Assembly (NCBI GenBank): GCA_947451475.1 | Contig: CANFZC010000002.1 | Coordinates: 27,508-91,507 of the forward strand | Length of the DNA stretch: 64,000 bases | Source: Flavobacteriaceae bacterium | Lineage (GTDB): Bacteria > Bacteroidota > Bacteroidia > Flavobacteriales > Flavobacteriaceae | Direction of reading: 5' to 3' | Part shown: positions 1-64,000 of the stretch, in pieces | How positions within the stretch are numbered: the first letter of the stretch is position 1 | Layout: each line of letters opens with the position of its first letter | Notes under the pieces: generated by a model | What the model was told of the DNA's origin: nothing | The model's database searches: none | What the model saw: only the letters and a program-made list of their open reading frames with translations | Made by a program: the position numbers and the translations under genes

Positions 1-591
1 TCTGTTTCTGCATCAGGTTCTGTTCCTGCCAGCAGTACCGGAGCACTGAAGTTAGGATTAATAACCTTCCAATCCTTTAACTGGTACCACGATGGAAAAA
101 TAGACGAGGCTAGTTTATGGAATAAAGCACTTTCTCCAAGTGAAATTAGTACGATTGTAAGCAATGGTGGTGAAATCTCTAACCCTTTAGGAGAAGCGAA
201 CCTTAAGCTGTATTACAAGTTTAACCAAGGCATACCTTATGGAAATAATACCACGGAAACTACCGTAAATGATGAGCTTGAAGTCTACAACGGAACCGCA
301 GTAAATTTTACCTTAACGGGAAACAGTTCGAATTGGGGAAGTGACACTTTAAGTACGGCGCAATTCCAAACCCCTTCAATGGCAGTATATCCGAATCCGG
401 CTGCCGATTTCATTACCCTTTCGGGAGTAACAGCGCCACTGCCAGTTCAATTTTTTGATGTGTCGGGACGTAACGTTTTCACTACTCTTGTTGTTGATCA
501 AATGTCTAAACTGGATATCAGTCAATTACAAACGGGAATTTATTTTATCCAAGTCGGCACCAATGTCAAGATGAAATTTATTAAAAAATAA
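1..591 (+). CDS. T9SS-secreted LamG-like protein, C-terminal part (5' end outside window)
   Basis: Frame 1 is open from the first base to the TAA at 589-591, so the track ORF at 379 is only the tail of a longer gene. The first ~75 visible residues (FNWYHDGKIDEASLWNKAL and following) read like the end of a concanavalin A/LamG-type laminin-G fold, which usually binds carbohydrate or adhesion ligands. Residues ~125-196 form a type A T9SS sorting domain: it begins VYPNPAADF, has the GxxVF and GIYFIQV strands and ends in a KFIKK tail. The product is therefore expected to cross the outer membrane by type IX secretion and be anchored or released at the surface. What the missing N-terminal part does cannot be told from here. 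Confidence 0.85.
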   Translation, partial: SVSASGSVPASSTGALKLGLITFQSFNWYHDGKIDEASLWNKALSPSEISTIVSNGGEISNPLGEANLKLYYKFNQGIPYGNNTTETTVNDELEVYNGTAVNFTLTGNSSNWGSDTLSTAQFQTPSMAVYPNPAADFITLSGVTAPLPVQFFDVSGRNVFTTLVVDQMSKLDISQLQTGIYFIQVGTNVKMKFIKK

Positions 592-616
592 AAATACTAA
601 CCCATCACTAGTAAAT

Positions 617-652
617 AAAGGCATGAGGTGAACTTGTGCCTTTCTTTTTTTA
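617..652 (+). terminator. Rho-independent terminator after the T9SS protein gene
   Basis: An 11-bp stem (AAAGGCATGAG pairing with CTTGTGCCTTT, with two G-T wobbles), a 5-base loop and a following run of T. It lies 26 bases after the stop of the preceding gene and before the sigma factor gene, so it separates the two transcription units. Confidence 0.7.
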
Positions 653-730
653 AAGGGTCGGAACATTTATTTTGTGTGCTTTCCAACCTTTTTGGCTAAT
701 TAGTCCTCTCTATATATAAACACCATTATA

Positions 731-1273
731 GTGATTAACGAACAACTCATAACGGCCTGTAAAAAAATGCAACGCGATGCGCAACGGCAAGTCTATGAAT
801 ACATGGCACCGAAGCTTTACCGCACTTGTAAGCGGTATTTGAAAAAGGAGGAAGAGATTGAAGAAATATTGGCCGATACCTTTTATACGGTATTTACCAA
901 AATAGGACAATTAAAAGAAATGGGGGCCTTTGAAGCTTGGGCACGTAAAATAGCTGTAAACCATTGCCTGCATCAGTTGAAACGCAACATTAACTTCAAT
1001 TTGTACCTGGAAGACACCCAGCTACATCCTTTTACTGAAGGCGTCCAAGAATCGGCTTTGGCTGAAGAAGATCTATTGAACCTATTGAAGCATTTACCGG
1101 AGGGATGTAAAACCATATTCAATTTATTTGTCATTGAAGGGTATGGACATAAAGAAATAGCGGTAATGCTTAGCATTTCTGAAGGGACTTCAAAATCACA
1201 ATTGAACGTGGCTAAAACAAAATTAAAAGAATTAGTTAACGTATTGTATTATCAACAAGCAAAACAATCATGA
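731..1273 (+). CDS. ECF-type RNA polymerase sigma factor
   Basis: This 180-residue protein has the two-domain layout of extracytoplasmic-function sigma-70 factors. A region 2 lies at ~residues 20-90 (YEYMAPKLYRTCKRYL, then EEILADTFYTVFTKI) and a region 4 helix-turn-helix at ~120-170 (LPEGCKTIFNLFVIEGYGHKEIAVMLSISEGTSKSQL). It would recruit core polymerase to a small regulon. The start is GTG at 731; an ATG twelve codons further in (MQRDAQ) would cut into the conserved N-terminal helix. Its stop overlaps the start of the next gene (ATGA), so the two are translationally coupled. That neighbour has the build of a membrane anti-sigma factor and is probably the cognate regulator. Confidence 0.88.
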   Translation: MINEQLITACKKMQRDAQRQVYEYMAPKLYRTCKRYLKKEEEIEEILADTFYTVFTKIGQLKEMGAFEAWARKIAVNHCLHQLKRNINFNLYLEDTQLHPFTEGVQESALAEEDLLNLLKHLPEGCKTIFNLFVIEGYGHKEIAVMLSISEGTSKSQLNVAKTKLKELVNVLYYQQAKQS

Positions 1274-2208
1274 AAGATCAAGATACCTTATATAACCAAA
1301 TAAAAGAGGCCGTTGATCATGCCGAATCACCTGGTTTTGATGCTATGGAAAAGGTATGGCAACGCGTCGAAGAAAAACTTGAGGCTAAAACCCTGAAAAA
1401 GGAAAATAATCTCTGGAAGAAGATTGCTGTAGCCGCTTCACTCTTATTATTTATTACTTTGGGCTATCATTTTTTTGATACCAATAGCACCCCTATTCCT
1501 TCTAAAGAAACCGTAACCCAAATCGACAGTTTGCAAAAATCTTTGGACGGTAAGAAGGGGCTCGCGGAAGCAGATACCGCACATCCTGCCATTAAAAAAG
1601 ACGCCGCAGCCTTATTGCAAAAGCAATTAACACCTAGAAATCAAATGACCTATCAAGCGGTAACAAGGAACGCTTTGGCCACAGACACTACTGGTTATCG
1701 TTTATCTATTCCGCAATTGGAATCGAGTACTTTAGGGTACACTGCTAGTGATAAAGTAGTTGCCAATTGGTCTGAAGCTAAGAAAGACACGAAAGACGAA
1801 GTGGCCAAAGGGGTTGAAGTATTCATTGATAATGACACGCGAGTTTCTAGTACCAAAAAGGAGTCACCGCTGGTTGTTATTGATGATAAAGCGACCAATT
1901 TACAAAGTCTAGAACATCTCACTACTGAAACGATAGATTCTTTGGAAATTCTAAATGATCCAATTTATATCATTAATGGAATATATTATACTGAGAAGGA
2001 ACTATTTGGACCAAATCCGACGAGTCCTTATACCCCATTAGACCAACAAGATATTGAAACCATTTCTATATTGAAAGATGAAAAAGCCGTAGCGCTTTAT
2101 GGTGAAAAAGGAAAAAAGGGAGTGGTTATCATCCACACGAAAGAGGGTAAACCAAAAGCTAAAAGCACCACTAAACCCTATTTAGACAAAAGCAAATGGA
2201 CCCATTAG
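1270..2208 (+). CDS. Anti-sigma-like single-pass membrane protein with a TonB-plug-like C-terminal domain
   Basis: This 312-residue protein starts within the stop codon of the ECF sigma gene. Residues 1-50 are charged and helical (candidate sigma-binding segment, with FDAMEKVWQRVEEKL). One membrane helix lies at ~51-67 (KIAVAASLLLFITLGYHFF), followed by a low-complexity periplasmic linker. At ~225-295 comes a segment (DPIYIINGIYYTEKEL ... DIETISILKDEKAVALYG ... GVVIIHTKEG) that closely follows the plug of SusC-type TonB-dependent receptors (D-P-L-Y-V-V-D-G ... I-E-S-I-E-V-L-K-D ... A-I-Y-G ... G-V-I-I-I-T-T). There is no barrel. No canonical anti-sigma zinc motif is visible. The anti-sigma role is inferred from position and topology. 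Similar plug-tailed anti-sigma-like proteins occur in Bacteroidota, but I know of no established mechanism. Confidence 0.65.
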   Translation: MKDQDTLYNQIKEAVDHAESPGFDAMEKVWQRVEEKLEAKTLKKENNLWKKIAVAASLLLFITLGYHFFDTNSTPIPSKETVTQIDSLQKSLDGKKGLAEADTAHPAIKKDAAALLQKQLTPRNQMTYQAVTRNALATDTTGYRLSIPQLESSTLGYTASDKVVANWSEAKKDTKDEVAKGVEVFIDNDTRVSSTKKESPLVVIDDKATNLQSLEHLTTETIDSLEILNDPIYIINGIYYTEKELFGPNPTSPYTPLDQQDIETISILKDEKAVALYGEKGKKGVVIIHTKEGKPKAKSTTKPYLDKSKWTH

Positions 2209-2252
2209 CACCCTTATGCACTATACGACAGAAGTCGCTTACCTACATGCTG

Positions 2253-3323
2253 TTACTGAAAAACCAAACTCACGGAGGTACCTAATTGGGGTTGGCTTTC
2301 AATCGCTATTTTAGCCTTGATTTTTTCGGCAAGGTTTTGCACTAATTGCATGCCCATGCCCATGCCTATTTCATTATTTGTGCCGTGCGTTGAGGCATAA
2401 TTATGGTTTAAAATCGCCTGTACTTTATTGGAGGTCATCCCGACACCATTATCGGTAACTGTAAGGGTATTGTTTAGAAAACTTACTGTTATTTTACCAT
2501 TGGAAGGGGTGAATTTTACAGCATTTGAAATAATATTACGGACAATGATAGTGACTATTTCTGCATCTGAAAACAAAGTCGTATGCTCGTCAATAGCAAC
2601 CTCAACGGTTATGTTTTTATCTGAATAAGCATTTTTATACACTACAAAAAGCGCTTCGATTGTCGCTTTTACATCGATACTTTTAGAATTAACTTGAATT
2701 GCATTAAAATTAGATTTTGACCACACTAAGGTAGTTTCTAACATTTCTAAAACTTGCGTAGACTGACGGTTTATTTTTTTAATAAAGGGCGTAAAATCAT
2801 CTTGCGACATATTGTGTTCCAATGCCACCGCTGAAATATTGGTTAGATTGGAAATAGGAGCTCTTAAATCATGTCCTAACACCGATAACATTCGGTCGTT
2901 GTTGCTATTGATGTTCTTTAGTTCCTCTTGTAATTGGATTTCTTTATCAATATCAACAAAAGCCACAACATGTAAACTATCAAGCACAGAAGCTTTTATT
3001 TCATACCATTTTTTAGAACCATTTTTGCAGGTCACTTGGGATTTCTTTTTAACAAAAACTTTCCCCTCTTGCTTGGAATTAATTTCCTCTTCATCCCAAT
3101 CACTGATCACGGTATCTCGATAGGATTCTACTGGGTAGGCGTGCTCGTACCACGCTTGTAAAGTGGGTATTTCTTGCAAGGTATATCCAATTTCATCTTT
3201 GAACTTTTCATTTAAAAAAGTATTTAAATGGACGCCATTGATCACTTCAGCGATGATGAAGGGGTAGGGAAGAAAATCGGCTACATGGTGAAGGTCAAAT
3301 CTTGAAATCTTGTGCTTGCTCAT
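2253..3323 (-). CDS. PAS-domain sensor histidine kinase
   Basis: A 356-residue kinase with no membrane segment. Residues ~5-130 form a PAS/PAC sensor (YPFIIAEVINGVHLNTFLNEKFKDEIGY; later KNGSKKWYEIKASVLDS). A HisKA dimerisation helix contains the phospho-accepting His in SVLGHDLRAPISN (~residue 153). The HATPase domain at ~250-356 has an N box (NIISNAVKFTP), a G1 box (DNGVGM) and a glycine-rich lid (GMGMGMQLV). The closest family is the Flavobacterium group of soluble PAS kinases. No response regulator is adjacent, so the partner is unknown. It lies 50 bases downstream of the ABC-F gene on the same strand and may be read from the ABC-F promoter. Confidence 0.88.
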   Translation of the reverse strand: MSKHKISRFDLHHVADFLPYPFIIAEVINGVHLNTFLNEKFKDEIGYTLQEIPTLQAWYEHAYPVESYRDTVISDWDEEEINSKQEGKVFVKKKSQVTCKNGSKKWYEIKASVLDSLHVVAFVDIDKEIQLQEELKNINSNNDRMLSVLGHDLRAPISNLTNISAVALEHNMSQDDFTPFIKKINRQSTQVLEMLETTLVWSKSNFNAIQVNSKSIDVKATIEALFVVYKNAYSDKNITVEVAIDEHTTLFSDAEIVTIIVRNIISNAVKFTPSNGKITVSFLNNTLTVTDNGVGMTSNKVQAILNHNYASTHGTNNEIGMGMGMQLVQNLAEKIKAKIAIESQPQLGTSVSLVFQ

Positions 3324-3373
3324 ACAATCAAATTAACTATTCAAAGGACATTAAGATTCAGACAATTTAGTTA

Positions 3374-5005
3374 TTATTTCTCTATTTCTTTTAAACTTAA
3401 CATTTTTTTGTATTCCAAGAAGCCTTTTATGTCTTCAAAATGTTCTTTGACGCGTTTGTGTCCGAATTCGAAAACTTTTTCGGCTAAACCGTCTAAGAAA
3501 TCACGATCGTGGGACACTAAAATCAGAGTACCATCGAAATCCTTTAGTGCATCTTTGATGATGTCTTTGGTTTTCATATCGAGGTGATTGGTCGGCTCAT
3601 CGAGGATTAAAACATTTACTGGCTCTAAAAGTAATTTTATCATGGCTAAGCGGGTTCTTTCTCCACCCGAAAGCACTTTTACTTTCTTTTGAACATCATC
3701 CCCACCGAACATAAAAGCCCCAAGGAGGTCCTTTATTTTGGTTCGAATATCTCCAACGGCTATTCTGTCAATCGTTTCAAAAACAGAAATCTCACCATCT
3801 AATAAAGCCGCTTGATTTTGGGCAAAATAGCCAATTTGGACGTTATGCCCTACTTCTAGTTTGCCTTCATACTCGATTTCTTTCATCATGGCCTTAATCA
3901 TGGTGGATTTACCTTCCCCATTCTTTCCGACGAAGGCTACTTTTTGCCCTCTTTCGATTACCATATTGGCATCTTTAAACACGATATGGTCCCCGTAGGC
4001 TTTTGATAAATGTTCGACTACTATAGGATATTGACCGCTTCTTGGCGAAGGAGGGAATTTAAGCCTTAGTGCAGAATTATCTACTTCATCTACCTCTACC
4101 AATTCAAGCTTTTCTAACATCTTGACGCGGGATTGTACCTGTAGCGTCTTAGAGTAGGTCCCTTTGAAGCGTTCGATGAATTCCATGTTTTCGGCAATCA
4201 TTTTTTGCTGTTCCTCATAGGCCTTTTGTTGGTGCGCTCGACGGTCTTTTCGCAGTTCGAGGTAATGCGAATATTTGGCCTTGTAATCGTATATTCTGCC
4301 CATGGTCACTTCGATGGTACGATTGGTAATATTATCTACGAATGCTCTATCGTGGGAGATTACCATTACGGCTTTGGCTTGATTGATTAAGAAATCCTCT
4401 AACCATTGAATACTTTCCATATCCAGGTGGTTAGTCGGCTCATCTAGTAAAATCAAATCGGGTTGTTTTAAAAGGATTTTAGCTAGTTCGATTCTCATGC
4501 GCCATCCTCCCGAGAATTCCTTGGTAGGGCGATTAAAATCTTCTCTTTCGAAGCCAAGTCCTTTTAGAACTTTTTCCACTTCGGCTTCATAGTTGACTTC
4601 TTCAATGGAATAGTATTTCTCGCTTACTTCCGATACTCGTTCGATTAACTTCATATAGTCATCGCTTTCATAATCGGTGCGAATAGTAAGCTGTTCGTTG
4701 ATTTCATCCATTTCGGCTTTCATTTGGAACACTTCTGCAAAGGCTTTGGAGGTTTCCTCCATTACGGTGCAGTCATCAGCGGTTAATAAGTGCTGAGGCA
4801 AGTAGGCAATGACGGCTTCTTTTGGGGCAGAGATGTTTCCACGAGAAGGTTTATTTTGACCTGCAACAATCTTTAAAAGGGTGGATTTACCGGCACCATT
4901 TTTACCCATTAAGGCAATTTTATCCGTTTCGTTGATGGCAAAGGTTACTTCGCTAAATAGTGTGGTGCCGCCAAATTCAACGGCTATATCGTTTACAGTT
5001 ATCAT
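3374..5005 (-). CDS. ABC-F family ATP-binding protein (ribosome-associated)
   Basis: A 543-residue protein with two tandem ABC ATPase domains and no membrane segments, which defines ABC-F proteins. Domain 1: Walker A GKNGAGKST (~residue 36), signature FSGGWRMRIELA, Walker B LILLDEPTNHLD. A ~60-90-residue charged, basic linker (KDRRAHQQKAYEEQQ) follows. Domain 2: Walker A GKNGEGKST, signature LSGGERTRLAM, Walker B LILDEPTNHLD. Members such as EttA, Uup and YdiF bind the ribosomal E site and rescue or tune stalled ribosomes; some give ribosome protection against antibiotics. The length and the absence of a long C-terminal coiled coil fit the YdiF/YkpA-like group rather than Uup. A consensus promoter lies just upstream. 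Confidence 0.92.
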   Translation of the reverse strand: MITVNDIAVEFGGTTLFSEVTFAINETDKIALMGKNGAGKSTLLKIVAGQNKPSRGNISAPKEAVIAYLPQHLLTADDCTVMEETSKAFAEVFQMKAEMDEINEQLTIRTDYESDDYMKLIERVSEVSEKYYSIEEVNYEAEVEKVLKGLGFEREDFNRPTKEFSGGWRMRIELAKILLKQPDLILLDEPTNHLDMESIQWLEDFLINQAKAVMVISHDRAFVDNITNRTIEVTMGRIYDYKAKYSHYLELRKDRRAHQQKAYEEQQKMIAENMEFIERFKGTYSKTLQVQSRVKMLEKLELVEVDEVDNSALRLKFPPSPRSGQYPIVVEHLSKAYGDHIVFKDANMVIERGQKVAFVGKNGEGKSTMIKAMMKEIEYEGKLEVGHNVQIGYFAQNQAALLDGEISVFETIDRIAVGDIRTKIKDLLGAFMFGGDDVQKKVKVLSGGERTRLAMIKLLLEPVNVLILDEPTNHLDMKTKDIIKDALKDFDGTLILVSHDRDFLDGLAEKVFEFGHKRVKEHFEDIKGFLEYKKMLSLKEIEK

Positions 5006-5031
5006 ACTATATCTAGTTTTTTTTGAAGCGG

Positions 5032-5061
5032 CAAAGATAGTTTAATTTGAAGATGTTCCAA
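5032..5061 (-). promoter_or_regulatory. Bacteroidota-type promoter of the ABC-F gene
   Basis: On the minus strand, TTG - N19 - TATCTTTG matches the -33/-7 consensus (TTG ... TAnnTTTG) at ideal spacing, 27 bases from the start codon. Short near-direct repeats of AATTTGAAGAT run through the -33 side. Confidence 0.7.
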
Positions 5062-5127
5062 TTTGAAGATTTGAAGATTTAACAGTAGGGAAGTTTAATT
5101 AAGAAAAGAAAGCTTGTTAATTATCTT

Positions 5128-5135
5128 TATTTTTG
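5128..5135 (+). promoter_or_regulatory. Probable -7 element for the MFS transporter gene
   Basis: TATTTTTG matches TAnnTTTG and lies 46 bases before the ATG at 5182. No TTG is found at standard -33 spacing, so this is a weaker or activator-dependent call. Confidence 0.4.
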
Positions 5136-5181
5136 TGGTTTAATAAATGTACAATCTAGTAAAGACTGACAATTACAGCCT

Positions 5182-6375
5182 ATGCCTCCAATAGAAGCAA
5201 AGTTTAAAAAAAGTTATCATACCCTTAAAAACAACTACTTAAAGCGGGTTCGCTTAGCGACCTCTTTATTTTTCTTTGGAATGGGTTTTAGTTTTGCTAG
5301 CTGGGCCAGTAGGATTCCGGATATTAAATCGATGTTGCATTTGAGTGAGGCTTCCTTAGGAACACTCTTGTTTGCGTTACCGCTGGGCCAATTAGTAGCG
5401 ATGCCTTTTTCGGGTAAATTGGTGACCCGTTATGGGAGTCGGCTAACGAGTTTTATCTGTTTATTGTTGTATGCTGGGTGTTTGCCTTTAATCGGATGGG
5501 CAACCGTCCAATGGCAGTTAGCTTTAGGATTATTTCTATTTGGATTAACGGGGAATGTATGTAACATAGCGGTGAACACCCAAGGTGTTTATACCCAACA
5601 ATTATTTGATAAACCCATCATGGGATCGTTTCATGGTTCGTGGAGTTTGGCAGGTTTCTTTGGCGCCCTAGTAGGCTTGGTTTTTATCGGTTTTAAGTTG
5701 AGTCCGTTTCACCATTTTATGGTTGCTTTTTCCTTTGTGGTTTTACTTATTCTGACTAATGCAAAGTATATCATTAAAACCAAGGCAAAAGCATCGGCAC
5801 ATAAAGATCATTATTCCTTTTTCAAGAATCCCGATAAACCCTTGTTGCTACTGGGGGTAATTTGTTTTTTTGGGATGAGTAGTGAGGGCATCATGTTTGA
5901 TTGGAGTGGTGTTTATTTTAAAGAGATTATTAAGGCGCCAGGTGCTTTGGTTGCTTTGGGGTATACTACCTTTATGATTAGTATGGCATTGGGGCGCTTT
6001 TTGAGTGATTTTTTGGTAGCGCGTTATGGAACACGGAAGGTTTTATTATTGAGTGGTTTGATAATCTCATTTGGATTGTATAGTGCGGTATTGTTTCCCT
6101 ATCTAGTTCCTTGTATGGTCGCTTTTATGTTGGTTGGTTTTGGTGTTTCTAATGTGGTTCCCATTATCTTTAATGCTGCAGGCAACCATTCAAAGGTACC
6201 TACAGGAATTGCATTGACGGTAGTGAGCAGTATCAGTTTTCTTGGTTTTTTGATTGGTCCCCCTTTAATTGGTTATATGGCGGAAGTTACAAGTTTGCGC
6301 TATTCCTTTGCTTTTATTGGGCTGTTTGGGGTGGTTATTAGTATACTAGTTAGTCGGTTAAAACTATTTACCTAG
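5182..6375 (+). CDS. MFS transporter (YbjJ-like)
   Basis: A 397-residue major facilitator permease with about twelve hydrophobic segments. The N-terminus is cytoplasmic, followed by FFFGMGFSFASWASRIPDIK, the typical start of the YbjJ-like MFS branch. The loop between helices 2 and 3 carries the MFS signature-like GKLVTRYGSR, repeated in the second half as DFLVARYGTRKV. Substrates of this branch are poorly known, so none is assigned. The next ATG is already inside helix 1, so the ATG at 5182 is the best start. The gene stands alone: it diverges from the ABC-F gene and converges on the DUF2007 gene. Confidence 0.85.
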   Translation: MPPIEAKFKKSYHTLKNNYLKRVRLATSLFFFGMGFSFASWASRIPDIKSMLHLSEASLGTLLFALPLGQLVAMPFSGKLVTRYGSRLTSFICLLLYAGCLPLIGWATVQWQLALGLFLFGLTGNVCNIAVNTQGVYTQQLFDKPIMGSFHGSWSLAGFFGALVGLVFIGFKLSPFHHFMVAFSFVVLLILTNAKYIIKTKAKASAHKDHYSFFKNPDKPLLLLGVICFFGMSSEGIMFDWSGVYFKEIIKAPGALVALGYTTFMISMALGRFLSDFLVARYGTRKVLLLSGLIISFGLYSAVLFPYLVPCMVAFMLVGFGVSNVVPIIFNAAGNHSKVPTGIALTVVSSISFLGFLIGPPLIGYMAEVTSLRYSFAFIGLFGVVISILVSRLKLFT

Positions 6376-6548
6376 ACCTTGCTCCCTTACAATATAGCTA
6401 CTCCTTCGAAAATACATTAGCGTACTTCTAACGCTACTTTCGCTTTATGCTGGTTCTTGATTTAACGTTGGTGTCATTCAGCAAATGATTATAAGGAAAG
6501 TGGTCCTATAACCAGCTTACTTTTTAAGTAAAGAGAAACTAAGGATTT

Positions 6549-6592
6549 CAGTACTACATCAGTACTATATCAGTACTATATCCATGCTATAA
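6549..6592. repeat. Tandem 11-bp repeat (about four units)
   Basis: Three near-identical units of CAGTACTATAT (the first has one change) and a degenerate fourth, in the 261-base convergent gap between the MFS gene and the DUF2007 gene. Nothing else in that gap (6376-6636) is recognisable. A second array with the same period lies at 58670-58735. Confidence 0.8.
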
Positions 6593-6636
6593 CTATAGCT
6601 TTTTACCAAGTAAAAAACGACTAAAAAAAGACTTGA

Positions 6637-6852
6637 TTAAATACTCAATCGGAATTCTTCAATCACGGGGCTGGCTTTTCCGTAATCGACTTCCATGATG
6701 AATAATTCAACGGGTTTGGCTGTTTGAATACTCGGTAGTACGTTGGCTTGATTGTTAGCTCGCAGTACGACATTGATATTGGCTTCTTCCAGTTTTTCTT
6801 TTAAGGTAACGGCTAAGATTTCTTCTCCTGAAAATATTTTGATTAGTCCCAT
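6637..6852 (-). CDS. DUF2007 small protein
   Basis: A 71-residue soluble protein (start MGLIKIFSGEEILAVTLKEKLEEANI, end VDYGKASPVIEEF). It matches the DUF2007 pattern: one ferredoxin-like unit beginning with a hydrophobic strand, then a helix in which the second residue set reads TLKEKLEEANI. The family is annotated as putative signal-transducing proteins related to PII folds, but no ligand is known for this subgroup. It is the last gene of a minus-strand run after the DEAD-like gene, separated from it by a 7-bp tandem repeat. Confidence 0.7.
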   Translation of the reverse strand: MGLIKIFSGEEILAVTLKEKLEEANINVVLRANNQANVLPSIQTAKPVELFIMEVDYGKASPVIEEFRLSI

Positions 6853-6857
6853 TTTTT

Positions 6858-6906
6858 GAGTTATGAGTTATGAGTTATGAGTTATGAGTTATGAGTTGGG
6901 AGTTTA
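6858..6906. repeat. Heptanucleotide tandem repeat between two co-directional genes
   Basis: Five exact copies of GAGTTAT followed by GAGTTGG and GAGTTTA, seven units in all. They fill nearly the whole gap between the stop of the DEAD-like gene and the start of the DUF2007 gene, covering the expected ribosome-binding region of the latter. Copy-number change by strand slippage would alter that leader but not either reading frame. Confidence 0.85.
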
Positions 6907-6908
6907 TC

Positions 6909-7544
6909 CTATTCTTCTTCGACTTCGAAGAATAGGGGTTCGATCATGATTTTATCGGCTAGTACTTCTACTCTTTCTGTGATTTGCGCGCAGAAAAATA
7001 GGCGTTGTGTTTTTTCGATGCTCATGGAGAGGCGTTGCACTATGGCATCGTGGCGTAATCTGAAAAGGATATCGGCATCATCTACTACCAGCATTTTGAT
7101 GGTATTGATGTTGAAGCCAGCCGAAGAAAACATGGCATTGATTTTACTGGGGGTCCCTATAAGTACATCTAAGCCCATAGAGATAATATTTTTATCGTAG
7201 TCGATATCGCCTTTATCGTGTACGCCGAGAATACTCAAATCAGTATAGGTGCCGTATTTTAAAAAAAGCTCTTCCATTTCTAGTACTTTTTCTTTGCTTT
7301 CCACGATGATTAAGGCACGGGTACTTTCTCCCATAGTTTTCTCCATACGTTGGATTACATTGATTACAATGGCGGTGGTTTTTCCGCTACCTGGGGGAGA
7401 TTGAATAACAGCATCGGCACCACTTTTGATGGTTGAAAAGGTTTCCAGTTGCATCACATTAGCTTCGGTCAAATCGTTTTCGACTAATGCTTTTTGCAGG
7501 CTAGGGTTTATTTTTTTTAGAATCATATTTTGTTTATTGGCCAT
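6909..7544 (-). CDS. Single-RecA-domain DEAD/DEAH-box-like protein with degenerate motifs
   Basis: A 211-residue protein covering only the first RecA lobe of a DEAD-box RNA helicase. Visible motifs are a Q-motif-like segment (MQLETFSTIKSGADAVIQ), Walker A SPPGSGKT (motif I), GTPSKI (motif Ib) and VDDAD in place of the DEAD motif II. Motif III SAT reads CAQ. The protein ends in EVEEE just after the lobe, so the second lobe (motifs IV-VI) is absent, and no remnant of it is seen in the downstream sequence. Without lobe 2 it should not unwind RNA processively. It could be an ATP-binding regulator or an RNA chaperone. The ORF is intact, which argues against a pseudogene. Confidence 0.75.
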   Translation of the reverse strand: MANKQNMILKKINPSLQKALVENDLTEANVMQLETFSTIKSGADAVIQSPPGSGKTTAIVINVIQRMEKTMGESTRALIIVESKEKVLEMEELFLKYGTYTDLSILGVHDKGDIDYDKNIISMGLDVLIGTPSKINAMFSSAGFNINTIKMLVVDDADILFRLRHDAIVQRLSMSIEKTQRLFFCAQITERVEVLADKIMIEPLFFEVEEE

Positions 7545-7636
7545 TGATGCACGAATAAATTAGGTAGCATTAATGGATATTAGGGAGTCGGGCACTGCGT
7601 TTTACAACAGACGTTGACTCATTATGGAAAACTCAT

Positions 7637-8800
7637 TTATTTACTAGCGAATAGGGTTACATCGGTTTGTGAAATTTCGGTTCCTCCGAGTATGATTAGT
7701 CGTTCCACTACATTCCGCAGTTCGCGTATATTCCCTGTCCAGTCGTATTCTTGTAAAAGTTTGATGGCATCTTTGGAGAACGACTTGGTTGCATTTCCTT
7801 GTTCTTCTGCAATTTTTATGGCAAAATGTTCCACTAGAAGCGGGATATCATCGCGGCGATCGTTTAGTGACGGAACTTTGATTAAGATCACCGCTAGGCG
7901 GTGGTATAAATCTTCACGGAAGCGTCCTTCTGCGATTTCTTTTTTCAGGTCTTTGTTGGTTGCCGCTACGACGCGGACATTGATTTTGATGTCTTTGTCG
8001 GCCCCTACTCGTTGGATTAAACTCTCTTGTAGGGCTCGTAATACTTTAGCTTGTGCGGAAAGGCTCATGTCACCGATTTCGTCTAGGAAAATAGTTCCCC
8101 CATCGGCAGCTTCAAATTTACCAGCGCGGTCTTTTACTGCGGAGGTAAAGGCCCCTTTGACGTGACCGAATAATTCGCTCTCAATTAATTCAGATGGGAT
8201 AGCCGCACAGTTGACTTCGATCATGGGAGCATTGGCTCGTTCGCTTTTTTCGTGAAGTTGGTGTGCTACTAGTTCTTTTCCGGTACCGTTAGGTCCTGTA
8301 ATTAAAACGCGGGCATCGGTTTGTGCGACCTTTTCAATCATTACTTTGATTTGGTTGATGGGTTCGCTCTCCCCTATGATTTCGTAGTTTTTGGAAACCT
8401 TTTTCTTTAGGATTTTATTTTCTACTACTAGTTGTTTTTTATCGAGTGCGTTGCGCACGGTATTGAGCAGGCGGTTTAAATCGGGTGGTTTAGAAATGTA
8501 ATCAAAAGCCCCTAGACGCATGGTATTGACCGCAGTTTCTAGGTCGCCGTGACCGGAGATCATGACCATAGGGATTTCGGGTTTGATTTTTTTAACTGCC
8601 TCAAGGAGTTCTTCCCCATTCATTTTGGGCATTTTGATATCGCACAATACCAAATCGTAGTCTTCGTTTTTGATTTTCTCGAACCCTTGTTTTCCATCTT
8701 CGGCTTCGTCTACTTTGTAGGTATCGCTTTCTTCAGAGAGAATTTTGACTAATACTCTACGGATGGCGGCTTCGTCTTCGATGATTAATATTTTGGACAT
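7637..8800 (-). CDS. NtrC-family response regulator (receiver + AAA+), no DNA-binding domain
   Basis: Residues 1-120 are a receiver (ILIIEDEAAIRRVL, phospho-Asp in LVLCDIKMPKMNG, conserved Lys in SKPPD). Residues ~135-380 are a sigma-54 activator AAA+ domain with Walker A GPNGTGKE, the GAFTGA loop written GAFTSA, Walker B GTIFLDEIGD and the R-finger region. The protein stops about 20 residues after WTGNIRELRNVVERL, so the Fis-type helix-turn-helix of NtrC is missing. It may act from solution or on another target. The track start at 8848 adds 16 residues with no counterpart in receivers; MSKILIIEDE at 8800 is the natural start. Confidence 0.9.
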   Translation of the reverse strand: MSKILIIEDEAAIRRVLVKILSEESDTYKVDEAEDGKQGFEKIKNEDYDLVLCDIKMPKMNGEELLEAVKKIKPEIPMVMISGHGDLETAVNTMRLGAFDYISKPPDLNRLLNTVRNALDKKQLVVENKILKKKVSKNYEIIGESEPINQIKVMIEKVAQTDARVLITGPNGTGKELVAHQLHEKSERANAPMIEVNCAAIPSELIESELFGHVKGAFTSAVKDRAGKFEAADGGTIFLDEIGDMSLSAQAKVLRALQESLIQRVGADKDIKINVRVVAATNKDLKKEIAEGRFREDLYHRLAVILIKVPSLNDRRDDIPLLVEHFAIKIAEEQGNATKSFSKDAIKLLQEYDWTGNIRELRNVVERLIILGGTEISQTDVTLFASK

Positions 8801-8907
8801 AACGTACTGTTTCGTATTTTGAATTTCAGCATTGGGGGAAGATTCCACGAATGCCCGAATGATTTAGATTATGAATGGCTTTATAGTCCTGATTGCAGTG
8901 GAAATCC

Positions 8908-8938
8908 ACGTTACTAAAGTGGTTCACTTTAGTAACGT
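8908..8938. repeat. Perfect 14-bp inverted repeat (3-base loop) in the NtrC-panB divergent region
   Basis: ACGTTACTAAAGTG and its exact reverse complement are separated by GTT. No T-run follows on either strand, so it is not a standard terminator. It is centred in an imperfect larger inverted region bounded by GAATGG (about 8872) and CCATTC (about 8984). It could be an operator, an RNA hairpin or the core of a small MITE-like element. The rest of the 293-base gap 8801-9093 holds the panB promoter element and nothing else recognised. Confidence 0.6.
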
Positions 8939-9036
8939 TATTGTAATGGAAAGCAGGAATAAGGAAACCTTTATACCCAAACCATTCACTCCTAATCAGT
9001 TTTGACAAAAGTAGTATAAATTCACAATAAGCCCCT

Positions 9037-9044
9037 TACTTTTG
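9037..9044 (+). promoter_or_regulatory. Probable -7 element for panB
   Basis: TACTTTTG matches TAnnTTTG, 49 bases before the panB ATG. A mirror copy (CAAAAGTA, 9006-9013) faces the other way towards the NtrC-like gene, giving a symmetric divergent arrangement. Neither has a clear TTG at -33. Confidence 0.4.
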
Positions 9045-9093
9045 TGTCATCAAAAATAGATTTAATACTTTTACGGTTCCAAAACCAAGCACT

Positions 9094-9912
9094 ATGTCTA
9101 CAGCAAAAAAAGATTACAAAAGAATTACGACCAAATCCTTGATTGAAATGAAGTCCAATGGCGAAAAGATTTCGATGCTTACCGCCTATGATTACACCAT
9201 GGCTAAGATTGTGGATTCGGCTGGTGTGGATGTGATCTTGGTAGGTGATTCGGCTAGTAATGTGATGGCGGGTCATGAAACTACCTTACCGATTACCTTG
9301 GACCAGATGATTTATCATGCTTCCTCGGTGGTTAGAGCGGTTGACAGAGCTTTGGTGGTGGTAGATTTACCTTTTGGAAGTTACCAATCGGATCCTAAAG
9401 AGGCGTTGCGTTCGGCGATTCGCATCATGAAAGAAAGTGGAGGCCATGCGGTTAAATTGGAAGGAGGCAGTGAAATTAAGGACAGTATTAAGCGAATTTT
9501 GAATGCTGGGATTCCGGTCATGGGGCACTTAGGATTAACGCCGCAGTCGATTTATAAATTTGGCACCTATACCGTTAGAGCTAAAGAAGAAGCAGAAGCG
9601 GAGCAATTGATTGAAGATGCTAAATTATTGGAGAAGTTGGGTTGTTTTGCTTTGGTATTAGAAAAGATACCCGCTGCTTTGGCCGAGCAAGTTGCCAAAA
9701 CGATTTCGATTCCCGTTATCGGCATAGGTGCTGGTGGTGGAGTGGATGGACAAGTATTGGTGATTCACGATATGCTAGGGATGAACAATGAGTTTAGTCC
9801 GCGTTTCTTGCGTCGCTATTTGAATTTATATGAGCAAATGACTGCTGCGATTGGAACTTATGTAGCTGATGTGAAGTCGGAAGATTTTCCTAATGCTAAC
9901 GAGCAATATTAG
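9094..9912 (+). CDS. panB: 3-methyl-2-oxobutanoate hydroxymethyltransferase (PanB)
   Basis: A 272-residue (beta/alpha)8 enzyme that transfers a hydroxymethyl group from methylene-tetrahydrofolate to alpha-ketoisovalerate, the first committed step of pantothenate and CoA synthesis. Family landmarks are [19 protein letters not shown], the metal-binding [11 protein letters not shown], the substrate loop [14 protein letters not shown] and HLGLTPQS, and the C-terminal [15 protein letters not shown]. Length is normal for PanB (about 260-275). It is followed 4 bases later by a lipoprotein gene and then an RluA-type gene, probably as one transcript. panC and panD are not in the window. Confidence 0.95.
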
Positions 9913-9916
9913 TCGT

Positions 9917-10477
9917 ATGACATTCAAGCGGAGCATTGTTATGTTACTTGTTATCAGCTTCTTAGTTTCTTGTCAAAGGAAAGAAGCTAAAAGTGAACAA
10001 TTCGTTCCAAAAAAAACAACTTTAAAAGATTCCGATTTATACTCGAAAGTTTACTATATCTCTACGTCCTTAAATACTGAAAAATGTATGGCTCAAAACG
10101 ATGGATGTGATTGTTGTGATGGGAAAATAGTTTTTTTGGACGGGAATCGATTTATTAGTGATTTCTATTGTATACCCGACGAAGAATTTAACTCTGGTAG
10201 CTTTCAAATTAAAAAAGATAAGCTCATCTTGAATTATGATAAATACCAGGCTGTGTTGGGGCCAGTTAACGAAAATGACATAGATTCTAAAGATACTTTA
10301 CGAGTAGAAAGCAGCAATTGCTCTACCCTTGAATTATCTATTTTTACTTGTCAAAAAAAGATTTTATTCAAAAGTAGTTCCGAATATTATTCTGAAGATC
10401 ATACGACCCATTTTTCAGATGCACTAGCAGCATACAAAAAAAGTGGTGTTTGGAACTTATTAGAAGGTGAAGACTAG
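9917..10477 (+). CDS. Cys-rich lipoprotein of unknown function
   Basis: Started at MTFKRSIVMLLVISFLVSC (9917), because the track start at 9893 overlaps panB and puts an extra tail before the signal peptide. The lipobox FLVSC gives a ~186-residue lipoprotein. The mature part has a cysteine cluster, MAQNDGCDCCDGKIVF, then C in FYCIPDEEF, and a later pair (SSNCSTLELSIFTC). These could form disulfides or bind a metal, but no known domain is recognised. It sits between panB and an rluA-type gene with 3-4-base gaps, so it is cotranscribed, although no link to either function is apparent. Confidence 0.75.
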   Translation: MTFKRSIVMLLVISFLVSCQRKEAKSEQFVPKKTTLKDSDLYSKVYYISTSLNTEKCMAQNDGCDCCDGKIVFLDGNRFISDFYCIPDEEFNSGSFQIKKDKLILNYDKYQAVLGPVNENDIDSKDTLRVESSNCSTLELSIFTCQKKILFKSSSEYYSEDHTTHFSDALAAYKKSGVWNLLEGED

Positions 10478-10480
10478 CCC

Positions 10481-11173
10481 ATGAGTAAAATACTTTCCAC
10501 TAAAGATAATTTGCAGGTACTGCATGAAGACAATCACTTGATTGTGGTGAACAAGCGCGTTGGTGATATCGTGCAGGGCGATAAAACGGGGGACAAACCT
10601 TTATCGGAAGTTGTAAAAGAATACATTAAGGACCGCTATAACAAACCGGGCGAGGTTTTTTTGGGTGTGGTACATCGCTTGGACCGACCGACTACGGGTA
10701 TTGTTGTTTTTGCTAGAACTACCAAGGCTTTGACCCGAATGAATGAATTATTTAGTCAGCGTGAGACTCAGAAAACCTATTGGGCTGTGGTTAAAAATAA
10801 GCCAGCAAAAGCGTCGGATAACTTGGTCCATTTTTTAAAGCGAAACGAGAAGAACAACACTTCAAAAGCGCATAGCAAAGAAGTTCCTGAGAGTAAAAAA
10901 GCCAGTTTGGATTACATTATCATTAAATCACTGGATCACTATCATGTTTTGGAAATCAATCTACATACTGGGAGACATCATCAGATAAGGGCGCAGTTGA
11001 GTGCTATCGGCAGTCCGATTAAAGGCGATTTAAAGTATGGGTTTGACCGCAGTAATCCTGATGGGGGCATTCATCTTCATGCTCGAAAATTAGTTTTTGT
11101 GCATCCTGTAACCAAGGAAACCTTAGTATTGGTAGCCCCTACCCCTATTGATGCACTTTGGAATTCCATTTAA
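10481..11173 (+). CDS. RluA-family RNA pseudouridine synthase
   Basis: A 230-residue pseudouridine synthase that would isomerise specific uridines in rRNA or tRNA. The catalytic loop is GVVHRLDRPTTGIVVFARTT, where the Asp of HRLDRPTTG is the nucleophile. Further landmarks are LHEDNHLIVVNKRVGDIVQ at the N-terminus, the ETQKTYWAVV strand and the C-terminal LHTGRHHQIRAQLSAIGSPI motif. There is no S4 RNA-binding domain, so it belongs to the short RluA/RluC-like Bacteroidota group; the target position cannot be told from sequence alone. It starts 3 bases after the lipoprotein stop. Confidence 0.9.
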   Translation: MSKILSTKDNLQVLHEDNHLIVVNKRVGDIVQGDKTGDKPLSEVVKEYIKDRYNKPGEVFLGVVHRLDRPTTGIVVFARTTKALTRMNELFSQRETQKTYWAVVKNKPAKASDNLVHFLKRNEKNNTSKAHSKEVPESKKASLDYIIIKSLDHYHVLEINLHTGRHHQIRAQLSAIGSPIKGDLKYGFDRSNPDGGIHLHARKLVFVHPVTKETLVLVAPTPIDALWNSI

Positions 11174-11225
11174 ATGAAAAGTTGTATATTTACGATTACT
11201 TACTAACCTAAAAAGTAACCTTACT

Positions 11226-12563
11226 ATGAAAAAAACCTTTGTATCCTTACTTTTACTTGTTGGATTAAGCGCTGTTGCGCAGGATCATTTTTCGGGTATC
11301 AGTACCTCTAGCCGTGTTGGCATTTTGAATGGTGACCTGAACCCTGCTGAATTTTCACAATTATCTAGAAAATTTGAAGTCAACATTTACGGTTTCAGTT
11401 TTAATGTGGCGAACAACAAAATTGGATTTAGTGATTTGAATTCGGATACCAACTTAGAGGATTTGATTTTTACGGGTACGGATCCTGTGAATATGCGTTT
11501 TGATGCTAAAATCATTGGTCCTAGTTTGGCCATACATATTAAAAAATGGGGATTTGGGATTACCACCAAAGCCAATGTAAAATTTGACGTAGTAGATGTG
11601 GATCCTGTATTTGGAAACGCTATTTACAATAATGAATTACCTCAAAATTTAACGATACTAGACCGTCCTAACAACCAACGTTTGAATGGTATCTCTTATG
11701 GAGAAGTGGGTTTATCAATTGCTCGTACCTTATATGATACAGACAAACAAAGTTTTAGCGCTGGGGTTACTTTAAATTTATTATTCCCAGGTTCGTATTC
11801 GAATTTTGGGATCAGTGATTTGAATGGAAAGATCATTCAAGATGCGACCGGTTCTTATTTAACTACGGACCAACCGGCTAATTTAAATATTGCCTACTCT
11901 GGAAATTTAGCCGATAGTTTTACCAACTTTAGCGATTATAGTAAATCTATTTTTGGAGGTTTGCACGGTATGGCGGCTGATGTTGGATTTAATTATGTTT
12001 TGAAAGACGGCGCCAAAAAATACAAAATCAAAGGAGGATTGGCGATTAAAAACATTGGAAGTATGACTTTTAAGGATAGTAATAATTACTCGACAAATTA
12101 CACCTTTACTACTCAAGGACATGCTCCTTTAGATTTAAGTTTGTTTACCAATATTGATAATTTGGGAGATATCGAATCCATATTAACGCAAAATGGATAT
12201 CTAACTCAAACTCCTGTGAAAAGAGAATTTAAAGTTAACTTACCTACTTTATTAACCTTATATGGTGATCTTAAAATAGTGCCAAAAGTATATGTTACAG
12301 GGTATTTGCAACGAAAATTGAAACAAGATAGTGACAATGATCAAGTGACGGCTTTGAATGTGGTTTCGATTACACCTAGAGTAAATTTGGGCTTTTTTGA
12401 AACCTACCTACCAATATCTAACAATGATATCTCGGGAACGAATGTGGGGTTTGGATTTAGATTGGGAGGATTTTATATAGGTTCGAGTTCGTTGGTTACT
12501 GCCTTGGCAAACGATAGTAAGCAAGCTGATTTATATTTTGGTTTCCGTTGGGCCTTTTTATAA
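11226..12563 (+). CDS. Outer membrane beta-barrel protein, DUF5723-like
   Basis: A 445-residue protein with a type I signal peptide (MKKTFVSLLLLVGLSAVAQ). Alternating hydrophobic strands and a terminal FGFRWAFL-type strand ending in an aromatic/hydrophobic residue indicate an outer membrane barrel. The N-terminal FSGISTSSRVGILNGDLNPAEFSQLSRKFEVNIYG resembles the DUF5723 family, in which the NPA segment is recurrent and which is related to PorV/FadL-type barrels. No transport substrate can be named. It has its own ~50-base upstream gap and is followed by an aldehyde dehydrogenase gene that probably has independent control. Confidence 0.7.
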   Translation: MKKTFVSLLLLVGLSAVAQDHFSGISTSSRVGILNGDLNPAEFSQLSRKFEVNIYGFSFNVANNKIGFSDLNSDTNLEDLIFTGTDPVNMRFDAKIIGPSLAIHIKKWGFGITTKANVKFDVVDVDPVFGNAIYNNELPQNLTILDRPNNQRLNGISYGEVGLSIARTLYDTDKQSFSAGVTLNLLFPGSYSNFGISDLNGKIIQDATGSYLTTDQPANLNIAYSGNLADSFTNFSDYSKSIFGGLHGMAADVGFNYVLKDGAKKYKIKGGLAIKNIGSMTFKDSNNYSTNYTFTTQGHAPLDLSLFTNIDNLGDIESILTQNGYLTQTPVKREFKVNLPTLLTLYGDLKIVPKVYVTGYLQRKLKQDSDNDQVTALNVVSITPRVNLGFFETYLPISNNDISGTNVGFGFRLGGFYIGSSSLVTALANDSKQADLYFGFRWAFL

Positions 12564-12613
12564 TAGTAATTCTTTAATGCTCGTTAGTTCCTTGTTCAAG
12601 AAAAGCCGTCGTT

Positions 12614-13945
12614 ATGCCTTATAAATTAGACATTCACTATAGAAAGCAAAGCTTAGTAAAGTTATTGGCATGTATTCAATCCCATGAGGAGGAAATCATT
12701 AAGGCCGTCTTTGCTGATTTTAAGAAACCTGCTTTTGAGGTGGTAGCTACCGAAACTAGTTATATTGAAGCAGAATTAAAATATACGATTAAAAACATGG
12801 AGAAATGGGCAAAACCAGCAATGGTTTTGCCTTCTTTTTTGAATTTCCCTTCTTTGGACTTTATTTACAAAGAACCTTATGGAAAGGTTTTTGTTATTGC
12901 CCCTTGGAATTATCCTTATCAATTGGCTTTATCTCCCTTGATAGCGGCCGTTGCGGCTGGAAATCAAGTAGTGGTTAAACCTTCAGAGTTAACACCTCAT
13001 ACTTCAGCTGTGATCGCTAAAATCATTAGGGCAACTTTTGACGAAAGCCATGTTACTTGCATTGAAGGCGGGGTAGAAGAGACACAAGCCTTATTGGCCC
13101 AACGTTGGGATTATATCTTTTTCACGGGCAGTAGTAGTGTGGGGAAAATTGTGGCACAGGCCGCGGCGAAACACTTGACTCCTGTTACTTTAGAATTGGG
13201 TGGTAAAAACCCTTGTATTATCGATGCTAGTGCTGACTTGAAACTTGCCGCTAAGCGGATTGTATGGGGCAAGTTTATCAATGCTGGACAAACCTGCATT
13301 GCCCCCGACTATCTATTGGTTGCAGAAACGGTTAAAGATTCTCTAGTTTCACTTTTAAAAGCGGAAATACAATTAGCGTTTGGAGCAAATCCGGAGGCTT
13401 CGCCTGATTATGGCCGTATTGTCAATGAAAAAAACTGGAGGCGCTTGGTTGCCTTGTTGGAAAATGAAACAGTGCTTTATGGGGGTGAGTCTACAATTGC
13501 CGATTGTTATTTGTCGCCTACTCTTTTGGACGAATCCCAATTGGATAGTTTGGTAATGCATGGGGAGATTTTTGGTCCGATCCTACCGATAATTAGTTAT
13601 CGAACCGAGGAAGATCTTGCTCACTATATTTTACATTACGAAAAACCACTTGCGCTTTATGCCTTTACAACGAATACTACCTTTGCTGAGAAAATAATTA
13701 CGCAATACTCATTTGGCGGGGGTTGTATCAACGATACTTTAGTTCAATTTACCAATAAGCGATTGCCCTTTGGAGGGGTAGGCCAAAGTGGCATCGGTGC
13801 GTATCATGGCACTTATAGTTTTGCATTATTCTCCCATCATAAGTCCATCGTTAAAAAAGGAAATTGGTTAGACATCCCTACACGATATGCTCCATACGCT
13901 GGAAAAATTAAACTTATAAAAAAAGTGATGGGGTGGTTTTCTTAG
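12614..13945 (+). CDS. Aldehyde dehydrogenase (class 3-like, NAD(P)-dependent)
   Basis: A 443-residue ALDH oxidising an aldehyde to the acid. Landmarks in order are APWNYPYQLALSPLIAAVAAGN (cofactor site), KPSELTPHTS, FFTGSSSVGK (Rossmann), LELGGKNPCII (general-base Glu), INAGQTCIAPDY (catalytic Cys) and GEIFGPILP. The short N-terminus and the length place it with class 3/fatty-aldehyde or coniferyl-aldehyde dehydrogenases rather than the ~500-residue enzymes such as the one at 33522. The C-terminal lysine-rich KIKLIKKVMGWFS may be peripheral to the membrane. Its physiological substrate is not known. Confidence 0.9.
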   Translation: MPYKLDIHYRKQSLVKLLACIQSHEEEIIKAVFADFKKPAFEVVATETSYIEAELKYTIKNMEKWAKPAMVLPSFLNFPSLDFIYKEPYGKVFVIAPWNYPYQLALSPLIAAVAAGNQVVVKPSELTPHTSAVIAKIIRATFDESHVTCIEGGVEETQALLAQRWDYIFFTGSSSVGKIVAQAAAKHLTPVTLELGGKNPCIIDASADLKLAAKRIVWGKFINAGQTCIAPDYLLVAETVKDSLVSLLKAEIQLAFGANPEASPDYGRIVNEKNWRRLVALLENETVLYGGESTIADCYLSPTLLDESQLDSLVMHGEIFGPILPIISYRTEEDLAHYILHYEKPLALYAFTTNTTFAEKIITQYSFGGGCINDTLVQFTNKRLPFGGVGQSGIGAYHGTYSFALFSHHKSIVKKGNWLDIPTRYAPYAGKIKLIKKVMGWFS

Positions 13946-14044
13946 CACGTCAAAAAATATACCTAATATCTCTATTTTTTATGTATATTGTAGCAGTAAT
14001 TTTTGTGAAAGCCATTTTGTTTAATTGAAAAAAAGTGTACTCCT

Positions 14045-17000
14045 TTGACTAACCTAGTTTCTTTTGCAAATATTAATAGTTATATAATAATTTGTCTATT
14101 ATTATTTATTCTATTACTATTCTATTTCGCTATAAATAAAACGTTACGGAACAGACTAAACCTCAAAAAAAACTATTCTGAATTTGAGCCCAAGGAAGAG
14201 CAATTTAGAATATATTTCCTTTTTTTTGGTATTACTATTCCTTTAATTGAAACTATTGTTGAAGTATTTCATTTAAGAGAGAGCAATCACGTAGCGATTA
14301 ATTTTAGTGTAGGAGGTATTTTATTGTTATTTTACTTTTTAACAACTAAATACAAGTTTTTCAATCGGCATATCAAAGCTATTTTTACCGTATTCTATTT
14401 TACTTATTTTTTATTTATAGTATACAATGTCTTTTATGAACCTTTTGAATTACTACCCTACTTAGTTTTAGTAGTGGCCTTGTTCTTATCGTACTTCGTC
14501 ATTAAAAACATCATTCAGTATTGGATCTTTGTCGTGCTCTTGTTTACGTATTTTATCATCGCCTATCAATTAGAGATCATTGAACATAAACAAATCATCC
14601 TCTTAATTTGTGCCTTTTTATCGATAATAGCAATACACGTTTCGCGGCATTTAGCCTTACTTGAAACTAGAAATAAATTCATCTTCTCTGACATTATTGT
14701 AAACAACGGAAATTCCTTAATTATCACAACTAATCGAAAAGGTGAAGTATCCTTTTGCAGTGAATCTGTAGAAGAAATATTGGGTTATAAAGTGGAGGAA
14801 ATGATGGGTATGGGATTTTGGGAACTCACCGAAGACCCCGAATTTATAGGAGAAGCCTACCATGACACCTTTGTTGACAACCGATTGCACATTAGAAAAT
14901 TAAAAACCAAAAGTGGCGATTATAAATTTATCCAATGGAAAGACAAAAAGTATTCTGACAATATTTCAATTGGAATAGGTCAAGATGTTACAGAACAGGT
15001 TAACATAAAAGACCAATACCGAAGTTTAATTGAATCGGCTGCTGATTTAATTTATGAGATTGATTTGGATGCTATGGTAACTTATGTTAATCATTTTACC
15101 GAATTAACTTTGGGTTATTCTAGAGAGGATATTTTACATAAACGATATACTCATTTTATTCGAAAAGATTATTTAGAATATGTAGTTGATTTCTATAAAG
15201 CAACTCCAAATGAAGCGCGAGAATATAACGACCTTGTTTTTCCATTGCAAAAAAAAGATGGTGAAACCATTTGGGTTTCACAAAAAGTTACTCAAAAAAA
15301 AGACCAAAAAGGCGAGGTTATAGGGTTTTCTGCCATTGCGCGTGATATTACATTAGTAAAAAACTTAGAAATTGAGCATTATAACAGGAGTAAGAAAGTT
15401 AGAACCCATAATGAAACCCTGAAAAAATTAACGTCCCAAAGTTATTCGAACAAAGATGCTTTTATTACCATTTTAAAAAACATTCTTAAGGTTGCTGGTA
15501 CCAATTGTTCCATAGACCGCGTAAGCTATTGGACCTATTTTACGGATGGGTTGCGTTGTGAGAGTTTATATTATTTACAGAGCGATCGGTATGAGAAAAA
15601 CTATTTTATTCCCAATGAAAATTACCCTAATTATTTCAAGTATATAGAAACGGGTGCTCAAATTGTAGCTTCTAACGTTTATAATAATAACATCACTCAA
15701 GAATTATGTTTGGATTATTTTCCAAAAAACAATATCAAGTCGTTGCTTGACACCCCTATTTTTTTGAATGGAAAAATTGTAGGTATTTTATGTTTTGAAA
15801 AAATAGACATCGCGATTGAATGGGATAATGAGGATATTAATTTTGCCCGTTCCATAGCTGATTTAATTGCCATAGCCCTTGAAGCTCAAATGCGCATTGA
15901 AGCAGAAAAAAAACTAACCTATAAAAGTGATATCCTTATTGAAATCATTAAAAACACGGAAAAGTTTTTATTATCAAAGAATACCGATGAAATTTTTTCA
16001 GGGATTCTAGAGACCATTGGCAACGTAACGAATGTGGACAAGCTCTCCTTTTTTGAAAATCATGCCGGTTCTCAAACTTATGAGCAAAAGTTTAGATGGA
16101 CCTCTGAAGCCAAATCACTTACTCCTCCTAATCCTGACTTGGTCAGTGTTCCCCATGGTGTATTTCCGAGTATAACAGCTCAAATGAATGAAAATAAAAT
16201 TTATTACAACATCGTCAAAAAAATTACAGACGAACAATCAAGAGCGTTTTTACAAAAACTAGGAACCAAATCCATTTTATTCATTCCGATCTTTATAAAA
16301 TCAGCCTTTTATGGATTTATAGTTTTTGATGATTCCACCAATGAACGAGAATGGTCTACGGATGAAATTAGTGCTTTGCAAACCTTGACCAACAACATTT
16401 CCTATGCTATAGAGCGCAACATTAACGAATCGATGCTGCAAGAAAGTGAGGAAAAATTCAAGTTGTTAGCGAACAATATACCAGGTACAGTACATCTTTC
16501 TAAATATGACGAGAAGTGGTCTAAAATATACCTTAATGACGAAATTGAAACCTTAACGGGTTATCCGAAAGAAGACTTTTTAAACAACAAAATATACTAC
16601 ATAGATTTAGTACACCCTGATGATTTAAAAATCGTTGAGTCCAACGCTAGTGAGTTATTTAAGAGAAAACAGAAAGTACATTTAATCTACCGTATCATTA
16701 ACAAATCGGGCGAATATATATGGGTTGAAGAGTTTGGCGAACCTATTTTTAAAGATGATGACATTGTTTATATCGTAGGGATTTTTATTGATATCACTAA
16801 AAGAATCGAAGCAGAAGAAGCCATTACAGCTAAAAATTATGCTGAAGCTGCCAACCGAGCTAAATCGGAATTTTTGGCGAATATGAGTCATGAAATACGC
16901 ACGCCGCTTAATGGTATAATAGGCTTTACTGAATTATTAATGAATACCGAATTAGAAAGTATTCAAAAAAAATACATGAATACCATCAATCAATCGGCCA

Positions 17001-17998
17001 ATGCATTAATGGAAGTCATAAATAATATATTAGATTTCTCAAAGATTGAATCGGGCAAATTGGAATTGAATATTGAAAAAATTAACCTTTATGAATTGGC
17101 CAACCAAGTCGTAGATTTAATAAAATTTGAAGCCGACCATAAAAACCTTGAATTGCATTTGAACATTATGGAAACGGTTCCAAAGTACATTTGGATTGAT
17201 TACATTCGTTTAAAACAAGTGTTGATTAACTTATTGGGGAATGCCGTTAAGTTTACTGAAAAAGGCTCGATTAAGCTATCTATTTCGGTTATAGAAATGA
17301 TAGAAGACAAGAACGTTAAACTGAAATTTTCTGTAAAGGATACGGGAATAGGCATTAAAAAGAATAATGAATTAAAAATATTTGAAGCATTTTCGCAGGA
17401 AGATAGTTCGACCACTAAAAAATTCGGGGGTACTGGCTTAGGATTGTCCATTTCGAACCAGCTTTTAGGACTTATGAATAGTAAGTTAGAACTTCAAAGT
17501 GAAGTAGCAAAAGGGAGCGATTTTAACTTCCTGATTGAAGTGGACTATTCTAACGAATTATTAGAATCAGATAAAACCGATGCTATAAATAAATCTATTC
17601 ATAAAACCGCAGTGGCTAGTCTAGATGCCAAAACGATTTACATCGCGGAAGACAATAAGATCAATATGCTTTTGGCAAAAACACTAATTAAACAAATATT
17701 GCCAAACTCTGAAATTCATGAATTTGGAAACGGTAAGGAAGTATATGAGCAAACACAACAATTGTTGCCTGATTTAATCTTGATGGACATTCAAATGCCT
17801 ATCATGAATGGATATGAATCCTCCGAGCACATAAGAAAATTGACCAACACCGAAAACATTCCTATCATTGCATTAACAGCAGGGACTATCGTTGGAGAAA
17901 AAGAAAAGTGTATTGAACACGGCATGAATGATTACATTCCGAAACCCATAGACAAAGATCTCTTAGAAAACATCATTAAAAAGCACTTGAGCAACTAA
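14045..17998 (+). CDS. Multi-sensor hybrid histidine kinase (7TM-PAS-PAS-GAF-GAF-PAS-HK-REC)
   Basis: 1317 residues. Residues 1-205 hold about seven membrane helices. Two PAS domains (~215-440), two GAF domains (~465-795) and a third PAS (~800-930, [12 protein letters not shown]) follow. The HisKA H is in [13 protein letters not shown] (~949), then comes a HATPase ([29 protein letters not shown]) and a C-terminal receiver (IAEDNKIN, phospho-Asp in [13 protein letters not shown]). There is no output domain, so the signal must pass through an Hpt protein or another regulator. The start is TTG at 14045: the frame is open only back to 14009, no ATG precedes the membrane domain, and the first internal ATGs lie inside PAS 1. 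Confidence 0.9.
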
Positions 17999-18324
17999 CA
18001 TTGCGTTCTTTGCTTATTAAATTCTATTATAAGCAGACAAGCTATAAACAATCCGTTTTATTTTCAACTAGGCTGCATAATCACCACCCTATTGATGCTC
18101 TATTAATTTGAAAAATACTCGGGATTAGTTCTTTAGGACGGGAATCCAAAATCACTATTTCTGTAAAAGAATCGTATTTATTTTAATCGAAAATTAGAAT
18201 ATAAAAAATTAAAAACTTTTTTATTGCATTAATCGTAATTCGGTTGTCATCTAGTAATTTATTGAGGTAATCTGAATTCAAAATGCACTTGTCTTATTTA
18301 ATTTTGCCTAGCAAAAAATTAAAC
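17999..18324. other. Intergenic region without a gene
   Basis: 326 bases of AT-rich sequence between the hybrid kinase and mvaS. A weak 6-bp stem (GCTTAT / ATAAGC) lies soon after the kinase stop and is not followed by a T-run. The mvaS -7 element lies near the 3' end. No ORF, RNA or repeat is recognised. Confidence 0.5.
18299..18306 (+). promoter_or_regulatory. Probable -7 element of mvaS
   Basis: TAATTTTG matches TAnnTTTG and lies 18 bases before the ATG at 18325. It lies inside the longer ORF that starts at 18283, which supports the internal start. No TTG at standard -33 spacing. Confidence 0.45.
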
Positions 18325-19680
18325 ATGATAACAGTAGGACTTGACAGTATAGCATTTCATTTTTCAAAACTTTACCTTCCGATTACCACTTTGGCTGAAA
18401 ACCGTGCTTTAGAGCCTGAAAAACTAATCAAAGGGTTGGGATTGCATAAAATGAGCTTTCTGGATGTACATGAAGATGTCGTTACTTTGGCTTCCAATGC
18501 GGCATTAAAGTTAATTAAGCAAGAAAATCTAAACCCTTCGGAAATCCACCGAATATATGTTGGCACCGAAAGCGGTGTGGACAGTTCCAAACCTATAGGT
18601 TCCTATGTAGTGTCCCTTTTAGAAAGTCAGTTTGGAGAAAAAAGTATGGAGCACTGTGATGTGGTAGATTTAACCTTTGCTTGCATTGGCGCAGTAGATG
18701 CTTTACAAAATTGTTTGGATTACATTCGCCTTAATCCTGGTAAAAGGGCAATCGTTATTGCATCCGATAATGCGAAATACGATTTAAATTCTACCGGAGA
18801 ATATACCCAAGGAGCGGGTGCCATAGCCCTGTTGATTAGTGCTGATCCAAGAATACTCAGTTTTTCTAAAGAAGTGGGCGTTTCAACGCAAGGCACTTTT
18901 GATTTCTTTAAGCCTAGACGCCATTTAAATAAAGAAACAGGATTACAACTAAAAGGCAATCCTGAATGGCATGGGGTATTAGAGAATGACATTAGTATCT
19001 ATAAAGAGCAACCCGTATTTGACGGTCAGTATTCTAATCAATGCTATATAAATCGAATTACGGGTGCCTATGAACATTATAAAATTGAGAGTAATCAAAG
19101 CGGAAAACTTTATGAGAATTGGGTTTCTATTTTGATGCACCTGCCCTATTGTTTTCAAGGAAGGAGAACATTTATCGAATTATATGCTAATGAGAATCCG
19201 GAATTACTTGCTTCTCAAGTGGGTGAATCCGACAAAGACAAAATTAAGGCATTGGTTAAAAGTGACGACTATTTACAACTGGTTAACGAGAAAATTTTAC
19301 CTTCAGAAATTGCTTCGGGTCAGGTAGGCAACATCTATACTGGCTCTATTTTCTTGGGATTGTTATCGACTCTTTGCTATCATTTTCATGAGCAAACAGT
19401 CTTAGCTTCGAAAAAAATGGGCTTTATCGCTTATGGAAGTGGTTCGAAATCTAAGGTATTTGAAGCAGAAGTGGTTGAGGGCTGGGAACGTCAAATTGAG
19501 AAAGCACCGTTATTTGAGTCTTTGCGACAGCGCACTGCCCTTGATTTTGTTACTTATGAAAAATTGCACAAGAAGGAACTAGTCACTTCAGTCGTAGCCC
19601 CAGCTAGTGAATTTTATTTGGAGCGTATTGAAAAGGAAAACCCGGTCTTGGTTGGCGCCCGATATTACAGATTTGACTAA
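18325..19680 (+). CDS. mvaS: Hydroxymethylglutaryl-CoA synthase
   Basis: A 451-residue thiolase-fold enzyme condensing acetyl-CoA with acetoacetyl-CoA to HMG-CoA at the entry to the mevalonate pathway, which many Flavobacteriaceae use for isoprenoids. Landmarks are GLDSIAFHFSKLYLPI at the N-terminus, ESGVDSSKP, the acyl-accepting Cys in DLTFACIGAVDAL, the oxyanion/Asn region and the C-terminal GSIFLGLLSTL and YGSGSKSKVFEAEV (the family's G-S-G motif). The track start 14 codons upstream adds an unrelated tail; MITVGLDSI is the family N-terminus. It converges on comM with a 5-base gap and no visible terminator. HMG-CoA reductase is not in the window. Confidence 0.93.
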   Translation: MITVGLDSIAFHFSKLYLPITTLAENRALEPEKLIKGLGLHKMSFLDVHEDVVTLASNAALKLIKQENLNPSEIHRIYVGTESGVDSSKPIGSYVVSLLESQFGEKSMEHCDVVDLTFACIGAVDALQNCLDYIRLNPGKRAIVIASDNAKYDLNSTGEYTQGAGAIALLISADPRILSFSKEVGVSTQGTFDFFKPRRHLNKETGLQLKGNPEWHGVLENDISIYKEQPVFDGQYSNQCYINRITGAYEHYKIESNQSGKLYENWVSILMHLPYCFQGRRTFIELYANENPELLASQVGESDKDKIKALVKSDDYLQLVNEKILPSEIASGQVGNIYTGSIFLGLLSTLCYHFHEQTVLASKKMGFIAYGSGSKSKVFEAEVVEGWERQIEKAPLFESLRQRTALDFVTYEKLHKKELVTSVVAPASEFYLERIEKENPVLVGARYYRFD

Positions 19681-19685
19681 CTAAA

Positions 19686-21221
19686 TCAACCCAACCAACC
19701 GTCTCTATCCAAACTTCGATATTGTATTGCTTCTGCAATGTGGTTGGAGTTTACGGATTCAGATTGTTCTAAATCGGCTATCGTTCTCGCTACTTTTAAG
19801 ATTCTGTCATAGGCACGTGCAGAAAGATTTAGACGTTCCATTGCTGTTTTTAAAAGTTGTAAAGAAGAGGCTTCCAGAGCACAATACGCTCGTAATTGTT
19901 TGGTGCTCATCTGAGCATTATAATGAATTGAATTCAAACCTTCAAAGCGCAAGGATTGAATTTCGCGTGCTTTAGTAACGCGTTCTCTAATGAGTACACT
20001 GCTTTCTGCCGGTCTTGTTTCAGTTAGTTTTTCAAAAGGGACAGGCGTCACTTCAATGTGAATATCAATGCGGTCTAAAAGAGGTCCCGAAATTTTGCTT
20101 AAATACCGTTGCATTTCGGCAGGTGAGGAACTTACGGGAGCATCAGGATCATTAAAATAGCCGCCAGGGCTTGGATTCATGCTCGCCACCAACATAAAAG
20201 AAGAAGGATAGGTAATGGTAAATTTGGCTCTTGAAATAGTTACTTCGCGATCTTCTAGGGGTTGACGCATCACTTCTAATACCTCTCGTTTGAATTCGGG
20301 TAGTTCATCTAGAAATAGTACCCCGTTGTGGGCTAGGGATATTTCTCCCGGTTGGGGATAACTCCCCCCTCCTACTAAAGAAACGGATGATGCGGTATGG
20401 TGAGGACTTCTAAAAGGCCTTTGATTCATTAAACCAGCCTCTTTAATCTTACCAGCCACACTGTGAATTTTGGTCGTTTCTAAGGCTTCATTTAGAGTCA
20501 TTGGCGGTAATATACTAGGGAGTCGTTTCGCGAGCATTGTTTTACCAGAGCCCGGAGGCCCTATTAAAATAATGTTATGTCCGCCTGCAGCGGCAATTTC
20601 CATGCATCTTTTTATGCTTTCTTGTCCTTTGACATCGGCAAAATCGAATTCGGGAAATTCTAATGTTTTATAAAATTCATCATGCGTATTTATTACTGTG
20701 GGTTCTAACGTTCCATTTCCAGCAAAAAAATCGATTACTTCCACCACGTTTTCTATTCCGTATACCTCTAAACCCGTTACAATTGCTGCTTCTTTAACGT
20801 TTTGTATGGGAAGAAAAAACCCTTTAAACCCTTCTTCTTTGGCTTTAATTGCGATGGACAAGGCCCCTTTTATGGGTTGTAAGCTACCATCTAAAGAAAG
20901 TTCACCCATGATGATGTACTTTTCTAATTCTGCTGCTTTAATTTGGTTAGAGGCTGTTAAAATACCGATAGCAAGTGTTAAATCGTAGGCAGAACCTTCT
21001 TTACGCAAATCTGCAGGCGCCATGTTGACCGTGATTTTCTTACCGGGCCAATGATATCCATTATTTTTTAATGCTGCTGCAATACGGAAGCTACTTTCTT
21101 TTATGGCATTATCGGGTAAACCTACTAAGTGATAACCAATTCCACTATCGGTATTTACTTCTACCGTGATTGTAGTTGCTTGCACACCAAAAACAGCACT
21201 TCCGTAAACTTTTACTAACAT
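19686..21221 (-). CDS. comM: YifB/ComM-family Mg-chelatase-like AAA ATPase
   Basis: 511 residues. Residues 1-170 are the ChlI-like N-terminal domain ([21 protein letters not shown], typical of YifB/ComM). The AAA+ domain follows, with Walker [16 protein letters not shown], Walker [12 protein letters not shown], sensor 1 [13 protein letters not shown] and the C-terminal Mg-chelatase helical lid ([19 protein letters not shown]). ComM is a hexameric helicase that promotes branch migration during natural transformation; homologues occur in species with no known competence. It is the second gene after the M1 peptidase on the minus strand, with 93 AT-rich bases between. Confidence 0.93.
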
Positions 21222-21314
21222 ATCTTATTTTATTACAGAATAAAAATAATAAAATAGTTACAAAAAAATTAAAATAAGGAAGAAAAAAATTATAAAAATA
21301 AGTAATTAGATAGG

Positions 21315-23390
21315 CTATTTTTCTTTTAGCAGTTTTTGAAGTTGGTTTTTTTCACTATCGTTGAGGGTTGGAATAAGGGATTCAAATAAATTTTTATAGC
21401 CTTCTAATGCTACTAATTCTCTTATTTTTTCTCTTGCGAATTTGCTGAACTGCCATTTATAGTGCGTCGTGGCGTTGACTAAACTTTTTAAGACATTGCT
21501 ATCTTTATCATTTATAGTGAGTGCATTCATAATAGCATTTTGACGCACTGCACTTTCATATTTGGGTGAGGTAAAGTCTACTAATTCAGTATAGTACTTT
21601 GTTTTTTCGGCGGTTTGCCCTTCGATGGAAAATATGGAAAAGGTTAGAAATAAAATCCGCAAACTTTTGTCATTTCCTCCGGTCCAATTTTGTGCTTTGT
21701 TCAAATAAAGGTTTCGGCTGTCTGGAAAATTTTTCCAAAGATTCATAAAGGCAATTTCTTTCGTATCATAGGAGTTATCCTCTAGTAAGGATTCGTATGC
21801 TGTTTTGAACTCAGCTGGTATTTCTTCTGTGAATTCAGCTACCGATTGCCGTACTTTAAGATCGTTTGTGGCGAGTGCCAAAGCCAGTAATTCTTTTTTA
21901 TCCTCGTAGGGAATAAATTTCATTTGGTAGAGAATTTCGGTTTTGATAGGATAAAAAACATTTTGTTTTAGCAGAGAAATGTATGCTTCTTTATTTTCAG
22001 CGAACGTTTTTTTGCGAAGTTGTTGGGTTTCGAATAGGGTTTGAATGAAGCTATTTTTCTTCAATAAAGCATTTGCTTCCTCTATTGGAAAATGGTAATC
22101 TAGCAACCAGCTATTCTTGAAAGCTGCCGTGTCAAATCTTGGCGCTACCTTTTTAATTTCGGCCAGAAAATCATCGGTTTCTACATTTTGAAATTGGTAT
22201 TTATTAAGGTATCGTTTCACTGCTTTTTGGAAGGCTTTTGATCCGATTGCTTCTCTGATGGTATGCAAAGCCCAAGCCCCTTTTTGGTAAAAGGATAGGG
22301 AACTTGCTTTTTCGTTCATCACGGGTATAGTATCGTTTTTGGCTGCATTGCGCAACTGAAGGGAAGAGCGGTAGAGTTGGTGGTAAAAATAATCATCCCC
22401 AAATATTTGGCGCTCGGCCAATAAAGCATAATAGGTTGCAAAACCTTCTTGAAGCCAATGATGTTTACCTGATTTGGCCGTGACTAAATCACCAAACCAT
22501 TGATGAGCCAATTCGTGAGCGTTTACATTCACATAATTACGGTCGTTGAAATCGGTATTATCAACCACGAAATCTTGAGAAAAAATAGTCGAAGTGGTAT
22601 TTTCCATACCAGCATATAAAAAGTCTTCGACTGGAATTTGCTTGTAAATTTTCCAGGGGTAGGCTACTCCGATTTCATTTTCTAGATAATCAAATATCTC
22701 TTTGGAATAGCGATATGTTGGTTCAAACTTGGTGGTGTCTTTGGGTTGGATAAACATTTGCAAAGGAACACCTGAATTAGAACCTATGGTTTTATTTCGG
22801 AAATCTCCAATGGCTAGAGCAACTAAGTAGGAACTCATGGGATTCTCCATTTCGTAGACCCATGTTTTGGATTGGAATTCTTTTTCAGGAATTACTTTTT
22901 TAAGGACCCCATTGGCAATTACAACGTAATCTTCATTATAACTCACTTGTAAATTGAAAATAACTTTTTCGTTTGCATCGTCAAAACTAGGCAACCAGTG
23001 ACTCGTATATTTGCCTTGTCCTTGGGTCCATATTTGTTGTTTTTCACCTTCTCCGTTGAAATACATTGTTTGCTTAGGAACAGCAGTATAACTAAAACTC
23101 ACCCAATTCTTTCCTTTTTTAAATCCTTCAAAGAGTAAAAGTTCCTTGTGATTATTCTTAAATCTAACGGGTTTATTATTAACTAAAACATGGTCAAAAT
23201 TCATGTTTTTAGCGTCGATTCGAATGGTATCAATGTTTTTGATTACTTTGAAATGATATACCATTGCTCCCACCACCTTCTTCATCGAAGCATCGGGAGC
23301 AACTATTGCTTGAGCTTTTAAAAAATCGACTTTAGAAGTTTGTTGAGCGAAAGTGACAACGCTGAAAAGCAGTAAAAAAAGTGTGCGCAT
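21315..23390 (-). CDS. M1-family zinc aminopeptidase
   Basis: 691 residues with a type I signal peptide (MRTLFLLLFSVVTFAQQ), so periplasmic or outer-membrane associated. Catalytic landmarks are the substrate-binding YAGMENTTS (the GxMEN motif), the zinc site HELAHQW followed at the proper spacing by the third ligand in WLQEGFATYYALLAER, and a downstream catalytic Tyr region. A helical C-terminal domain follows (~450-691). It should remove N-terminal residues from peptides. It diverges from recG with a ~100-base gap. It lacks a T9SS tail. Confidence 0.93.
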   Translation of the reverse strand: MRTLFLLLFSVVTFAQQTSKVDFLKAQAIVAPDASMKKVVGAMVYHFKVIKNIDTIRIDAKNMNFDHVLVNNKPVRFKNNHKELLLFEGFKKGKNWVSFSYTAVPKQTMYFNGEGEKQQIWTQGQGKYTSHWLPSFDDANEKVIFNLQVSYNEDYVVIANGVLKKVIPEKEFQSKTWVYEMENPMSSYLVALAIGDFRNKTIGSNSGVPLQMFIQPKDTTKFEPTYRYSKEIFDYLENEIGVAYPWKIYKQIPVEDFLYAGMENTTSTIFSQDFVVDNTDFNDRNYVNVNAHELAHQWFGDLVTAKSGKHHWLQEGFATYYALLAERQIFGDDYFYHQLYRSSLQLRNAAKNDTIPVMNEKASSLSFYQKGAWALHTIREAIGSKAFQKAVKRYLNKYQFQNVETDDFLAEIKKVAPRFDTAAFKNSWLLDYHFPIEEANALLKKNSFIQTLFETQQLRKKTFAENKEAYISLLKQNVFYPIKTEILYQMKFIPYEDKKELLALALATNDLKVRQSVAEFTEEIPAEFKTAYESLLEDNSYDTKEIAFMNLWKNFPDSRNLYLNKAQNWTGGNDKSLRILFLTFSIFSIEGQTAEKTKYYTELVDFTSPKYESAVRQNAIMNALTINDKDSNVLKSLVNATTHYKWQFSKFAREKIRELVALEGYKNLFESLIPTLNDSEKNQLQKLLKEK

Positions 23391-23491
23391 TATAAAGAAA
23401 TATAGAATACGAATATAAGCATTTTCCTCTTGTTCCCTTTTTTAAATTACAAATTAAAAAACTATATTCGCTATGATTATTCAATTCTTCA

Positions 23492-25603
23492 ATGATGTCC
23501 AATTCGCTCCTGCAAACTCCCATAGAATACCTCAAAGGCGTAGGTCCGCAGCGAGGGGAATTGTTGCGCAAAGAGCTGGGCATACACCGGTATGAAGACT
23601 TACTCAATTTTTACCCTAACCGTTATATCGATCGAACGCGATATTACAAGGTTAATGAACTGAACAACAATGTAGCCGAAGTACAAATCATTGGAAGAAT
23701 CATCAACATTAAGACGGTTGAATTTGGTAAAGCCAAAAAAAGGTTAGTCGCTATTTTTGTTGACGAAACGGGGCAAATTGAGCTTACTTGGTTTCAGGGC
23801 CATAAATGGATTCGGGACACTTTGAAATTAAACACTCCTTATGTTATTTTTGGAAAAGTAACGAATTTTAATGGGCAATACAGTATGGCTCATCCCGAAA
23901 TGGAATTGCAGAATGAACATGAAAATAGTTTGCGTTCGGCCCTGCAACCCGTTTATCCTTCAACGGAAACTTTGACCAACAGAGGAATTTCAAATAGGGT
24001 TATCAATAAGATGATGCAACAGGTTTTTTTGGAAACCCAAGCAAAATTTATTGAAACCTTGCCACAGTATTTGGTAGAAAATTTAAAATTGATTCCGAAA
24101 AATGCGGCGTTATTCAATATACATTTCCCTAAGAGTTCCGATTTGTTGGCCAAAGCTCAATTCCGATTAAAATTTGAAGAATTATTTTTTATACAATTGC
24201 AATTGATCACTAAGAATTTAGTTCGGAAGCATAAAATCAAAGGACATCCTTTTACTTTAGTGGGCGATAATTTTAATACTTTTTATCAAAATCATTTGCC
24301 TTTTGAATTGACTAATGCGCAGAAAAAAGTAGTAAAAGAAATTAGAAACGACATGGGCACTAATGCTCAAATGAATCGATTATTGCAAGGAGATGTTGGA
24401 TCTGGAAAAACTATTGTAGCCTTAATGGCCATGTTAATAGCTTTAGATAATGGGTTTCAAAGTTGCTTGATGGCTCCTACTGAAATTTTGGCTAACCAAC
24501 ATTATAATGGCCTAACGGAGTTGGCCAAAGACCTCAATATCAACATTAAAATCCTTACAGGTTCAACAAAAACAGCAGAACGGAAAGTCATACATGAAGC
24601 TTTAGCTAACGGTTCGTTACATATCTTAATAGGCACCCATGCTTTACTAGAGGATAAAGTACAATTTAAAAATTTAGGATTGGCGATTATCGATGAGCAG
24701 CATCGTTTTGGGGTAGAGCAACGTTCAAAGCTTTGGCAGAAGAACAGCATACCGCCCCACATTTTGGTGATGACTGCAACCCCTATCCCAAGGACACTGG
24801 CAATGAGTTTGTATGGAGATTTAGACATTTCTGTTATTGACGAGTTACCGCCTGGACGTAAGCCCATACAAACGGTCCATCGCTATGATAGCAATCGCTT
24901 GAAAGTATGGAAATTCATTAGAGATGAAATTGCCAAAGGCCGTCAAATTTACATTGTATATCCCTTAATACAAGAGAGTGAAACGATGGATTATAAAGAT
25001 TTAATGGATGGTTATGAAAGTATATCTCGAGATTTCCCGTTACCTGACTACAGCATATCAATAGTACATGGTAAAATGAAGCCTGCCGATAAAGATGCAG
25101 AAATGAAACGATTTGCCGATGGAAAAACCAATATCATGGTAGCTACTACGGTTATTGAAGTGGGCGTTAACATTCCGAATGCCAGTGTGATGATTATTGA
25201 AAGTGCTGAGCGGTTTGGGTTGTCCCAATTGCATCAATTGCGTGGGCGTGTAGGAAGGGGAGCTGAACAAAGTTATTGCATTTTAATGACGTCTTTTAAA
25301 TTATCTAGTGACAGTAAAATTAGGTTAGAAACCATGTGTACTACCAACGATGGTTTTGAAATAGCGGAAGTTGATTTAAAGCTGCGTGGTCCTGGAGACC
25401 TTATGGGTAAACAGCAAAGTGGCGTCTTAAATCTACAAATAGCTGACTTAGTAAAAGACAAAGATATCTTGCTTTTGGCACGACAAAAAGCTTTAGAATT
25501 ATTGAAACGAGATCCTTCTATGGAATTAATAGAACATCAAACCCTGCGAACTGTTTTTATTGAATTGACCAAAAAGAAAAATATATGGAATTACATTAGC
25601 TAA
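23492..25603 (+). CDS. recG: ATP-dependent DNA helicase RecG
   Basis: 703 residues, the normal RecG length. The N-terminal wedge/OB domain is at ~1-230 (TPIEYLKGVGPQRGELLRKELGI; IGRIINIKTVEF). The helicase lobes have Walker A QGDVGSGKTIVAL, motif II IDEQHRFGVEQR, motif III MTATPIPRTLAMS, VIEVGVNIPNASVMI and RGRVGRGAEQSYC. RecG remodels stalled forks and Holliday junctions. A second in-frame ATG immediately follows (ATG ATG TCC), so the start could be 3 bases later. It stands alone, facing away from the M1 gene; an imperfect -7 box (TATATTCG) lies just upstream. Confidence 0.96.
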   Translation: MMSNSLLQTPIEYLKGVGPQRGELLRKELGIHRYEDLLNFYPNRYIDRTRYYKVNELNNNVAEVQIIGRIINIKTVEFGKAKKRLVAIFVDETGQIELTWFQGHKWIRDTLKLNTPYVIFGKVTNFNGQYSMAHPEMELQNEHENSLRSALQPVYPSTETLTNRGISNRVINKMMQQVFLETQAKFIETLPQYLVENLKLIPKNAALFNIHFPKSSDLLAKAQFRLKFEELFFIQLQLITKNLVRKHKIKGHPFTLVGDNFNTFYQNHLPFELTNAQKKVVKEIRNDMGTNAQMNRLLQGDVGSGKTIVALMAMLIALDNGFQSCLMAPTEILANQHYNGLTELAKDLNINIKILTGSTKTAERKVIHEALANGSLHILIGTHALLEDKVQFKNLGLAIIDEQHRFGVEQRSKLWQKNSIPPHILVMTATPIPRTLAMSLYGDLDISVIDELPPGRKPIQTVHRYDSNRLKVWKFIRDEIAKGRQIYIVYPLIQESETMDYKDLMDGYESISRDFPLPDYSISIVHGKMKPADKDAEMKRFADGKTNIMVATTVIEVGVNIPNASVMIIESAERFGLSQLHQLRGRVGRGAEQSYCILMTSFKLSSDSKIRLETMCTTNDGFEIAEVDLKLRGPGDLMGKQQSGVLNLQIADLVKDKDILLLARQKALELLKRDPSMELIEHQTLRTVFIELTKKKNIWNYIS

Positions 25604-25663
25604 AACTTCCATTTCAACTGTTAAATAAATTCAAAGTATAACGCCACTTTCATTGTTAAGAAG

Positions 25664-25671
25664 TAGCTTTG
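25664..25671 (+). promoter_or_regulatory. Probable -7 element of the RND efflux operon
   Basis: TAGCTTTG matches TAnnTTTG, 31-46 bases before the candidate starts of the adaptor gene. A TTG at proper -33 spacing is absent. Confidence 0.45.
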
Positions 25672-25709
25672 TATAACTAAGTACCCTACCTTAAATGCCT
25701 TTTACTTCC

Positions 25710-26768
25710 ATGAAATCAAAATACATTATCATAACACTTTTAATCATTGCTTTAGGATGTATGATTGGTTATCGAATAACCAAAAACAAAGATGTAAATG
25801 ACAAAGGAAAAGAAAAAGAGGGTAAAAAGCCTCCCATTACCGTTACTGCTCTAGTGGTAAAACCACAAGAATTCACTAATACTCTTTCACTTTCTGGTTC
25901 AATCGAAGCCAATGAACAAATTGAGATACGAAGTGAGGTATCTGGCATTGTAGAAAAAATTTTATTTACTGAAGGAAGTCAAGTGAATAAAGGACAAGTG
26001 TTACTAAAAGTGAATGACATTGAACTGAGGGCACAACTGGCTCAAGCAAAAACAAAAGAAAGTTTGGCCTCTGAGAACGAAAGAAGAGCTAAACTTTTAT
26101 TACAAAAGGAAGCCATAAGTCAGGAAGAATATGACATCGCTAGTGCCGACTACCGGACTACAAAATCCCAAACCCAATTAATACAGGCTCAAATTGGTAA
26201 AACATCGATTAGAGCCCCTTTTTCAGGAAAAATAGGATTGCGTGCTATTTCACCGGGAACCTATGTAACTCCGACTACGTTGATAGCTAATTTGGTAAAC
26301 ACCAATCAATTGAAGGTTACTTTTTCACTGCCTGAGAAGTATGCCTCTCAAATTAGTAATGGATCAAAAATCACCTTTACGGTACCTAATTTAACGGATA
26401 CATTTACAGCAAAAATTTATGCTTTAGAACCGGGAATAGAATTAGCTACCAGAACTTTAAAAATTAGAGCTATAACAGACAATGCAACCGGTAAATTATT
26501 ACCAGGAACCTTTGCAACCATTGAATTACCTTTAAAAAATAGTAAAGACGCCATCATTATTCCTACTGAAGCAATAGTAGCTGTGCAAGATGGAAAAAAA
26601 GTATTCATTGCCAATAAAGGGCAGGCTAAAGAAGTAAAAGTAGAAACCATAGCGAGAACTGATAAAGATGTTGTCATTATCTCAGGATTAAAAATAGGCG
26701 ATACTGTATTGACATCTGGCGTAATGTCATTAAAGGACGAGGCTGATATCAAAGTGAAAATTAAGTAA
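25710..26768 (+). CDS. RND efflux periplasmic adaptor (membrane fusion protein)
   Basis: About 352 residues. An N-terminal membrane anchor/signal (MKSKYIIITLLIIALGCMIGY) is followed by the lipoyl-like half-motifs (EIRSEVSGIVEKILFTEGSQVNKGQVLLKV and SIRAPFSGKIGLRAISPGTYV), a helical hairpin between them, and beta-barrel and membrane-proximal domains (VVIISGLKIGDTVLTSGVMSLKD). This is the HlyD/AcrA family, bridging inner-membrane pump and outer-membrane channel. ATG 25695 is possible, but ATG 25710 gives the cleaner basic N-region. First gene of a three-gene operon; the gap to the pump is 18 bases. Confidence 0.93.
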   Translation: MKSKYIIITLLIIALGCMIGYRITKNKDVNDKGKEKEGKKPPITVTALVVKPQEFTNTLSLSGSIEANEQIEIRSEVSGIVEKILFTEGSQVNKGQVLLKVNDIELRAQLAQAKTKESLASENERRAKLLLQKEAISQEEYDIASADYRTTKSQTQLIQAQIGKTSIRAPFSGKIGLRAISPGTYVTPTTLIANLVNTNQLKVTFSLPEKYASQISNGSKITFTVPNLTDTFTAKIYALEPGIELATRTLKIRAITDNATGKLLPGTFATIELPLKNSKDAIIIPTEAIVAVQDGKKVFIANKGQAKEVKVETIARTDKDVVIISGLKIGDTVLTSGVMSLKDEADIKVKIK

Positions 26769-26786
26769 ACTTTTGAAGACAATCTT

Positions 26787-29700
26787 ATGAGTTTATCTAC
26801 CTTAAGTATTAAAAGACCGGTTTTTACAATAGTCATTAACTTGACTATTATACTATTTGGAATTATTGGATACAGTTATTTGGGTGTACGAGAATTTCCT
26901 TCAATTGATCCCGCACAGATTTCTGTTCGAACCAATTATACGGGAGCTAATGCAGATATTATTGAATCACAAATCACGGAGCCTTTAGAAAAAGCCATTA
27001 ACTCGATTGACGGCATTCGAAACATTACCTCCTCAAGTAATCAAGGATCTAGTATCATCACCATCGAATTTAAATTAGAAAAAAATTTGGAGGAAGCCGC
27101 TAATGATGTTAGAGACAAAGTATCCCAAGCCATAAAAAGCTTGCCTCAAGATATAGATGCACCACCAGTAGTCGCGAAGGCTGATGCCGATTCAGATCCT
27201 ATTATTTCTATGACCGTTCAAAGTGACACTAAGAATGTTTTGGAATTGAGTGATTATGCTGAAAATGTTATTGCAGAACGATTACAAACCATTCCAGGTG
27301 TCAGTAGTGTTCAAATATGGGGTCAAAAACGATATTCTATGCGCTTATGGATAGATCCCGTTAAATTATCCTCTTATGGTGTTACGGTTTCAGATGTACG
27401 TACTGCTTTAGAAAAGCAAAATGTAGAATTGCCTTCGGGAAAATTAACAGGAGCCAACACAGAGCTTACAGTTAAAACTATGGGTAACTTAGCTAAGCCC
27501 GAAGAATTTAATAACATTGTCATTTCGGCAGATGGGAATAAAATTGTTCGTCTGAGTGACATTGGCTATGCTGAGTTAGGGGCCGAAAATTTAGAAACGC
27601 AATTAAAAACGAATAATCAGCCAATGGTTGGTTTGGCTATTATCCCACAACCGGGTACTAACTATTTGGACATTGCTAAGCAATTTTACAAACAATACGC
27701 CATTTTCAAAAAAGAGTTACCTAAAGATATTCAGATTAATGTGGCTTTAGACAATACGTTATTCATTAAAAAATCGGTTATAGAAGTTGCTGAGACTTTA
27801 TTGATTTCTATACTTTTAGTAATTCTAATCATCTTTTTATTTTTTAGAGATTGGGCCATTGCCTTTCGTCCTCTTATTGATATACCCGTTTCTTTGATTG
27901 CCACTTTTTTTATTATGTATTTATGTGGTTTCTCGGTTAACGTTTTAACCCTTTTGGCTATTGTCCTGGCTACAGGACTGGTAGTTGATGATGGAATTGT
28001 TGTTACAGAAAACATTTTCAAAAAAGTTGAACAAGGTATGTCACCAATTGAAGCAGCTATCAAAGGTTCGAATGAAATTTTCTTCGCAGTAATTTCAATC
28101 TCCATTACTTTGGCTGCTGTGTTTTTACCGATAATCTTTTTAGAAGGATTTGTTGGGAGGTTATTTAGAGAATTTGGGGTCGTTATTGGTGCAGCGGTAT
28201 TAATTTCTGCATTCGTCTCATTGACATTAACTCCTATGTTAAACGCTTACCTGATGAAAGGCGGAGAGCAGAAAAAAACCAAATTCTATACCTTTACGGA
28301 GCCTTATTTTGAAGGACTAAACAAAGGATATGCTAGTGCATTAGAGCGATTTATGAAAAAAAAGTGGTTGAGTTTTCCAATCGTAATAATTTGTTTTGGA
28401 CTGATCCTCTTATTTTACAAAATCATTCCAAAAGAAACGGCACCCTATGATGATCGAAGTATGGTTATTGTTGGTGTTTCCACACCAGAAGGAGCTACTT
28501 ATGACTATACAGACCGTTTTATGACAGATTTATCAAAATTGATAGACGATTCAATTCCGGAGAAAAAAATTGCCTTAGTCATTACTGCGCCTGGATTTGC
28601 TTCTGCTTCTGTTAATAGTGGAAGGGTTAGGTTGGCCCTAAAAGACCCGGAAGACAGACAAAAGGCCCAGAAAGAAATTGCGGATAATTTAACTAAATGG
28701 ACTAAGAAATATTCACAGGCCAAAGTTACCGTTTCAGAGCAACCTACTATCGCTGTAAATAAAAAAGGTGGGCTTCCTATACAGTATATTATTCAAGCAC
28801 CTAATTTTGAAAAACTTCGGGAGAAAATTCCGCAATTTATAGATTTGGCGAATCAGAATGATACCTTTTCAAATGTAGATGTGAATTTGAAATTTAACAA
28901 ACCTGAAATTAATGTGACTATAGACCGGGAAAAAGCAGAGAGCTTAGGCATATCTGTTTTGGACATTGCCCAAACATTACAGTTGTCTTTAAGTGGACAA
29001 CGTTTTGGTTACTTTATGCGTAATGGCAAACAATACCAAGTTATAGGACAGTTTGATAAGAAGGACCGCGATGAACCTCTTGATTTAACGTCTATGTTTG
29101 TTAAAAATAATAAAGGAGCATTAATCCAATTGGACAATGTGGTCAAAGTTGACGAACAAAGTAATCCACCACAATTGTATCATAACAATCGCTATATGTC
29201 GGCCACCGTATCGGCTGGTTTAGCACCTGGTAAAAGCATCAGTGACGGAATTGAAGCAATGGATGAGATAAAATCTAAAGTACTTGATAGTAGTTTTACC
29301 ACCGATTTAGGAGGAGAATCAAGGGATTTTGTTGAAAGCAGTTCGAATACGATGTTTGCTTTTGGCTTGGCCTTATTGTTAATCTATTTGATATTGGCAG
29401 CCCAGTTTGAAAGTTTCATAGATCCTTTTGTCATTATCCTTACAGTTCCAATGGCTGTTGCAGGGGCCCTATTTTCTTTATGGCTATTTGGTCAAACATG
29501 GAACATCTTTAGTCAAATCGGAACGGTGATGTTAATAGGTTTAGTGACCAAAAACGGTATCTTAATTGTAGAATTTGCAAACCAATTGCGTGATAAAGGA
29601 ATGTCTAAATATGATGCCATTATCCACGCATCAGAAGCAAGATTACGCCCTATTCTAATGACTAGTTTAGCTATAGCTTTGGGGGCTTTACCCATTGCCT

Positions 29701-29873
29701 TATCGCTTGGAGCAGCTTCTAGCAGTAGGATTGGAATGGGTGTAGTAATTGTAGGCGGAACTATTTTCTCTTTGTTATTGACCTTATTTGTTATTCCGTC
29801 TTTTTACATGATGTGGTCAAAAATCAAAAAACACCGTCCTGAATTTGATAACGTGGAAGCTTTGGAAAAATAA
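26787..29873 (+). CDS. RND multidrug-type efflux pump (HAE1-like)
   Basis: 1028 residues, with the standard twelve-helix RND layout: one helix at the N-terminus (SIKRPVFTIVINLTIILFGIIGY), a large periplasmic loop, a central bundle (IFLFFRDWAIAFRPLIDIPVSLIATF), a second loop and a C-terminal bundle. The proton-relay region holds ATGLVVDDGIVVTENIF, with the two adjacent Asp on TM4. The sequence is of the AcrB/MexB-like HAE1 group rather than CzcA metal pumps, judging from the GTNYLDI and LATGLVVDDGIVV segments. Exported substrates are probably hydrophobic or amphipathic compounds; none can be named. Confidence 0.95.
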   Translation: MSLSTLSIKRPVFTIVINLTIILFGIIGYSYLGVREFPSIDPAQISVRTNYTGANADIIESQITEPLEKAINSIDGIRNITSSSNQGSSIITIEFKLEKNLEEAANDVRDKVSQAIKSLPQDIDAPPVVAKADADSDPIISMTVQSDTKNVLELSDYAENVIAERLQTIPGVSSVQIWGQKRYSMRLWIDPVKLSSYGVTVSDVRTALEKQNVELPSGKLTGANTELTVKTMGNLAKPEEFNNIVISADGNKIVRLSDIGYAELGAENLETQLKTNNQPMVGLAIIPQPGTNYLDIAKQFYKQYAIFKKELPKDIQINVALDNTLFIKKSVIEVAETLLISILLVILIIFLFFRDWAIAFRPLIDIPVSLIATFFIMYLCGFSVNVLTLLAIVLATGLVVDDGIVVTENIFKKVEQGMSPIEAAIKGSNEIFFAVISISITLAAVFLPIIFLEGFVGRLFREFGVVIGAAVLISAFVSLTLTPMLNAYLMKGGEQKKTKFYTFTEPYFEGLNKGYASALERFMKKKWLSFPIVIICFGLILLFYKIIPKETAPYDDRSMVIVGVSTPEGATYDYTDRFMTDLSKLIDDSIPEKKIALVITAPGFASASVNSGRVRLALKDPEDRQKAQKEIADNLTKWTKKYSQAKVTVSEQPTIAVNKKGGLPIQYIIQAPNFEKLREKIPQFIDLANQNDTFSNVDVNLKFNKPEINVTIDREKAESLGISVLDIAQTLQLSLSGQRFGYFMRNGKQYQVIGQFDKKDRDEPLDLTSMFVKNNKGALIQLDNVVKVDEQSNPPQLYHNNRYMSATVSAGLAPGKSISDGIEAMDEIKSKVLDSSFTTDLGGESRDFVESSSNTMFAFGLALLLIYLILAAQFESFIDPFVIILTVPMAVAGALFSLWLFGQTWNIFSQIGTVMLIGLVTKNGILIVEFANQLRDKGMSKYDAIIHASEARLRPILMTSLAIALGALPIALSLGAASSSRIGMGVVIVGGTIFSLLLTLFVIPSFYMMWSKIKKHRPEFDNVEALEK

Positions 29874-29879
29874 TTGATT

Positions 29880-31187
29880 ATGAAATTGAAATCACTATAT
29901 GTCATCGTAATTCTAAGTTGCTTTATGGCAAAAATGCAAGCGCAAGAACTATTGAAATTGGAAGATGCCGTAAAAATAGCGTTGGAAAACAATTTTGCTA
30001 TTCGCATCGCGTCCAATAATTTAAAAATGGATGAAGCTAATGCAACTATAGGAAATGCAGGTATGTTGCCTAAAGTAACGGCGAACATTCTAGACAACAA
30101 TAGCATTCAAAATAGCTCTCAAACAAGACAAGACGACACAAAAACGGAATTGAATAATGCCAAAAACAAAAGTTTAACCTATGGCGTTGGCCTAGATTGG
30201 ACCGTATTTGATGGTTTTAAAATGTTTGCTAAAAAAAGTCAGCTTTCCGAATTACAAAAGCTTGGTGACTCTAATCTAAAACTTACTATTATTACTAAAA
30301 TAAGCGATGTAAATACTACTTATTTTGATTTGGTCCAGCAGCAACAGCAGCTAGCCGCAATTGATAGTTCCCTAGTTATTTCCAATCAAAGATTAACCAT
30401 TGCACAAAACCGATTTAGCATCGGCAAAGCTTCCAAATTAGAAGTTTTGAATGCACAAGTCGATTTAAATACAGATCAAACGGTACAATTAAAACAAAGG
30501 GAAACGCTGGCTAATACTAAAATAATACTGAATCAACTTTTAGCAAGAGATGTAAAAACAGCGTTTTTTGTGGTGGCCGAAATTGTTGTAGATAAAAATT
30601 TGTTGTTACCGTCCTTAACGGATTTAGCCATCAAACAAAACCCGCAACTCGAAGCTCAAATAATCAATAAAAGAGTGGCAGAATTGCAGTTGAAGCAAGT
30701 AATCGCTAATCGTTATCCAGTAGTCAAAGTTACTACTGGCTATAATTTTACTGAGAGCCAATCGAGTTTAGGATTCACTTCATCCTCCTATGCAAGAGGA
30801 TTAAATTATGGTTTTAGTGCTAGTCTGAATCTATTTGATGGGTTTGCTCAAAAACGTACAGAAAAAATTGCCAAATTGGAAATTGAAAATTCGAAAATTG
30901 CAATAGACCAACAAACAAATGCTTTGAAAGCTCAATTGGAAAGTGGCTACCAAACCTATATCACAAATTTAGACTTGATGGATTTAGAAGACAAAAATGA
31001 AGCTATTGCAAAACAGAATCTTGAAATTACACTAGAAAAATTTAGAATTGGTACTATAACTCCTATTGAGTTCAGAACAGCACAATTGAATTTCATTAAC
31101 GCTAAAGTTAGAAATACAATTGCTCAATTTCAGGCAAAACAATCTGAAATCAATTTAAAAGAATTGGCTGGAAATTTAAGTTTTTAA
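29880..31187 (+). CDS. TolC-family outer membrane efflux protein
   Basis: About 435 residues. The track start is TTG at 29874; the ATG two codons later (29880) gives the signal peptide MKLKSLYVIVILSCFMAKMQAQ. The mature protein has the two OEP repeats with long amphipathic coiled coils (LKLEDAVKIALENNFAIRIASNNLKMDEA; then LTDLAIKQNPQLEAQIINKRVAELQLKQV) and the repeated GFxxFAKKS / NLFDGFAQKR hairpin. It would form the outer-membrane channel of the RND tripartite pump. Its ATG lies 6 bases after the pump stop. Confidence 0.94.
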   Translation: MKLKSLYVIVILSCFMAKMQAQELLKLEDAVKIALENNFAIRIASNNLKMDEANATIGNAGMLPKVTANILDNNSIQNSSQTRQDDTKTELNNAKNKSLTYGVGLDWTVFDGFKMFAKKSQLSELQKLGDSNLKLTIITKISDVNTTYFDLVQQQQQLAAIDSSLVISNQRLTIAQNRFSIGKASKLEVLNAQVDLNTDQTVQLKQRETLANTKIILNQLLARDVKTAFFVVAEIVVDKNLLLPSLTDLAIKQNPQLEAQIINKRVAELQLKQVIANRYPVVKVTTGYNFTESQSSLGFTSSSYARGLNYGFSASLNLFDGFAQKRTEKIAKLEIENSKIAIDQQTNALKAQLESGYQTYITNLDLMDLEDKNEAIAKQNLEITLEKFRIGTITPIEFRTAQLNFINAKVRNTIAQFQAKQSEINLKELAGNLSF

Positions 31188-31217
31188 AATATTTTCGAAT
31201 TAATAACCTGGTATAAA

Positions 31218-32081
31218 ATGGTTCAATACAACCCTAAAGACTGGATTACTTTTATCTTTCGATTTCATAAGTCGGATACCTTTCGACAATTATTACCGAT
31301 GATGGTATTCATTGGAATTTATGCTGGAGTCATTTGTTACTTGGAAACAGATTATTATAAATTGGCTGAAGATAGTCATGTCAAAAACATTTCGATCATG
31401 CATGGCATGTTGGGATTTGTCATCTCCTTATTATTAGCTTACCGAACAAATACCGCTTATGACCGCTGGTGGGAAGGCCGAAAATTATGGGGTGCCTTGG
31501 TGAATAACAGTCGGAATTTAGCCCTTAAATTGTCGGTTATACTAAAAGAAGATCACGATAAAAGATATCTTCGCTTTTTGATTCCAACTTACGCTTCGGT
31601 TTTGGCTAAGCATTTGCGTGATGAAGAAGTGGGGCAGCTCTTATTTGACGATGTTGATTTAAAAATTGACCATCATAAACACAAGCCAAACCAAGTTGCT
31701 AAAGCAATATATCAAAAAATACAAGACCTGCATCAATCTGGTAAAATAACTGGAGATCAATTAATTGTATTGAATGGAGAATTGCTTTCTTTCACAGATG
31801 TATGTGGAGCTTGTGAACGAATCAAAAACACCCCTATCCCCTACTCTTACAGTGCCTTTATTAAGAAGTTTATTTTCTTTTATATAATGACATTACCTTT
31901 TGGTTATGTCTTTAGTTTGGGTTATTATGTAATTCCAGTAGTAGTCTTTATCTTTTATGTCTTGGCAAGTTTGGAATTAATTGCAGAGGAAATTGAAGAT
32001 CCCTTTGGTGGTGATGCTAATGACTTACCTACTGCAAAGATTGCTTCCAATATAAAAAAACACATTGAAGAAATTTTATGA
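31218..32081 (+). CDS. Bestrophin/UPF0187-family membrane channel protein
   Basis: 287 residues with about four membrane helices. The N-terminal FRFHKSDTFRQLLPMMVFIGIYAG, the AYDRWWEGRKLWGALVNNSRNLA segment and LASLELIAEEIEDPFGGDANDLP are the signature regions of the bestrophin-like family (YneE in enterobacteria). Prokaryotic relatives form pentameric ion channels; structural work on the Klebsiella homologue showed cation selectivity. It follows the TolC gene by 30 bases and may be in the same transcript, though a link to efflux is only positional. Confidence 0.87.
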   Translation: MVQYNPKDWITFIFRFHKSDTFRQLLPMMVFIGIYAGVICYLETDYYKLAEDSHVKNISIMHGMLGFVISLLLAYRTNTAYDRWWEGRKLWGALVNNSRNLALKLSVILKEDHDKRYLRFLIPTYASVLAKHLRDEEVGQLLFDDVDLKIDHHKHKPNQVAKAIYQKIQDLHQSGKITGDQLIVLNGELLSFTDVCGACERIKNTPIPYSYSAFIKKFIFFYIMTLPFGYVFSLGYYVIPVVVFIFYVLASLELIAEEIEDPFGGDANDLPTAKIASNIKKHIEEIL

Positions 32082-32138
32082 TTTCATTTTTGGGTTATGC
32101 CAATTAAAATAGTACTTTAGTAATGATTATTTCAAACC

Positions 32139-33065
32139 ATGTCCATAAAAGCATTACTTCATAAACCGGCACTCACTCATGAAAAGTCTCTAAAGACTTT
32201 AGTGGAAAATAGGACGATTTTCTCACTAGACCATTGTGAACTAAATATTTTTGAAACTTATCAAAAATCGGATTTGGTTCCATTAAGGTTTAATGACTTG
32301 GTGGTTACTAGTATGCTTCGTGGTAAAAAAATAATGCATTTATTTGACGAACCACAGTTTGAATACCTGCCTGGAGAAACAGTAATTGTACCTTCAAATG
32401 TAGAAATGAAGATTGATTTTCCGGAAGCTTCTAAAGATAATCCTACTCAATGCATTGCTTTAGCTATTGATAATAATATCATCAATAATACGTTGGCTTT
32501 TCTTAATGAAAAGTATCCTAAAGAAGGGAAAAGTAATTTATGGAAATTAGATCATGAAAATTATTTCTTTTATAATAATGTAGAATTGGCAGGGACGATA
32601 AACAAATTGATTAAGGAATGCATGGGTGATTCTATTACAAAAGACGCTATAGCAGATTTAACCTTGCAAGAGCTTATTATTCGTATTATTCAAACTCAAA
32701 CGGCAAAGCGATTTGAAAATGAAAAACTGATTGATAGTAACAGTCCAATTACGCCTTCTATAGAGTTTATCAAAAACAATATACGGGAGTCCATAAATTT
32801 AAAAGACTTGAGTGATAAAGCTTGTATGAGCACCACTTCTTTTTATCGCTATTTTAAAAGAGAATTGGGCATGAGTCCCATTGAGTACATTTTGAATGAA
32901 AAAATAAAATATGCTAAGAAACTTTTAAGCAATCCAAAGATCCATGTAAATGAAGTATCTTATGCCACAGGGTTTGAAGACTGTAACTACTTTATAAGAC
33001 TTTTTAAAAAATATGAGGGTGTTACTCCAAAACAATACCAATTAATGAATTATACTTCTCATTAA
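32139..33065 (+). CDS. AraC-family transcriptional regulator (aldehyde module)
   Basis: 308 residues. Residues 1-190 are a cupin-like AraC-N domain; residues ~200-305 are the double helix-turn-helix (LSDKACMSTTSFYRYFKRELGMSPIEYI and VSYATGFEDCNYFIRLFKKYEGVTPKQYQ). It is convergent with the DUF779-ALDH operon (33062-35027): the two stop codons share bases 33062-33065. AraC regulators beside DUF779/ALDH pairs commonly control them, so this is the likely regulator of that operon. The operon promoter has a -7 box but no clear -33, as expected for activator-dependent transcription. Confidence 0.9.
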   Translation: MSIKALLHKPALTHEKSLKTLVENRTIFSLDHCELNIFETYQKSDLVPLRFNDLVVTSMLRGKKIMHLFDEPQFEYLPGETVIVPSNVEMKIDFPEASKDNPTQCIALAIDNNIINNTLAFLNEKYPKEGKSNLWKLDHENYFFYNNVELAGTINKLIKECMGDSITKDAIADLTLQELIIRIIQTQTAKRFENEKLIDSNSPITPSIEFIKNNIRESINLKDLSDKACMSTTSFYRYFKRELGMSPIEYILNEKIKYAKKLLSNPKIHVNEVSYATGFEDCNYFIRLFKKYEGVTPKQYQLMNYTSH

Positions 33066-33439
33066 TCGTAAGTATTAATGGTAACAGGGTCTAATTGCTC
33101 TAGTTCATTGGGAGTAAATAACCGGTATTTGATGATGAACGTTTTTCCGTAGGGAGTCTCTAATGAAAAGCCACCTGCTCCTATTCCGTCCATAACATCT
33201 AAGGTGAAGTGAGCATTTTTCCAATATTCGTATAAATCTTTATCAAGCCAAAAATCAAAACCATCTACTTGCCCAATACAGACATCACCCGTTCTAGTGT
33301 AAAAGCCTCCTTTTTCAAAACATTGCGGCTGTGTTCCTTCGCAGCAACCGCCTGCTTGGTAGAACATTAAATCTCCGAATTTATCTTTCAGCATGGCAAT
33401 GACTGCTAATGCTTCTTCAGTAACTGCTATTCTTTTCAT
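33062..33439 (-). CDS. DUF779 protein, aldehyde dehydrogenase partner
   Basis: 125 residues. The diagnostic segment is MFYQAGGCCEGTQPQCFEKGGF, a cysteine-rich loop with an adjacent Cys pair and a further Cys, followed by the conserved LDVMDGIGAGGFSLETPYGKTF. The family is found next to NAD-dependent aldehyde dehydrogenases in many bacteria; its role is unknown (a metal- or thiol-handling accessory is my inference). It lies 82 bases downstream of the ALDH on the same strand, and its stop overlaps the AraC stop on the opposite strand. Confidence 0.88.
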   Translation of the reverse strand: MKRIAVTEEALAVIAMLKDKFGDLMFYQAGGCCEGTQPQCFEKGGFYTRTGDVCIGQVDGFDFWLDKDLYEYWKNAHFTLDVMDGIGAGGFSLETPYGKTFIIKYRLFTPNELEQLDPVTINTYD

Positions 33440-33521
33440 CTTTTATCATTTAAATAAAACAAACCGCAAATCAACTTAAAGAAGCCAATCTGCGGTGAGT
33501 CCTAAATTATTGCTTTTTTTC

Positions 33522-35027
33522 TTAAAAGAAACCTAATTTGCTTTTACTATAAGAAATTAACATGTTTTTTGTTTGACGGTAATGTGCCAACATCATTTTG
33601 TGATTCTCTCTTCCTATACCCGATTGTTTATAACCACCAAATGGTGCACCTGCTGGATAGGCATGATAGCTGTTTACCCATACTCTACCTGCATGAATTG
33701 CTCTAGGCACTTGGTACAGTTCATGAGCATCACGGGTCCACACTCCTGCTCCTAAACCATATAGTGTATCATTTGCGATAGCAATAGCTTCCTCTGTAGT
33801 TTTAAATGTGGTAACGGCTAAAACTGGTCCAAATATTTCTTCTTGAAAGATTCTCATCTTATTTGTTCCTTTGAAAACCGTAGGTTTGATATAGTAACCT
33901 GTATCTAAATCACCTCCCAATTTGTTTTCATCGCCACCAATTAACAATTCGGCACCTTCTTCTTTTCCTAAATTAATGTAGGACATAATTTTATCTTTCT
34001 GTACTTTGGAAGCTTGAGCTCCCATCATTACTGTTGGGTCTAGAGGATTTCCTGTTTTTACCGCCGCAACTCTTTCTATAACTCTTTCTATAAATCTATC
34101 ATAGATATCTTCATGTACCAACAAACGCGAAGGACAAGTACAAACTTCTCCTTGGTTTAAACAATACAATACAGCACCTTCTATTGCTTTATCAAGAAAT
34201 TCATCATCAGCGTCCATTACTGACGGAAAGAAAATGTTTGGTGATTTACCTCCAAGTTCTAAGGTTACTGGAACAATATTTTCAGTAGCATATTGCATTA
34301 CCATTCTTCCTGTAGCTGTTGAACCTGTAAAGGCCGCTTTAGCTACTTTTGGATTAGTTACTAAAGCTCTTCCTAATTCAGAACCAAAACCATTTACAAC
34401 ATTAATAACCCCTGCCGGAATTAAATCTCCTATTATTTCCATCAATATCATGATGGATATAGGTGTATTTTCAGCTGGTTTTAACACTACACAGTTTCCT
34501 GCAGCTAATGCCGGTGCTAATTTCCAAACAGCCATTAAGATCGGGAAATTCCATGGAATAATTTGTGCAATGACTCCGATTGGTTCATGAACAATTAAAG
34601 AAACAGTAGTTTCGTCCAACTCACTTACGGAACCTTCTTCTGCTCTAATTACTCCAGCAAAATAACGGAAGTGATCAATAGCTAACGGCAAATCAGCAGC
34701 TAAAGTTTCCCGTACAGCTTTTCCATTATCTACTGTTTCGGCTGCTGCTAAATAGGCTAAGTTATCTTCCATCACTTGCGCAATTTTAATTAGCATATTG
34801 CTTCGGTCCGTAACGGAAACTTTACTCCATGTTTTAAATGCTTCGTATGCTGCATCGACTGCTAAGGATAAATCATCTTTATTTGAATGTGCTGCTTTAG
34901 TAAACACTTTTCCGTCTACCGGAGACACCACATCAAAATACTGTCCTGATGCAGGGGGAACAAACTTTCCTCCAATGTAGTTATCATATTTATCTTTAAA
35001 TGTGGGTCTTTGAATTAAATTACTCAT
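33522..35027 (-). CDS. NAD-dependent aldehyde dehydrogenase (AldB/ExaC-like)
   Basis: 501 residues, full-length ALDH. Landmarks are IIPWNFPILMAVWKLAPALAAGN, KPAENTPIS, AFTGSTATGRMVM, the general base in LELGGKSPNIFF, the catalytic Cys in NQGEVCTCPSRLL and EEIFGPVLAVTTF, ending in a characteristic QTKNMLISYSKSKLGFF. This type oxidises short-chain aldehydes such as acetaldehyde. It is the first gene of the ALDH-DUF779 operon. Compared with the 443-residue ALDH at 12614 it belongs to a separate subfamily. Confidence 0.94.
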   Translation of the reverse strand: MSNLIQRPTFKDKYDNYIGGKFVPPASGQYFDVVSPVDGKVFTKAAHSNKDDLSLAVDAAYEAFKTWSKVSVTDRSNMLIKIAQVMEDNLAYLAAAETVDNGKAVRETLAADLPLAIDHFRYFAGVIRAEEGSVSELDETTVSLIVHEPIGVIAQIIPWNFPILMAVWKLAPALAAGNCVVLKPAENTPISIMILMEIIGDLIPAGVINVVNGFGSELGRALVTNPKVAKAAFTGSTATGRMVMQYATENIVPVTLELGGKSPNIFFPSVMDADDEFLDKAIEGAVLYCLNQGEVCTCPSRLLVHEDIYDRFIERVIERVAAVKTGNPLDPTVMMGAQASKVQKDKIMSYINLGKEEGAELLIGGDENKLGGDLDTGYYIKPTVFKGTNKMRIFQEEIFGPVLAVTTFKTTEEAIAIANDTLYGLGAGVWTRDAHELYQVPRAIHAGRVWVNSYHAYPAGAPFGGYKQSGIGRENHKMMLAHYRQTKNMLISYSKSKLGFF

Positions 35028-35049
35028 AGTATTAAATTTTTGGTTTACC

Positions 35050-35057
35050 CAAAAGTA
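35050..35057 (-). promoter_or_regulatory. Probable -7 element of the ALDH-DUF779 operon
   Basis: Minus-strand TACTTTTG matches TAnnTTTG 22 bases before the ALDH ATG. No TTG is found at -33, fitting a promoter that needs the AraC-type activator. Confidence 0.5.
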
Positions 35058-35252
35058 CCTCCTATCCTTTTTTCAGAATAGCACATTTCGAGCAATCTAT
35101 AGCACAATTTTAATGATATGAAAATATTAATAACTGATAATTGCAAAAACCAAAAAAAACACCTTAAAAAATCAACAATATGACAATCCTCTAAAATAAA
35201 AAACGTACTGTTTACTAATGAAAATATATTTTAATCTAAAATCTACAATCCT

Positions 35253-35260
35253 TATATTTG
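35253..35260 (+). promoter_or_regulatory. -7 element of pheT
   Basis: TATATTTG, an exact TAnnTTTG match, 19 bases before the pheT ATG. The preceding AT-rich gap (35061-35252) has no gene; a TTG -33 box is not clear. Confidence 0.55.
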
Positions 35261-35279
35261 CAGCCTTAAATAGGTATAC

Positions 35280-37700
35280 ATGAGAATTTCATACAATTGG
35301 TTAAAACAATTTATTAAAATAGATTTAAAATCAGAAGAAACTTCGGCTATCCTCACTGATTTAGGTCTGGAAGTAGAGGTGGTTGAGAAATACCAATCGG
35401 TTCGTGGCGGTCTTGAAGGAGTGGTTGTAGGTCACGTGTTAAGTTGTGAAAAACATCCTGATGCCGATCGCTTGAAAATTACTAAAGTAGACTTAGGAGA
35501 TGGAACACCTGTACAAATTGTCTGCGGTGCTGCAAATGTAGCTGCAGGTCAAAAAGTTCCTGTTGCTACTATTGGTACCAAATTATTTGACAAGGAAGGT
35601 TTAGAATTTGAAATCAAAAAAGGAAAAATACGCGGACAAGAAAGTCATGGTATGATTTGTGCAGAAGACGAATTAGGATTGGGTTCTAGTCATGAAGGAA
35701 TTATGGTATTGGACGACAAACTAAAACCTGGAACCCCTTGCGCCAAAGTATTCAACATTGAAGATGATGAAGTATTTGAAATTGGCCTGACTCCCAACCG
35801 AGCAGATGCTATGTCTCACTATGGAGTAGCTCGTGACCTTCGGGCAAGTTTATTACAAAAGAATAGTAATATTGAATTGATTACTCCTTCGGTGAGTACA
35901 TTTCGCATTGATAAAAGAACACTTAAAATTGATGTGGATGTTAAAGATAATAAATTGGCACCTAGATATTGTGGTGTTACTCTCTCTGGAATAACTGTAA
36001 AACCTTCTCCAGATTGGTTACAAAACAGATTAAAAGCCATTGGGCTTTCCCCTAAAAACAACATTGTTGACGTTACTAATTATATATTACATGATTTAGG
36101 ACAACCCTTGCATGCTTTTGATGCTTCAAAAATCAATGGAAAAATCATCGTTAAGACTATGGCTGCTGGAACAAAATTCACCACCTTAGATGATGTAGAA
36201 AGAACGTTGCATGAAGAAGACCTAATGATTTGTGACGAAAAAGGAGCGCTTTGTATGGCAGGTGTATTTGGTGGAAAAAATTCGGGGGTAACTGAAACCA
36301 CGAATACAATATTTCTTGAGAGTGCCTATTTCAATCCCATTTCTGTGCGTAAAACTGCTAAGAGACATGGATTAAATACAGATGCATCTTTTCGTTTTGA
36401 ACGAGGCATTGACCCTAACATTACGGAATTTGCGTTAAAACGTGCAGCTTTATTGATTAAAGAAATAACAGGAGGCGAAATTACATCCGATATCATTGAT
36501 ATCTATCCGAAAGCCATTGAAGACTTCCGCGTGTTTTTGAACTTTGATAAAACAACAAAACTTATAGGCCAAGAATTATCAAAAGAAACTATTAAGAAAA
36601 TTTTGGCTTCATTAGACATTAAAGTAACTACTGTTTCTGATGCTGGTTTAGGATTAATCATTCCCTCATATCGAGTAGATGTGCAGAGAGAAATTGATGT
36701 TATTGAAGAAATTTTGAGGGTGTATGGTTATAACAACATCAATTTTACAAAAAAACTAAATGCTACAGTGGCTAACTCAGCTCGTACCGAAGATTATAAA
36801 ATTCAAAACATCATTGCCGCTCAATTGAATGCCAATGGGTTTCATGAAATGATGGCTAATTCATTAACCACTCCCGATTATGTAAAGTTAACGAACATGC
36901 TTAAAGAAGAATATAATGTAATGATGCTGAATCCGTTGAGTAATGACTTGTCAGCTATGCGTCAGTCTTTATTGTTCTCAGGATTAGAAGCGGTTTCGTA
37001 TAATATTAACCGCAGAAATGGGGATTTGAAATTATTTGAATTTGGTAAAACCTACCACAAATTACCTTCAGGGTATGATGAGCCGAAACACTTAACCTTA
37101 TTTGTTTCGGGAAACCGTGCGGATGAAAGTTGGACTTTGACTCAAAAACCAACAGACTTTTTCTTATTCAAAGGTTATGTAAATAGTATTTTAGAACGAT
37201 TGGGAATTTGTAAAACACAAAACAAGCCGGTAGCGTCTGATGTCTTTGCCGAAGGTATGGCTATTACTTGTGGTCAAGACACCTTGGTTGAATTTGGCAC
37301 CGTAAAAAAGTCAATTTTAAAACAGTTTGACATTAAGCAAGAAGTGTTTTATGCCGATTTCAATTGGAACCTACTATTAAAATTACTATCGACTAAAATC
37401 AAATTCACAGACATCCCTAAATATCCAGAAGTACGCCGAGATTTAGCGCTTTTGGTTGACGATGCCGTTGCTTTTGAATCTGTTTATGCTGTTGCACGTC
37501 AAACGGAGAAATCCTTATTGAAAGATGTAAATTTATTTGACGTATACCAAGGTAAAAACCTTCCAGAGGGTAAGAAGTCGTATGCCATAAGTTTCATCTT
37601 GCAAGACACGACTAAAACCTTGACAGAGGAGCAGATTGATAAAATCATGAACAAGCTTCAAAAGAATATGGAAAACGAACTGGGAGCAAGTTTAAGATAA
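35280..37700 (+). CDS. pheT: Phenylalanine-tRNA ligase beta subunit
   Basis: 806 residues, the normal length for bacterial PheT. Domains in order: N-terminal EMAP-type tRNA-binding domain (~40-150; GVVVGHVLSCEKHPDADRLKITKVDLG), B3/B4 editing region, B5 (~400-475, WING-like), the class II-like catalytic-fold domain (GDLKLFEFGKTY) and the C-terminal FDX-ACB anticodon-binding domain (ISFILQDTTKTLTEEQI). With PheS (not in the window) it charges tRNA-Phe. It has its own promoter and a strong bidirectional terminator that also serves typA. Confidence 0.96.
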   Translation: MRISYNWLKQFIKIDLKSEETSAILTDLGLEVEVVEKYQSVRGGLEGVVVGHVLSCEKHPDADRLKITKVDLGDGTPVQIVCGAANVAAGQKVPVATIGTKLFDKEGLEFEIKKGKIRGQESHGMICAEDELGLGSSHEGIMVLDDKLKPGTPCAKVFNIEDDEVFEIGLTPNRADAMSHYGVARDLRASLLQKNSNIELITPSVSTFRIDKRTLKIDVDVKDNKLAPRYCGVTLSGITVKPSPDWLQNRLKAIGLSPKNNIVDVTNYILHDLGQPLHAFDASKINGKIIVKTMAAGTKFTTLDDVERTLHEEDLMICDEKGALCMAGVFGGKNSGVTETTNTIFLESAYFNPISVRKTAKRHGLNTDASFRFERGIDPNITEFALKRAALLIKEITGGEITSDIIDIYPKAIEDFRVFLNFDKTTKLIGQELSKETIKKILASLDIKVTTVSDAGLGLIIPSYRVDVQREIDVIEEILRVYGYNNINFTKKLNATVANSARTEDYKIQNIIAAQLNANGFHEMMANSLTTPDYVKLTNMLKEEYNVMMLNPLSNDLSAMRQSLLFSGLEAVSYNINRRNGDLKLFEFGKTYHKLPSGYDEPKHLTLFVSGNRADESWTLTQKPTDFFLFKGYVNSILERLGICKTQNKPVASDVFAEGMAITCGQDTLVEFGTVKKSILKQFDIKQEVFYADFNWNLLLKLLSTKIKFTDIPKYPEVRRDLALLVDDAVAFESVYAVARQTEKSLLKDVNLFDVYQGKNLPEGKKSYAISFILQDTTKTLTEEQIDKIMNKLQKNMENELGASLR

Positions 37701-37721
37701 TAAAGTATCACTTCACTCTAT

Positions 37722-37763
37722 AAAAATAAAAACCCTCTCATGACTGAGAGGGTTTTTATTTTT
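37722..37763. terminator. Bidirectional terminator between pheT and typA
   Basis: A perfect 19-bp stem with the core AAACCCTCTCA and a TGAC loop, flanked by A- and T-rich tracts on both sides. It works for the convergent pheT and typA genes. Confidence 0.9.
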
Positions 37764-37779
37764 ATAATCTAAATACTAA

Positions 37780-39576
37780 TTATATTTTATTACGTTTTCG
37801 ATCGTTTTCGTTCAAATAGATTTTTCTCAAACGAATAGATTTTGGCGTTACCTCTACATATTCGTCCTTTTGAATGTATTCTAAAGCTTCTTCTAAAGAG
37901 AAAATAATTGGCGGAATAATTCTCGCTTTTTCATCATTTCCTGAAGAACGAACGTTTGATTGCTTTTTAGCCTTAGTAACGTTGATACTCATATCATCAC
38001 TACGAGAGTTTTCTCCAATAACCTGACCTTCGTAAATTTCGTCATTAGGATTAACGAAGAATTTACCACGATCTTGTAATTTATCAATAGAATATGGAAT
38101 TGCTTTTCCGTTCTCCATAGAGATTAATGAACCATTGTTTCTTCCTGGAATTTCACCTTTGTATGGCTCATACCCAATATAACGGTGCGCCATGATGGCT
38201 TCACCTGCTGTAGCGGTCAACAATTGATTACGCAATCCGATAATTCCACGTGATGGGATGTTGAATTTCACAATCATTCGCTCCCCTTTAGCTTCCATAG
38301 AAAGCATTTCTCCTTTACGGATAGAAACAAACTCTACAGCTCTACCAGAAAGGTGCTCAGGTAAATCAATAGTTAATTCCTCAATTGGCTCACATTTTAC
38401 TCCATCAATTTCTTTGATGATTACTTGTGGTTGTCCAATTTGCAATTCATATCCTTCTCTTCTCATCGTTTCAATAAGAACCGATAAGTGAAGTACACCA
38501 CGACCAAAAACCATAAACTTATCTGCTGAGTCAGTTTCGCCTAATTTCATTGCTAGGTTTTTCTCTAACTCTTTAGTCAGTCTGTCCCTGATGTGTCTTG
38601 ATGTCACAAATTTTCCTTCTTTACCAAAGAAAGGTGAATCATTAATCGTAAACAACATACTCATTGTTGGCTCATCGATAGCAATCGTTTGCAATGCTTC
38701 TGGGTTTTCAAAATCAGCGATAGTATCTCCAATTTCAAAACCTTCTACTCCAACGATAGCACAAATATCTCCTGCTATAACTTCGGCGACTTTTTTACGT
38801 CCAAGACCTTCAAAAGTGTGTAATTCTTTAATTCTTGATTTCATTATGGTGCCATCTCTCTTTACTAAAGAGATTGGCATTCCTTCTTTAAGAACACCTC
38901 TTTCTAAACGACCGATAGCAATACGCCCGGTGAAAGAAGAGAAATCTAAAGAGGTAATCAACATTTGAGGTGTTCCTTCAGATACTTTTGGAGCAGGCAC
39001 ATTGGCCACTACCATATCTAATAAAGGTTCGATATTGGTAGTCATATTTTCCCAGTGGTCAGACATCCAGTTGTTTTTGGCTGAACCGTAAACAGTTGGG
39101 AAGTCTAACTGCCATTCTTCTGCTCCTAATTCGAACATTAAGTCAAAAACCTTTTCATGTACTTCTTCAGGAGTACAGTTTTCCTTGTCTACTTTATTAA
39201 TCACAACGCAAGGTTTTAAACCTAAATCGATTGCTTTTTGCAACACAAAACGCGTTTGAGGCATTGGCCCTTCAAATGCATCTACTAAAAGACAAACGCC
39301 ATCAGCCATATTCAATACACGCTCAACTTCTCCACCAAAATCGGCGTGACCTGGGGTATCGATAATATTGATTTTTGTACCTTTATAAACTACTGAAACG
39401 TTTTTAGATGTTATGGTAATTCCTCTTTCACGCTCAAGGTCGTTGTTGTCAAGAATTAAGTCACCTGTATTTTCGTTTTCACGAAATAATTGACAGTGAT
39501 ACATGATTTTGTCAACCAAAGTAGTTTTACCGTGGTCAACGTGAGCAATAATTGCAATATTTCTGATAGATTCCAT
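37780..39576 (-). CDS. typA: Ribosome-associated translational GTPase TypA/BipA
   Basis: 598 residues, the standard TypA length, when started at MESIRNIAIIAHVDHGKTTL (39576). The track start at 39606 adds ten residues that overlap the promoter -7 region, so it is rejected. G motifs are AHVDHGKTT (G1), RGITI (G2), DTPGHADFGGEVER (G3) and NKVDK (G4). Domains II, III and V follow, with a TypA-specific C-terminal domain (RGIIGLRNQLLTATAGEAIMAHRYIGYEPYKG). It aids ribosome assembly and stress or cold adaptation. Confidence 0.96.
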   Translation of the reverse strand: MESIRNIAIIAHVDHGKTTLVDKIMYHCQLFRENENTGDLILDNNDLERERGITITSKNVSVVYKGTKINIIDTPGHADFGGEVERVLNMADGVCLLVDAFEGPMPQTRFVLQKAIDLGLKPCVVINKVDKENCTPEEVHEKVFDLMFELGAEEWQLDFPTVYGSAKNNWMSDHWENMTTNIEPLLDMVVANVPAPKVSEGTPQMLITSLDFSSFTGRIAIGRLERGVLKEGMPISLVKRDGTIMKSRIKELHTFEGLGRKKVAEVIAGDICAIVGVEGFEIGDTIADFENPEALQTIAIDEPTMSMLFTINDSPFFGKEGKFVTSRHIRDRLTKELEKNLAMKLGETDSADKFMVFGRGVLHLSVLIETMRREGYELQIGQPQVIIKEIDGVKCEPIEELTIDLPEHLSGRAVEFVSIRKGEMLSMEAKGERMIVKFNIPSRGIIGLRNQLLTATAGEAIMAHRYIGYEPYKGEIPGRNNGSLISMENGKAIPYSIDKLQDRGKFFVNPNDEIYEGQVIGENSRSDDMSINVTKAKKQSNVRSSGNDEKARIIPPIIFSLEEALEYIQKDEYVEVTPKSIRLRKIYLNENDRKRNKI

Positions 39577-39595
39577 GTGTGCTTTTTTGTGGGTG

Positions 39596-39629
39596 CAAAG
39601 GTACACTTTATTTTTAGATAAAAAACCAA
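39596..39629 (-). promoter_or_regulatory. Promoter of typA
   Basis: Minus-strand TTG - N23 - TACCTTTG, at the upper end of the accepted -33/-7 spacing, 20 bases upstream of the typA ATG at 39576. The -7 box lies within the track's extended ORF. Confidence 0.55.
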
Positions 39630-39739
39630 TAACAAATTAGTTTACACTTTATTAAAATTAAGCTCATAGTTCATAAAATCCTTGATAAGTTTTAATACAA
39701 TTTTTTTCAACTAAATTGAAAATATATATATTTGGTGTA

Positions 39740-41461
39740 ATGAAAAATAATTCCAACAAAATAACCATAACCTACATCCTTATTTTAACGATTGTGGCTG
39801 TCTTAGGTCATTATTTTGTTTTGAGTTTTTCTGCTGCAACTTCACCCGAAGCTATTTTAAAATACAATTACGTAAAAGATCTTCTCTTAATCTTATTTTC
39901 AAGTTTATTTTTTAAATACATTTTGATTCAAAACGACAAGAAAAACGAATCTGTATTTAAGAAACTTCAAGAAACCAATAATGAGATTATTGATTCCAAT
40001 GAACGATATGACATCGTTGCTAAAGCGACTAGCGATACTATATGGGACTGGAAAATAGAAGAAGACAGTTTTATATGGAACAAAGGGATCCAAGGCGTTT
40101 TTGGTTATAGTAAAGAAGACGTGGGCAAAACATCTAAATGGTGGTTTGATAGAATACATCCAGAAGATAGTTTAAAAATGTCTGTCAAGCTTTATTCATT
40201 TTTGGAACAAAAGACGGAAAAATGGCAAGATGAATACCGTTTTCAGTGTGCCGATGGAAGTTTTAAATATGTATTCGATAGAGGATTTTTAGTAAAAGAC
40301 AAAGAAGGCAAACCCATTCGTATGATTGGGGCTATTCAGGACGTTACTAAACAAAAAGAAGAAGAGCAACGACTGAGACTTTTAGAAACGGTAATTACGC
40401 AAACAAAGGATGCTGTGATGATTACGGACATCGATACGACGGAAAATGTTATTCCCAACATCATCTTTGTCAATTCTGCTTTTACCGATATGACTGGATT
40501 TCCCGCAGAAGAAGTTATTGGAAAATCACCTGCAATGTTCTTTGGTCCGAAATCAGATATTATGGAATTTGACAAATTAAAAACGTCAATTCAAGATTAT
40601 AAAGAATGCTTTATTGAAACCATAAGTTACAAAAAAAACAAAGATGAGTTTTGGGTAAACTTTTCAATGATACCCATTACTAATAAAGACGGCGAACATT
40701 CTCACTGGATTTCGATTCAACGAGATGTGACAGAAGAAAAAGTACGTGATAAAGAAAGAGAACAACTCATTAGAGAACTTACCCAAAACAATAAGGACTT
40801 AAAGCAGTTTTCTTATATAACCTCTCACAATCTAAGAGCTCCACTTTCAAATCTAACAGGATTATTAAATCTCCTAGACGACATGATTGTGGAAGACCTT
40901 GAACTAAAAGAAATCCTTAATGGTTTTTCTAAGTCTACCCACCTGTTAAATGAGACTATAAATGATTTGGTTAAAGTTGTAATTATCAAAGACAATCCAT
41001 CAATTGAAAAAGAAAAAGTATTAATTAAAGAAATTTTTGAAAATGTATTTAATCAATTAAGTTTTTTGATTAGCTTACACAAACCTATTCTTAAGATTGA
41101 TTTGGAAGAAGTAACTATTTTAAACATCAACAAATCATATTTAGAAAGTATTTTTTTAAATTTACTAACTAACTCTATAAAATACAGGTCAGAGAATCGA
41201 CAATTAAGAGTATCTATCACATCAAAAGTGATAGAAGACAATTTGATTTTAACCTTTAAGGATAATGGAATTGGAATTGATTTACAAAGAAATAAAGATA
41301 AAATATTTGGACTATACCAACGTTTTCATAACCACCCAGACAGTAAAGGACTTGGCCTTTATTTAGTCAAATCACAAGTAGAAGCAATGGGAGGTACTAT
41401 TACCGTGGAAAGTGAAATAGGAAAAGGGACCACATTTACAATTATTTTTAAAAATAACTAA
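39740..41461 (+). CDS. PAS sensor histidine kinase paired with a CheY-like regulator
   Basis: 573 residues from ATG 39740 (the track uses a TTG eight codons earlier). Two membrane helices (~8-27 and ~45-60) are followed by two PAS/PAC domains (~75-200, IWDWKIEEDSFIWN; ~205-340, FVNSAFTDMTGFPAEEVIGKSP). HisKA carries the His in SYITSHNLRAPLSNL, and the HATPase has NLLTNSIKYRS, DNGIGID and GLGLYLV. Closely followed (3 bases) by a receiver-only protein, so it is a two-gene signalling unit. The regulator has no output domain, so the end effect is unknown. Confidence 0.9.
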   Translation: MKNNSNKITITYILILTIVAVLGHYFVLSFSAATSPEAILKYNYVKDLLLILFSSLFFKYILIQNDKKNESVFKKLQETNNEIIDSNERYDIVAKATSDTIWDWKIEEDSFIWNKGIQGVFGYSKEDVGKTSKWWFDRIHPEDSLKMSVKLYSFLEQKTEKWQDEYRFQCADGSFKYVFDRGFLVKDKEGKPIRMIGAIQDVTKQKEEEQRLRLLETVITQTKDAVMITDIDTTENVIPNIIFVNSAFTDMTGFPAEEVIGKSPAMFFGPKSDIMEFDKLKTSIQDYKECFIETISYKKNKDEFWVNFSMIPITNKDGEHSHWISIQRDVTEEKVRDKEREQLIRELTQNNKDLKQFSYITSHNLRAPLSNLTGLLNLLDDMIVEDLELKEILNGFSKSTHLLNETINDLVKVVIIKDNPSIEKEKVLIKEIFENVFNQLSFLISLHKPILKIDLEEVTILNINKSYLESIFLNLLTNSIKYRSENRQLRVSITSKVIEDNLILTFKDNGIGIDLQRNKDKIFGLYQRFHNHPDSKGLGLYLVKSQVEAMGGTITVESEIGKGTTFTIIFKNN

Positions 41462-41464
41462 GCC

Positions 41465-41869
41465 ATGCTAGATAAGATTTTTTGTGTAGATGATGATGCC
41501 ATAACCCTTATGCTTTGTAAAAAAGTGATTGAGCGCGTGTCTTTCGCTAATGAAATAATAACGGCTCAAAATGGAGAAGAGGCCTTTGCTTATTTCAAAA
41601 CATTGGCAGATAAACAAAAAACACCTACTGATTACCCTAAACTTATTTTATTAGACCTCAATATGCCAATAATGAACGGCTGGGAGTTCCTTGATGCATA
41701 TCAAGAATGCGGTTATCAAAACATCTTTAAAGAGGCTAAATTTATAGTTCTTTCCTCTACTATCGACCCTCAAGATGTTGATAAAGCTAAGAAATACAGC
41801 GCTGTTTTGGATTTCTTATCAAAGCCTATTACAAAAGAAATGTTAGAAGATTTAAAATCTAAATTATAA
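41465..41869 (+). CDS. Receiver-only (CheY-like) response regulator
   Basis: 134 residues: a single receiver with the acidic pair in IFCVDDDAITLML, the phospho-acceptor Asp in LILLDLNMPIMNGWEFL, Thr/Ser in VLSSTIDP and the conserved Lys in FLSKPI. No DNA-binding or enzymatic domain. It starts 3 bases after the kinase gene and is probably its partner. A loop insertion (KTLADKQKTPTDYP) between helix 2 and strand 3 is typical of Rcp1/CheY-like regulators that pair with light- or ligand-sensing PAS kinases. Confidence 0.9.
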   Translation: MLDKIFCVDDDAITLMLCKKVIERVSFANEIITAQNGEEAFAYFKTLADKQKTPTDYPKLILLDLNMPIMNGWEFLDAYQECGYQNIFKEAKFIVLSSTIDPQDVDKAKKYSAVLDFLSKPITKEMLEDLKSKL

Positions 41870-41890
41870 ATTAGTTCTTTCTTCTTTGAT

Positions 41891-41933
41891 ATAAATAAAA
41901 AAAGCACTCAAAACGAGTGCTTTTTTTATTTAT
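41891..41933. terminator. Bidirectional terminator between the CheY-like gene and rpsT
   Basis: A perfect 19-bp stem (core AAAGCACTC / GAGTGCTTT) with an AAAAC loop and A/T tracts on both flanks, serving the convergent regulator and rpsT units. Confidence 0.9.
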
Positions 41934-41949
41934 CTTTCAACGAGTAAGA

Positions 41950-42201
41950 TTATAACTTGGTAACGTGTTTTGTTAATTTAGATTTTAAATTAGCAGCTTT
42001 ATTATCATGAATGATATTTTTCTTAGCTAATTTATCAATCATAGAAATTACAGCGGATAACTTTGCAGACGCATCTGATTTATCTGTAGCTAATCTTAAT
42101 GCTTTAATAGCATTACGAGTAGTTTTGTGTTGGTATCTATTTAATACTCTTTTTTTCTCGTTACTTCTAATTCTTTTTAAAGCTGACTTGTGATTTGCCA
42201 T
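41950..42201 (-). CDS. rpsT: 30S ribosomal protein S20
   Basis: 83 residues, the usual S20 size. MANHKSALKRIRSNEKKRVLNR is the canonical start, followed by long basic helices and a C-terminal KAANLKSKLTKHV. S20 is a primary 16S rRNA-binding protein of the 30S body. Only 25 bases separate its start from the 3' end of tRNA-Glu on the same strand, too little for a promoter of its own, so it is probably read as the distal part of a tRNA-Glu-rpsT transcript. An AAAAGGAAAAATG leader provides the ribosome site. Confidence 0.96.
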   Translation of the reverse strand: MANHKSALKRIRSNEKKRVLNRYQHKTTRNAIKALRLATDKSDASAKLSAVISMIDKLAKKNIIHDNKAANLKSKLTKHVTKL

Positions 42202-42226
42202 TTTTCCTTTTCTTTTATTTAAATTG

Positions 42227-42298
42227 TAGCCCGTAGGGGAATCGAACCCCTCTTACCAGGATGAAAACCTGGCGTCCTAACCGATAGACGAACGGGCC
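42227..42298 (-). tRNA. tRNA-Glu (anticodon TTC)
   Basis: Minus-strand cloverleaf starting GGCCCGTTCGTCTATCGG. The anticodon stem is CCAGG/CCTGG with loop TTTTCAT (anticodon TTC), the T-arm is AGGGGTTCGATTCCCCT, and the acceptor ends ACGGGCT with discriminator A. CCA is not encoded. Its promoter is at 42318-42347 and rpsT follows 25 bases downstream. Confidence 0.97.
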
Positions 42299-42317
42299 AT
42301 CTTTCTCAATGCGGATG

Positions 42318-42347
42318 CAAAAATACAACTATTTTTTATTTTCACAA
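42318..42347 (-). promoter_or_regulatory. Promoter of the tRNA-Glu-rpsT unit
   Basis: Minus-strand TTG - N19 - TATTTTTG, an ideal Bacteroidota promoter, 19 bases upstream of the tRNA 5' end. Confidence 0.75.
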
Positions 42348-42376
42348 GAGTCAGGATAATTTTTTTTCTATTTTTT

Positions 42377-43855
42377 TTAGTAAGCTTTCGCAAATAGCAC
42401 TCTACCAGTAGATTTAGCTCCAGAAAAAATACACTTTCCTTCTTCTTCTATCCTATCTAACGGTATACATCTAATAGTTGCCTTGGTTAAATCTTTAATT
42501 TTCTCCTCTGTTTCTGTGGTTCCATCCCAATGAGCCGATATAAAGCCTGTTTTATTTTCCAATACCTCTTTGAACTCTTCAAATGAATTTACTTCTGTAA
42601 TATGAGTGTCTCGATAATCAAGTGCACGATTGAATAAATCCTTTTGAATTTGTTGTAACAACCCAGAAACATATTCAACGGCACCATCCTTTGAAATGAC
42701 TTCCTTTGAAAGTGTATCTCTACGAGCTATTTCAAAAGTACCATTTTCAATATCTTTTGGACCTACAGCAATCCTAACCGGAACTCCCTTTAATTCCCAT
42801 TCCGCAAACTTGAAACCTGGCTTTTGTGTCGTTCTATTATCAAACTTAACTGACACGCCTAACTTTTTAAATGAAGCTGTTAAATCATTAGCTACAGTTG
42901 AAATAATATCAAATTCTTCATCTGTTCTAAAAATTGGAACAATCACAACTTGTATTGGTGCTAAATTAGGTGGCAAAACCAATCCATTATCATCTGAATG
43001 CGTCATCACCAATGCACCCATCAAACGAGTAGAAACACCCCAAGAAGTTCCCCACACATACTCTTGTTTCCCATCTTGATTTGCAAATTTAACGTCAAAT
43101 GCTTTAGCAAAGTTTTGACCTAAAAAATGAGAAGTACCAGCTTGCAAAGCCTTTCCGTCCTGCATTAAAGCTTCAATACAATAGGTTTCATCTGCACCTG
43201 CAAATCGTTCTGTTTCGGTTTTCAACCCCTTAATTACTGGTATTGCCATAAAGGACTCAGCAAAATCAGCATAAACATGCATCATTTTTTCAGATTCCTC
43301 AATTGCTTCTGCTTTGGTTGCATGTGCTGTATGTCCTTCTTGCCATAAAAACTCAGCAGTTCTTAAAAATAAACGTGTACGCATTTCCCAACGCACAACA
43401 TTAGCCCATTGATTTATCAATAGGGGCAAATCTCTATAGGATTGCACCCAGTTTTTGTATGTTGACCAAATGATTGCTTCACTTGTAGGACGCACGATTA
43501 ACTCCTCTTCTAACTTAGCATTTGGATCAACCATTAACTTTCCTGGACGAGTTTCGTCATTTTTTAAACGATAATGAGTAACGATAGCACATTCCTTAGC
43601 AAAACCTTCTGCATTTTTTTCCTCAGCTTCAAACATGCTTTTTGGCACAAAAAGAGGAAAATACGCATTGCTATGACCGGTCTCTTTGAACATACGATCC
43701 AATTCAGCTTGCATCTTTTCCCATATAGCATACCCGTATGGTTTAATAACCATACAGCCTCTAACTCCAGAGTTCTCGGCTAAATCAGCCTTAACCACTA
43801 GTTCGTTATACCATTTGGAATAGTCCTCTTCTCTCTTTGTTAAGTTCTTACTCAT
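42377..43855 (-). CDS. proS: Prolyl-tRNA synthetase (archaeal/eukaryal-type)
   Basis: 492 residues, class II synthetase. The start is [46 protein letters not shown]. Motif 2 region is [25 protein letters not shown], followed by an anticodon-binding domain (QVVIVPIFR ... [28 protein letters not shown]) and the zinc-like C-terminal domain ending in FAKAY with a Tyr terminus. There is no large editing (INS) insertion, so this is the short ProRS type of archaea, eukaryotes and Bacteroidota. It has a consensus promoter in the gap to the divergent lipoprotein gene. Confidence 0.96.
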
Positions 43856-43908
43856 AATGAATAGTTTGGCATAAAAATTGTTTAACTTTTTTTAACTAAA
43901 TAGTTCGG

Positions 43909-43936
43909 CAAAACTAACTATTTTTGTATAGTCCAA
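43909..43936 (-). promoter_or_regulatory. Promoter of proS
   Basis: Minus-strand TTG - N17 - TAGTTTTG. Its spacer contains the -7 element of the opposite gene. Confidence 0.65.
43919..43926 (+). promoter_or_regulatory. Probable -7 element of the Tyr/Gly/Asn-rich lipoprotein gene
   Basis: TATTTTTG matches TAnnTTTG, 30 bases before the ATG at 43956, and lies inside the proS promoter spacer. No clear TTG at -33. Confidence 0.45.
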
Positions 43937-43955
43937 CAATAAAAATGCTATAGAT

Positions 43956-44924
43956 ATGAAAACTTATTATTATTCTCTTTGCAGATTGTCCATTTACACT
44001 CTAATTGGATTAATCGCTGTTACGGTTACATCATGTGGTTCTTATCAAAACAGCTCATATTATGATTCAGATGGTGTTTATGGAGGCGACAATAAAACAC
44101 AATCTAGCGACAAAACACAAAGCACTAAATATCAAGAGTATTTCAGTGACCTAAATAAAAACCCTGAAATCGTAACAAATGTAGACAACTATAGCAGTGT
44201 GTCTAATGACTCAATAGCAAAAACTGAAAATTATAATTCTGGAAATTCAAGTTGGGGAAGTAATCCTCAGTCAGTAACTGTTAATGTTTATGATAATAAT
44301 TGGGGATATGGGTATTGGAATAACTATTGGTATGGTAATTACTGGGGGTGGAATAGTTATGGCCCTTCTTTGAGTTGGGGTTGGAATAGCTGGTATGGGC
44401 CGAGTTGGTCTTTTGGCTGGAGTAATTGGTATGGTCCTAATTGGTATGGCGGTTATTACGGATATAATAATTGGTGCGGCAATTACTATAATAACTACTA
44501 TAATAACTATAATAACGGCGGTGGACGAAGAGGACCTACTTATAATGGATATGTTTCAAATGGACGATATGCCAGTAATCGTTATTCAAATAACCGAACA
44601 ACATCTACTGTATATTCTCCTGGCAGAAATAGTTCGTTTTCTGGCCAACCAAACTCTAGAACTACCTATAGCAATACTAGAACAAATTCTTCAAATAGTA
44701 ACTATACCTATGGATCTCCTAGAACTAATACAAACCCGAGTTACTCTACCCCAAGAAACAATGTAAGAACCGAATCAACACCTGTACGTAGTTATACTCC
44801 AAGCACCAATAACGGTGGAGGACGCTCTACCTACGGCGGTGGCGGATATGGTGGCGGAAGTTATGGTGGTGGAAGTTCATCTGGTGGTGGTGGCAGATCA
44901 TCCGGTGGTGGAGGACGAAGATAA
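43956..44924 (+). CDS. Tyr/Gly/Asn/Trp/Ser-rich low-complexity lipoprotein
   Basis: 322 residues. A signal with a lipobox-like VTSC at ~25-28 is followed by low-complexity sequence: an N-terminal Asp/Ser/Thr part, a central block rich in Trp, Tyr, Gly and Asn (YWNNYWYGNYWGW and similar), a Ser/Thr/Asn/Arg part and a C-terminal Gly-Ser tail (GGGGYGGGSYGGGSSSGGGGRSSGG region). No catalytic domain is seen. Such proteins are sometimes annotated as vitellogenin-like in Flavobacterium by composition only. The tail and aromatic block suggest surface or matrix assembly, or phase separation, as inference. It precedes the OmpP1 gene by 39 bases and is probably cotranscribed. Confidence 0.75.
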   Translation: MKTYYYSLCRLSIYTLIGLIAVTVTSCGSYQNSSYYDSDGVYGGDNKTQSSDKTQSTKYQEYFSDLNKNPEIVTNVDNYSSVSNDSIAKTENYNSGNSSWGSNPQSVTVNVYDNNWGYGYWNNYWYGNYWGWNSYGPSLSWGWNSWYGPSWSFGWSNWYGPNWYGGYYGYNNWCGNYYNNYYNNYNNGGGRRGPTYNGYVSNGRYASNRYSNNRTTSTVYSPGRNSSFSGQPNSRTTYSNTRTNSSNSNYTYGSPRTNTNPSYSTPRNNVRTESTPVRSYTPSTNNGGGRSTYGGGGYGGGSYGGGSSSGGGGRSSGGGGRR

Positions 44925-44963
44925 TTAATTCTCACAAAAACATATTTAGAATTCAAAATACTT

Positions 44964-46448
44964 ATGAAAAAGAACTTATTATTATTATTAACCTGCATCT
45001 ATTTTTTTAAACTTCAAGCACAAGAAGTTAGAGTTGAAGATGCCTTAAGATATGCGGTAGACAACATTACTGGAACGGCACGTTATAGAGCAATGGGCGG
45101 TGCGTTTGGTGCTCTTGGCGCTGACTTATCGGCATTAAACCAAAATCCGGCAGGATCTTTATTTTTCAACAATAATTATGCTACTGCTACCGGATCTATA
45201 AATTACTCTAAGAACAGTTCTTTGTATTTTGGAACTCGAGTAAACGACTCCGATACTTCCTTGGACTTAAACCAAGCAGGTGCTGTGTTTATTTTTGTGG
45301 ATAATCATACTAAAACGGATTGGAAGAAAATTGCTGTAGCCTTTAATTACGAAAATTCAAATAATTTTAATAACAGTGTTTATTCAGCAGGAACAAACCC
45401 AAATCACTCAATTGGAAATTATTTTGTGAACTTTGCCCAAGGTTATAATGAAAACGAATTAAGCACTTCTAGTTATTCAAACTTTGGCTTTGATGGACAG
45501 CAAGCATATATAGGTTATCAAGCATTCTTGATAGATCCGATTACTAGCAGCACCTACACAAGTAACGTACCATCAGGAGCTCATTATTATCAAGATAACT
45601 ATATAACTTCAACAGGTTATAACGGAAAGATCACAGGTAATTTTGCTGCTCAATATAAAAACTATTTGTTTTTAGGAGTGAATATTAATGCCCATTTTAC
45701 AGATTATGTTAGAACAACATCACTCTATGAGCAAAATGACAGTCCTGCCACTGTTAAAGTATCTTCCATTCAATTTGATAATGAGTTACATACTTTTGGT
45801 TCTGGTATTTCGTTTAATCTAGGAGCTATAATAAAACCAATTCCTCAAGTAAGACTTGGAGTCGCTTATGAATCTCCAACTTGGTATCACCTAACAGATG
45901 AATTAACACAAAGAGTTATAGGCAATAGCATTAGTGGCACACAATCCTATCCTCCTGACATTGTTGACCCTCAAATAACCAATGTTTACGACCCTTATAA
46001 AATACAAACACCATCAAAATGGACTGGAAGTTTTGCTTATGTTTTTGGAAAAAAGGGATTAGTTAGTATTGATGTATCAACAAAAAACTATAATGAAACC
46101 AGATTCAAACCTAAAAATCTATATTCTGATTTGAATACCATTATGCGTAATGATTTAACAAATGCAACAGAAGTTAGAGTTGGCGCAGAATATAGAATAA
46201 AACTAATTAGCCTAAGAGGGGGATATCATTTTGACCAAAGTCCGTATAAAGTGGACCAGGCGTTTGGAGACTTAACCGGATATTCTGGGGGAATAGGATA
46301 TAATTTGGGGGATAGTAAAATTGATATCGCGTATTCTTATGATCATAGAAATTACAATCAATATTTAATATCTTCGGGGATGCCAGACCCTGCGAGAATT
46401 AGTCGGTATAACAATAATATAGTGGTAAGTTATTCTGTTAACTTTTAA
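44964..46448 (+). CDS. Outer membrane protein of the OmpP1/FadL/TodX family
   Basis: 494 residues. The signal is MKKNLLLLLTCIYFFKLQAQ. The N-terminus (EVRVEDALRYAVDNITGTARYRAMGGAFGALGADLSALNQNPAG) has the NPA-containing hatch typical of FadL-type barrels; residues beyond ~60 alternate into strands, ending IVVSYSVNF with an aromatic C-terminus. FadL relatives carry hydrophobic substrates across the outer membrane; Bacteroidota members are often labelled hemin receptors without proof. It lies in an apparent unit with the low-complexity lipoprotein and ends at a hairpin terminator before rimO. Confidence 0.85.
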   Translation: MKKNLLLLLTCIYFFKLQAQEVRVEDALRYAVDNITGTARYRAMGGAFGALGADLSALNQNPAGSLFFNNNYATATGSINYSKNSSLYFGTRVNDSDTSLDLNQAGAVFIFVDNHTKTDWKKIAVAFNYENSNNFNNSVYSAGTNPNHSIGNYFVNFAQGYNENELSTSSYSNFGFDGQQAYIGYQAFLIDPITSSTYTSNVPSGAHYYQDNYITSTGYNGKITGNFAAQYKNYLFLGVNINAHFTDYVRTTSLYEQNDSPATVKVSSIQFDNELHTFGSGISFNLGAIIKPIPQVRLGVAYESPTWYHLTDELTQRVIGNSISGTQSYPPDIVDPQITNVYDPYKIQTPSKWTGSFAYVFGKKGLVSIDVSTKNYNETRFKPKNLYSDLNTIMRNDLTNATEVRVGAEYRIKLISLRGGYHFDQSPYKVDQAFGDLTGYSGGIGYNLGDSKIDIAYSYDHRNYNQYLISSGMPDPARISRYNNNIVVSYSVNF

Positions 46449-46473
46449 GGAAATACAATATATCTCAAAGAAA

Positions 46474-46507
46474 AGGACCATTTCGGAAACGGAGTGGTTT
46501 TTTTATT
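46474..46507 (+). terminator. Terminator after the OmpP1-type gene
   Basis: An 8-bp stem CCATTTCG / CGGAGTGG (two G-T pairs), a GAAA loop and a run of T. Confidence 0.7.
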
Positions 46508-46546
46508 TTAACGTTAGTCCAGACAATTTAATTTGAAATAAAAGCG

Positions 46547-46554
46547 TAGTTTTG
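46547..46554 (+). promoter_or_regulatory. Probable -7 element of rimO
   Basis: TAGTTTTG matches TAnnTTTG, 32 bases before the rimO ATG. Confidence 0.5.
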
Positions 46555-46586
46555 CACATCCTTAGCGTAAATCAGGGATTAAATCT

Positions 46587-47888
46587 ATGAGAACTAAGTC
46601 TTTAAAAAAAAATAAAATTAATGTTATTACTCTTGGATGTTCAAAAAACACCTATGATAGTGAAGTTTTAATGGGCCAACTCAAAGCCAGTGGAAAAGAT
46701 GTAGTGCATGAACAGGAAGGAAACATTGTTGTCATAAATACTTGTGGGTTTATTGATAATGCAAAAGCAGAATCAGTTAACACTATATTAGAATATGCCG
46801 ATAAAAAAGAAAAGGGCTTAGTAGATAAAGTATTTGTAACCGGCTGCTTATCTGAACGATATCGTCCTGACTTAGAAAAAGAAATCCCTAATGTTGACCA
46901 ATATTTTGGAACAACTGAATTGCCATTATTATTAAAAGCCTTGGGTGCTGATTACAAGCATGAACTACTAGGAGAACGATTAACAACTACCCCTAAGAAC
47001 TATGCCTATTTGAAAATTGCTGAAGGATGTGATAGGCCTTGCAGTTTTTGTGCCATTCCAATTATGCGAGGTAAACATGTATCGCAAACTATAGAAAAGT
47101 TAGTAAAAGAAGCCGAAGGATTAGCTAAAAACGGAGTAAAAGAACTTATCCTTATCGCACAAGATTTGACGTACTATGGTTTAGATTTATACAAAAAAAG
47201 AAATCTAGCGGAATTACTTGAAAATCTAGTAAAAGTTGAAGGTATAGAATGGATTCGATTACATTATGCTTTCCCGACAGGATTTCCAATGGATGTCTTA
47301 GAATTGATGAAACGAGAACCTAAAATTTGTAATTATATTGACATCCCTTTACAGCATATTTCGGACAATATATTGAAATCCATGCGCAGAGGAACTACAA
47401 AAGAGAAAACTACAAAATTGCTAAAGGATTTTCGGGAAGCAGTTCCAGGAATGACGATTAGAACTACGCTAATAGTAGGTTATCCCGGGGAAACACAAGA
47501 AGATTTTGAAACAATGAGAGATTGGGTACAAGAAATGAAATTTGAGCGCTTAGGGTGCTTCACCTACTCTCATGAAGAAAACACCCATGCCTTTCAATTG
47601 GAAGATAATGTTCCTGAAGAAATAAAACAAGCACGTGCTGCTGAGATCATGGACTTACAATCGCAGATTTCATGGGATTTAAACCAAGAAAAAATAGGGC
47701 AAACATTTAAATGTATCATTGATCGCAAAGAAGGACAATATTTTATCGGAAGAACGGAATTTGATAGTCCGGATGTTGATAATGAAGTACTTATTGACGC
47801 AACACAATTCTTTGTAAAAACAGGCGAATTTGTGAACATAAAAATTATCGATGCAACAGAGTTTGACCTTTATGGCGAACCCGCATAA
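46587..47888 (+). CDS. rimO: Ribosomal protein S12 methylthiotransferase RimO
   Basis: 433 residues. The N-terminal UPF0004 domain has cysteines in VITLGCSKNTYDSE, INTCGF and TGCLSER, binding an auxiliary cluster. The radical SAM domain has AEGCDRPCSFCAIPIMRG (CX3CX2C) and the RDWV/TRAM region at the C-terminus (FVNIKIIDATEFDLYGEP). It methylthiolates Asp88 of ribosomal protein S12 using SAM. Length matches RimO (about 430-450), and the order of motifs separates it from MiaB. The stop codon lies inside the following terminator. Confidence 0.95.
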   Translation: MRTKSLKKNKINVITLGCSKNTYDSEVLMGQLKASGKDVVHEQEGNIVVINTCGFIDNAKAESVNTILEYADKKEKGLVDKVFVTGCLSERYRPDLEKEIPNVDQYFGTTELPLLLKALGADYKHELLGERLTTTPKNYAYLKIAEGCDRPCSFCAIPIMRGKHVSQTIEKLVKEAEGLAKNGVKELILIAQDLTYYGLDLYKKRNLAELLENLVKVEGIEWIRLHYAFPTGFPMDVLELMKREPKICNYIDIPLQHISDNILKSMRRGTTKEKTTKLLKDFREAVPGMTIRTTLIVGYPGETQEDFETMRDWVQEMKFERLGCFTYSHEENTHAFQLEDNVPEEIKQARAAEIMDLQSQISWDLNQEKIGQTFKCIIDRKEGQYFIGRTEFDSPDVDNEVLIDATQFFVKTGEFVNIKIIDATEFDLYGEPA

Positions 47889-47927
47889 TAAAAAAAACTC
47901 CAATAAAATTGGAGTTTTTTTTATTAT
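47885..47927. terminator. Bidirectional terminator between rimO and the barrel gene
   Basis: A perfect 20-bp stem (core AAAACTCCAAT) with an AAA loop and T/A tracts on both sides. It begins inside the rimO stop codon and ends at the stop of the convergent barrel gene. Confidence 0.85.
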
Positions 47928-48802
47928 TAAAAGTTGAGACTCATACCCACTACTACAAAATTTTTGCCAAATGTTTCCAGATTACTTTTTGCTTCATTGT
48001 GAATGTAATTAATAAAAAGAGGCATTGTAACACCTTTCCCTAAAGCAATTTCTTTGGTTGCTTTTAAGCCCATATTTACAAAAGAAACTTTATCATAATC
48101 AGCGTTGGTATAATATTCTGCTTTATTATTTAACACCACACCTATTACCGGATCGAATTCAATATCTTTAATACTACTATAGGGTAATTTATTAAAAGGC
48201 AGCAAGGAATATCCCAATTCAATATAGGTTGTGAAGTTTTGTTTTGGATTATTCCCAAAGCTATCATAACGATAATCATTCCCGGCAACTAATGTACTTA
48301 TGGTTGCATTAAAAGGATATTTATATCCTTCTGAAAAATCAAAATATAAAGTAGCATCTACTGTTTTTACACCGTTTTTCCCATAGTTGAAAAAGCTATT
48401 ATTGACACCATCTACTCTACTTACAGACGGCCAGTAATAATCCCACAGCTGAAACTGCAGATAATCGGTAATTTGGTAGGTTGCATAAAAATCCATTTCT
48501 TGATACCCTTTGTAGGCTGTTACTCCATCGGGATAAAAATAATCTCCTTTAAAATTTGTAGTAGCCCAAAACCCTAATGAGAATTTTGGTGTAACTGCAT
48601 ATTCAACGGTAGGCTGTATTGATACGTAATCACCTCCCCAACATTGTCCGCGCCATAGGTAACGGCTTACTATATCTAGTTTTATAGTAAGCTTCTTTTC
48701 TTTTTCAAAATTGGTAGTATCAAGCGAAACGTTGTTTACTTGCGAATGCAATTGTGTTGACAAGATAGCATAAAACACTAATAATACAATCTTACACTTC
48801 AT
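47927..48802 (-). CDS. Outer membrane beta-barrel protein (TorF/Gcw_chp-like)
   Basis: 291 residues. A signal peptide (MKCKIVLLVFYAILSTQLHSQ) precedes strands with alternating aromatic residues. SRYLWRGQCWGGDYVSIQPTVEYAV recalls the Gcw_chp/TorF putative porin family (which begins with a Y-x-x-R-G segment), and the C-terminus is VVVGMSLNF with terminal Phe. The function of this family is unknown. It overlaps the end of the upstream hybrid kinase gene by 11 bases, so translation is coupled; the pairing suggests that the kinase and the barrel act on the same external signal or solute. Confidence 0.7.
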   Translation of the reverse strand: MKCKIVLLVFYAILSTQLHSQVNNVSLDTTNFEKEKKLTIKLDIVSRYLWRGQCWGGDYVSIQPTVEYAVTPKFSLGFWATTNFKGDYFYPDGVTAYKGYQEMDFYATYQITDYLQFQLWDYYWPSVSRVDGVNNSFFNYGKNGVKTVDATLYFDFSEGYKYPFNATISTLVAGNDYRYDSFGNNPKQNFTTYIELGYSLLPFNKLPYSSIKDIEFDPVIGVVLNNKAEYYTNADYDKVSFVNMGLKATKEIALGKGVTMPLFINYIHNEAKSNLETFGKNFVVVGMSLNF

Positions 48803-50900
48803 CCCTATCTAATTTGTTCAAATATTTATCGATCAATTCGAATAATCGTTCTCTATTAAGTGGTTTTGTGATATAATCTATAAAACCAGCTTCCTCTATT
48901 TTAATTTTATCTTCTGAAGAAGAATAGGCTGTTTGGGCTATAATAGGCAAATTGGGTCTAATAGGTAGTATTTGTTCTAATGCTTCAAAACCATTCATTA
49001 AAGGCATTTTTATATCCATCAAGACTAGATCTATGTTAGGATTATTGAGGCAAATATCGACAGCTTCTTGACCATTAATAGCTCTTATAATGGTGTATTT
49101 TTTATGTTGCATCATTTTTTGAAACAACAAGAAATTAATGTTATCGTCTTCAGCGATCAAGATTACTTCATTTTCTGATTTTGTCTCTTCTAGGTTATTA
49201 ATTGGCTTAACGACTATATGTTCTACTTTATCATAATTCAAAGGTATCGAGAAGTAAAACACTGACCCTTCCCCTACTTTGGAGGATAAACTGATTGTAC
49301 CTCCTAACAGCTCTACATAGGCTTTTGAGATGGCTAATCCAAGTCCTAATCCACCTACTTTTATGGAGATATCACTATCAACGCGTTTGAAACGATCAAA
49401 TATGTACTTGTGATTATCTTCGTCAATACCTAAGCCAGTATCTGTAACTTTAAAGTTGATTAGACTCTTCTTTTCATCTATTTCGTAGCCAAAAGCTACC
49501 TCGCCTTTATCAGTAAATTTTATAGCATTAGTAAGCAAATTAATCAGCACTTGCTTTAACTTGATATCATCCGTAATGATGTTGAATGCAGCTGGTTTAG
49601 TTGGTTTAATTAATTTAAAATTAATTGCTTTATTTTTTATAGTGATTTTTACCGTTTCATATAGTTCGTTAATACAAGACTCTAAATTGACTACCGTTAA
49701 ATTTGGGATTAATTGATTGGAATCAATTTTAGACATTTCAATTAAATCATCTATAATAGAAACTAAATTTTTACCACTCTTTTCAATGACATTTAAGTAT
49801 TCTATTTTTTCTGACTCATTTATTTCGGTATTAATAATTAACTCCGTAAATCCATTTATTGCATTCATTGGGGTTCTTATCTCGTGTGATAAATTGGCTA
49901 AAAATGATGACTTCAAACGGTCACTTTCTTCCGCTTTGATTTTGGCGTTGATTAGTTCAATTTTTTGATTGCTATTTTCTTCGAACAAATTACCAATATA
50001 GCTGAATTCTCCTGTAGTTTTTTTCAGTTCTTTTATGGCTTTTCTATTGCCGCTTTCAAGTGCTCTTCGCACTAAATCTAATGGATAATACACTAACCTT
50101 CGGGTATAAATAAGGCTTATTAATAAGTTAAGAAAGAAAGCAATAATTATGACATACAACAAATTGGTTGTGTTTTCGAAATACACTACAAAATTTCTTT
50201 TAAACACTAATTCACCAACAAGTTGGTTGTGAACATCTCGCAAGAGTATGGAGGAATATATTTTATCATTGTTTATGGGTAATGCCATTTCAGCATCCAT
50301 AAATTTAATCTTAGACTCGGTTAGTCTTTCTAAGTTATCTATGAACTTGCGATCCATTAGTCGCACTACAAAAAAGTACCCTGAAGCCTTAGTTTTATTT
50401 TTCAAAGGATCGTTTGAAGGGTGAATAGCTGCTCCTGTAACTTCTACGATTCCTTCTGGAATCTTCATGTAGAATTTATTAATACCCTCACTATCTAACA
50501 ATTTCATCTCATTTTTTGGAATGAAATCGGTTGATTGTATTTTAGGCGTTGGTGTTTTTATTATAAAATTGCCACTAGCGTCGTACACCCCTAAATAATC
50601 AGCTTCATAAATATGTAATTCATTACTAATTGTTTCTTCATACCATTTTGTATTTTTAGTATTTACAAATGACACGAATTCATCCCAATTCGTATCATTA
50701 TTAATAGCCACTAAAATAGGTTTAGCATTAACTTCTAGTAATTTTGAAACTTCATTATCAAACTGTTCAACTGAATTAGCATACACTTGTTTTTCTGCTT
50801 TTTTGGTATAATAAAACAGCGCAAAGTAGAGTATTATGAAGAAAATACTCGAAGAAACAATAAGCCAAAGTATTTTAGGAAAAGTCTTTTTTAATGTCAT
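48792..50900 (-). CDS. CHASE4-like hybrid histidine kinase with C-terminal receiver
   Basis: 702 residues. TM 1 at ~8-30 and TM 2 at ~240-262 enclose a periplasmic sensor whose AINNDTNWDEFVSFV ... WYEETISNELHIYEADYLGVYDASGNFI fits CHASE4. HisKA holds the His in ANLSHEIRTPMNAINGF (~340). The HATPase shows NLLTNAIKFTDKG, DTGLGID and GGLGLGLAISK. The receiver at ~580-700 has ILIAEDDNIN and LVLMDIKMPLMNG. There is no DNA-binding domain. Its last codons overlap the barrel gene at 47927-48802. Confidence 0.9.
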   Translation of the reverse strand: MTLKKTFPKILWLIVSSSIFFIILYFALFYYTKKAEKQVYANSVEQFDNEVSKLLEVNAKPILVAINNDTNWDEFVSFVNTKNTKWYEETISNELHIYEADYLGVYDASGNFIIKTPTPKIQSTDFIPKNEMKLLDSEGINKFYMKIPEGIVEVTGAAIHPSNDPLKNKTKASGYFFVVRLMDRKFIDNLERLTESKIKFMDAEMALPINNDKIYSSILLRDVHNQLVGELVFKRNFVVYFENTTNLLYVIIIAFFLNLLISLIYTRRLVYYPLDLVRRALESGNRKAIKELKKTTGEFSYIGNLFEENSNQKIELINAKIKAEESDRLKSSFLANLSHEIRTPMNAINGFTELIINTEINESEKIEYLNVIEKSGKNLVSIIDDLIEMSKIDSNQLIPNLTVVNLESCINELYETVKITIKNKAINFKLIKPTKPAAFNIITDDIKLKQVLINLLTNAIKFTDKGEVAFGYEIDEKKSLINFKVTDTGLGIDEDNHKYIFDRFKRVDSDISIKVGGLGLGLAISKAYVELLGGTISLSSKVGEGSVFYFSIPLNYDKVEHIVVKPINNLEETKSENEVILIAEDDNINFLLFQKMMQHKKYTIIRAINGQEAVDICLNNPNIDLVLMDIKMPLMNGFEALEQILPIRPNLPIIAQTAYSSSEDKIKIEEAGFIDYITKPLNRERLFELIDKYLNKLDRDEV

Positions 50901-51020
50901 CTAGAATGATATATTAACTAATAAAATTATAAATTTTATACTAATATATAGAATATTAAGTTAAAATAAAAAAAGTACCTCCAAGCGGTAAATTATATAT
51001 GAAATACAAGTAAAAAAAAT

Positions 51021-51028
51021 TAAATTTG
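51021..51028 (+). promoter_or_regulatory. -7 element of the TPR-apbE operon
   Basis: TAAATTTG matches TAnnTTTG, 26 bases before ATG 51054. The track start at 51030 would lie at or before the transcription start, which supports the internal ATG. No clear TTG -33 box. Confidence 0.5.
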
Positions 51029-51053
51029 TTTGAATTTATCATATAGCACTCCC

Positions 51054-51854
51054 ATGAAAAAAGTTGCCCTTTTGACTTTATATTTTATTTTAGTTACCAG
51101 CGTAAGTGCTCAAAAAACTAAAAAAGACTACTTAGAATTAGCGAAAGAAGCTGGATATCATGAAGATTGGAACAAAGCCAAAACTTATTATACTAAAATC
51201 ATTGCGCTAAATCCTGAAGATTCTACAGCCTACTTTGAAAGGGCTATTTGTAAAGAAGGGCTTCATGATTATAAAGGAGCTATCGAAGATTATACTATTC
51301 AAGGAAAAATAAATCCTTCTGAACCTGATAATTTTTTCTTAAGAGGTAGAGACCGTCAACGAATCAAAGATTATAAAAATGCAATCTCTGATTATAATAA
51401 AACCATTGAAATGGAACCAGACAATCCGGATGCTTATCGATTTAGAGGGCAGATAAAGGACATCATGGGGCAAAAAAATGACGCCTTGAAAGACTATGAC
51501 AAAGCATTAGAATTAAAGCCCTATTCTGATGCATATTTCGATAGAGCGCTTTTAAACTATAATTTAAAAGCCTTAAATCCAGCTTTAAACGACCTGAATA
51601 AGGCAATAGAAATAGATTCTTTATTTGACGCTGCCTTTATGTATAGAGGATTGATTAAAATGACACAAAAAAAATACACAGAGTCTTTAAAAGATCTTAA
51701 TGCAGCGCTTAAAATAAGTCCAAAAAACAAGCTTTATTATTTGAAGAGAGGCCAACTTAAATTAGCCATGGGTCAAAAAGACGAAGCTTGTAAGGATTTC
51801 AATTTATATCAGAAATATGGTGGCTCTTTACCTAAAAAATATACATGTAAATAA
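51054..51854 (+). CDS. Secreted tetratricopeptide-repeat protein
   Basis: 266 residues from ATG 51054. A signal peptide (MKKVALLTLYFILVTSVSAQ) precedes about six TPR units from residue ~25 on, for example YTKIIALNPEDSTAYFERAIC and YNKTIEMEPDNPDAYRFRG, ending in EACKDFNLYQKYGGSLPKKYTC. It should be a periplasmic scaffold for protein-protein contacts. It precedes apbE by 8 bases, so they are cotranscribed. Many bacterial TPR proteins are assembly factors; a role in assembling the redox proteins coded nearby is inferred only from position. Confidence 0.85.
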   Translation: MKKVALLTLYFILVTSVSAQKTKKDYLELAKEAGYHEDWNKAKTYYTKIIALNPEDSTAYFERAICKEGLHDYKGAIEDYTIQGKINPSEPDNFFLRGRDRQRIKDYKNAISDYNKTIEMEPDNPDAYRFRGQIKDIMGQKNDALKDYDKALELKPYSDAYFDRALLNYNLKALNPALNDLNKAIEIDSLFDAAFMYRGLIKMTQKKYTESLKDLNAALKISPKNKLYYLKRGQLKLAMGQKDEACKDFNLYQKYGGSLPKKYTCK

Positions 51855-51862
51855 ATTCGGAT

Positions 51863-52864
51863 ATGAATAAATACCTTTTAGTACCGCTACTTTATTTAGT
51901 TTATTCCAACGTTTGTTATTCTCAACTTGAGTCGGCATCAATAGAGGGAGCCACTCAAGGGACAACTTATCATATTACTTATTTGGATACCAAACACCGG
52001 AATTTACAACCTGAGATTGAAAAAATATTAGTTGATTTTGATTTTTCTGTATCTACTTACAATCCATTTTCAATAATAACAAGAGTTAATCGAAATGATA
52101 ACGATGTAAAGGTAGACCACTATTTTAAAACTTGTTTTAAAAAAGCCAAAGAGGTGTGGAAAAACACGAATGGAGCCTTTGACCCCACCGTGTTACCGCT
52201 AACCAATGCGTGGGGATTTGGTCCTGGAAAGAAAGAGAAAATTGAAAAAGAAAAAATAGATAGTATTTTACAGTTTGTAGGCTTTAATTTAATTGAATTA
52301 AAAGGCGCTAGAATTATCAAAAAGGATCCTCGTGTTGCACTTGATTTTAATGCGTTTGCTCAGGGATATTCTGTGGATGTCGTTGCTGCTTTTTTAAACA
52401 AAAAAAATATAAAATCCTATATTGTTGAAATTGGTGGGGAGGTTTATGCTAAGGGAACAAATTTTGGCAAACCCTGGGAAATTGGATTAGAACAACCAAA
52501 AGACAACAAAGAGAGCATTAACCCCATTCTTGCCAAAGTAATTTTAAAAAATAGCGCTGTATCAACCTCCGGGAACAACCGTAGGTATTTTATAGAGGAT
52601 GGTGTAAAATATGCCCACCATTTAGACCCAAAAACCGGTTATCCTGCCAAAAACACATTGCTTACAGCATCTCTATTTGCCAAAGACTGCATTACTACAG
52701 ATGCTTATGCGACAGGAGTTTTAGTAATGGGACTAGAAAAAGCTAAAGTATTTCTAAGTGTTCATCCCGAAATCAAAGCTTTTTTAATTTACAGCGATGC
52801 CTCGGGCAACTATATGTTTTATAAATCTCCTGGTTTAGAATCTATAGTAACTGAACTGAAATAA
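51863..52864 (+). CDS. apbE: FAD:protein FMN transferase (ApbE)
   Basis: 333 residues with an N-terminal signal (MNKYLLVPLLYLVYSNVCYSQ). ApbE landmarks are IEGATQGTTYHITY at the start, the FAD-binding DFNAFAQGYSVDVV, IVEIGGEVYAKG, the STSGNNRRYF motif, HHLDPKTGYPA and DCITTDAYATGVLVMGLE with the catalytic Asp/Thr region. Flavin transferases attach FMN through a phosphoester bond to Ser/Thr of extracytoplasmic redox proteins such as NqrC and RnfG. No such classic target is in the window; the DUF2271-like protein 59 bases away is the candidate. Cotranscribed with the TPR gene. Confidence 0.92.
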   Translation: MNKYLLVPLLYLVYSNVCYSQLESASIEGATQGTTYHITYLDTKHRNLQPEIEKILVDFDFSVSTYNPFSIITRVNRNDNDVKVDHYFKTCFKKAKEVWKNTNGAFDPTVLPLTNAWGFGPGKKEKIEKEKIDSILQFVGFNLIELKGARIIKKDPRVALDFNAFAQGYSVDVVAAFLNKKNIKSYIVEIGGEVYAKGTNFGKPWEIGLEQPKDNKESINPILAKVILKNSAVSTSGNNRRYFIEDGVKYAHHLDPKTGYPAKNTLLTASLFAKDCITTDAYATGVLVMGLEKAKVFLSVHPEIKAFLIYSDASGNYMFYKSPGLESIVTELK

Positions 52865-52867
52865 AAA

Positions 52868-52893
52868 AAACAGCATCCAAAAGGATGCTGTTT
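52868..52893. terminator. Shared bidirectional terminator between apbE and the DUF2271-like operon
   Basis: An 11-bp stem AAACAGCATCC / GGATGCTGTTT with an AAAA loop, flanked by an A-run on the left. It ends both converging operons. Confidence 0.75.
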
Positions 52894-52922
52894 ATGTACT
52901 ATATAAGATGTACTAATTTCTT

Positions 52923-53720
52923 TTATTTATCCAATAAAACTTTATAGGTAGAAGTTCCATTATCATTGGTTACATTAATGATATATTCACCATTGGCATA
53001 ACTTGAAAGGTCAATTCTTTTCGATGACTTAGCATTCTCATCAGAAGAGATGTTTTCGTTATAAATAGTAGCACCTAAAAGATTCACTACTTTAACGTTT
53101 TTAACTTCATTTTTAAAGTTAAGATTAAACACTCCGTTGGATGGATTTGGATATACTACTACTTCAGGATTTAAGTTAAAATCAGCAATTGCTAAAGGTA
53201 CTGGAGTCCATGAGTATGACATTCCTGTAAAATTAGTATCTGCAGTTACTGGAGTTGAAGCTATTGCCGTTGGGCCTTTTGCGAAGGTAATATATTTAGT
53301 TGCTGTACCTGCTGTTCCATGATCCCATGTCTCTTGCACTGCTACTCTAAAATTTCCATCGGCTACAAGCACTCCAGAAACATTTTTACCATCCCAAGTT
53401 ACGGTAGTTGCTGCCATACTTGACAATGTTGATGTAGTTGTAATTCCTGTAACATTACCTGCCGCAGCGGTATTCCACGTAGGAAGGTGATTACTTTGAG
53501 TGTTTTTTCCTCTTACTAATAAAGATTTTACAAAGGTCCAAGTTGTACCTGTAGCGTTATATTCGATCCAAATTGCTAAACATCTTTTGGTTCCAGAATA
53601 TGTGGTCGAGTGTGTAGTTTGATTAACTGTAAAAGAAAAGGTTCCCGCCGTTTGACCTTTCACTGACATAGAAAGACATAGTAAAAAGGTTAATCCAAGT
53701 AATTTGTAATTTGTTTTCAT
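52923..53720 (-). CDS. T9SS-sorted DUF2271-like secreted protein
   Basis: About 265 residues (second ATG of an ATGATG start). Signal MKTNYKLLGLTFLLCLSMSVKGQ. Residues ~25-160 follow DUF2271: RCLAIWIEYNATGTTWTFVKSLLVRG, HLPTW, then VTGITTTSTLSSMAATTVTWDGKNVSGVLVADGNFRVAVQETWDHG. In DUF2271 the W-D-G after an S/T-G-A-T turn is typical; here the turn reads TGIT (residues ~92-95), one change from the flavinylation-type S/T-G-A-T. Residues ~190-266 are a type A T9SS sorting domain (VYPNPSNGVFNLNF ... YKVLLDK). It is thus delivered to the surface. DUF2271 assignment is by eye. Last gene of the five-gene operon. Confidence 0.75.
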   Translation of the reverse strand: MKTNYKLLGLTFLLCLSMSVKGQTAGTFSFTVNQTTHSTTYSGTKRCLAIWIEYNATGTTWTFVKSLLVRGKNTQSNHLPTWNTAAAGNVTGITTTSTLSSMAATTVTWDGKNVSGVLVADGNFRVAVQETWDHGTAGTATKYITFAKGPTAIASTPVTADTNFTGMSYSWTPVPLAIADFNLNPEVVVYPNPSNGVFNLNFKNEVKNVKVVNLLGATIYNENISSDENAKSSKRIDLSSYANGEYIINVTNDNGTSTYKVLLDK

Positions 53721-53738
53721 CAATTGTGGTATTTATAT

Positions 53739-54272
53739 TTATTTATTTTCTAATGCTAATTTAAAGTTGATTTTTGAAGTTTCTGCTAGTGTTTTTTTAG
53801 CAAGTGCTGGAACATCGATTTTATAGTCGGACAATTTGATAGTAAAGCTTCCAGCGATGGTTACTTTAGCTCCATCGTTGCCTACGGTTACTTTTGTTTT
53901 AACTTTATTGGTAACCCCGTGAATGGTTAAATCACCTTCGGCATCATAGCTGCCCGCTTTTCCTTCATAACCTAACACTTTTCCGTCAAAACTTGTTTTA
54001 GGAAACTTATCACTTTCCATGTAATTTTCATTGAAGTGTTCCTCCATTAAGGGAGACTTGAACTTGAATGATTTTACCATACCTTGAACTACTAGTTTTC
54101 CTGTGGTTTTATCAAAAATACTAGAAACGGTTTTGTTGTTTCCAATAACTTCATCTAAAGCTCCAGGTACTGTAGCGTCAAACTTAATCTCTCCCTCACG
54201 CGTTAACATTTTTTGAGAAAAAGTAACACCTCCTATTAAAAGTGCTATAACTAAAATTGCGATTTTTTTCAT
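53739..54272 (-). CDS. YceI-family periplasmic protein
   Basis: 177 residues. Signal peptide MKKIAILVIALLIGGVTFSQ. The mature part is the YceI lipocalin-like barrel: IKFDATVPGALDEVIGNN, VVQGMVKSFKFKSPLMEEHFNENYMESDKFPKTSF, GDLTIHGVTNKVKTKVTV and AGSFTIKLSDYKIDVP. YceI proteins bind polyisoprenoid or quinone-like lipids; the family occurs with cytochromes in several bacteria. It is the fourth gene of the minus-strand operon, 36 bases after the cytochrome-like gene. Confidence 0.93.
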   Translation of the reverse strand: MKKIAILVIALLIGGVTFSQKMLTREGEIKFDATVPGALDEVIGNNKTVSSIFDKTTGKLVVQGMVKSFKFKSPLMEEHFNENYMESDKFPKTSFDGKVLGYEGKAGSYDAEGDLTIHGVTNKVKTKVTVGNDGAKVTIAGSFTIKLSDYKIDVPALAKKTLAETSKINFKLALENK

Positions 54273-54308
54273 ACTATCTATTTTATTGTGGTATTTGGTT
54301 ACTATTGC

Positions 54309-54659
54309 TTACGGTTGGAATCCAGTATTTTTCCATTGTAAAATCAATTTTATTTTTGCTTTTGAAAGTGGAGCACCACCTTTGGGCATTGTTTTGGTAG
54401 TATCTATGTCTCTGATTGTACTTCCAAATTCCACGCTTTCTCTGATGGTGTTATAATCATAATATTCATTATAACCTCCTTGTGATGTATTCCCTTGGAA
54501 ATGACAAGTAGTACATTGACTATCAAACAATGGTTTAATATTTTTTTCAAAAGAAGGGTTTTCAACATATCCTCCAATTTCGTCATAGGTATGAGAATCA
54601 CACGAACTCCCTAGTACACTTATGAATACTACCGCTACTATTACTTTAAACTTTTTCAT
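54309..54659 (-). CDS. Mono-haem cytochrome c-like lipoprotein
   Basis: 116 residues. Signal MKKFKVIVAVVFISVLGSSC with a probable lipobox Cys at 20. One CXXCH haem site, SQCTTCHFQG, is followed ~50 residues later by TMPKGGAPLSKAKIKLILQW, whose Met-Pro is the usual distal axial ligand, so it is a small class I-like c-type cytochrome (the planctomycete-type cytochrome c shape). It would carry electrons at the periplasmic face of a membrane. Start and stop are tight to the neighbours (2-base gap to the barrel gene). Confidence 0.85.
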   Translation of the reverse strand: MKKFKVIVAVVFISVLGSSCDSHTYDEIGGYVENPSFEKNIKPLFDSQCTTCHFQGNTSQGGYNEYYDYNTIRESVEFGSTIRDIDTTKTMPKGGAPLSKAKIKLILQWKNTGFQP

Positions 54660-54661
54660 AA

Positions 54662-55528
54662 TTAAAATACTCTATACATGTTAAACCCAAAAAATATCCC
54701 TCTTTGTCCTTGGTCCCAAGTTCCTAAACCATTGGTAAAATAAGCAACGTCATTCATAGCTTGGCTATTAGAGAACAGCAATTGGAAGATATGACCTCCT
54801 GTGTCAATATCCATACCAATCGACAACGGATTGTGATATGGACTGTCTTTCATAGTGCTTAGACGGGCCGCATAATCCATATTAACACTAATTCTTTTAG
54901 ATACTTTTAGTCTACCACCAGCTGCTAGTAAGAATTGATCTTTCTTTTCTTCTGTTGGTTCGTATAAATTTTTGTGCACAAATATTGGGTCAATTTCTAA
55001 TGAAAACGACTCACTAACCTTCGTTGAAATCAATAACTGAGAAGTAAAAGCTAAACGATCTGAAAACTTTAATGCTGGATCTATTTCCTTTTTCAATGCA
55101 CTGTTGGCATCTACTGTATTGTATACTGCAATAGTGAATGGAAAACCATTTTCCATTTGATTTGCAATACGAAGTTTGGAAGCTAGCTCATAGGTCTTAT
55201 TATAGGTATGTCTGGACATTCCAAGAGACCACCAATTTGTTACTCCGTAGATACCACCAATTTTTGTGTAAGCCGCGTCTAAACCAAAGAAGTTTTCTAG
55301 ACCATTGGTACAATCTCCGAAACGGTGAGAGACTAAGAAATACCAATCATTTTTGGCTGGTAATTTAGTGGATTGAATATTACATATTTGTAATCCTTTA
55401 AATGCAGCGGAAGCCGCTACTTTTTCTTTTGGCGCTGAGTCGAGTTCTTTCATCAGATCGTCTTGTGCACTTGCTACATTGAAAGCAAATAACAAAAGTG
55501 CTGAACTCGCAATTTTAATTAATTTCAT
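54662..55528 (-). CDS. DUF5777-like outer membrane beta-barrel protein
   Basis: 288 residues. Signal MKLIKIASSALLLFAFNVASAQ. DUF5777 landmarks, as I recall the family, are AFKGLQICNIQSTKLPAKNDWYFLVSHRFGDCTNGLENFFGLDAAYTKIGGIYGVTNWWSLGMSRHTYNKTYELASK. The protein continues in alternating strands and ends in GIFFGFNMYRVF with a terminal Phe, as outer membrane barrels do. The family has no assigned function. In this operon it precedes the cytochrome-like gene by 2 bases, so it may be the conduit for, or outer-membrane partner of, that redox chain (inference). Confidence 0.8.
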   Translation of the reverse strand: MKLIKIASSALLLFAFNVASAQDDLMKELDSAPKEKVAASAAFKGLQICNIQSTKLPAKNDWYFLVSHRFGDCTNGLENFFGLDAAYTKIGGIYGVTNWWSLGMSRHTYNKTYELASKLRIANQMENGFPFTIAVYNTVDANSALKKEIDPALKFSDRLAFTSQLLISTKVSESFSLEIDPIFVHKNLYEPTEEKKDQFLLAAGGRLKVSKRISVNMDYAARLSTMKDSPYHNPLSIGMDIDTGGHIFQLLFSNSQAMNDVAYFTNGLGTWDQGQRGIFFGFNMYRVF

Positions 55529-55542
55529 TTTGACTTTTTTTA

Positions 55543-55947
55543 TTATTTATTAAGATTACATTGGTCCAATTTTAATTCACCTAGAAGGTCATCGTATCCT
55601 ACGACACGTCCTTTTATAGTTACCGCTTGCCCTTCTTTTAAAGAAGCATCTGCTGCTATTAAATTACAGTTAACGCTTTCATCTAAAATTACCTCCTTAT
55701 TATTAACAGAAGTGATGGTTCCTGATACTGCTACTGGTTTTTCTAGGTACTTTTTATTTGATGCTTCCGTATTGGCTGTGAATTCGGCTACAATATTTTT
55801 GGTTGTTATCGTGAACGCTGCGGCTTCAGATTGCACATCTCTTTTACCGTAACTGTACACTAAATAATTTTTTACATAAGGAAAAGCTACGACTCCTGCT
55901 ATCACTAGCAAAATAAGCACTACTACTATTTTATTCTTTTTTTTCAT
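55543..55947 (-). CDS. Membrane-anchored OB-fold protein (tRNA_anti-like)
   Basis: 134 residues. A single N-terminal membrane helix (KIVVVLILLVIAGVVAFPYV) leaves a ~110-residue extracytoplasmic part with an OB-type fold: EKPVAVSGTITSVNNKEVILDESVNCNLIA, then GQAVTIKGRVVGYDDLLGELKLDQCNL. It matches the tRNA_anti-like OB-fold family by eye. In Bacteroidota such small OB-fold proteins occur next to YceI/DUF5777 genes. Two Cys in the mature part could pair. First gene of the five-gene operon, with 14 bases to the barrel gene. Confidence 0.75.
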   Translation of the reverse strand: MKKKNKIVVVLILLVIAGVVAFPYVKNYLVYSYGKRDVQSEAAAFTITTKNIVAEFTANTEASNKKYLEKPVAVSGTITSVNNKEVILDESVNCNLIAADASLKEGQAVTIKGRVVGYDDLLGELKLDQCNLNK

Positions 55948-56273
55948 TTGTTATTCAATCACTTTAAATTTCTTCTGACTACTAATTTTGTTTAATGAAT
56001 TCACTTTTATTGGATGTTATTTTTTAAACAGACAATCCCATTCAAACCCTACCCAACTTCTTGAAAAAGTTTCGACAAAAGCAAAATAAAATAGATAAAA
56101 AGGCCTTTTATGCTGTTATAAGTACTTTTTTTCGTTCAATAACAACAAAATTAAAATACCTTAAACACTTAATTTACAGCTAGTAAGAACGTTAAACAAG
56201 CAAAGTTAACAATCTCCTAAAATAGTTTTCTTAAGTTTTGCTTAAGAAGAATAAAAAACAGTGTACTACTAAA
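55948..56273. other. Intergenic region upstream of the redox operon
   Basis: 326 AT-rich bases. An 8-bp perfect inverted repeat TTCTTAAG / CTTAAGAA (56228-56248) lies just downstream of the radical SAM stop and may be a weak terminator. On the minus strand a near-consensus TAGGGTTTG (one base longer than TAnnTTTG) lies nearer the OB-fold gene. No gene is seen. Confidence 0.45.
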
Positions 56274-58475
56274 TTACAAATGCAATAAACCAAACGCATT
56301 TAGGGATTTAATGGATTTGGAGAACCAGAATAGTTCAAAGTCGGGAAACTGCGTTTCGAAATCGGCTTTTAAATGAGCAAAGGTAGGTTGGCTTTCCTTT
56401 AAGGTTGTTACATTATCTTTTTGAATTCTTATAGAATTCAAAGTTTTTAGGAGCCACTCCCCTTTGTCCTTCTCTATAGTAATTTCGATTGCGTCTTTTT
56501 TATCTTGAAACAGCAGGTGCATCATTTCCCAGGAGGTTCCTTTCTTGGATTTCGTAAAGACCTCAACTTCGGGTTGGTTTCCCAGCCAAATTACTTTGGA
56601 GGAAGGTTTTATTGAGAAGTACTCTTCTGTTTCTAGCGCCGATTGGATAAAATTGGGTTTTATCGTAGTTCCCGGGATTTTGAAATCGAACCACTCTTTT
56701 AAATCATAGTCTAGTCCGATTCCATGCATGAAGTTGAAGAGTGACTTTTTAAGTCCGAAGCTGAATTTATCGTGGTCTATTCCGGTTTTGTCTATGAATA
56801 GAACATCATTATTGGCAAAGGAAATCTCGTTGAGTTGCGGAATAACACCAAACTCTTCGGGATTCATTCCGACAGGACTATGAGCGGTCATGGCGAATTG
56901 GTGCCAGAAACCTGATTGAACGATACCTAATTCGAACAATTGACGAACCATTTCGAGGCTGTCTATGGTTTCTTGAACGGTTTGCGTAGGATATCCGTAC
57001 ATTAGATAGGCATGCACCATGATACCAGCTTCGGTGAAATTGCTTGTTACTTGTGCCACTTGCGCTACGGTAACCCCTTTTTTGATCAGGTCTAATAATC
57101 TATCGGATGCTACTTCTAATCCGCCGCTGACGGCTATACATCCACTGGCTTGCAGGAGCATGCAAAGGTCTCGAGTAAAGTTTTTCTCGAAGCGGATGTT
57201 GGTCCACCAAGTAACTGTTAGTTTACGTCTTATGATTTCTAGGGCAACTTCTCGCATAAGTGCTGGAGGCGCTGCTTCGTCTACGAAATGGAAGCCACTT
57301 TCTCCTGTTTGTTCAATAAGTTGTTCCATGCGATCGACAAGAGTCTTTGCGGCTATGGGTTCGTAGAGTTTGATATAATCAAGCGAGATATCGCAGAGGG
57401 TACATTTCCCCCAATAGCAACCGTGTGCCATGGTTAGCTTATTCCAGCGACCATCGCTCCAGAGGCTGTGCATGGGGTTGGCAATCTCGATTACCGAGAT
57501 ATACTGCTGCAGGGGTAAATCGGAATAATCAGGGGTCCCTACTTCGCTTTGTTTGTAATCAGGTTTTGAAGTCGAATTTAGATACACTACTTCGTCATTT
57601 ACAAGACAGAACGTTCTTTTAAATTCTTCTTGAATCGCTGGCTGTGTAATGGCTTGGTATAGTAATTCAATGGGGCGTTCGCCATCATCAAGTGTAATAA
57701 AATCAAAGAATTGGAAAACGCGTTTATCGTTTAGTTGGCGAAGTTCGGTATTTGGGAATCCGCCGCCCATGGCTATTTTTAGGGTAGGATGTTGTTCTTT
57801 CAGGAATTGGGCACAACGAAAAGCGCTGTAGAGATTTCCTGGGAAGGGCACTGAGAAGCACACCAATTTGGGTTGTACTTCCTTAATTCTTTCGCTTAAA
57901 ATCTGCAAGGCTATACCATCAATATAGGTCTTGTCGTATTGCAGGGAAGCGTAGAGTTCGTCAAAGCTATTGGCACTGCGTCCAAGGCGTTCGGCATAGC
58001 GGCTGAAGCCAAAGTTTTCGTCTACACATTCGATGATGAAATCGGATAAATCTTCTAGATATAAAGTGGCTAGGTGTTTGGCTTTATCTTGCATTCCCAT
58101 GGTACCGAAAGCCCATTCCATATCGTCTAATTGGTCAAATCGGGACGCTTCTGGGAGGAAGTTACCGCTACAGATTTGCCTTGCGAGGGTATGATTTTTC
58201 CCTTGTAGGAAAAGCATAACGGCCTCGATGGTATTGCTGTATACTTCGTGTAATTGTGCGATACGCTGTGCATTGGCTGATTGAGGTGCTGCTGCTGCTT
58301 TAAAAACGTCGACTAAGCCCTCTTTAGAAAACAGTTTGTTAATCACTTCGATTCCCAGGTCCATTTGATAGGATGGAATGTTTTTGGTATTGAGAAACCC
58401 TTTCAAATAGGCCGTTGCGGGATAGGGCGTATTGAGTTGCGTAAAGGGAGGCGTAATTAAGAGTAAGTCTTTCAT
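56274..58475 (-). CDS. B12-binding-type radical SAM protein
   Basis: 733 residues. Residues ~1-310 are a cobalamin-binding-type Rossmann region (LLLITPPFTQLNTPYPATAYLKGFLNTK; VCFSVPFPGNLYSAFRCAQFLKE; IAMGGGFPNTELRQLND). The radical SAM domain at ~340-580 has the cluster motif in HGCYWGKCTLCDISLDY, which is CX4CX2C rather than CX3CX2C, then FHFVDEAAPP, SGGLEVASDRLL and AYLMYGYPTQTVQ. A ~150-residue C-terminal domain has no clear match. Similar proteins appear to form a conserved family of unknown substrate. It is isolated, with its own promoter element, and no precursor peptide is apparent beside it. Confidence 0.8.
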   Translation of the reverse strand: MKDLLLITPPFTQLNTPYPATAYLKGFLNTKNIPSYQMDLGIEVINKLFSKEGLVDVFKAAAAPQSANAQRIAQLHEVYSNTIEAVMLFLQGKNHTLARQICSGNFLPEASRFDQLDDMEWAFGTMGMQDKAKHLATLYLEDLSDFIIECVDENFGFSRYAERLGRSANSFDELYASLQYDKTYIDGIALQILSERIKEVQPKLVCFSVPFPGNLYSAFRCAQFLKEQHPTLKIAMGGGFPNTELRQLNDKRVFQFFDFITLDDGERPIELLYQAITQPAIQEEFKRTFCLVNDEVVYLNSTSKPDYKQSEVGTPDYSDLPLQQYISVIEIANPMHSLWSDGRWNKLTMAHGCYWGKCTLCDISLDYIKLYEPIAAKTLVDRMEQLIEQTGESGFHFVDEAAPPALMREVALEIIRRKLTVTWWTNIRFEKNFTRDLCMLLQASGCIAVSGGLEVASDRLLDLIKKGVTVAQVAQVTSNFTEAGIMVHAYLMYGYPTQTVQETIDSLEMVRQLFELGIVQSGFWHQFAMTAHSPVGMNPEEFGVIPQLNEISFANNDVLFIDKTGIDHDKFSFGLKKSLFNFMHGIGLDYDLKEWFDFKIPGTTIKPNFIQSALETEEYFSIKPSSKVIWLGNQPEVEVFTKSKKGTSWEMMHLLFQDKKDAIEITIEKDKGEWLLKTLNSIRIQKDNVTTLKESQPTFAHLKADFETQFPDFELFWFSKSIKSLNAFGLLHL

Positions 58476-58491
58476 AGTTTTCTACGGTCAA

Positions 58492-58499
58492 CAAATTTA
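58492..58499 (-). promoter_or_regulatory. Probable -7 element of the radical SAM gene
   Basis: Minus-strand TAAATTTG matches TAnnTTTG, 17 bases before the ATG. No clear TTG at -33. Confidence 0.45.
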
Positions 58500-58669
58500 G
58501 TTTAACTTTTTATAGATAACTAAGATTGAGGGTTAGAAAAATAGCAAAATGTAAGAATAAAAGTTGTAGTACTTGTAATAATAAGCTATTAAAGCATTGT
58601 AAAAACGAGCGTAACACCAGAGAGAGTAAGCGTTATCAATATCTTAGCTAAAGCTTATCCTAGTGGTAT

Positions 58670-58735
58670 CTATGAAGTAAGTATGGACTAGGTATGGAGT
58701 AACCATGGAGTAAGTATGGAGTAAGTATGGAGTAA
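58670..58735. repeat. Tandem 11-bp repeat (six units)
   Basis: Six contiguous units of the form GTATGGAGTAA with a few changes, in the 382-base gap (58476-58857) upstream of the radical SAM gene. The period equals that of the array at 6549-6592; both units contain TAT followed closely by AGTA. Apart from this, the -7 element and the terminator at 58778-58817, the gap holds nothing I recognise. Confidence 0.85.
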
Positions 58736-58777
58736 CCCCTACTTTATTACATACAAAACACTTTAAATCAATACATT

Positions 58778-58817
58778 AAAAAAAGGCAAGCCTACTGTAG
58801 GCTTACCTTTTTTTTGT
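58778..58817 (-). terminator. Terminator after the DUF4369 lipoprotein gene
   Basis: A ~15-bp stem (AAAAAGGCAAGCCTA / TAGGCTTACCTTTTT) with one mismatch and a CTG loop. A-tracts on the plus strand are T-tracts for the minus-strand transcript. Confidence 0.7.
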
Positions 58818-58857
58818 AAGAATTTGAATTAATGTCGAATTGTATTTTTAAGGGAGA

Positions 58858-59571
58858 CTATCTTCCGTCTTTTTTTCTAGCGGCGATGAAATCGTTTAAT
58901 TTTTTACCGTAGAGCGATTTAGCCACTTTTGGGGACATTGACTTTTGGATGGTATCTAGGAATTTCAGGTTGATGTCGTAGATTTCGGCTAGGGTTACAT
59001 AGGGTGCTACTTCGTGGTCACCGTGGTTTACCGCAAAATTGGTAGTGTAAAGGTATTTTCTTTTGGTGATGCTTTTTTGCTCCTCTTCAATTCTATTGAC
59101 TTCCTCTGTATTTTTATCTTTAAAGGCATTGAATTTCTTTTCAATTAAAGTGAGGTCTTGGTCTACATATCTTGAGACTACTTTTTTGTACTCGTCGTAT
59201 AGTTCTTGATTTTTAGAACCTGTTATTTTGGCATCGGCGGTGAAGAAATCGAGGGATGTTTCGATATTCATTGTTCCTTTTTCAGCAAAAAACGGAATGT
59301 TATTATCTAGAGAATTACTCACACCCCTATCTAGGAACAAGTAGAGCATTTCTGGTGACTTTAAATCCAGTTCGCTGGAGAAATGGGCATCACCATTTAT
59401 TTTTATTGTATCGAGCGCTATTAACTTATTTTCATTAATTCGTTGGATATACAAGGTTCCTTTTTTTAGTCCTTTAATATAACCCGTCAACAAGAAATCT
59501 TTGGTTTGTTTTTTATCGGAACAAGAGACCAATAAAATTACTGATAAGAAGGCTAGGAACGATTTATACAT
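58858..59571 (-). CDS. DUF4369-domain lipoprotein
   Basis: 237 residues. Lipoprotein signal with LVSC at ~15-18. Residues ~28-115 match DUF4369 (FLLTGYIKGLKKGTLYIQRINENKLIALDTIKINGDAHF), which in Bacteroidota usually precedes a TlpA-like thioredoxin domain. Here the rest is a charged helical region (YKKVVSRYVDQDLTLIEKKF ...) and no CXXC or thioredoxin fold follows. It is therefore the single-domain form. Role unknown; presumed periplasmic or outer-membrane anchored. It has its own terminator and follows the M61 gene's terminator. Confidence 0.8.
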   Translation of the reverse strand: MYKSFLAFLSVILLVSCSDKKQTKDFLLTGYIKGLKKGTLYIQRINENKLIALDTIKINGDAHFSSELDLKSPEMLYLFLDRGVSNSLDNNIPFFAEKGTMNIETSLDFFTADAKITGSKNQELYDEYKKVVSRYVDQDLTLIEKKFNAFKDKNTEEVNRIEEEQKSITKRKYLYTTNFAVNHGDHEVAPYVTLAEIYDINLKFLDTIQKSMSPKVAKSLYGKKLNDFIAARKKDGR

Positions 59572-59600
59572 GATCTTATTTTTTTTGGCAATAATACTAA

Positions 59601-59637
59601 AAAAAACCTCAATTTGAGTGTCAAATTGAGGTTTTGA
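59601..59637 (-). terminator. Terminator after the M61 protease gene
   Basis: A perfect 15-bp stem (AAAACCTCAATTTGA and its complement) with a GTG loop and a T-run on the minus-strand transcript. Confidence 0.85.
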
Positions 59638-59656
59638 ATTAGTTTGTCACTAGGGT

Positions 59657-61519
59657 TTATCCTTTTAACCAAGCATTGTTTAGTTTTTCTTTGGCAGTAT
59701 CGGACATTTTGTATCCTTCTACTTCCATGGTGGATGGTTTTACTTTACCTGTTAGGGTTTGTACAGTCCCTTCTCGTCTTATTTTGACACTGATGGCGTC
59801 ATCGGTTTGCCAATTTTGAGCACCGATAATCATATCATAGATATTATCTAAATTATAGGCTTTATCGTTGATGGCAAGAATTACATCACCCCCTCTTAAT
59901 CCTAGACCGTTCATGAAATCATTCAGTTCTGTTTCGGGAATGATTACAATTTCTTTATTGTTAGGATTAATGGTTATGTAGGGTGTTGATTGATCTTTTA
60001 AGAATGGATTACCCGGTAGGGTAACTTTGGTTTTGGTTACCCCCATTTTGCCGAAATACTCGTCGTAGGGAATTGGGGTATTACCCGCCACATAGGTTGC
60101 TAAAAATTGGCCCACTTCAGGATAGGTTAAGGCCGTTATTTTTGCAAATAATTCATCGTCATTGAAGGGTTTGGTTGGTCCGTATTCTTTAGACAGTTTT
60201 TTCATTAAATCAAGGATTCCTCGTTCGCCGTTACTTTTTTCGCGGATGATTATATCGATACACATTCCGATTAGAGCTCCTTTTTCGTATACATTAAGGT
60301 ATTGTTCTTTATAAGGAGACACTAAAACATTGGCGCTCATTTCGGTAAAAGGCATGGTATCGTTTAGGTTTGATGCATTAGAAATCTTCCCAGCCATCCT
60401 TTGATAAAATTCATCAGCCGTTATTAATCCTTGATTGATTTGGAATAAGTTGGCAAAATATTCTGTACACCCTTCATACATCCATAGATGTTTTGACATT
60501 TTAGGATTATTGTAGTCAAAGAATTGAATTTCCTTAGAATGAATACTTAAAGGCGTAACGGTATGGAAAAATTCGTGAGATACCACATCTTTTATTTGTT
60601 CGCCCAGATCTTCAGCTGGCATTGCTTCTGGGAAGCAAACAGAGGTTGACGTATGGTGTTCAAGAGCTCCATAACCTTTTGCATCGTTTTCATTTTCTGC
60701 TAAGTACAGTAGGACTGTATATCTTTTATTGGTATTGATTGAACCTAAAAAGGCTTTTTGGGCACGCATGGTTTTTTCTAAGTAAGGCAATAGGGATTTG
60801 GCAGAGTGCACTCCGTTAGGTGAATAAACACTGAACAAGATTTCCATACCGTCTACCGTAAATTTTTCGAAATCGGGTTTGGCATACATGATTGGGTTAT
60901 CGACAAGATCAAAATAACGTGAGGTCACAAAATTGTCGACAGTATCACTTTTATCTAAATCTACCATAGAAGTAGCTCCAAAAAGAGAAGCTGGATGTTT
61001 TATAGTAACGTTGTATTTTATTTCTTTATTATTCTCAAAATAGCCCACAAAACAATGGTTGTTTAGCATGAAGCTTTTACTTTCTAAAATAGTACTTCCT
61101 GCCGGTGAGAAGATATCGTCTTTTCCGAATCCGGTTCCCTTTTCGGAATCGTAGGTATCATTTACCCAATAAGTCACTTTGGCTAATGCCTTAGCTTTTG
61201 AAATGGTCCAAGAATTATCATCTGACTTGGTTGTAGCTATTTCTTTGCCTTTGCTATCATAGGCTTTTAAATCGTCAATAAGTTTCCCATAGTTGTCATA
61301 GGAATAAGTACCCGGAACTGTTTTTGGGATGTGGAAAACTATTTCATTAGACGTGAATTTAGGGGGTGTAATGGTCACCATTACTTTATCCTCTTTCACT
61401 TGATTTAAATCGATACTTACTTTAAGTTCTGTCGTTTTTGCTGGGGCTTTTTTTTGTGCCGACACATTCCCATTGGAAAGAGTTAAAGCTAATAAGGCAC
61501 TAAGAATTAGTTTTTTCAT
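59657..61519 (-). CDS. M61-family metallopeptidase with PDZ domain
   Basis: About 620 residues from the internal ATG, which gives the signal peptide MKKLILSALLALTLSNGNVSAQ; the track's longer start is TTG. The M61 glycyl-aminopeptidase core has the zinc site VSHEFFHTVTPLSIHSKEIQFFD, with the third ligand in MYEGCTEYFANL. A C-terminal PDZ domain (~530-610; LGLRGGDVILAINDKAYNLDNIYDMI) recognises peptide ends. This architecture (N-terminal domain, M61, PDZ) is conserved in Bacteroidota and secreted. A -7-like TACATTTG lies just upstream. A perfect terminator follows. Confidence 0.92.
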   Translation of the reverse strand: MKKLILSALLALTLSNGNVSAQKKAPAKTTELKVSIDLNQVKEDKVMVTITPPKFTSNEIVFHIPKTVPGTYSYDNYGKLIDDLKAYDSKGKEIATTKSDDNSWTISKAKALAKVTYWVNDTYDSEKGTGFGKDDIFSPAGSTILESKSFMLNNHCFVGYFENNKEIKYNVTIKHPASLFGATSMVDLDKSDTVDNFVTSRYFDLVDNPIMYAKPDFEKFTVDGMEILFSVYSPNGVHSAKSLLPYLEKTMRAQKAFLGSINTNKRYTVLLYLAENENDAKGYGALEHHTSTSVCFPEAMPAEDLGEQIKDVVSHEFFHTVTPLSIHSKEIQFFDYNNPKMSKHLWMYEGCTEYFANLFQINQGLITADEFYQRMAGKISNASNLNDTMPFTEMSANVLVSPYKEQYLNVYEKGALIGMCIDIIIREKSNGERGILDLMKKLSKEYGPTKPFNDDELFAKITALTYPEVGQFLATYVAGNTPIPYDEYFGKMGVTKTKVTLPGNPFLKDQSTPYITINPNNKEIVIIPETELNDFMNGLGLRGGDVILAINDKAYNLDNIYDMIIGAQNWQTDDAISVKIRREGTVQTLTGKVKPSTMEVEGYKMSDTAKEKLNNAWLKG

Positions 61520-61705
61520 TACTAAAAAGTTAAATTTTTTTGAATAAGACCACAAATGTACTACAATGTTACAGTTGATTTTAACATTTAAGTATTGATT
61601 AACTAAAAAGAATCTTATTAATTTTTTCTAGGAATCACCTCCTATTATGGGGATAGTATTCCAAGGGTTCAATGGTAAAGCGAAAGAACTCGGAAAGGCT
61701 TATAA

Positions 61706-61740
61706 ACAAAAAGACTCTTGAGGTTCAAGAGTCTTTTTGT
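61706..61740 (-). terminator. Terminator after the DUF2805 gene
   Basis: A perfect 16-bp stem with the core AAGACTCTTGA, a GGT loop and a T-run on the minus strand. It touches the stop codon of the preceding gene. Confidence 0.85.
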
Positions 61741-62015
61741 TAATCAAATTTATTTTTAATATAGTATTTACTATCTAAATCGTCATCAAAATCGTCAATA
61801 ATTGGTTTTGGCTTTGGTTTACTTCCTGCCGCTTTCTTTTTCCAAAGTTCAAAACTATCTTTGGACAATCGTTTTCTCATTAATTCGGTTACTTCATTTT
61901 CGGTAAGGCCAAATTCTTCTTTTAAAACTTCAAAAGGTTTACGTTCCTCTTGAGCCATACTGACAACTCTTTCTAATTGTTCGTTGTTCAGCTCTCCTAG
62001 TTTACTTTTTTTCAT
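61740..62015 (-). CDS. DUF2805 (TIGR03643-type) small protein
   Basis: 91 residues, soluble and charged. LNNEQLERVVSMAQEERKPFEVLKEEFGLTENEVTELMRKRLSKDSFELWKKKAAGSKPK is the DUF2805/TIGR03643 pattern: a helix-turn-helix-like repeat followed by a basic RKRLSxxSFxLWKK segment. The tail is acidic (DDFDDDLDSKYY). The N-terminal helices look like a winged or simple HTH, so nucleic-acid binding is possible, but the function is unknown. It stands alone, ending at its terminator. Confidence 0.85.
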   Translation of the reverse strand: MKKSKLGELNNEQLERVVSMAQEERKPFEVLKEEFGLTENEVTELMRKRLSKDSFELWKKKAAGSKPKPKPIIDDFDDDLDSKYYIKNKFD

Positions 62016-62218
62016 TTCTGTAAAAGCATTTTTAATAAATAGATATCAACTGATTGGTTTGTTTTTCAATATTAGTAAAAAAAATAATTAGTTTGTAAAC
62101 AAGGCCCAATATTTTTTACGGAGGCAGTCCTTTGCACATTAAATAAAATATGGGGAAAGTATCGAACAGATTACATTTTATAGCTTTGGTTTCTATTTGC
62201 GATTCCGCAAAAAGTACC

Positions 62219-62821
62219 TTACTTTATAATTCGGAACGTTAGATTTATTCGGGGTCCGATGGGTTTGGCTGTTTTGGCTATTTGATGTTTCCAAAAATGC
62301 TGGGTCGCACCTTTCATTAACAGTAAGCTCCCGTGTTCTAAATTAATTTTTAGTTTTTGATCTTTTAGGGAGTTGTGCTGTAGGTGAAACGTTCTTTCGG
62401 CGCCGAAGCTTAGGGAGGCGATGACGGGATTGCGTCCTAATTCCCTTTCGTTATCGGCATGCCAGCCGTTACTATCTTTACCATCACGGTAAAGATTGAG
62501 TAATACTGTCGTAAAGTTTTCATGGCAAGACTCTTCCAATTCATTTTTGATGAACATTAATAAGGGATTCCAGTTGTGGGGTTGCATTACCACATTTGAA
62601 TAGGCATAGGATTTGCCTTCATTGCCGAAGAGCGCCGTTAAACGAGGTTGGAAATGCGTTTTACCATATACTGTAATTTGGTCTTGTTGCCATGGGATTT
62701 CGTCTCTTAGTTTGCCGAATAACTCAGTGGCGCGTGCCTTATCAAAAAAATCTGGGTAGTATTCTATACTTGCATCGGGTACAGTAAAGGTGATTTTTTC
62801 TTTTGGGAAAAGTGAATTCAT
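62219..62821 (-). CDS. AlkB-type 2-oxoglutarate/Fe(II)-dependent dioxygenase
   Basis: 200 residues. AlkB landmarks are the substrate region PRLTALFGNEGKSYAYS, the iron ligands in NGWHADNERELG (HxD), the distal His in GATQHFWKH, and the 2-oxoglutarate Arg pair in GPRINLTFRII. This family removes methyl or etheno lesions from DNA or RNA bases by oxidation. The length and the PHNW and GWHAD segments resemble bacterial ALKBH2/3-type proteins, rather than the E. coli AlkB with its longer N-terminus. It follows the DMT permease by 13 bases. Confidence 0.93.
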   Translation of the reverse strand: MNSLFPKEKITFTVPDASIEYYPDFFDKARATELFGKLRDEIPWQQDQITVYGKTHFQPRLTALFGNEGKSYAYSNVVMQPHNWNPLLMFIKNELEESCHENFTTVLLNLYRDGKDSNGWHADNERELGRNPVIASLSFGAERTFHLQHNSLKDQKLKINLEHGSLLLMKGATQHFWKHQIAKTAKPIGPRINLTFRIIK

Positions 62822-62834
62822 TCTTTAGCCGTCC

Positions 62835-63743
62835 TTATTTTTTTAGCTTGACATTCATTAAGACAATCGCCAAAAGAATTAATGCTATGCCTATCCATTG
62901 CGAAAAAAGCACGGTTTCATTAAGAAAAACAAACGCCATAGTCACAGAAACAGGGAGTTCTAGGGCTGCTACAATGCTTCCTAATCCAATACCTGTTAGA
63001 GGAAAGCCCGCATTTAAAAGTAAGGGCGGAATTACTGTCCCAAACAAGGCAATTAGGATACCCCACGTATAGAAAATATCGTAATTGAAAGGTGTATGTT
63101 GTGTGGCCATTAAAAATACAAGAACCACAAGAGCTCCCCCTAAGAGCATGTATAAGCTCCTTTGAGCGGATGAAATGGAAAGTGCGATTTTATTGGCGGC
63201 ATACATGGTTGTGGTGAATGATGCTGCGGCTAGTAAACCAAGGGTAATTCCTCTCCAATCGAGTGTAGCTTGGGTACTTAAGAGTTTGGTTGCCAAGGTA
63301 GTTCCGATTAGCACGACCAGTACGGCAACAATTTTGGTTGAAGATGGGCGTTTTTTATCTAAAATTGTTTCTAGTAGTACCCCCATCCAAACGGTTTGCA
63401 TCAATAATACTATCCCTATTGATACGGGGATATATGTAACGGCCAAGTAATAAAAAATACTCGTTAGGCCGGTCGAGGTTCCAACCACCATTAATTTTTT
63501 AATGTCGGCAAGGGACGCTTTGGGGGTTATTTTCGGACGAAACTTTGTTTGAAAGAAATGGAGTAAACCAACTACTAGTATTCCGATTGTAAACTGGGCA
63601 GTAATAACTTCTGCAGGGGTATAATGGAGTCCGGCACTACTGGTATCGGCATAGGCTAACTTCACAAAGGTTGCCAGCATACCGTAACTAGTGGCACCTA
63701 GGCCCACTAAAAAAACTCCCTTTAACACTTTGTTACTTGCCAT
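62835..63743 (-). CDS. DMT/EamA-family transporter
   Basis: 302 residues with about ten hydrophobic segments in two EamA repeats (KGVFLVGLGATSYGMLATFVKLAY; later LLGGALVVLVFL). The start of repeat 2 (ITLGLLAAASFTTTMYAANKIALS) and the final NETVLFSQWIGIALILLAIVLMNVKLKK are typical. Members export amino acids, nucleotides or other metabolites; the substrate cannot be assigned. It precedes the AlkB gene by 13 bases and likely shares its transcript, with no obvious functional link. Confidence 0.9.
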   Translation of the reverse strand: MASNKVLKGVFLVGLGATSYGMLATFVKLAYADTSSAGLHYTPAEVITAQFTIGILVVGLLHFFQTKFRPKITPKASLADIKKLMVVGTSTGLTSIFYYLAVTYIPVSIGIVLLMQTVWMGVLLETILDKKRPSSTKIVAVLVVLIGTTLATKLLSTQATLDWRGITLGLLAAASFTTTMYAANKIALSISSAQRSLYMLLGGALVVLVFLMATQHTPFNYDIFYTWGILIALFGTVIPPLLLNAGFPLTGIGLGSIVAALELPVSVTMAFVFLNETVLFSQWIGIALILLAIVLMNVKLKK

Positions 63744-63764
63744 ACTACATTTTTAAAAAGTGGA

Positions 63765-63772
63765 CAAAGATA
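63765..63772 (-). promoter_or_regulatory. Probable -7 element of the EamA-alkB operon
   Basis: Minus-strand TATCTTTG matches TAnnTTTG, 22 bases before the EamA start. No clear TTG at -33. Confidence 0.45.
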
Positions 63773-63809
63773 GAGAAACAAAAGGCACTTTGGAACTACT
63801 ACAAAAACA

Positions 63810-63838
63810 AAAACCATCACTGTACTAGTGATGGTTTT
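63810..63838 (-). terminator. Terminator after tRNA-Thr
   Basis: A 12-bp stem AAAACCATCACT / AGTGATGGTTTT with a GTACT loop and a T-run, 8 bases downstream of the tRNA 3' end on the minus strand. Confidence 0.8.
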
Positions 63839-63845
63839 TTTATTG

Positions 63846-63919
63846 AGCCGGCGGAGGGACTCGAACCCACGACCTGCTGATTACAAATCAGCTGCTCTAG
63901 CCAACTGAGCTACGCTGGC
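63846..63919 (-). tRNA. tRNA-Thr (anticodon TGT)
   Basis: Minus-strand cloverleaf: acceptor GCCAGCG, D-arm GCTCAGTTGGCTAGAGC, anticodon stem GCTGA/TCAGC with loop TTTGTAA (anticodon TGT) and T-arm GTGGGTTCGAGTCCCTC. The 3' acceptor reads CGCCGGC with discriminator T; CCA is not encoded. Acceptor pair 4-69 is A-C, a mismatch, and the T-stem has a T-T pair at 50-64. Confidence 0.95.
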
Positions 63920-63934
63920 GTCTCAATGTGAGTG

Positions 63935-63966
63935 CAAATATAATAGTCAAAATGAATTCACCAAAA
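63935..63966 (-). promoter_or_regulatory. Promoter of tRNA-Thr
   Basis: Minus-strand TTTTG - N19 - TATATTTG, an ideal Bacteroidota promoter, 15 bases upstream of the tRNA 5' end. Confidence 0.8.
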
Positions 63967-64000
63967 TATTTTACACTTTTTTTATTGTTTTTTCTGCTTA

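Follow-up and report, generated by a model that had tools for sequence, protein, structure and literature searches.

The window, that is, the whole 64,000-nucleotide stretch of DNA that was analysed, comes from a member of the Flavobacteriaceae. It carries a locus with seven open reading frames, all of which were found at the coordinates reported for them earlier. Along with a hairpin between them, these are as follows.

51054–51854 (plus strand): TPR-repeat protein with a signal peptide (Pfam TPR_2, 86 bits), accessory gene of the ApbE/DUF2271 variant
51863–52864 (plus strand): predicted ApbE FAD:protein FMN transferase of a DUF2271-dedicated clade (PF02424, 258 bits; cut-off 25.6)
52868–52893 (no strand): hairpin of 11 bp between the convergent operons, scoring well as a terminator on the minus strand but not on the plus strand
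52923–53720 (minus strand): DUF2271-like surface protein exported by T9SS, a candidate carrier of FMN (T9SS sorting tail PF18962, 50 bits; DUF2271, 17.3 bits)
53739–54272 (minus strand): YceI-family lipocalin-like periplasmic protein (PF04264, 65 bits; cut-off 23.7)
54309–54659 (minus strand): mono-haem c-type cytochrome lipoprotein (CTTCH and distal MPKG, conserved in relatives)
54662–55528 (minus strand): DUF5777 outer-membrane beta-barrel (PF19089, 271 bits)
55543–55947 (minus strand): OB-fold (tRNA_anti-like) protein anchored in the membrane, its cysteine conserved (PF12869, 49 bits)

The genes form two tight operons, as had been described, and the measured same-strand gaps run from 2 to 36 bp. 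The TPR and ApbE genes lie 8 bp apart. On the other strand, the gaps are 18 bp (DUF2271-YceI), 36 bp (YceI-haem lipoprotein), 2 bp (haem lipoprotein-DUF5777) and 14 bp (DUF5777-OB). The ApbE and DUF2271 genes are convergent, with 58 bp between them. The preliminary description placed a shared bidirectional terminator here; the shared hairpin is indeed present, but it was scored as a terminator for the minus-strand operon alone, because the plus-strand side is without a T-run. Matches above the Pfam cut-off in the window were obtained for ApbE, DUF5777, YceI, the T9SS tail, the tRNA_anti-like OB-fold and the TPR.

The minus-strand genes were followed across the order, in which the DUF5777 family is found in 152 of 248 genomes, through a survey of 62 DUF5777-anchored loci. 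The haem lipoprotein is present in 60 of them (53 by ORF calling and 7 by direct translation), YceI lies within 4.5 kb of DUF5777 in 56, and the OB-fold gene occurs at 34; the cysteine of the OB-fold protein is kept in 41/48. An apparent absence of the lipoprotein from seven loci was rejected as an ORF-calling artefact, as it was found there by translation. Far from being rarely encountered together, DUF5777, the cytochrome and YceI co-occur in nearly all the loci, and DUF5777, the CXXCH lipoprotein and YceI form a genuine conserved unit. DUF5777 and a haem lipoprotein also recur in the same genome together with an FeS/NrfD quinol-oxidoreductase cluster (L003). Structure prediction for DUF5777 gave an unusable model, with a pLDDT of 28 from 4 sequences.

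The window cytochrome falls below the Pfam cut-off (best 18.9 bits), and its relatives exceed the PF00034/PF13442 cut-offs. Its CTTCH, its MPKG and its N-terminal lipid-anchor cysteine are all conserved in the alignment. Together with the scores of the relatives, the alignment confirms the earlier assignment as a CXXCH lipoprotein with a Met-Pro distal ligand. The lipoprotein of essentially every locus has CXXCH or CX4CH plus the distal Met-Pro. A seeming lack of the haem motif in several lipoproteins turned out to be an artefact of the CXXCH pattern, as CX4CH is present there, and CX5CH in L084.

It could be argued that DUF5777 serves as a channel for transport or assembly, with the cytochrome and YceI as transport accessories and no surface electron chain. 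The family is known simply as a barrel, and one haem makes a poor conduit; further, FecI/FecR-type regulator genes were seen by eye upstream of several Flavobacterium modules. However, the haem ligands of the lipoprotein are conserved, as are the Met/His of DOMON proteins and the cupredoxin ligands in the T9SS partners of related loci, and Crp-type regulators precede 12 modules. Such a channel is, in our view, distinctly improbable.

Another explanation centres on YceI. The locus may provide an outer-membrane defence against lipid peroxyl radicals, in which a quinone or isoprenoid held by YceI would be re-reduced by the c-type haem, as proposed for BcnA (YceI) and LcoA (cytochrome b561) in Burkholderia, while the surface protein would be an extra electron donor or acceptor. 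A YceI-cytochrome pairing with peroxidation phenotypes has been published, and so have YceI structures with ubiquinone-8 or octaprenyl ligands (PMC9113575). YceI is linked to the haem lipoprotein in the surveyed loci, and when the sequence of the window YceI was compared with the PDB, it matched BcnA (5ixh) and no other entry. That match is, however, weak (E 0.001), the BcnA system is without a surface-exported redox protein, and cytochrome b561 is not found among the seven proteins of the locus. A defence of this kind is considered unlikely.

The TPR, ApbE and DUF2271 genes are an add-on limited to part of the genus Flavobacterium. They are absent from the other 61 of the 62 DUF5777-anchored loci. 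A profile search of 398 genomes of the order gave a DUF2271-T9SS gene without a nearby ApbE in one other genome, and a search of 396 phylum genomes with the window protein gave weak matches only. From the single occurrence in 62 loci, ApbE could be taken for an accidental neighbour; this explanation was rejected once the loci were anchored on DUF2271 and ApbE. DUF2271 closes the core operon in 14 module loci. A DOMON-type T9SS-tailed protein with invariant Met and His fills the slot at 16 loci, and a T9SS cupredoxin, whose His/Cys/His/Met copper ligands are complete, does so at 2. In the DUF5777 tree, the DOMON modules are nested among the DUF2271 modules. The presence of DOMON or cupredoxin proteins in the same slot in related loci is an independent pointer to a redox role.

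The two halves may also be independent neighbours: a DUF5777/cytochrome/YceI core, and a mobile ApbE-DUF2271(-TPR) pair that makes a surface flavoprotein for some separate function. This would account for the ApbE-DUF2271 pairs without a core (L186, L194, L195 and L196), for the solo DUF2271-T9SS genes of L210 and of the Bacteroidales (L105-L108), and for the 61 loci in which the core is without DUF2271. It fits poorly with the place of DUF2271 at the end of the core operon in the 14 module loci, 18 bp past YceI in the window, and with the DOMON or cupredoxin T9SS proteins that occupy a comparable slot elsewhere. Two unconnected units are given a low probability. The seven products had been proposed to act as one chain. 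The core unit and the tie between ApbE and DUF2271 stand, but a single fixed seven-gene module does not, as the add-on accompanies DUF5777 in 1 of 62 loci.

The window ApbE is a predicted FMN transferase by its profile match and its catalytic residues. The Ser, His and Asp of the triad described for ApbE (PMC12052999) are conserved in STSGN, YAHHLDP and TTDAYAT, aligned with relatives. A tree was built for ApbE proteins from 96 sampled Flavobacterium loci, namely 21 DUF2271-linked, 53 DUF3570-linked and 22 other. Those adjacent to a T9SS-DUF2271 gene form a single clade (21/21, support 100/100), separate from the NQR- and DUF3570-linked ApbEs, and such a neighbour is found for 0/53 DUF3570-linked and 0/22 other ApbEs. 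The adjacency is retained across about nine far-side neighbourhoods, in 20 cases convergent and in 1 divergent, and a TPR gene precedes the ApbE at about half of the 21 loci. Every Flavobacterium module ending in a T9SS-tailed DUF2271 gene has this ApbE adjacent. Judged by tree and gene order, the ApbE is tied specifically and phylogenetically to the T9SS-DUF2271 protein, and the association put forward earlier is borne out by the 21/21 clade.

A single ApbE is encoded in the window genome (G000) and in F. aciduliphilum, and neither genome gave a match to FMN_bind, NqrB/RnfD or DUF3570. In each of the other two DUF2271-module genomes, a second ApbE adjoins the DUF3570; none of the four tested matched NqrB or FMN_bind. 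The proposal that the ApbE serves NQR was rejected for these genomes on that ground. Thus, with a lone ApbE and no match to the substrate families searched for (FMN_bind, NqrB and DUF3570), the T9SS-DUF2271 protein is the best substrate candidate. Since the window genome is 92% complete, the absence of other substrates may reflect an assembly gap; the F. aciduliphilum isolate agrees with it on their absence.

Read from its sequence, the exported protein is related to DUF2271 and ends in a T9SS tail. The predicted structure consists of a beta-sandwich and a T9SS-type tail; the modelled tail matches the sorting domain of NucA (8glk_D; TM 0.80, scaled to the target length), and a fold search with the N-domain gave generic Ig-like sandwiches only. 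Recovery of DUF2271 by HMM failed for the window protein itself, which stays below the PF10029 cut-off of 27.3 bits, and succeeded for its close DUF2271-T9SS homologues, 16 of 21 matching at E<=0.01 (best E 3e-11). Published DUF2271 carries its flavin at an [ST]GA[ST] motif (PMC8238504). At the aligned site, the acceptor threonine is invariant in all 23 aligned T9SS-DUF2271 family members (T98 in the window), and 13 of them have the exact motif. F. aciduliphilum reads TGST, and relatives such as L175 keep an intact DASTGAT. The window copy departs from it, with T95-T-S-T98 (TTST) vs TGAT and with the conserved Gly, Ala and upstream Asp lost; its sister L102, at 95% identity, reads TTTT.

It may thus be asked whether the window lineage has lost flavinylation, the DUF2271-like protein being a plain surface beta-sandwich and the ApbE being retained for another substrate. 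The degenerate motif of the two sisters and the generic fold matches would agree with such a loss. Nevertheless, the catalytic positions of the ApbE are intact and its gene is still adjacent, the genome is without a match to FMN_bind, NqrB or DUF3570, and the acceptor threonine is retained. In addition, motif G or A substitutions are reported to cut flavinylation by half, and single motif substitutions to lower labelling without abolishing it (PMC12052999). A loss is considered rather improbable, and the window protein, its own degenerate motif notwithstanding, probably carries an ApbE-attached flavin.

The locus is best read, with fair likelihood, as an envelope redox module with an exchangeable T9SS-exported surface cofactor protein. 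The core would comprise the OB-fold protein, the DUF5777 barrel, the mono-haem c lipoprotein and YceI, and a separate, exchangeable T9SS-exported surface protein would bear the outermost redox cofactor. A DUF2271-type beta-sandwich would fill this role in the window clade. It would cross into the periplasm by Sec, where the adjacent dedicated ApbE would esterify FMN onto the invariant threonine, and the flavinylated protein would then be moved to the surface by T9SS. The haem lipoprotein would exchange electrons with the surface cofactor in one direction or the other, and YceI may handle an isoprenoid or quinone; this flow, the formation of a complex and the parts played by YceI and the barrel are inferred. 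Two observations speak against the module reading: a single haem cannot by itself bridge the outer membrane, and, besides the degenerate motif in the window, the ApbE-DUF2271 pair also exists apart from the core. Overall, the interpretation first offered for the locus is partly supported.

On a broader scale, the Bacteroidota may possess an outer-membrane electron-transfer unit of modular build, whose fixed DUF5777/mono-haem lipoprotein/YceI core is combined with interchangeable T9SS surface proteins (haem b DOMON, type-1 copper cupredoxin or ApbE-flavinylated DUF2271). Electrons would pass between periplasm and surface without a multihaem wire, perhaps via YceI-carried quinone. This generalisation is tentative and somewhat doubtful.

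The literature searched holds no mention of DUF5777. ApbE and type IX secretion appear together there in Fur work in Riemerella alone, with one ApbE mention, and nothing relevant was found in it for YceI with DOMON, or for YceI with T9SS and cytochrome. The findings suggest an undescribed way of surface electron chemistry in these bacteria. If true, a barrel family of about 60% of the sampled order would gain a redox role, T9SS would be a route for flavinylated proteins to the Bacteroidota surface, and the swap of haem, copper and flavin in one slot would offer a natural experiment in how electrons are transferred at the surface. Directly testable pairs are supplied by the F. aciduliphilum ApbE with its DUF2271-T9SS protein, by DOMON-T9SS and by cupredoxin-T9SS.

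Among known systems, MtrCAB-type porin-cytochrome conduits similarly group the genes of an outer-membrane barrel and a cytochrome with that of a redox protein at the surface. No sequence relation between them and the module was found. They rely on a multihaem wire, whereas each lipoprotein here has one haem, the window locus having a single CXXCH and no multihaem cytochrome, and DUF2271, DOMON or cupredoxin takes the place of the partner at the surface. The BcnA-LcoA lipid-peroxide defence (PMC9113575) likewise has a YceI lipocalin encoded with a cytochrome, but the module has a c-type lipoprotein instead of cytochrome b561, and adds a barrel and a T9SS surface partner. The nearest ApbE relatives in the tree are NQR-linked (among them L118 and L148, next to NqrC-F-like genes), unlike the four DUF2271-module genomes tested, with their lack of NqrB or FMN_bind matches. 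DUF3570-ApbE systems (PMC8238504), the most frequent setting of ApbE among the Flavobacterium loci sampled (53/96), also join an ApbE to a neighbouring extracytoplasmic substrate, but the substrate family is another and the ApbE clade is deeply separate. The PepSY-like DUF2271/ApbE systems (PMC8238504) share the extracytoplasmic DUF2271-type domain, the [ST]GA[ST] site and the dedicated ApbE adjacent to it. A canonical PepSY/DUF2271/ApbE set exists elsewhere in Flavobacterium (L153), with a DUF2271 of 123 bits and an ApbE of another clade. In contrast to these systems, the window locus is without PepSY_TM or DUF4198, none of its seven proteins matches the PepSY family, including PepSY_TM, and its substrate carries a T9SS tail.

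All seven open reading frames named in the preliminary description were found at their positions. They lie in two tight operons, with intra-operon gaps of 2-36 bases, as follows.

51054-51854, plus strand: TPR protein (TPR confirmed by Pfam)
51863-52864, plus strand: ApbE (confirmed by Pfam)
52868-52893: hairpin with a terminator score for the minus strand only
52923-53720, minus strand: DUF2271-like/T9SS protein (T9SS tail confirmed by Pfam, DUF2271 below cut-off)
53739-54272, minus strand: YceI (confirmed by Pfam)
54309-54659, minus strand: haem lipoprotein (cytochrome score below the Pfam cut-off)
54662-55528, minus strand: DUF5777 (confirmed by Pfam)
55543-55947, minus strand: OB-fold protein (confirmed by Pfam)

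The operons converge across a 58-base gap. The bidirectional terminator they were proposed to share stands only in part, as the hairpin is present but reaches a terminator score on one strand. The cytochrome and DUF2271 assignments, both under the Pfam cut-off in the window proteins, were checked via relatives of these proteins. Those of the haem lipoprotein pass cytochrome c cut-offs and keep the CXXCH (or CX4CH) motif, the distal Met-Pro and the lipid-anchor Cys.

DUF5777 was found in 152 of the 248 genomes sampled from the order. A set of 62 loci was made up of 60 fetched ones, the window itself and L003, where the window's genome has another DUF5777 copy. A haem lipoprotein lies beside DUF5777 in 60 of these (ORF calling found 53 and translation a further 7); 56 have YceI nearby and 34 the OB gene. 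The proposed grouping of barrel, haem lipoprotein and YceI holds in nearly all loci of this set, which spans the order; within it, DUF2271 with ApbE was present in the window alone. In L003 and in L060, DUF5777 and the haem lipoprotein sit inside an FeS/NrfD/cytochrome cluster without YceI; therefore, the barrel-haem pairing recurs in two separate contexts. The L003 locus (L003:2250-8454, contig C5), flanked by haem-synthesis genes on one side and an AraC regulator on the other, encodes two-haem and mono-haem lipoproteins, DUF5777, an FeS protein, NrfD, an Ig-like membrane protein and cytochrome c, and is a candidate quinol-to-envelope electron route. Adjoining DUF5777, the FeS protein and NrfD in the other is a 396-aa protein with six CXXCH motifs (L060:7345-8532), matching cytochrome c552 above cut-off and MtrC/MtrF weakly. 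Upstream of several Flavobacterium modules lie genes for FecI/FecR-type regulators and for an 844-aa protein that may be a TonB receptor. A secreted-repeat lipoprotein (L056:8248-9852; PF03640, 245 bits) is encoded close to a DUF5777 module.

The picture changed when the surface protein, instead of DUF5777, was used as the anchor. Among 85,462 species genomes scanned, three Flavobacterium-type relatives came up, L102, L103 (F. aciduliphilum) and L104, at 95%, 52% and 36% identity; in all three, OB-DUF5777-haem-YceI-DUF2271 is convergent with ApbE. A 733-aa radical-SAM-type protein upstream of the OB gene (window 56274-58475) also occurs upstream of these modules. ApbE was detected in 159 of 200 Flavobacterium genomes, and the fetched contexts yielded further ApbE-DUF2271 cases. 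In a tree of 96 ApbEs, all 21 DUF2271-linked ones form a single clade (support 100/100), deeply separate from the 53 linked to DUF3570; its nearest relatives include NQR-linked ApbEs, such as that of L148, which has NqrC-F-like genes. In 20 of the 21 loci the two genes converge, and they stay together across about nine distinct far-side neighbourhoods, so that their pairing cannot be put down to shared synteny alone. Four loci (L186, L194, L195, L196) carry the pair without the core. The ApbE/DUF2271 half is a real, clade-specific add-on to the core. Its distribution is restricted: when 398 genomes of the order were profiled for the DUF2271 domain, one other genome matched, with a solo gene and no ApbE near it. 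A probable ApbE-DUF2271 fusion protein, with a TSAT site, was seen by eye in the same taxonomic class at L101:448-1944. In uncultured Bacteroidales (L105-L108), the T9SS-tailed DUF2271 proteins have a TGAT or TGST site; no ApbE lies nearby, and a conserved gene of about 416 aa adjoins them.

A single ApbE is encoded in the window's genome (92% complete), as in that of the F. aciduliphilum isolate, and neither genome gave a match to FMN_bind, NqrB/RnfD or DUF3570; elsewhere in the former, PF10029 found only a 12.6-bit match. In each of the other two genomes with a DUF2271 module there is a second ApbE, adjoining DUF3570. A DUF2271 protein has been published as flavinylated at the ApbE motif (PMC8238504), which the DUF2271-T9SS family also carries. 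At one aligned site of 23 DUF2271-T9SS sequences, the acceptor Thr is present in all, [ST]GA[ST] in 13 and the full DxxTGAT in six. The window motif is G-I-T-T-T-S-T98, with Asp, Gly and Ala all altered. According to a review, about 50% of labelling persists after a single G-to-A or A-to-V change, and Asp-to-Ala has a minor effect (PMC12052999). By elimination, the DUF2271-T9SS protein is the candidate ApbE substrate, but the window copy, with its altered motif, may or may not be flavinylated. The structure model of the window protein (mean pLDDT 75, 8 sequences) has a beta-sandwich at the N terminus, followed at the C terminus by a domain that matches the T9SS NucA sorting domain; the motif loop is of low confidence.

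Elsewhere, the surface slot holds other proteins. A DOMON-type T9SS-tailed partner, preceded by an ankyrin gene, occurs in 16 modules; PF03351 is above cut-off in L068 and under it in L048, and the L036 protein has no Pfam match, its relatedness coming from our own profile. These partners share one invariant Met and one invariant His, the ligand pair of haem b DOMON domains. In L053 (PF00127 above cut-off) and L054, the slot is taken by a plastocyanin-like domain whose ligand candidates are His, Cys, His and Met. In the DUF5777 tree, a single clade (100/100) unites the 14 DUF2271 modules with three DOMON modules nested among them, which makes it probable that the slot was exchanged more than once. 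That one slot holds three cofactor chemistries is our best evidence that its function is redox. No recognised T9SS redox partner lies near 40 of the 75 sampled modules (about half), and the slot is therefore optional or filled from elsewhere. A Crp-type regulator (L068:5195-5830) was noted immediately upstream of 12 DOMON-type modules, all from one family.

The most likely mechanism would be as follows. The T9SS-DUF2271 precursor would enter the periplasm, be modified there by ApbE and be exported folded; it would then pass electrons to or from the lipid-anchored haem c, either at the outer membrane or across it, and DUF5777 would act as a scaffold or channel. YceI may serve as a quinone or isoprenoid carrier, by analogy with known YceI proteins, which bind such ligands (PMC9113575). 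The membrane crossing is the weakest link, since one haem by itself does not reach from side to side. A live alternative, by analogy with BcnA-LcoA, is that the module serves lipid-peroxide defence.

The literature searched, which holds few subscription journals, gave no report of the conserved DUF5777/haem/YceI core, of a T9SS-exported DUF2271 with a dedicated ApbE clade or of a cofactor-type swap in one slot. Singly, ApbE, DUF2271 flavinylation, YceI-cytochrome pairing and T9SS export are already known. The canonical PepSY/DUF2271/ApbE set also occurs in Flavobacterium (L153:8155-10107), preceded by a large ankyrin protein gene; as an ankyrin gene precedes the DOMON-T9SS genes too, surface redox proteins have a repeat protein as neighbour more than once.
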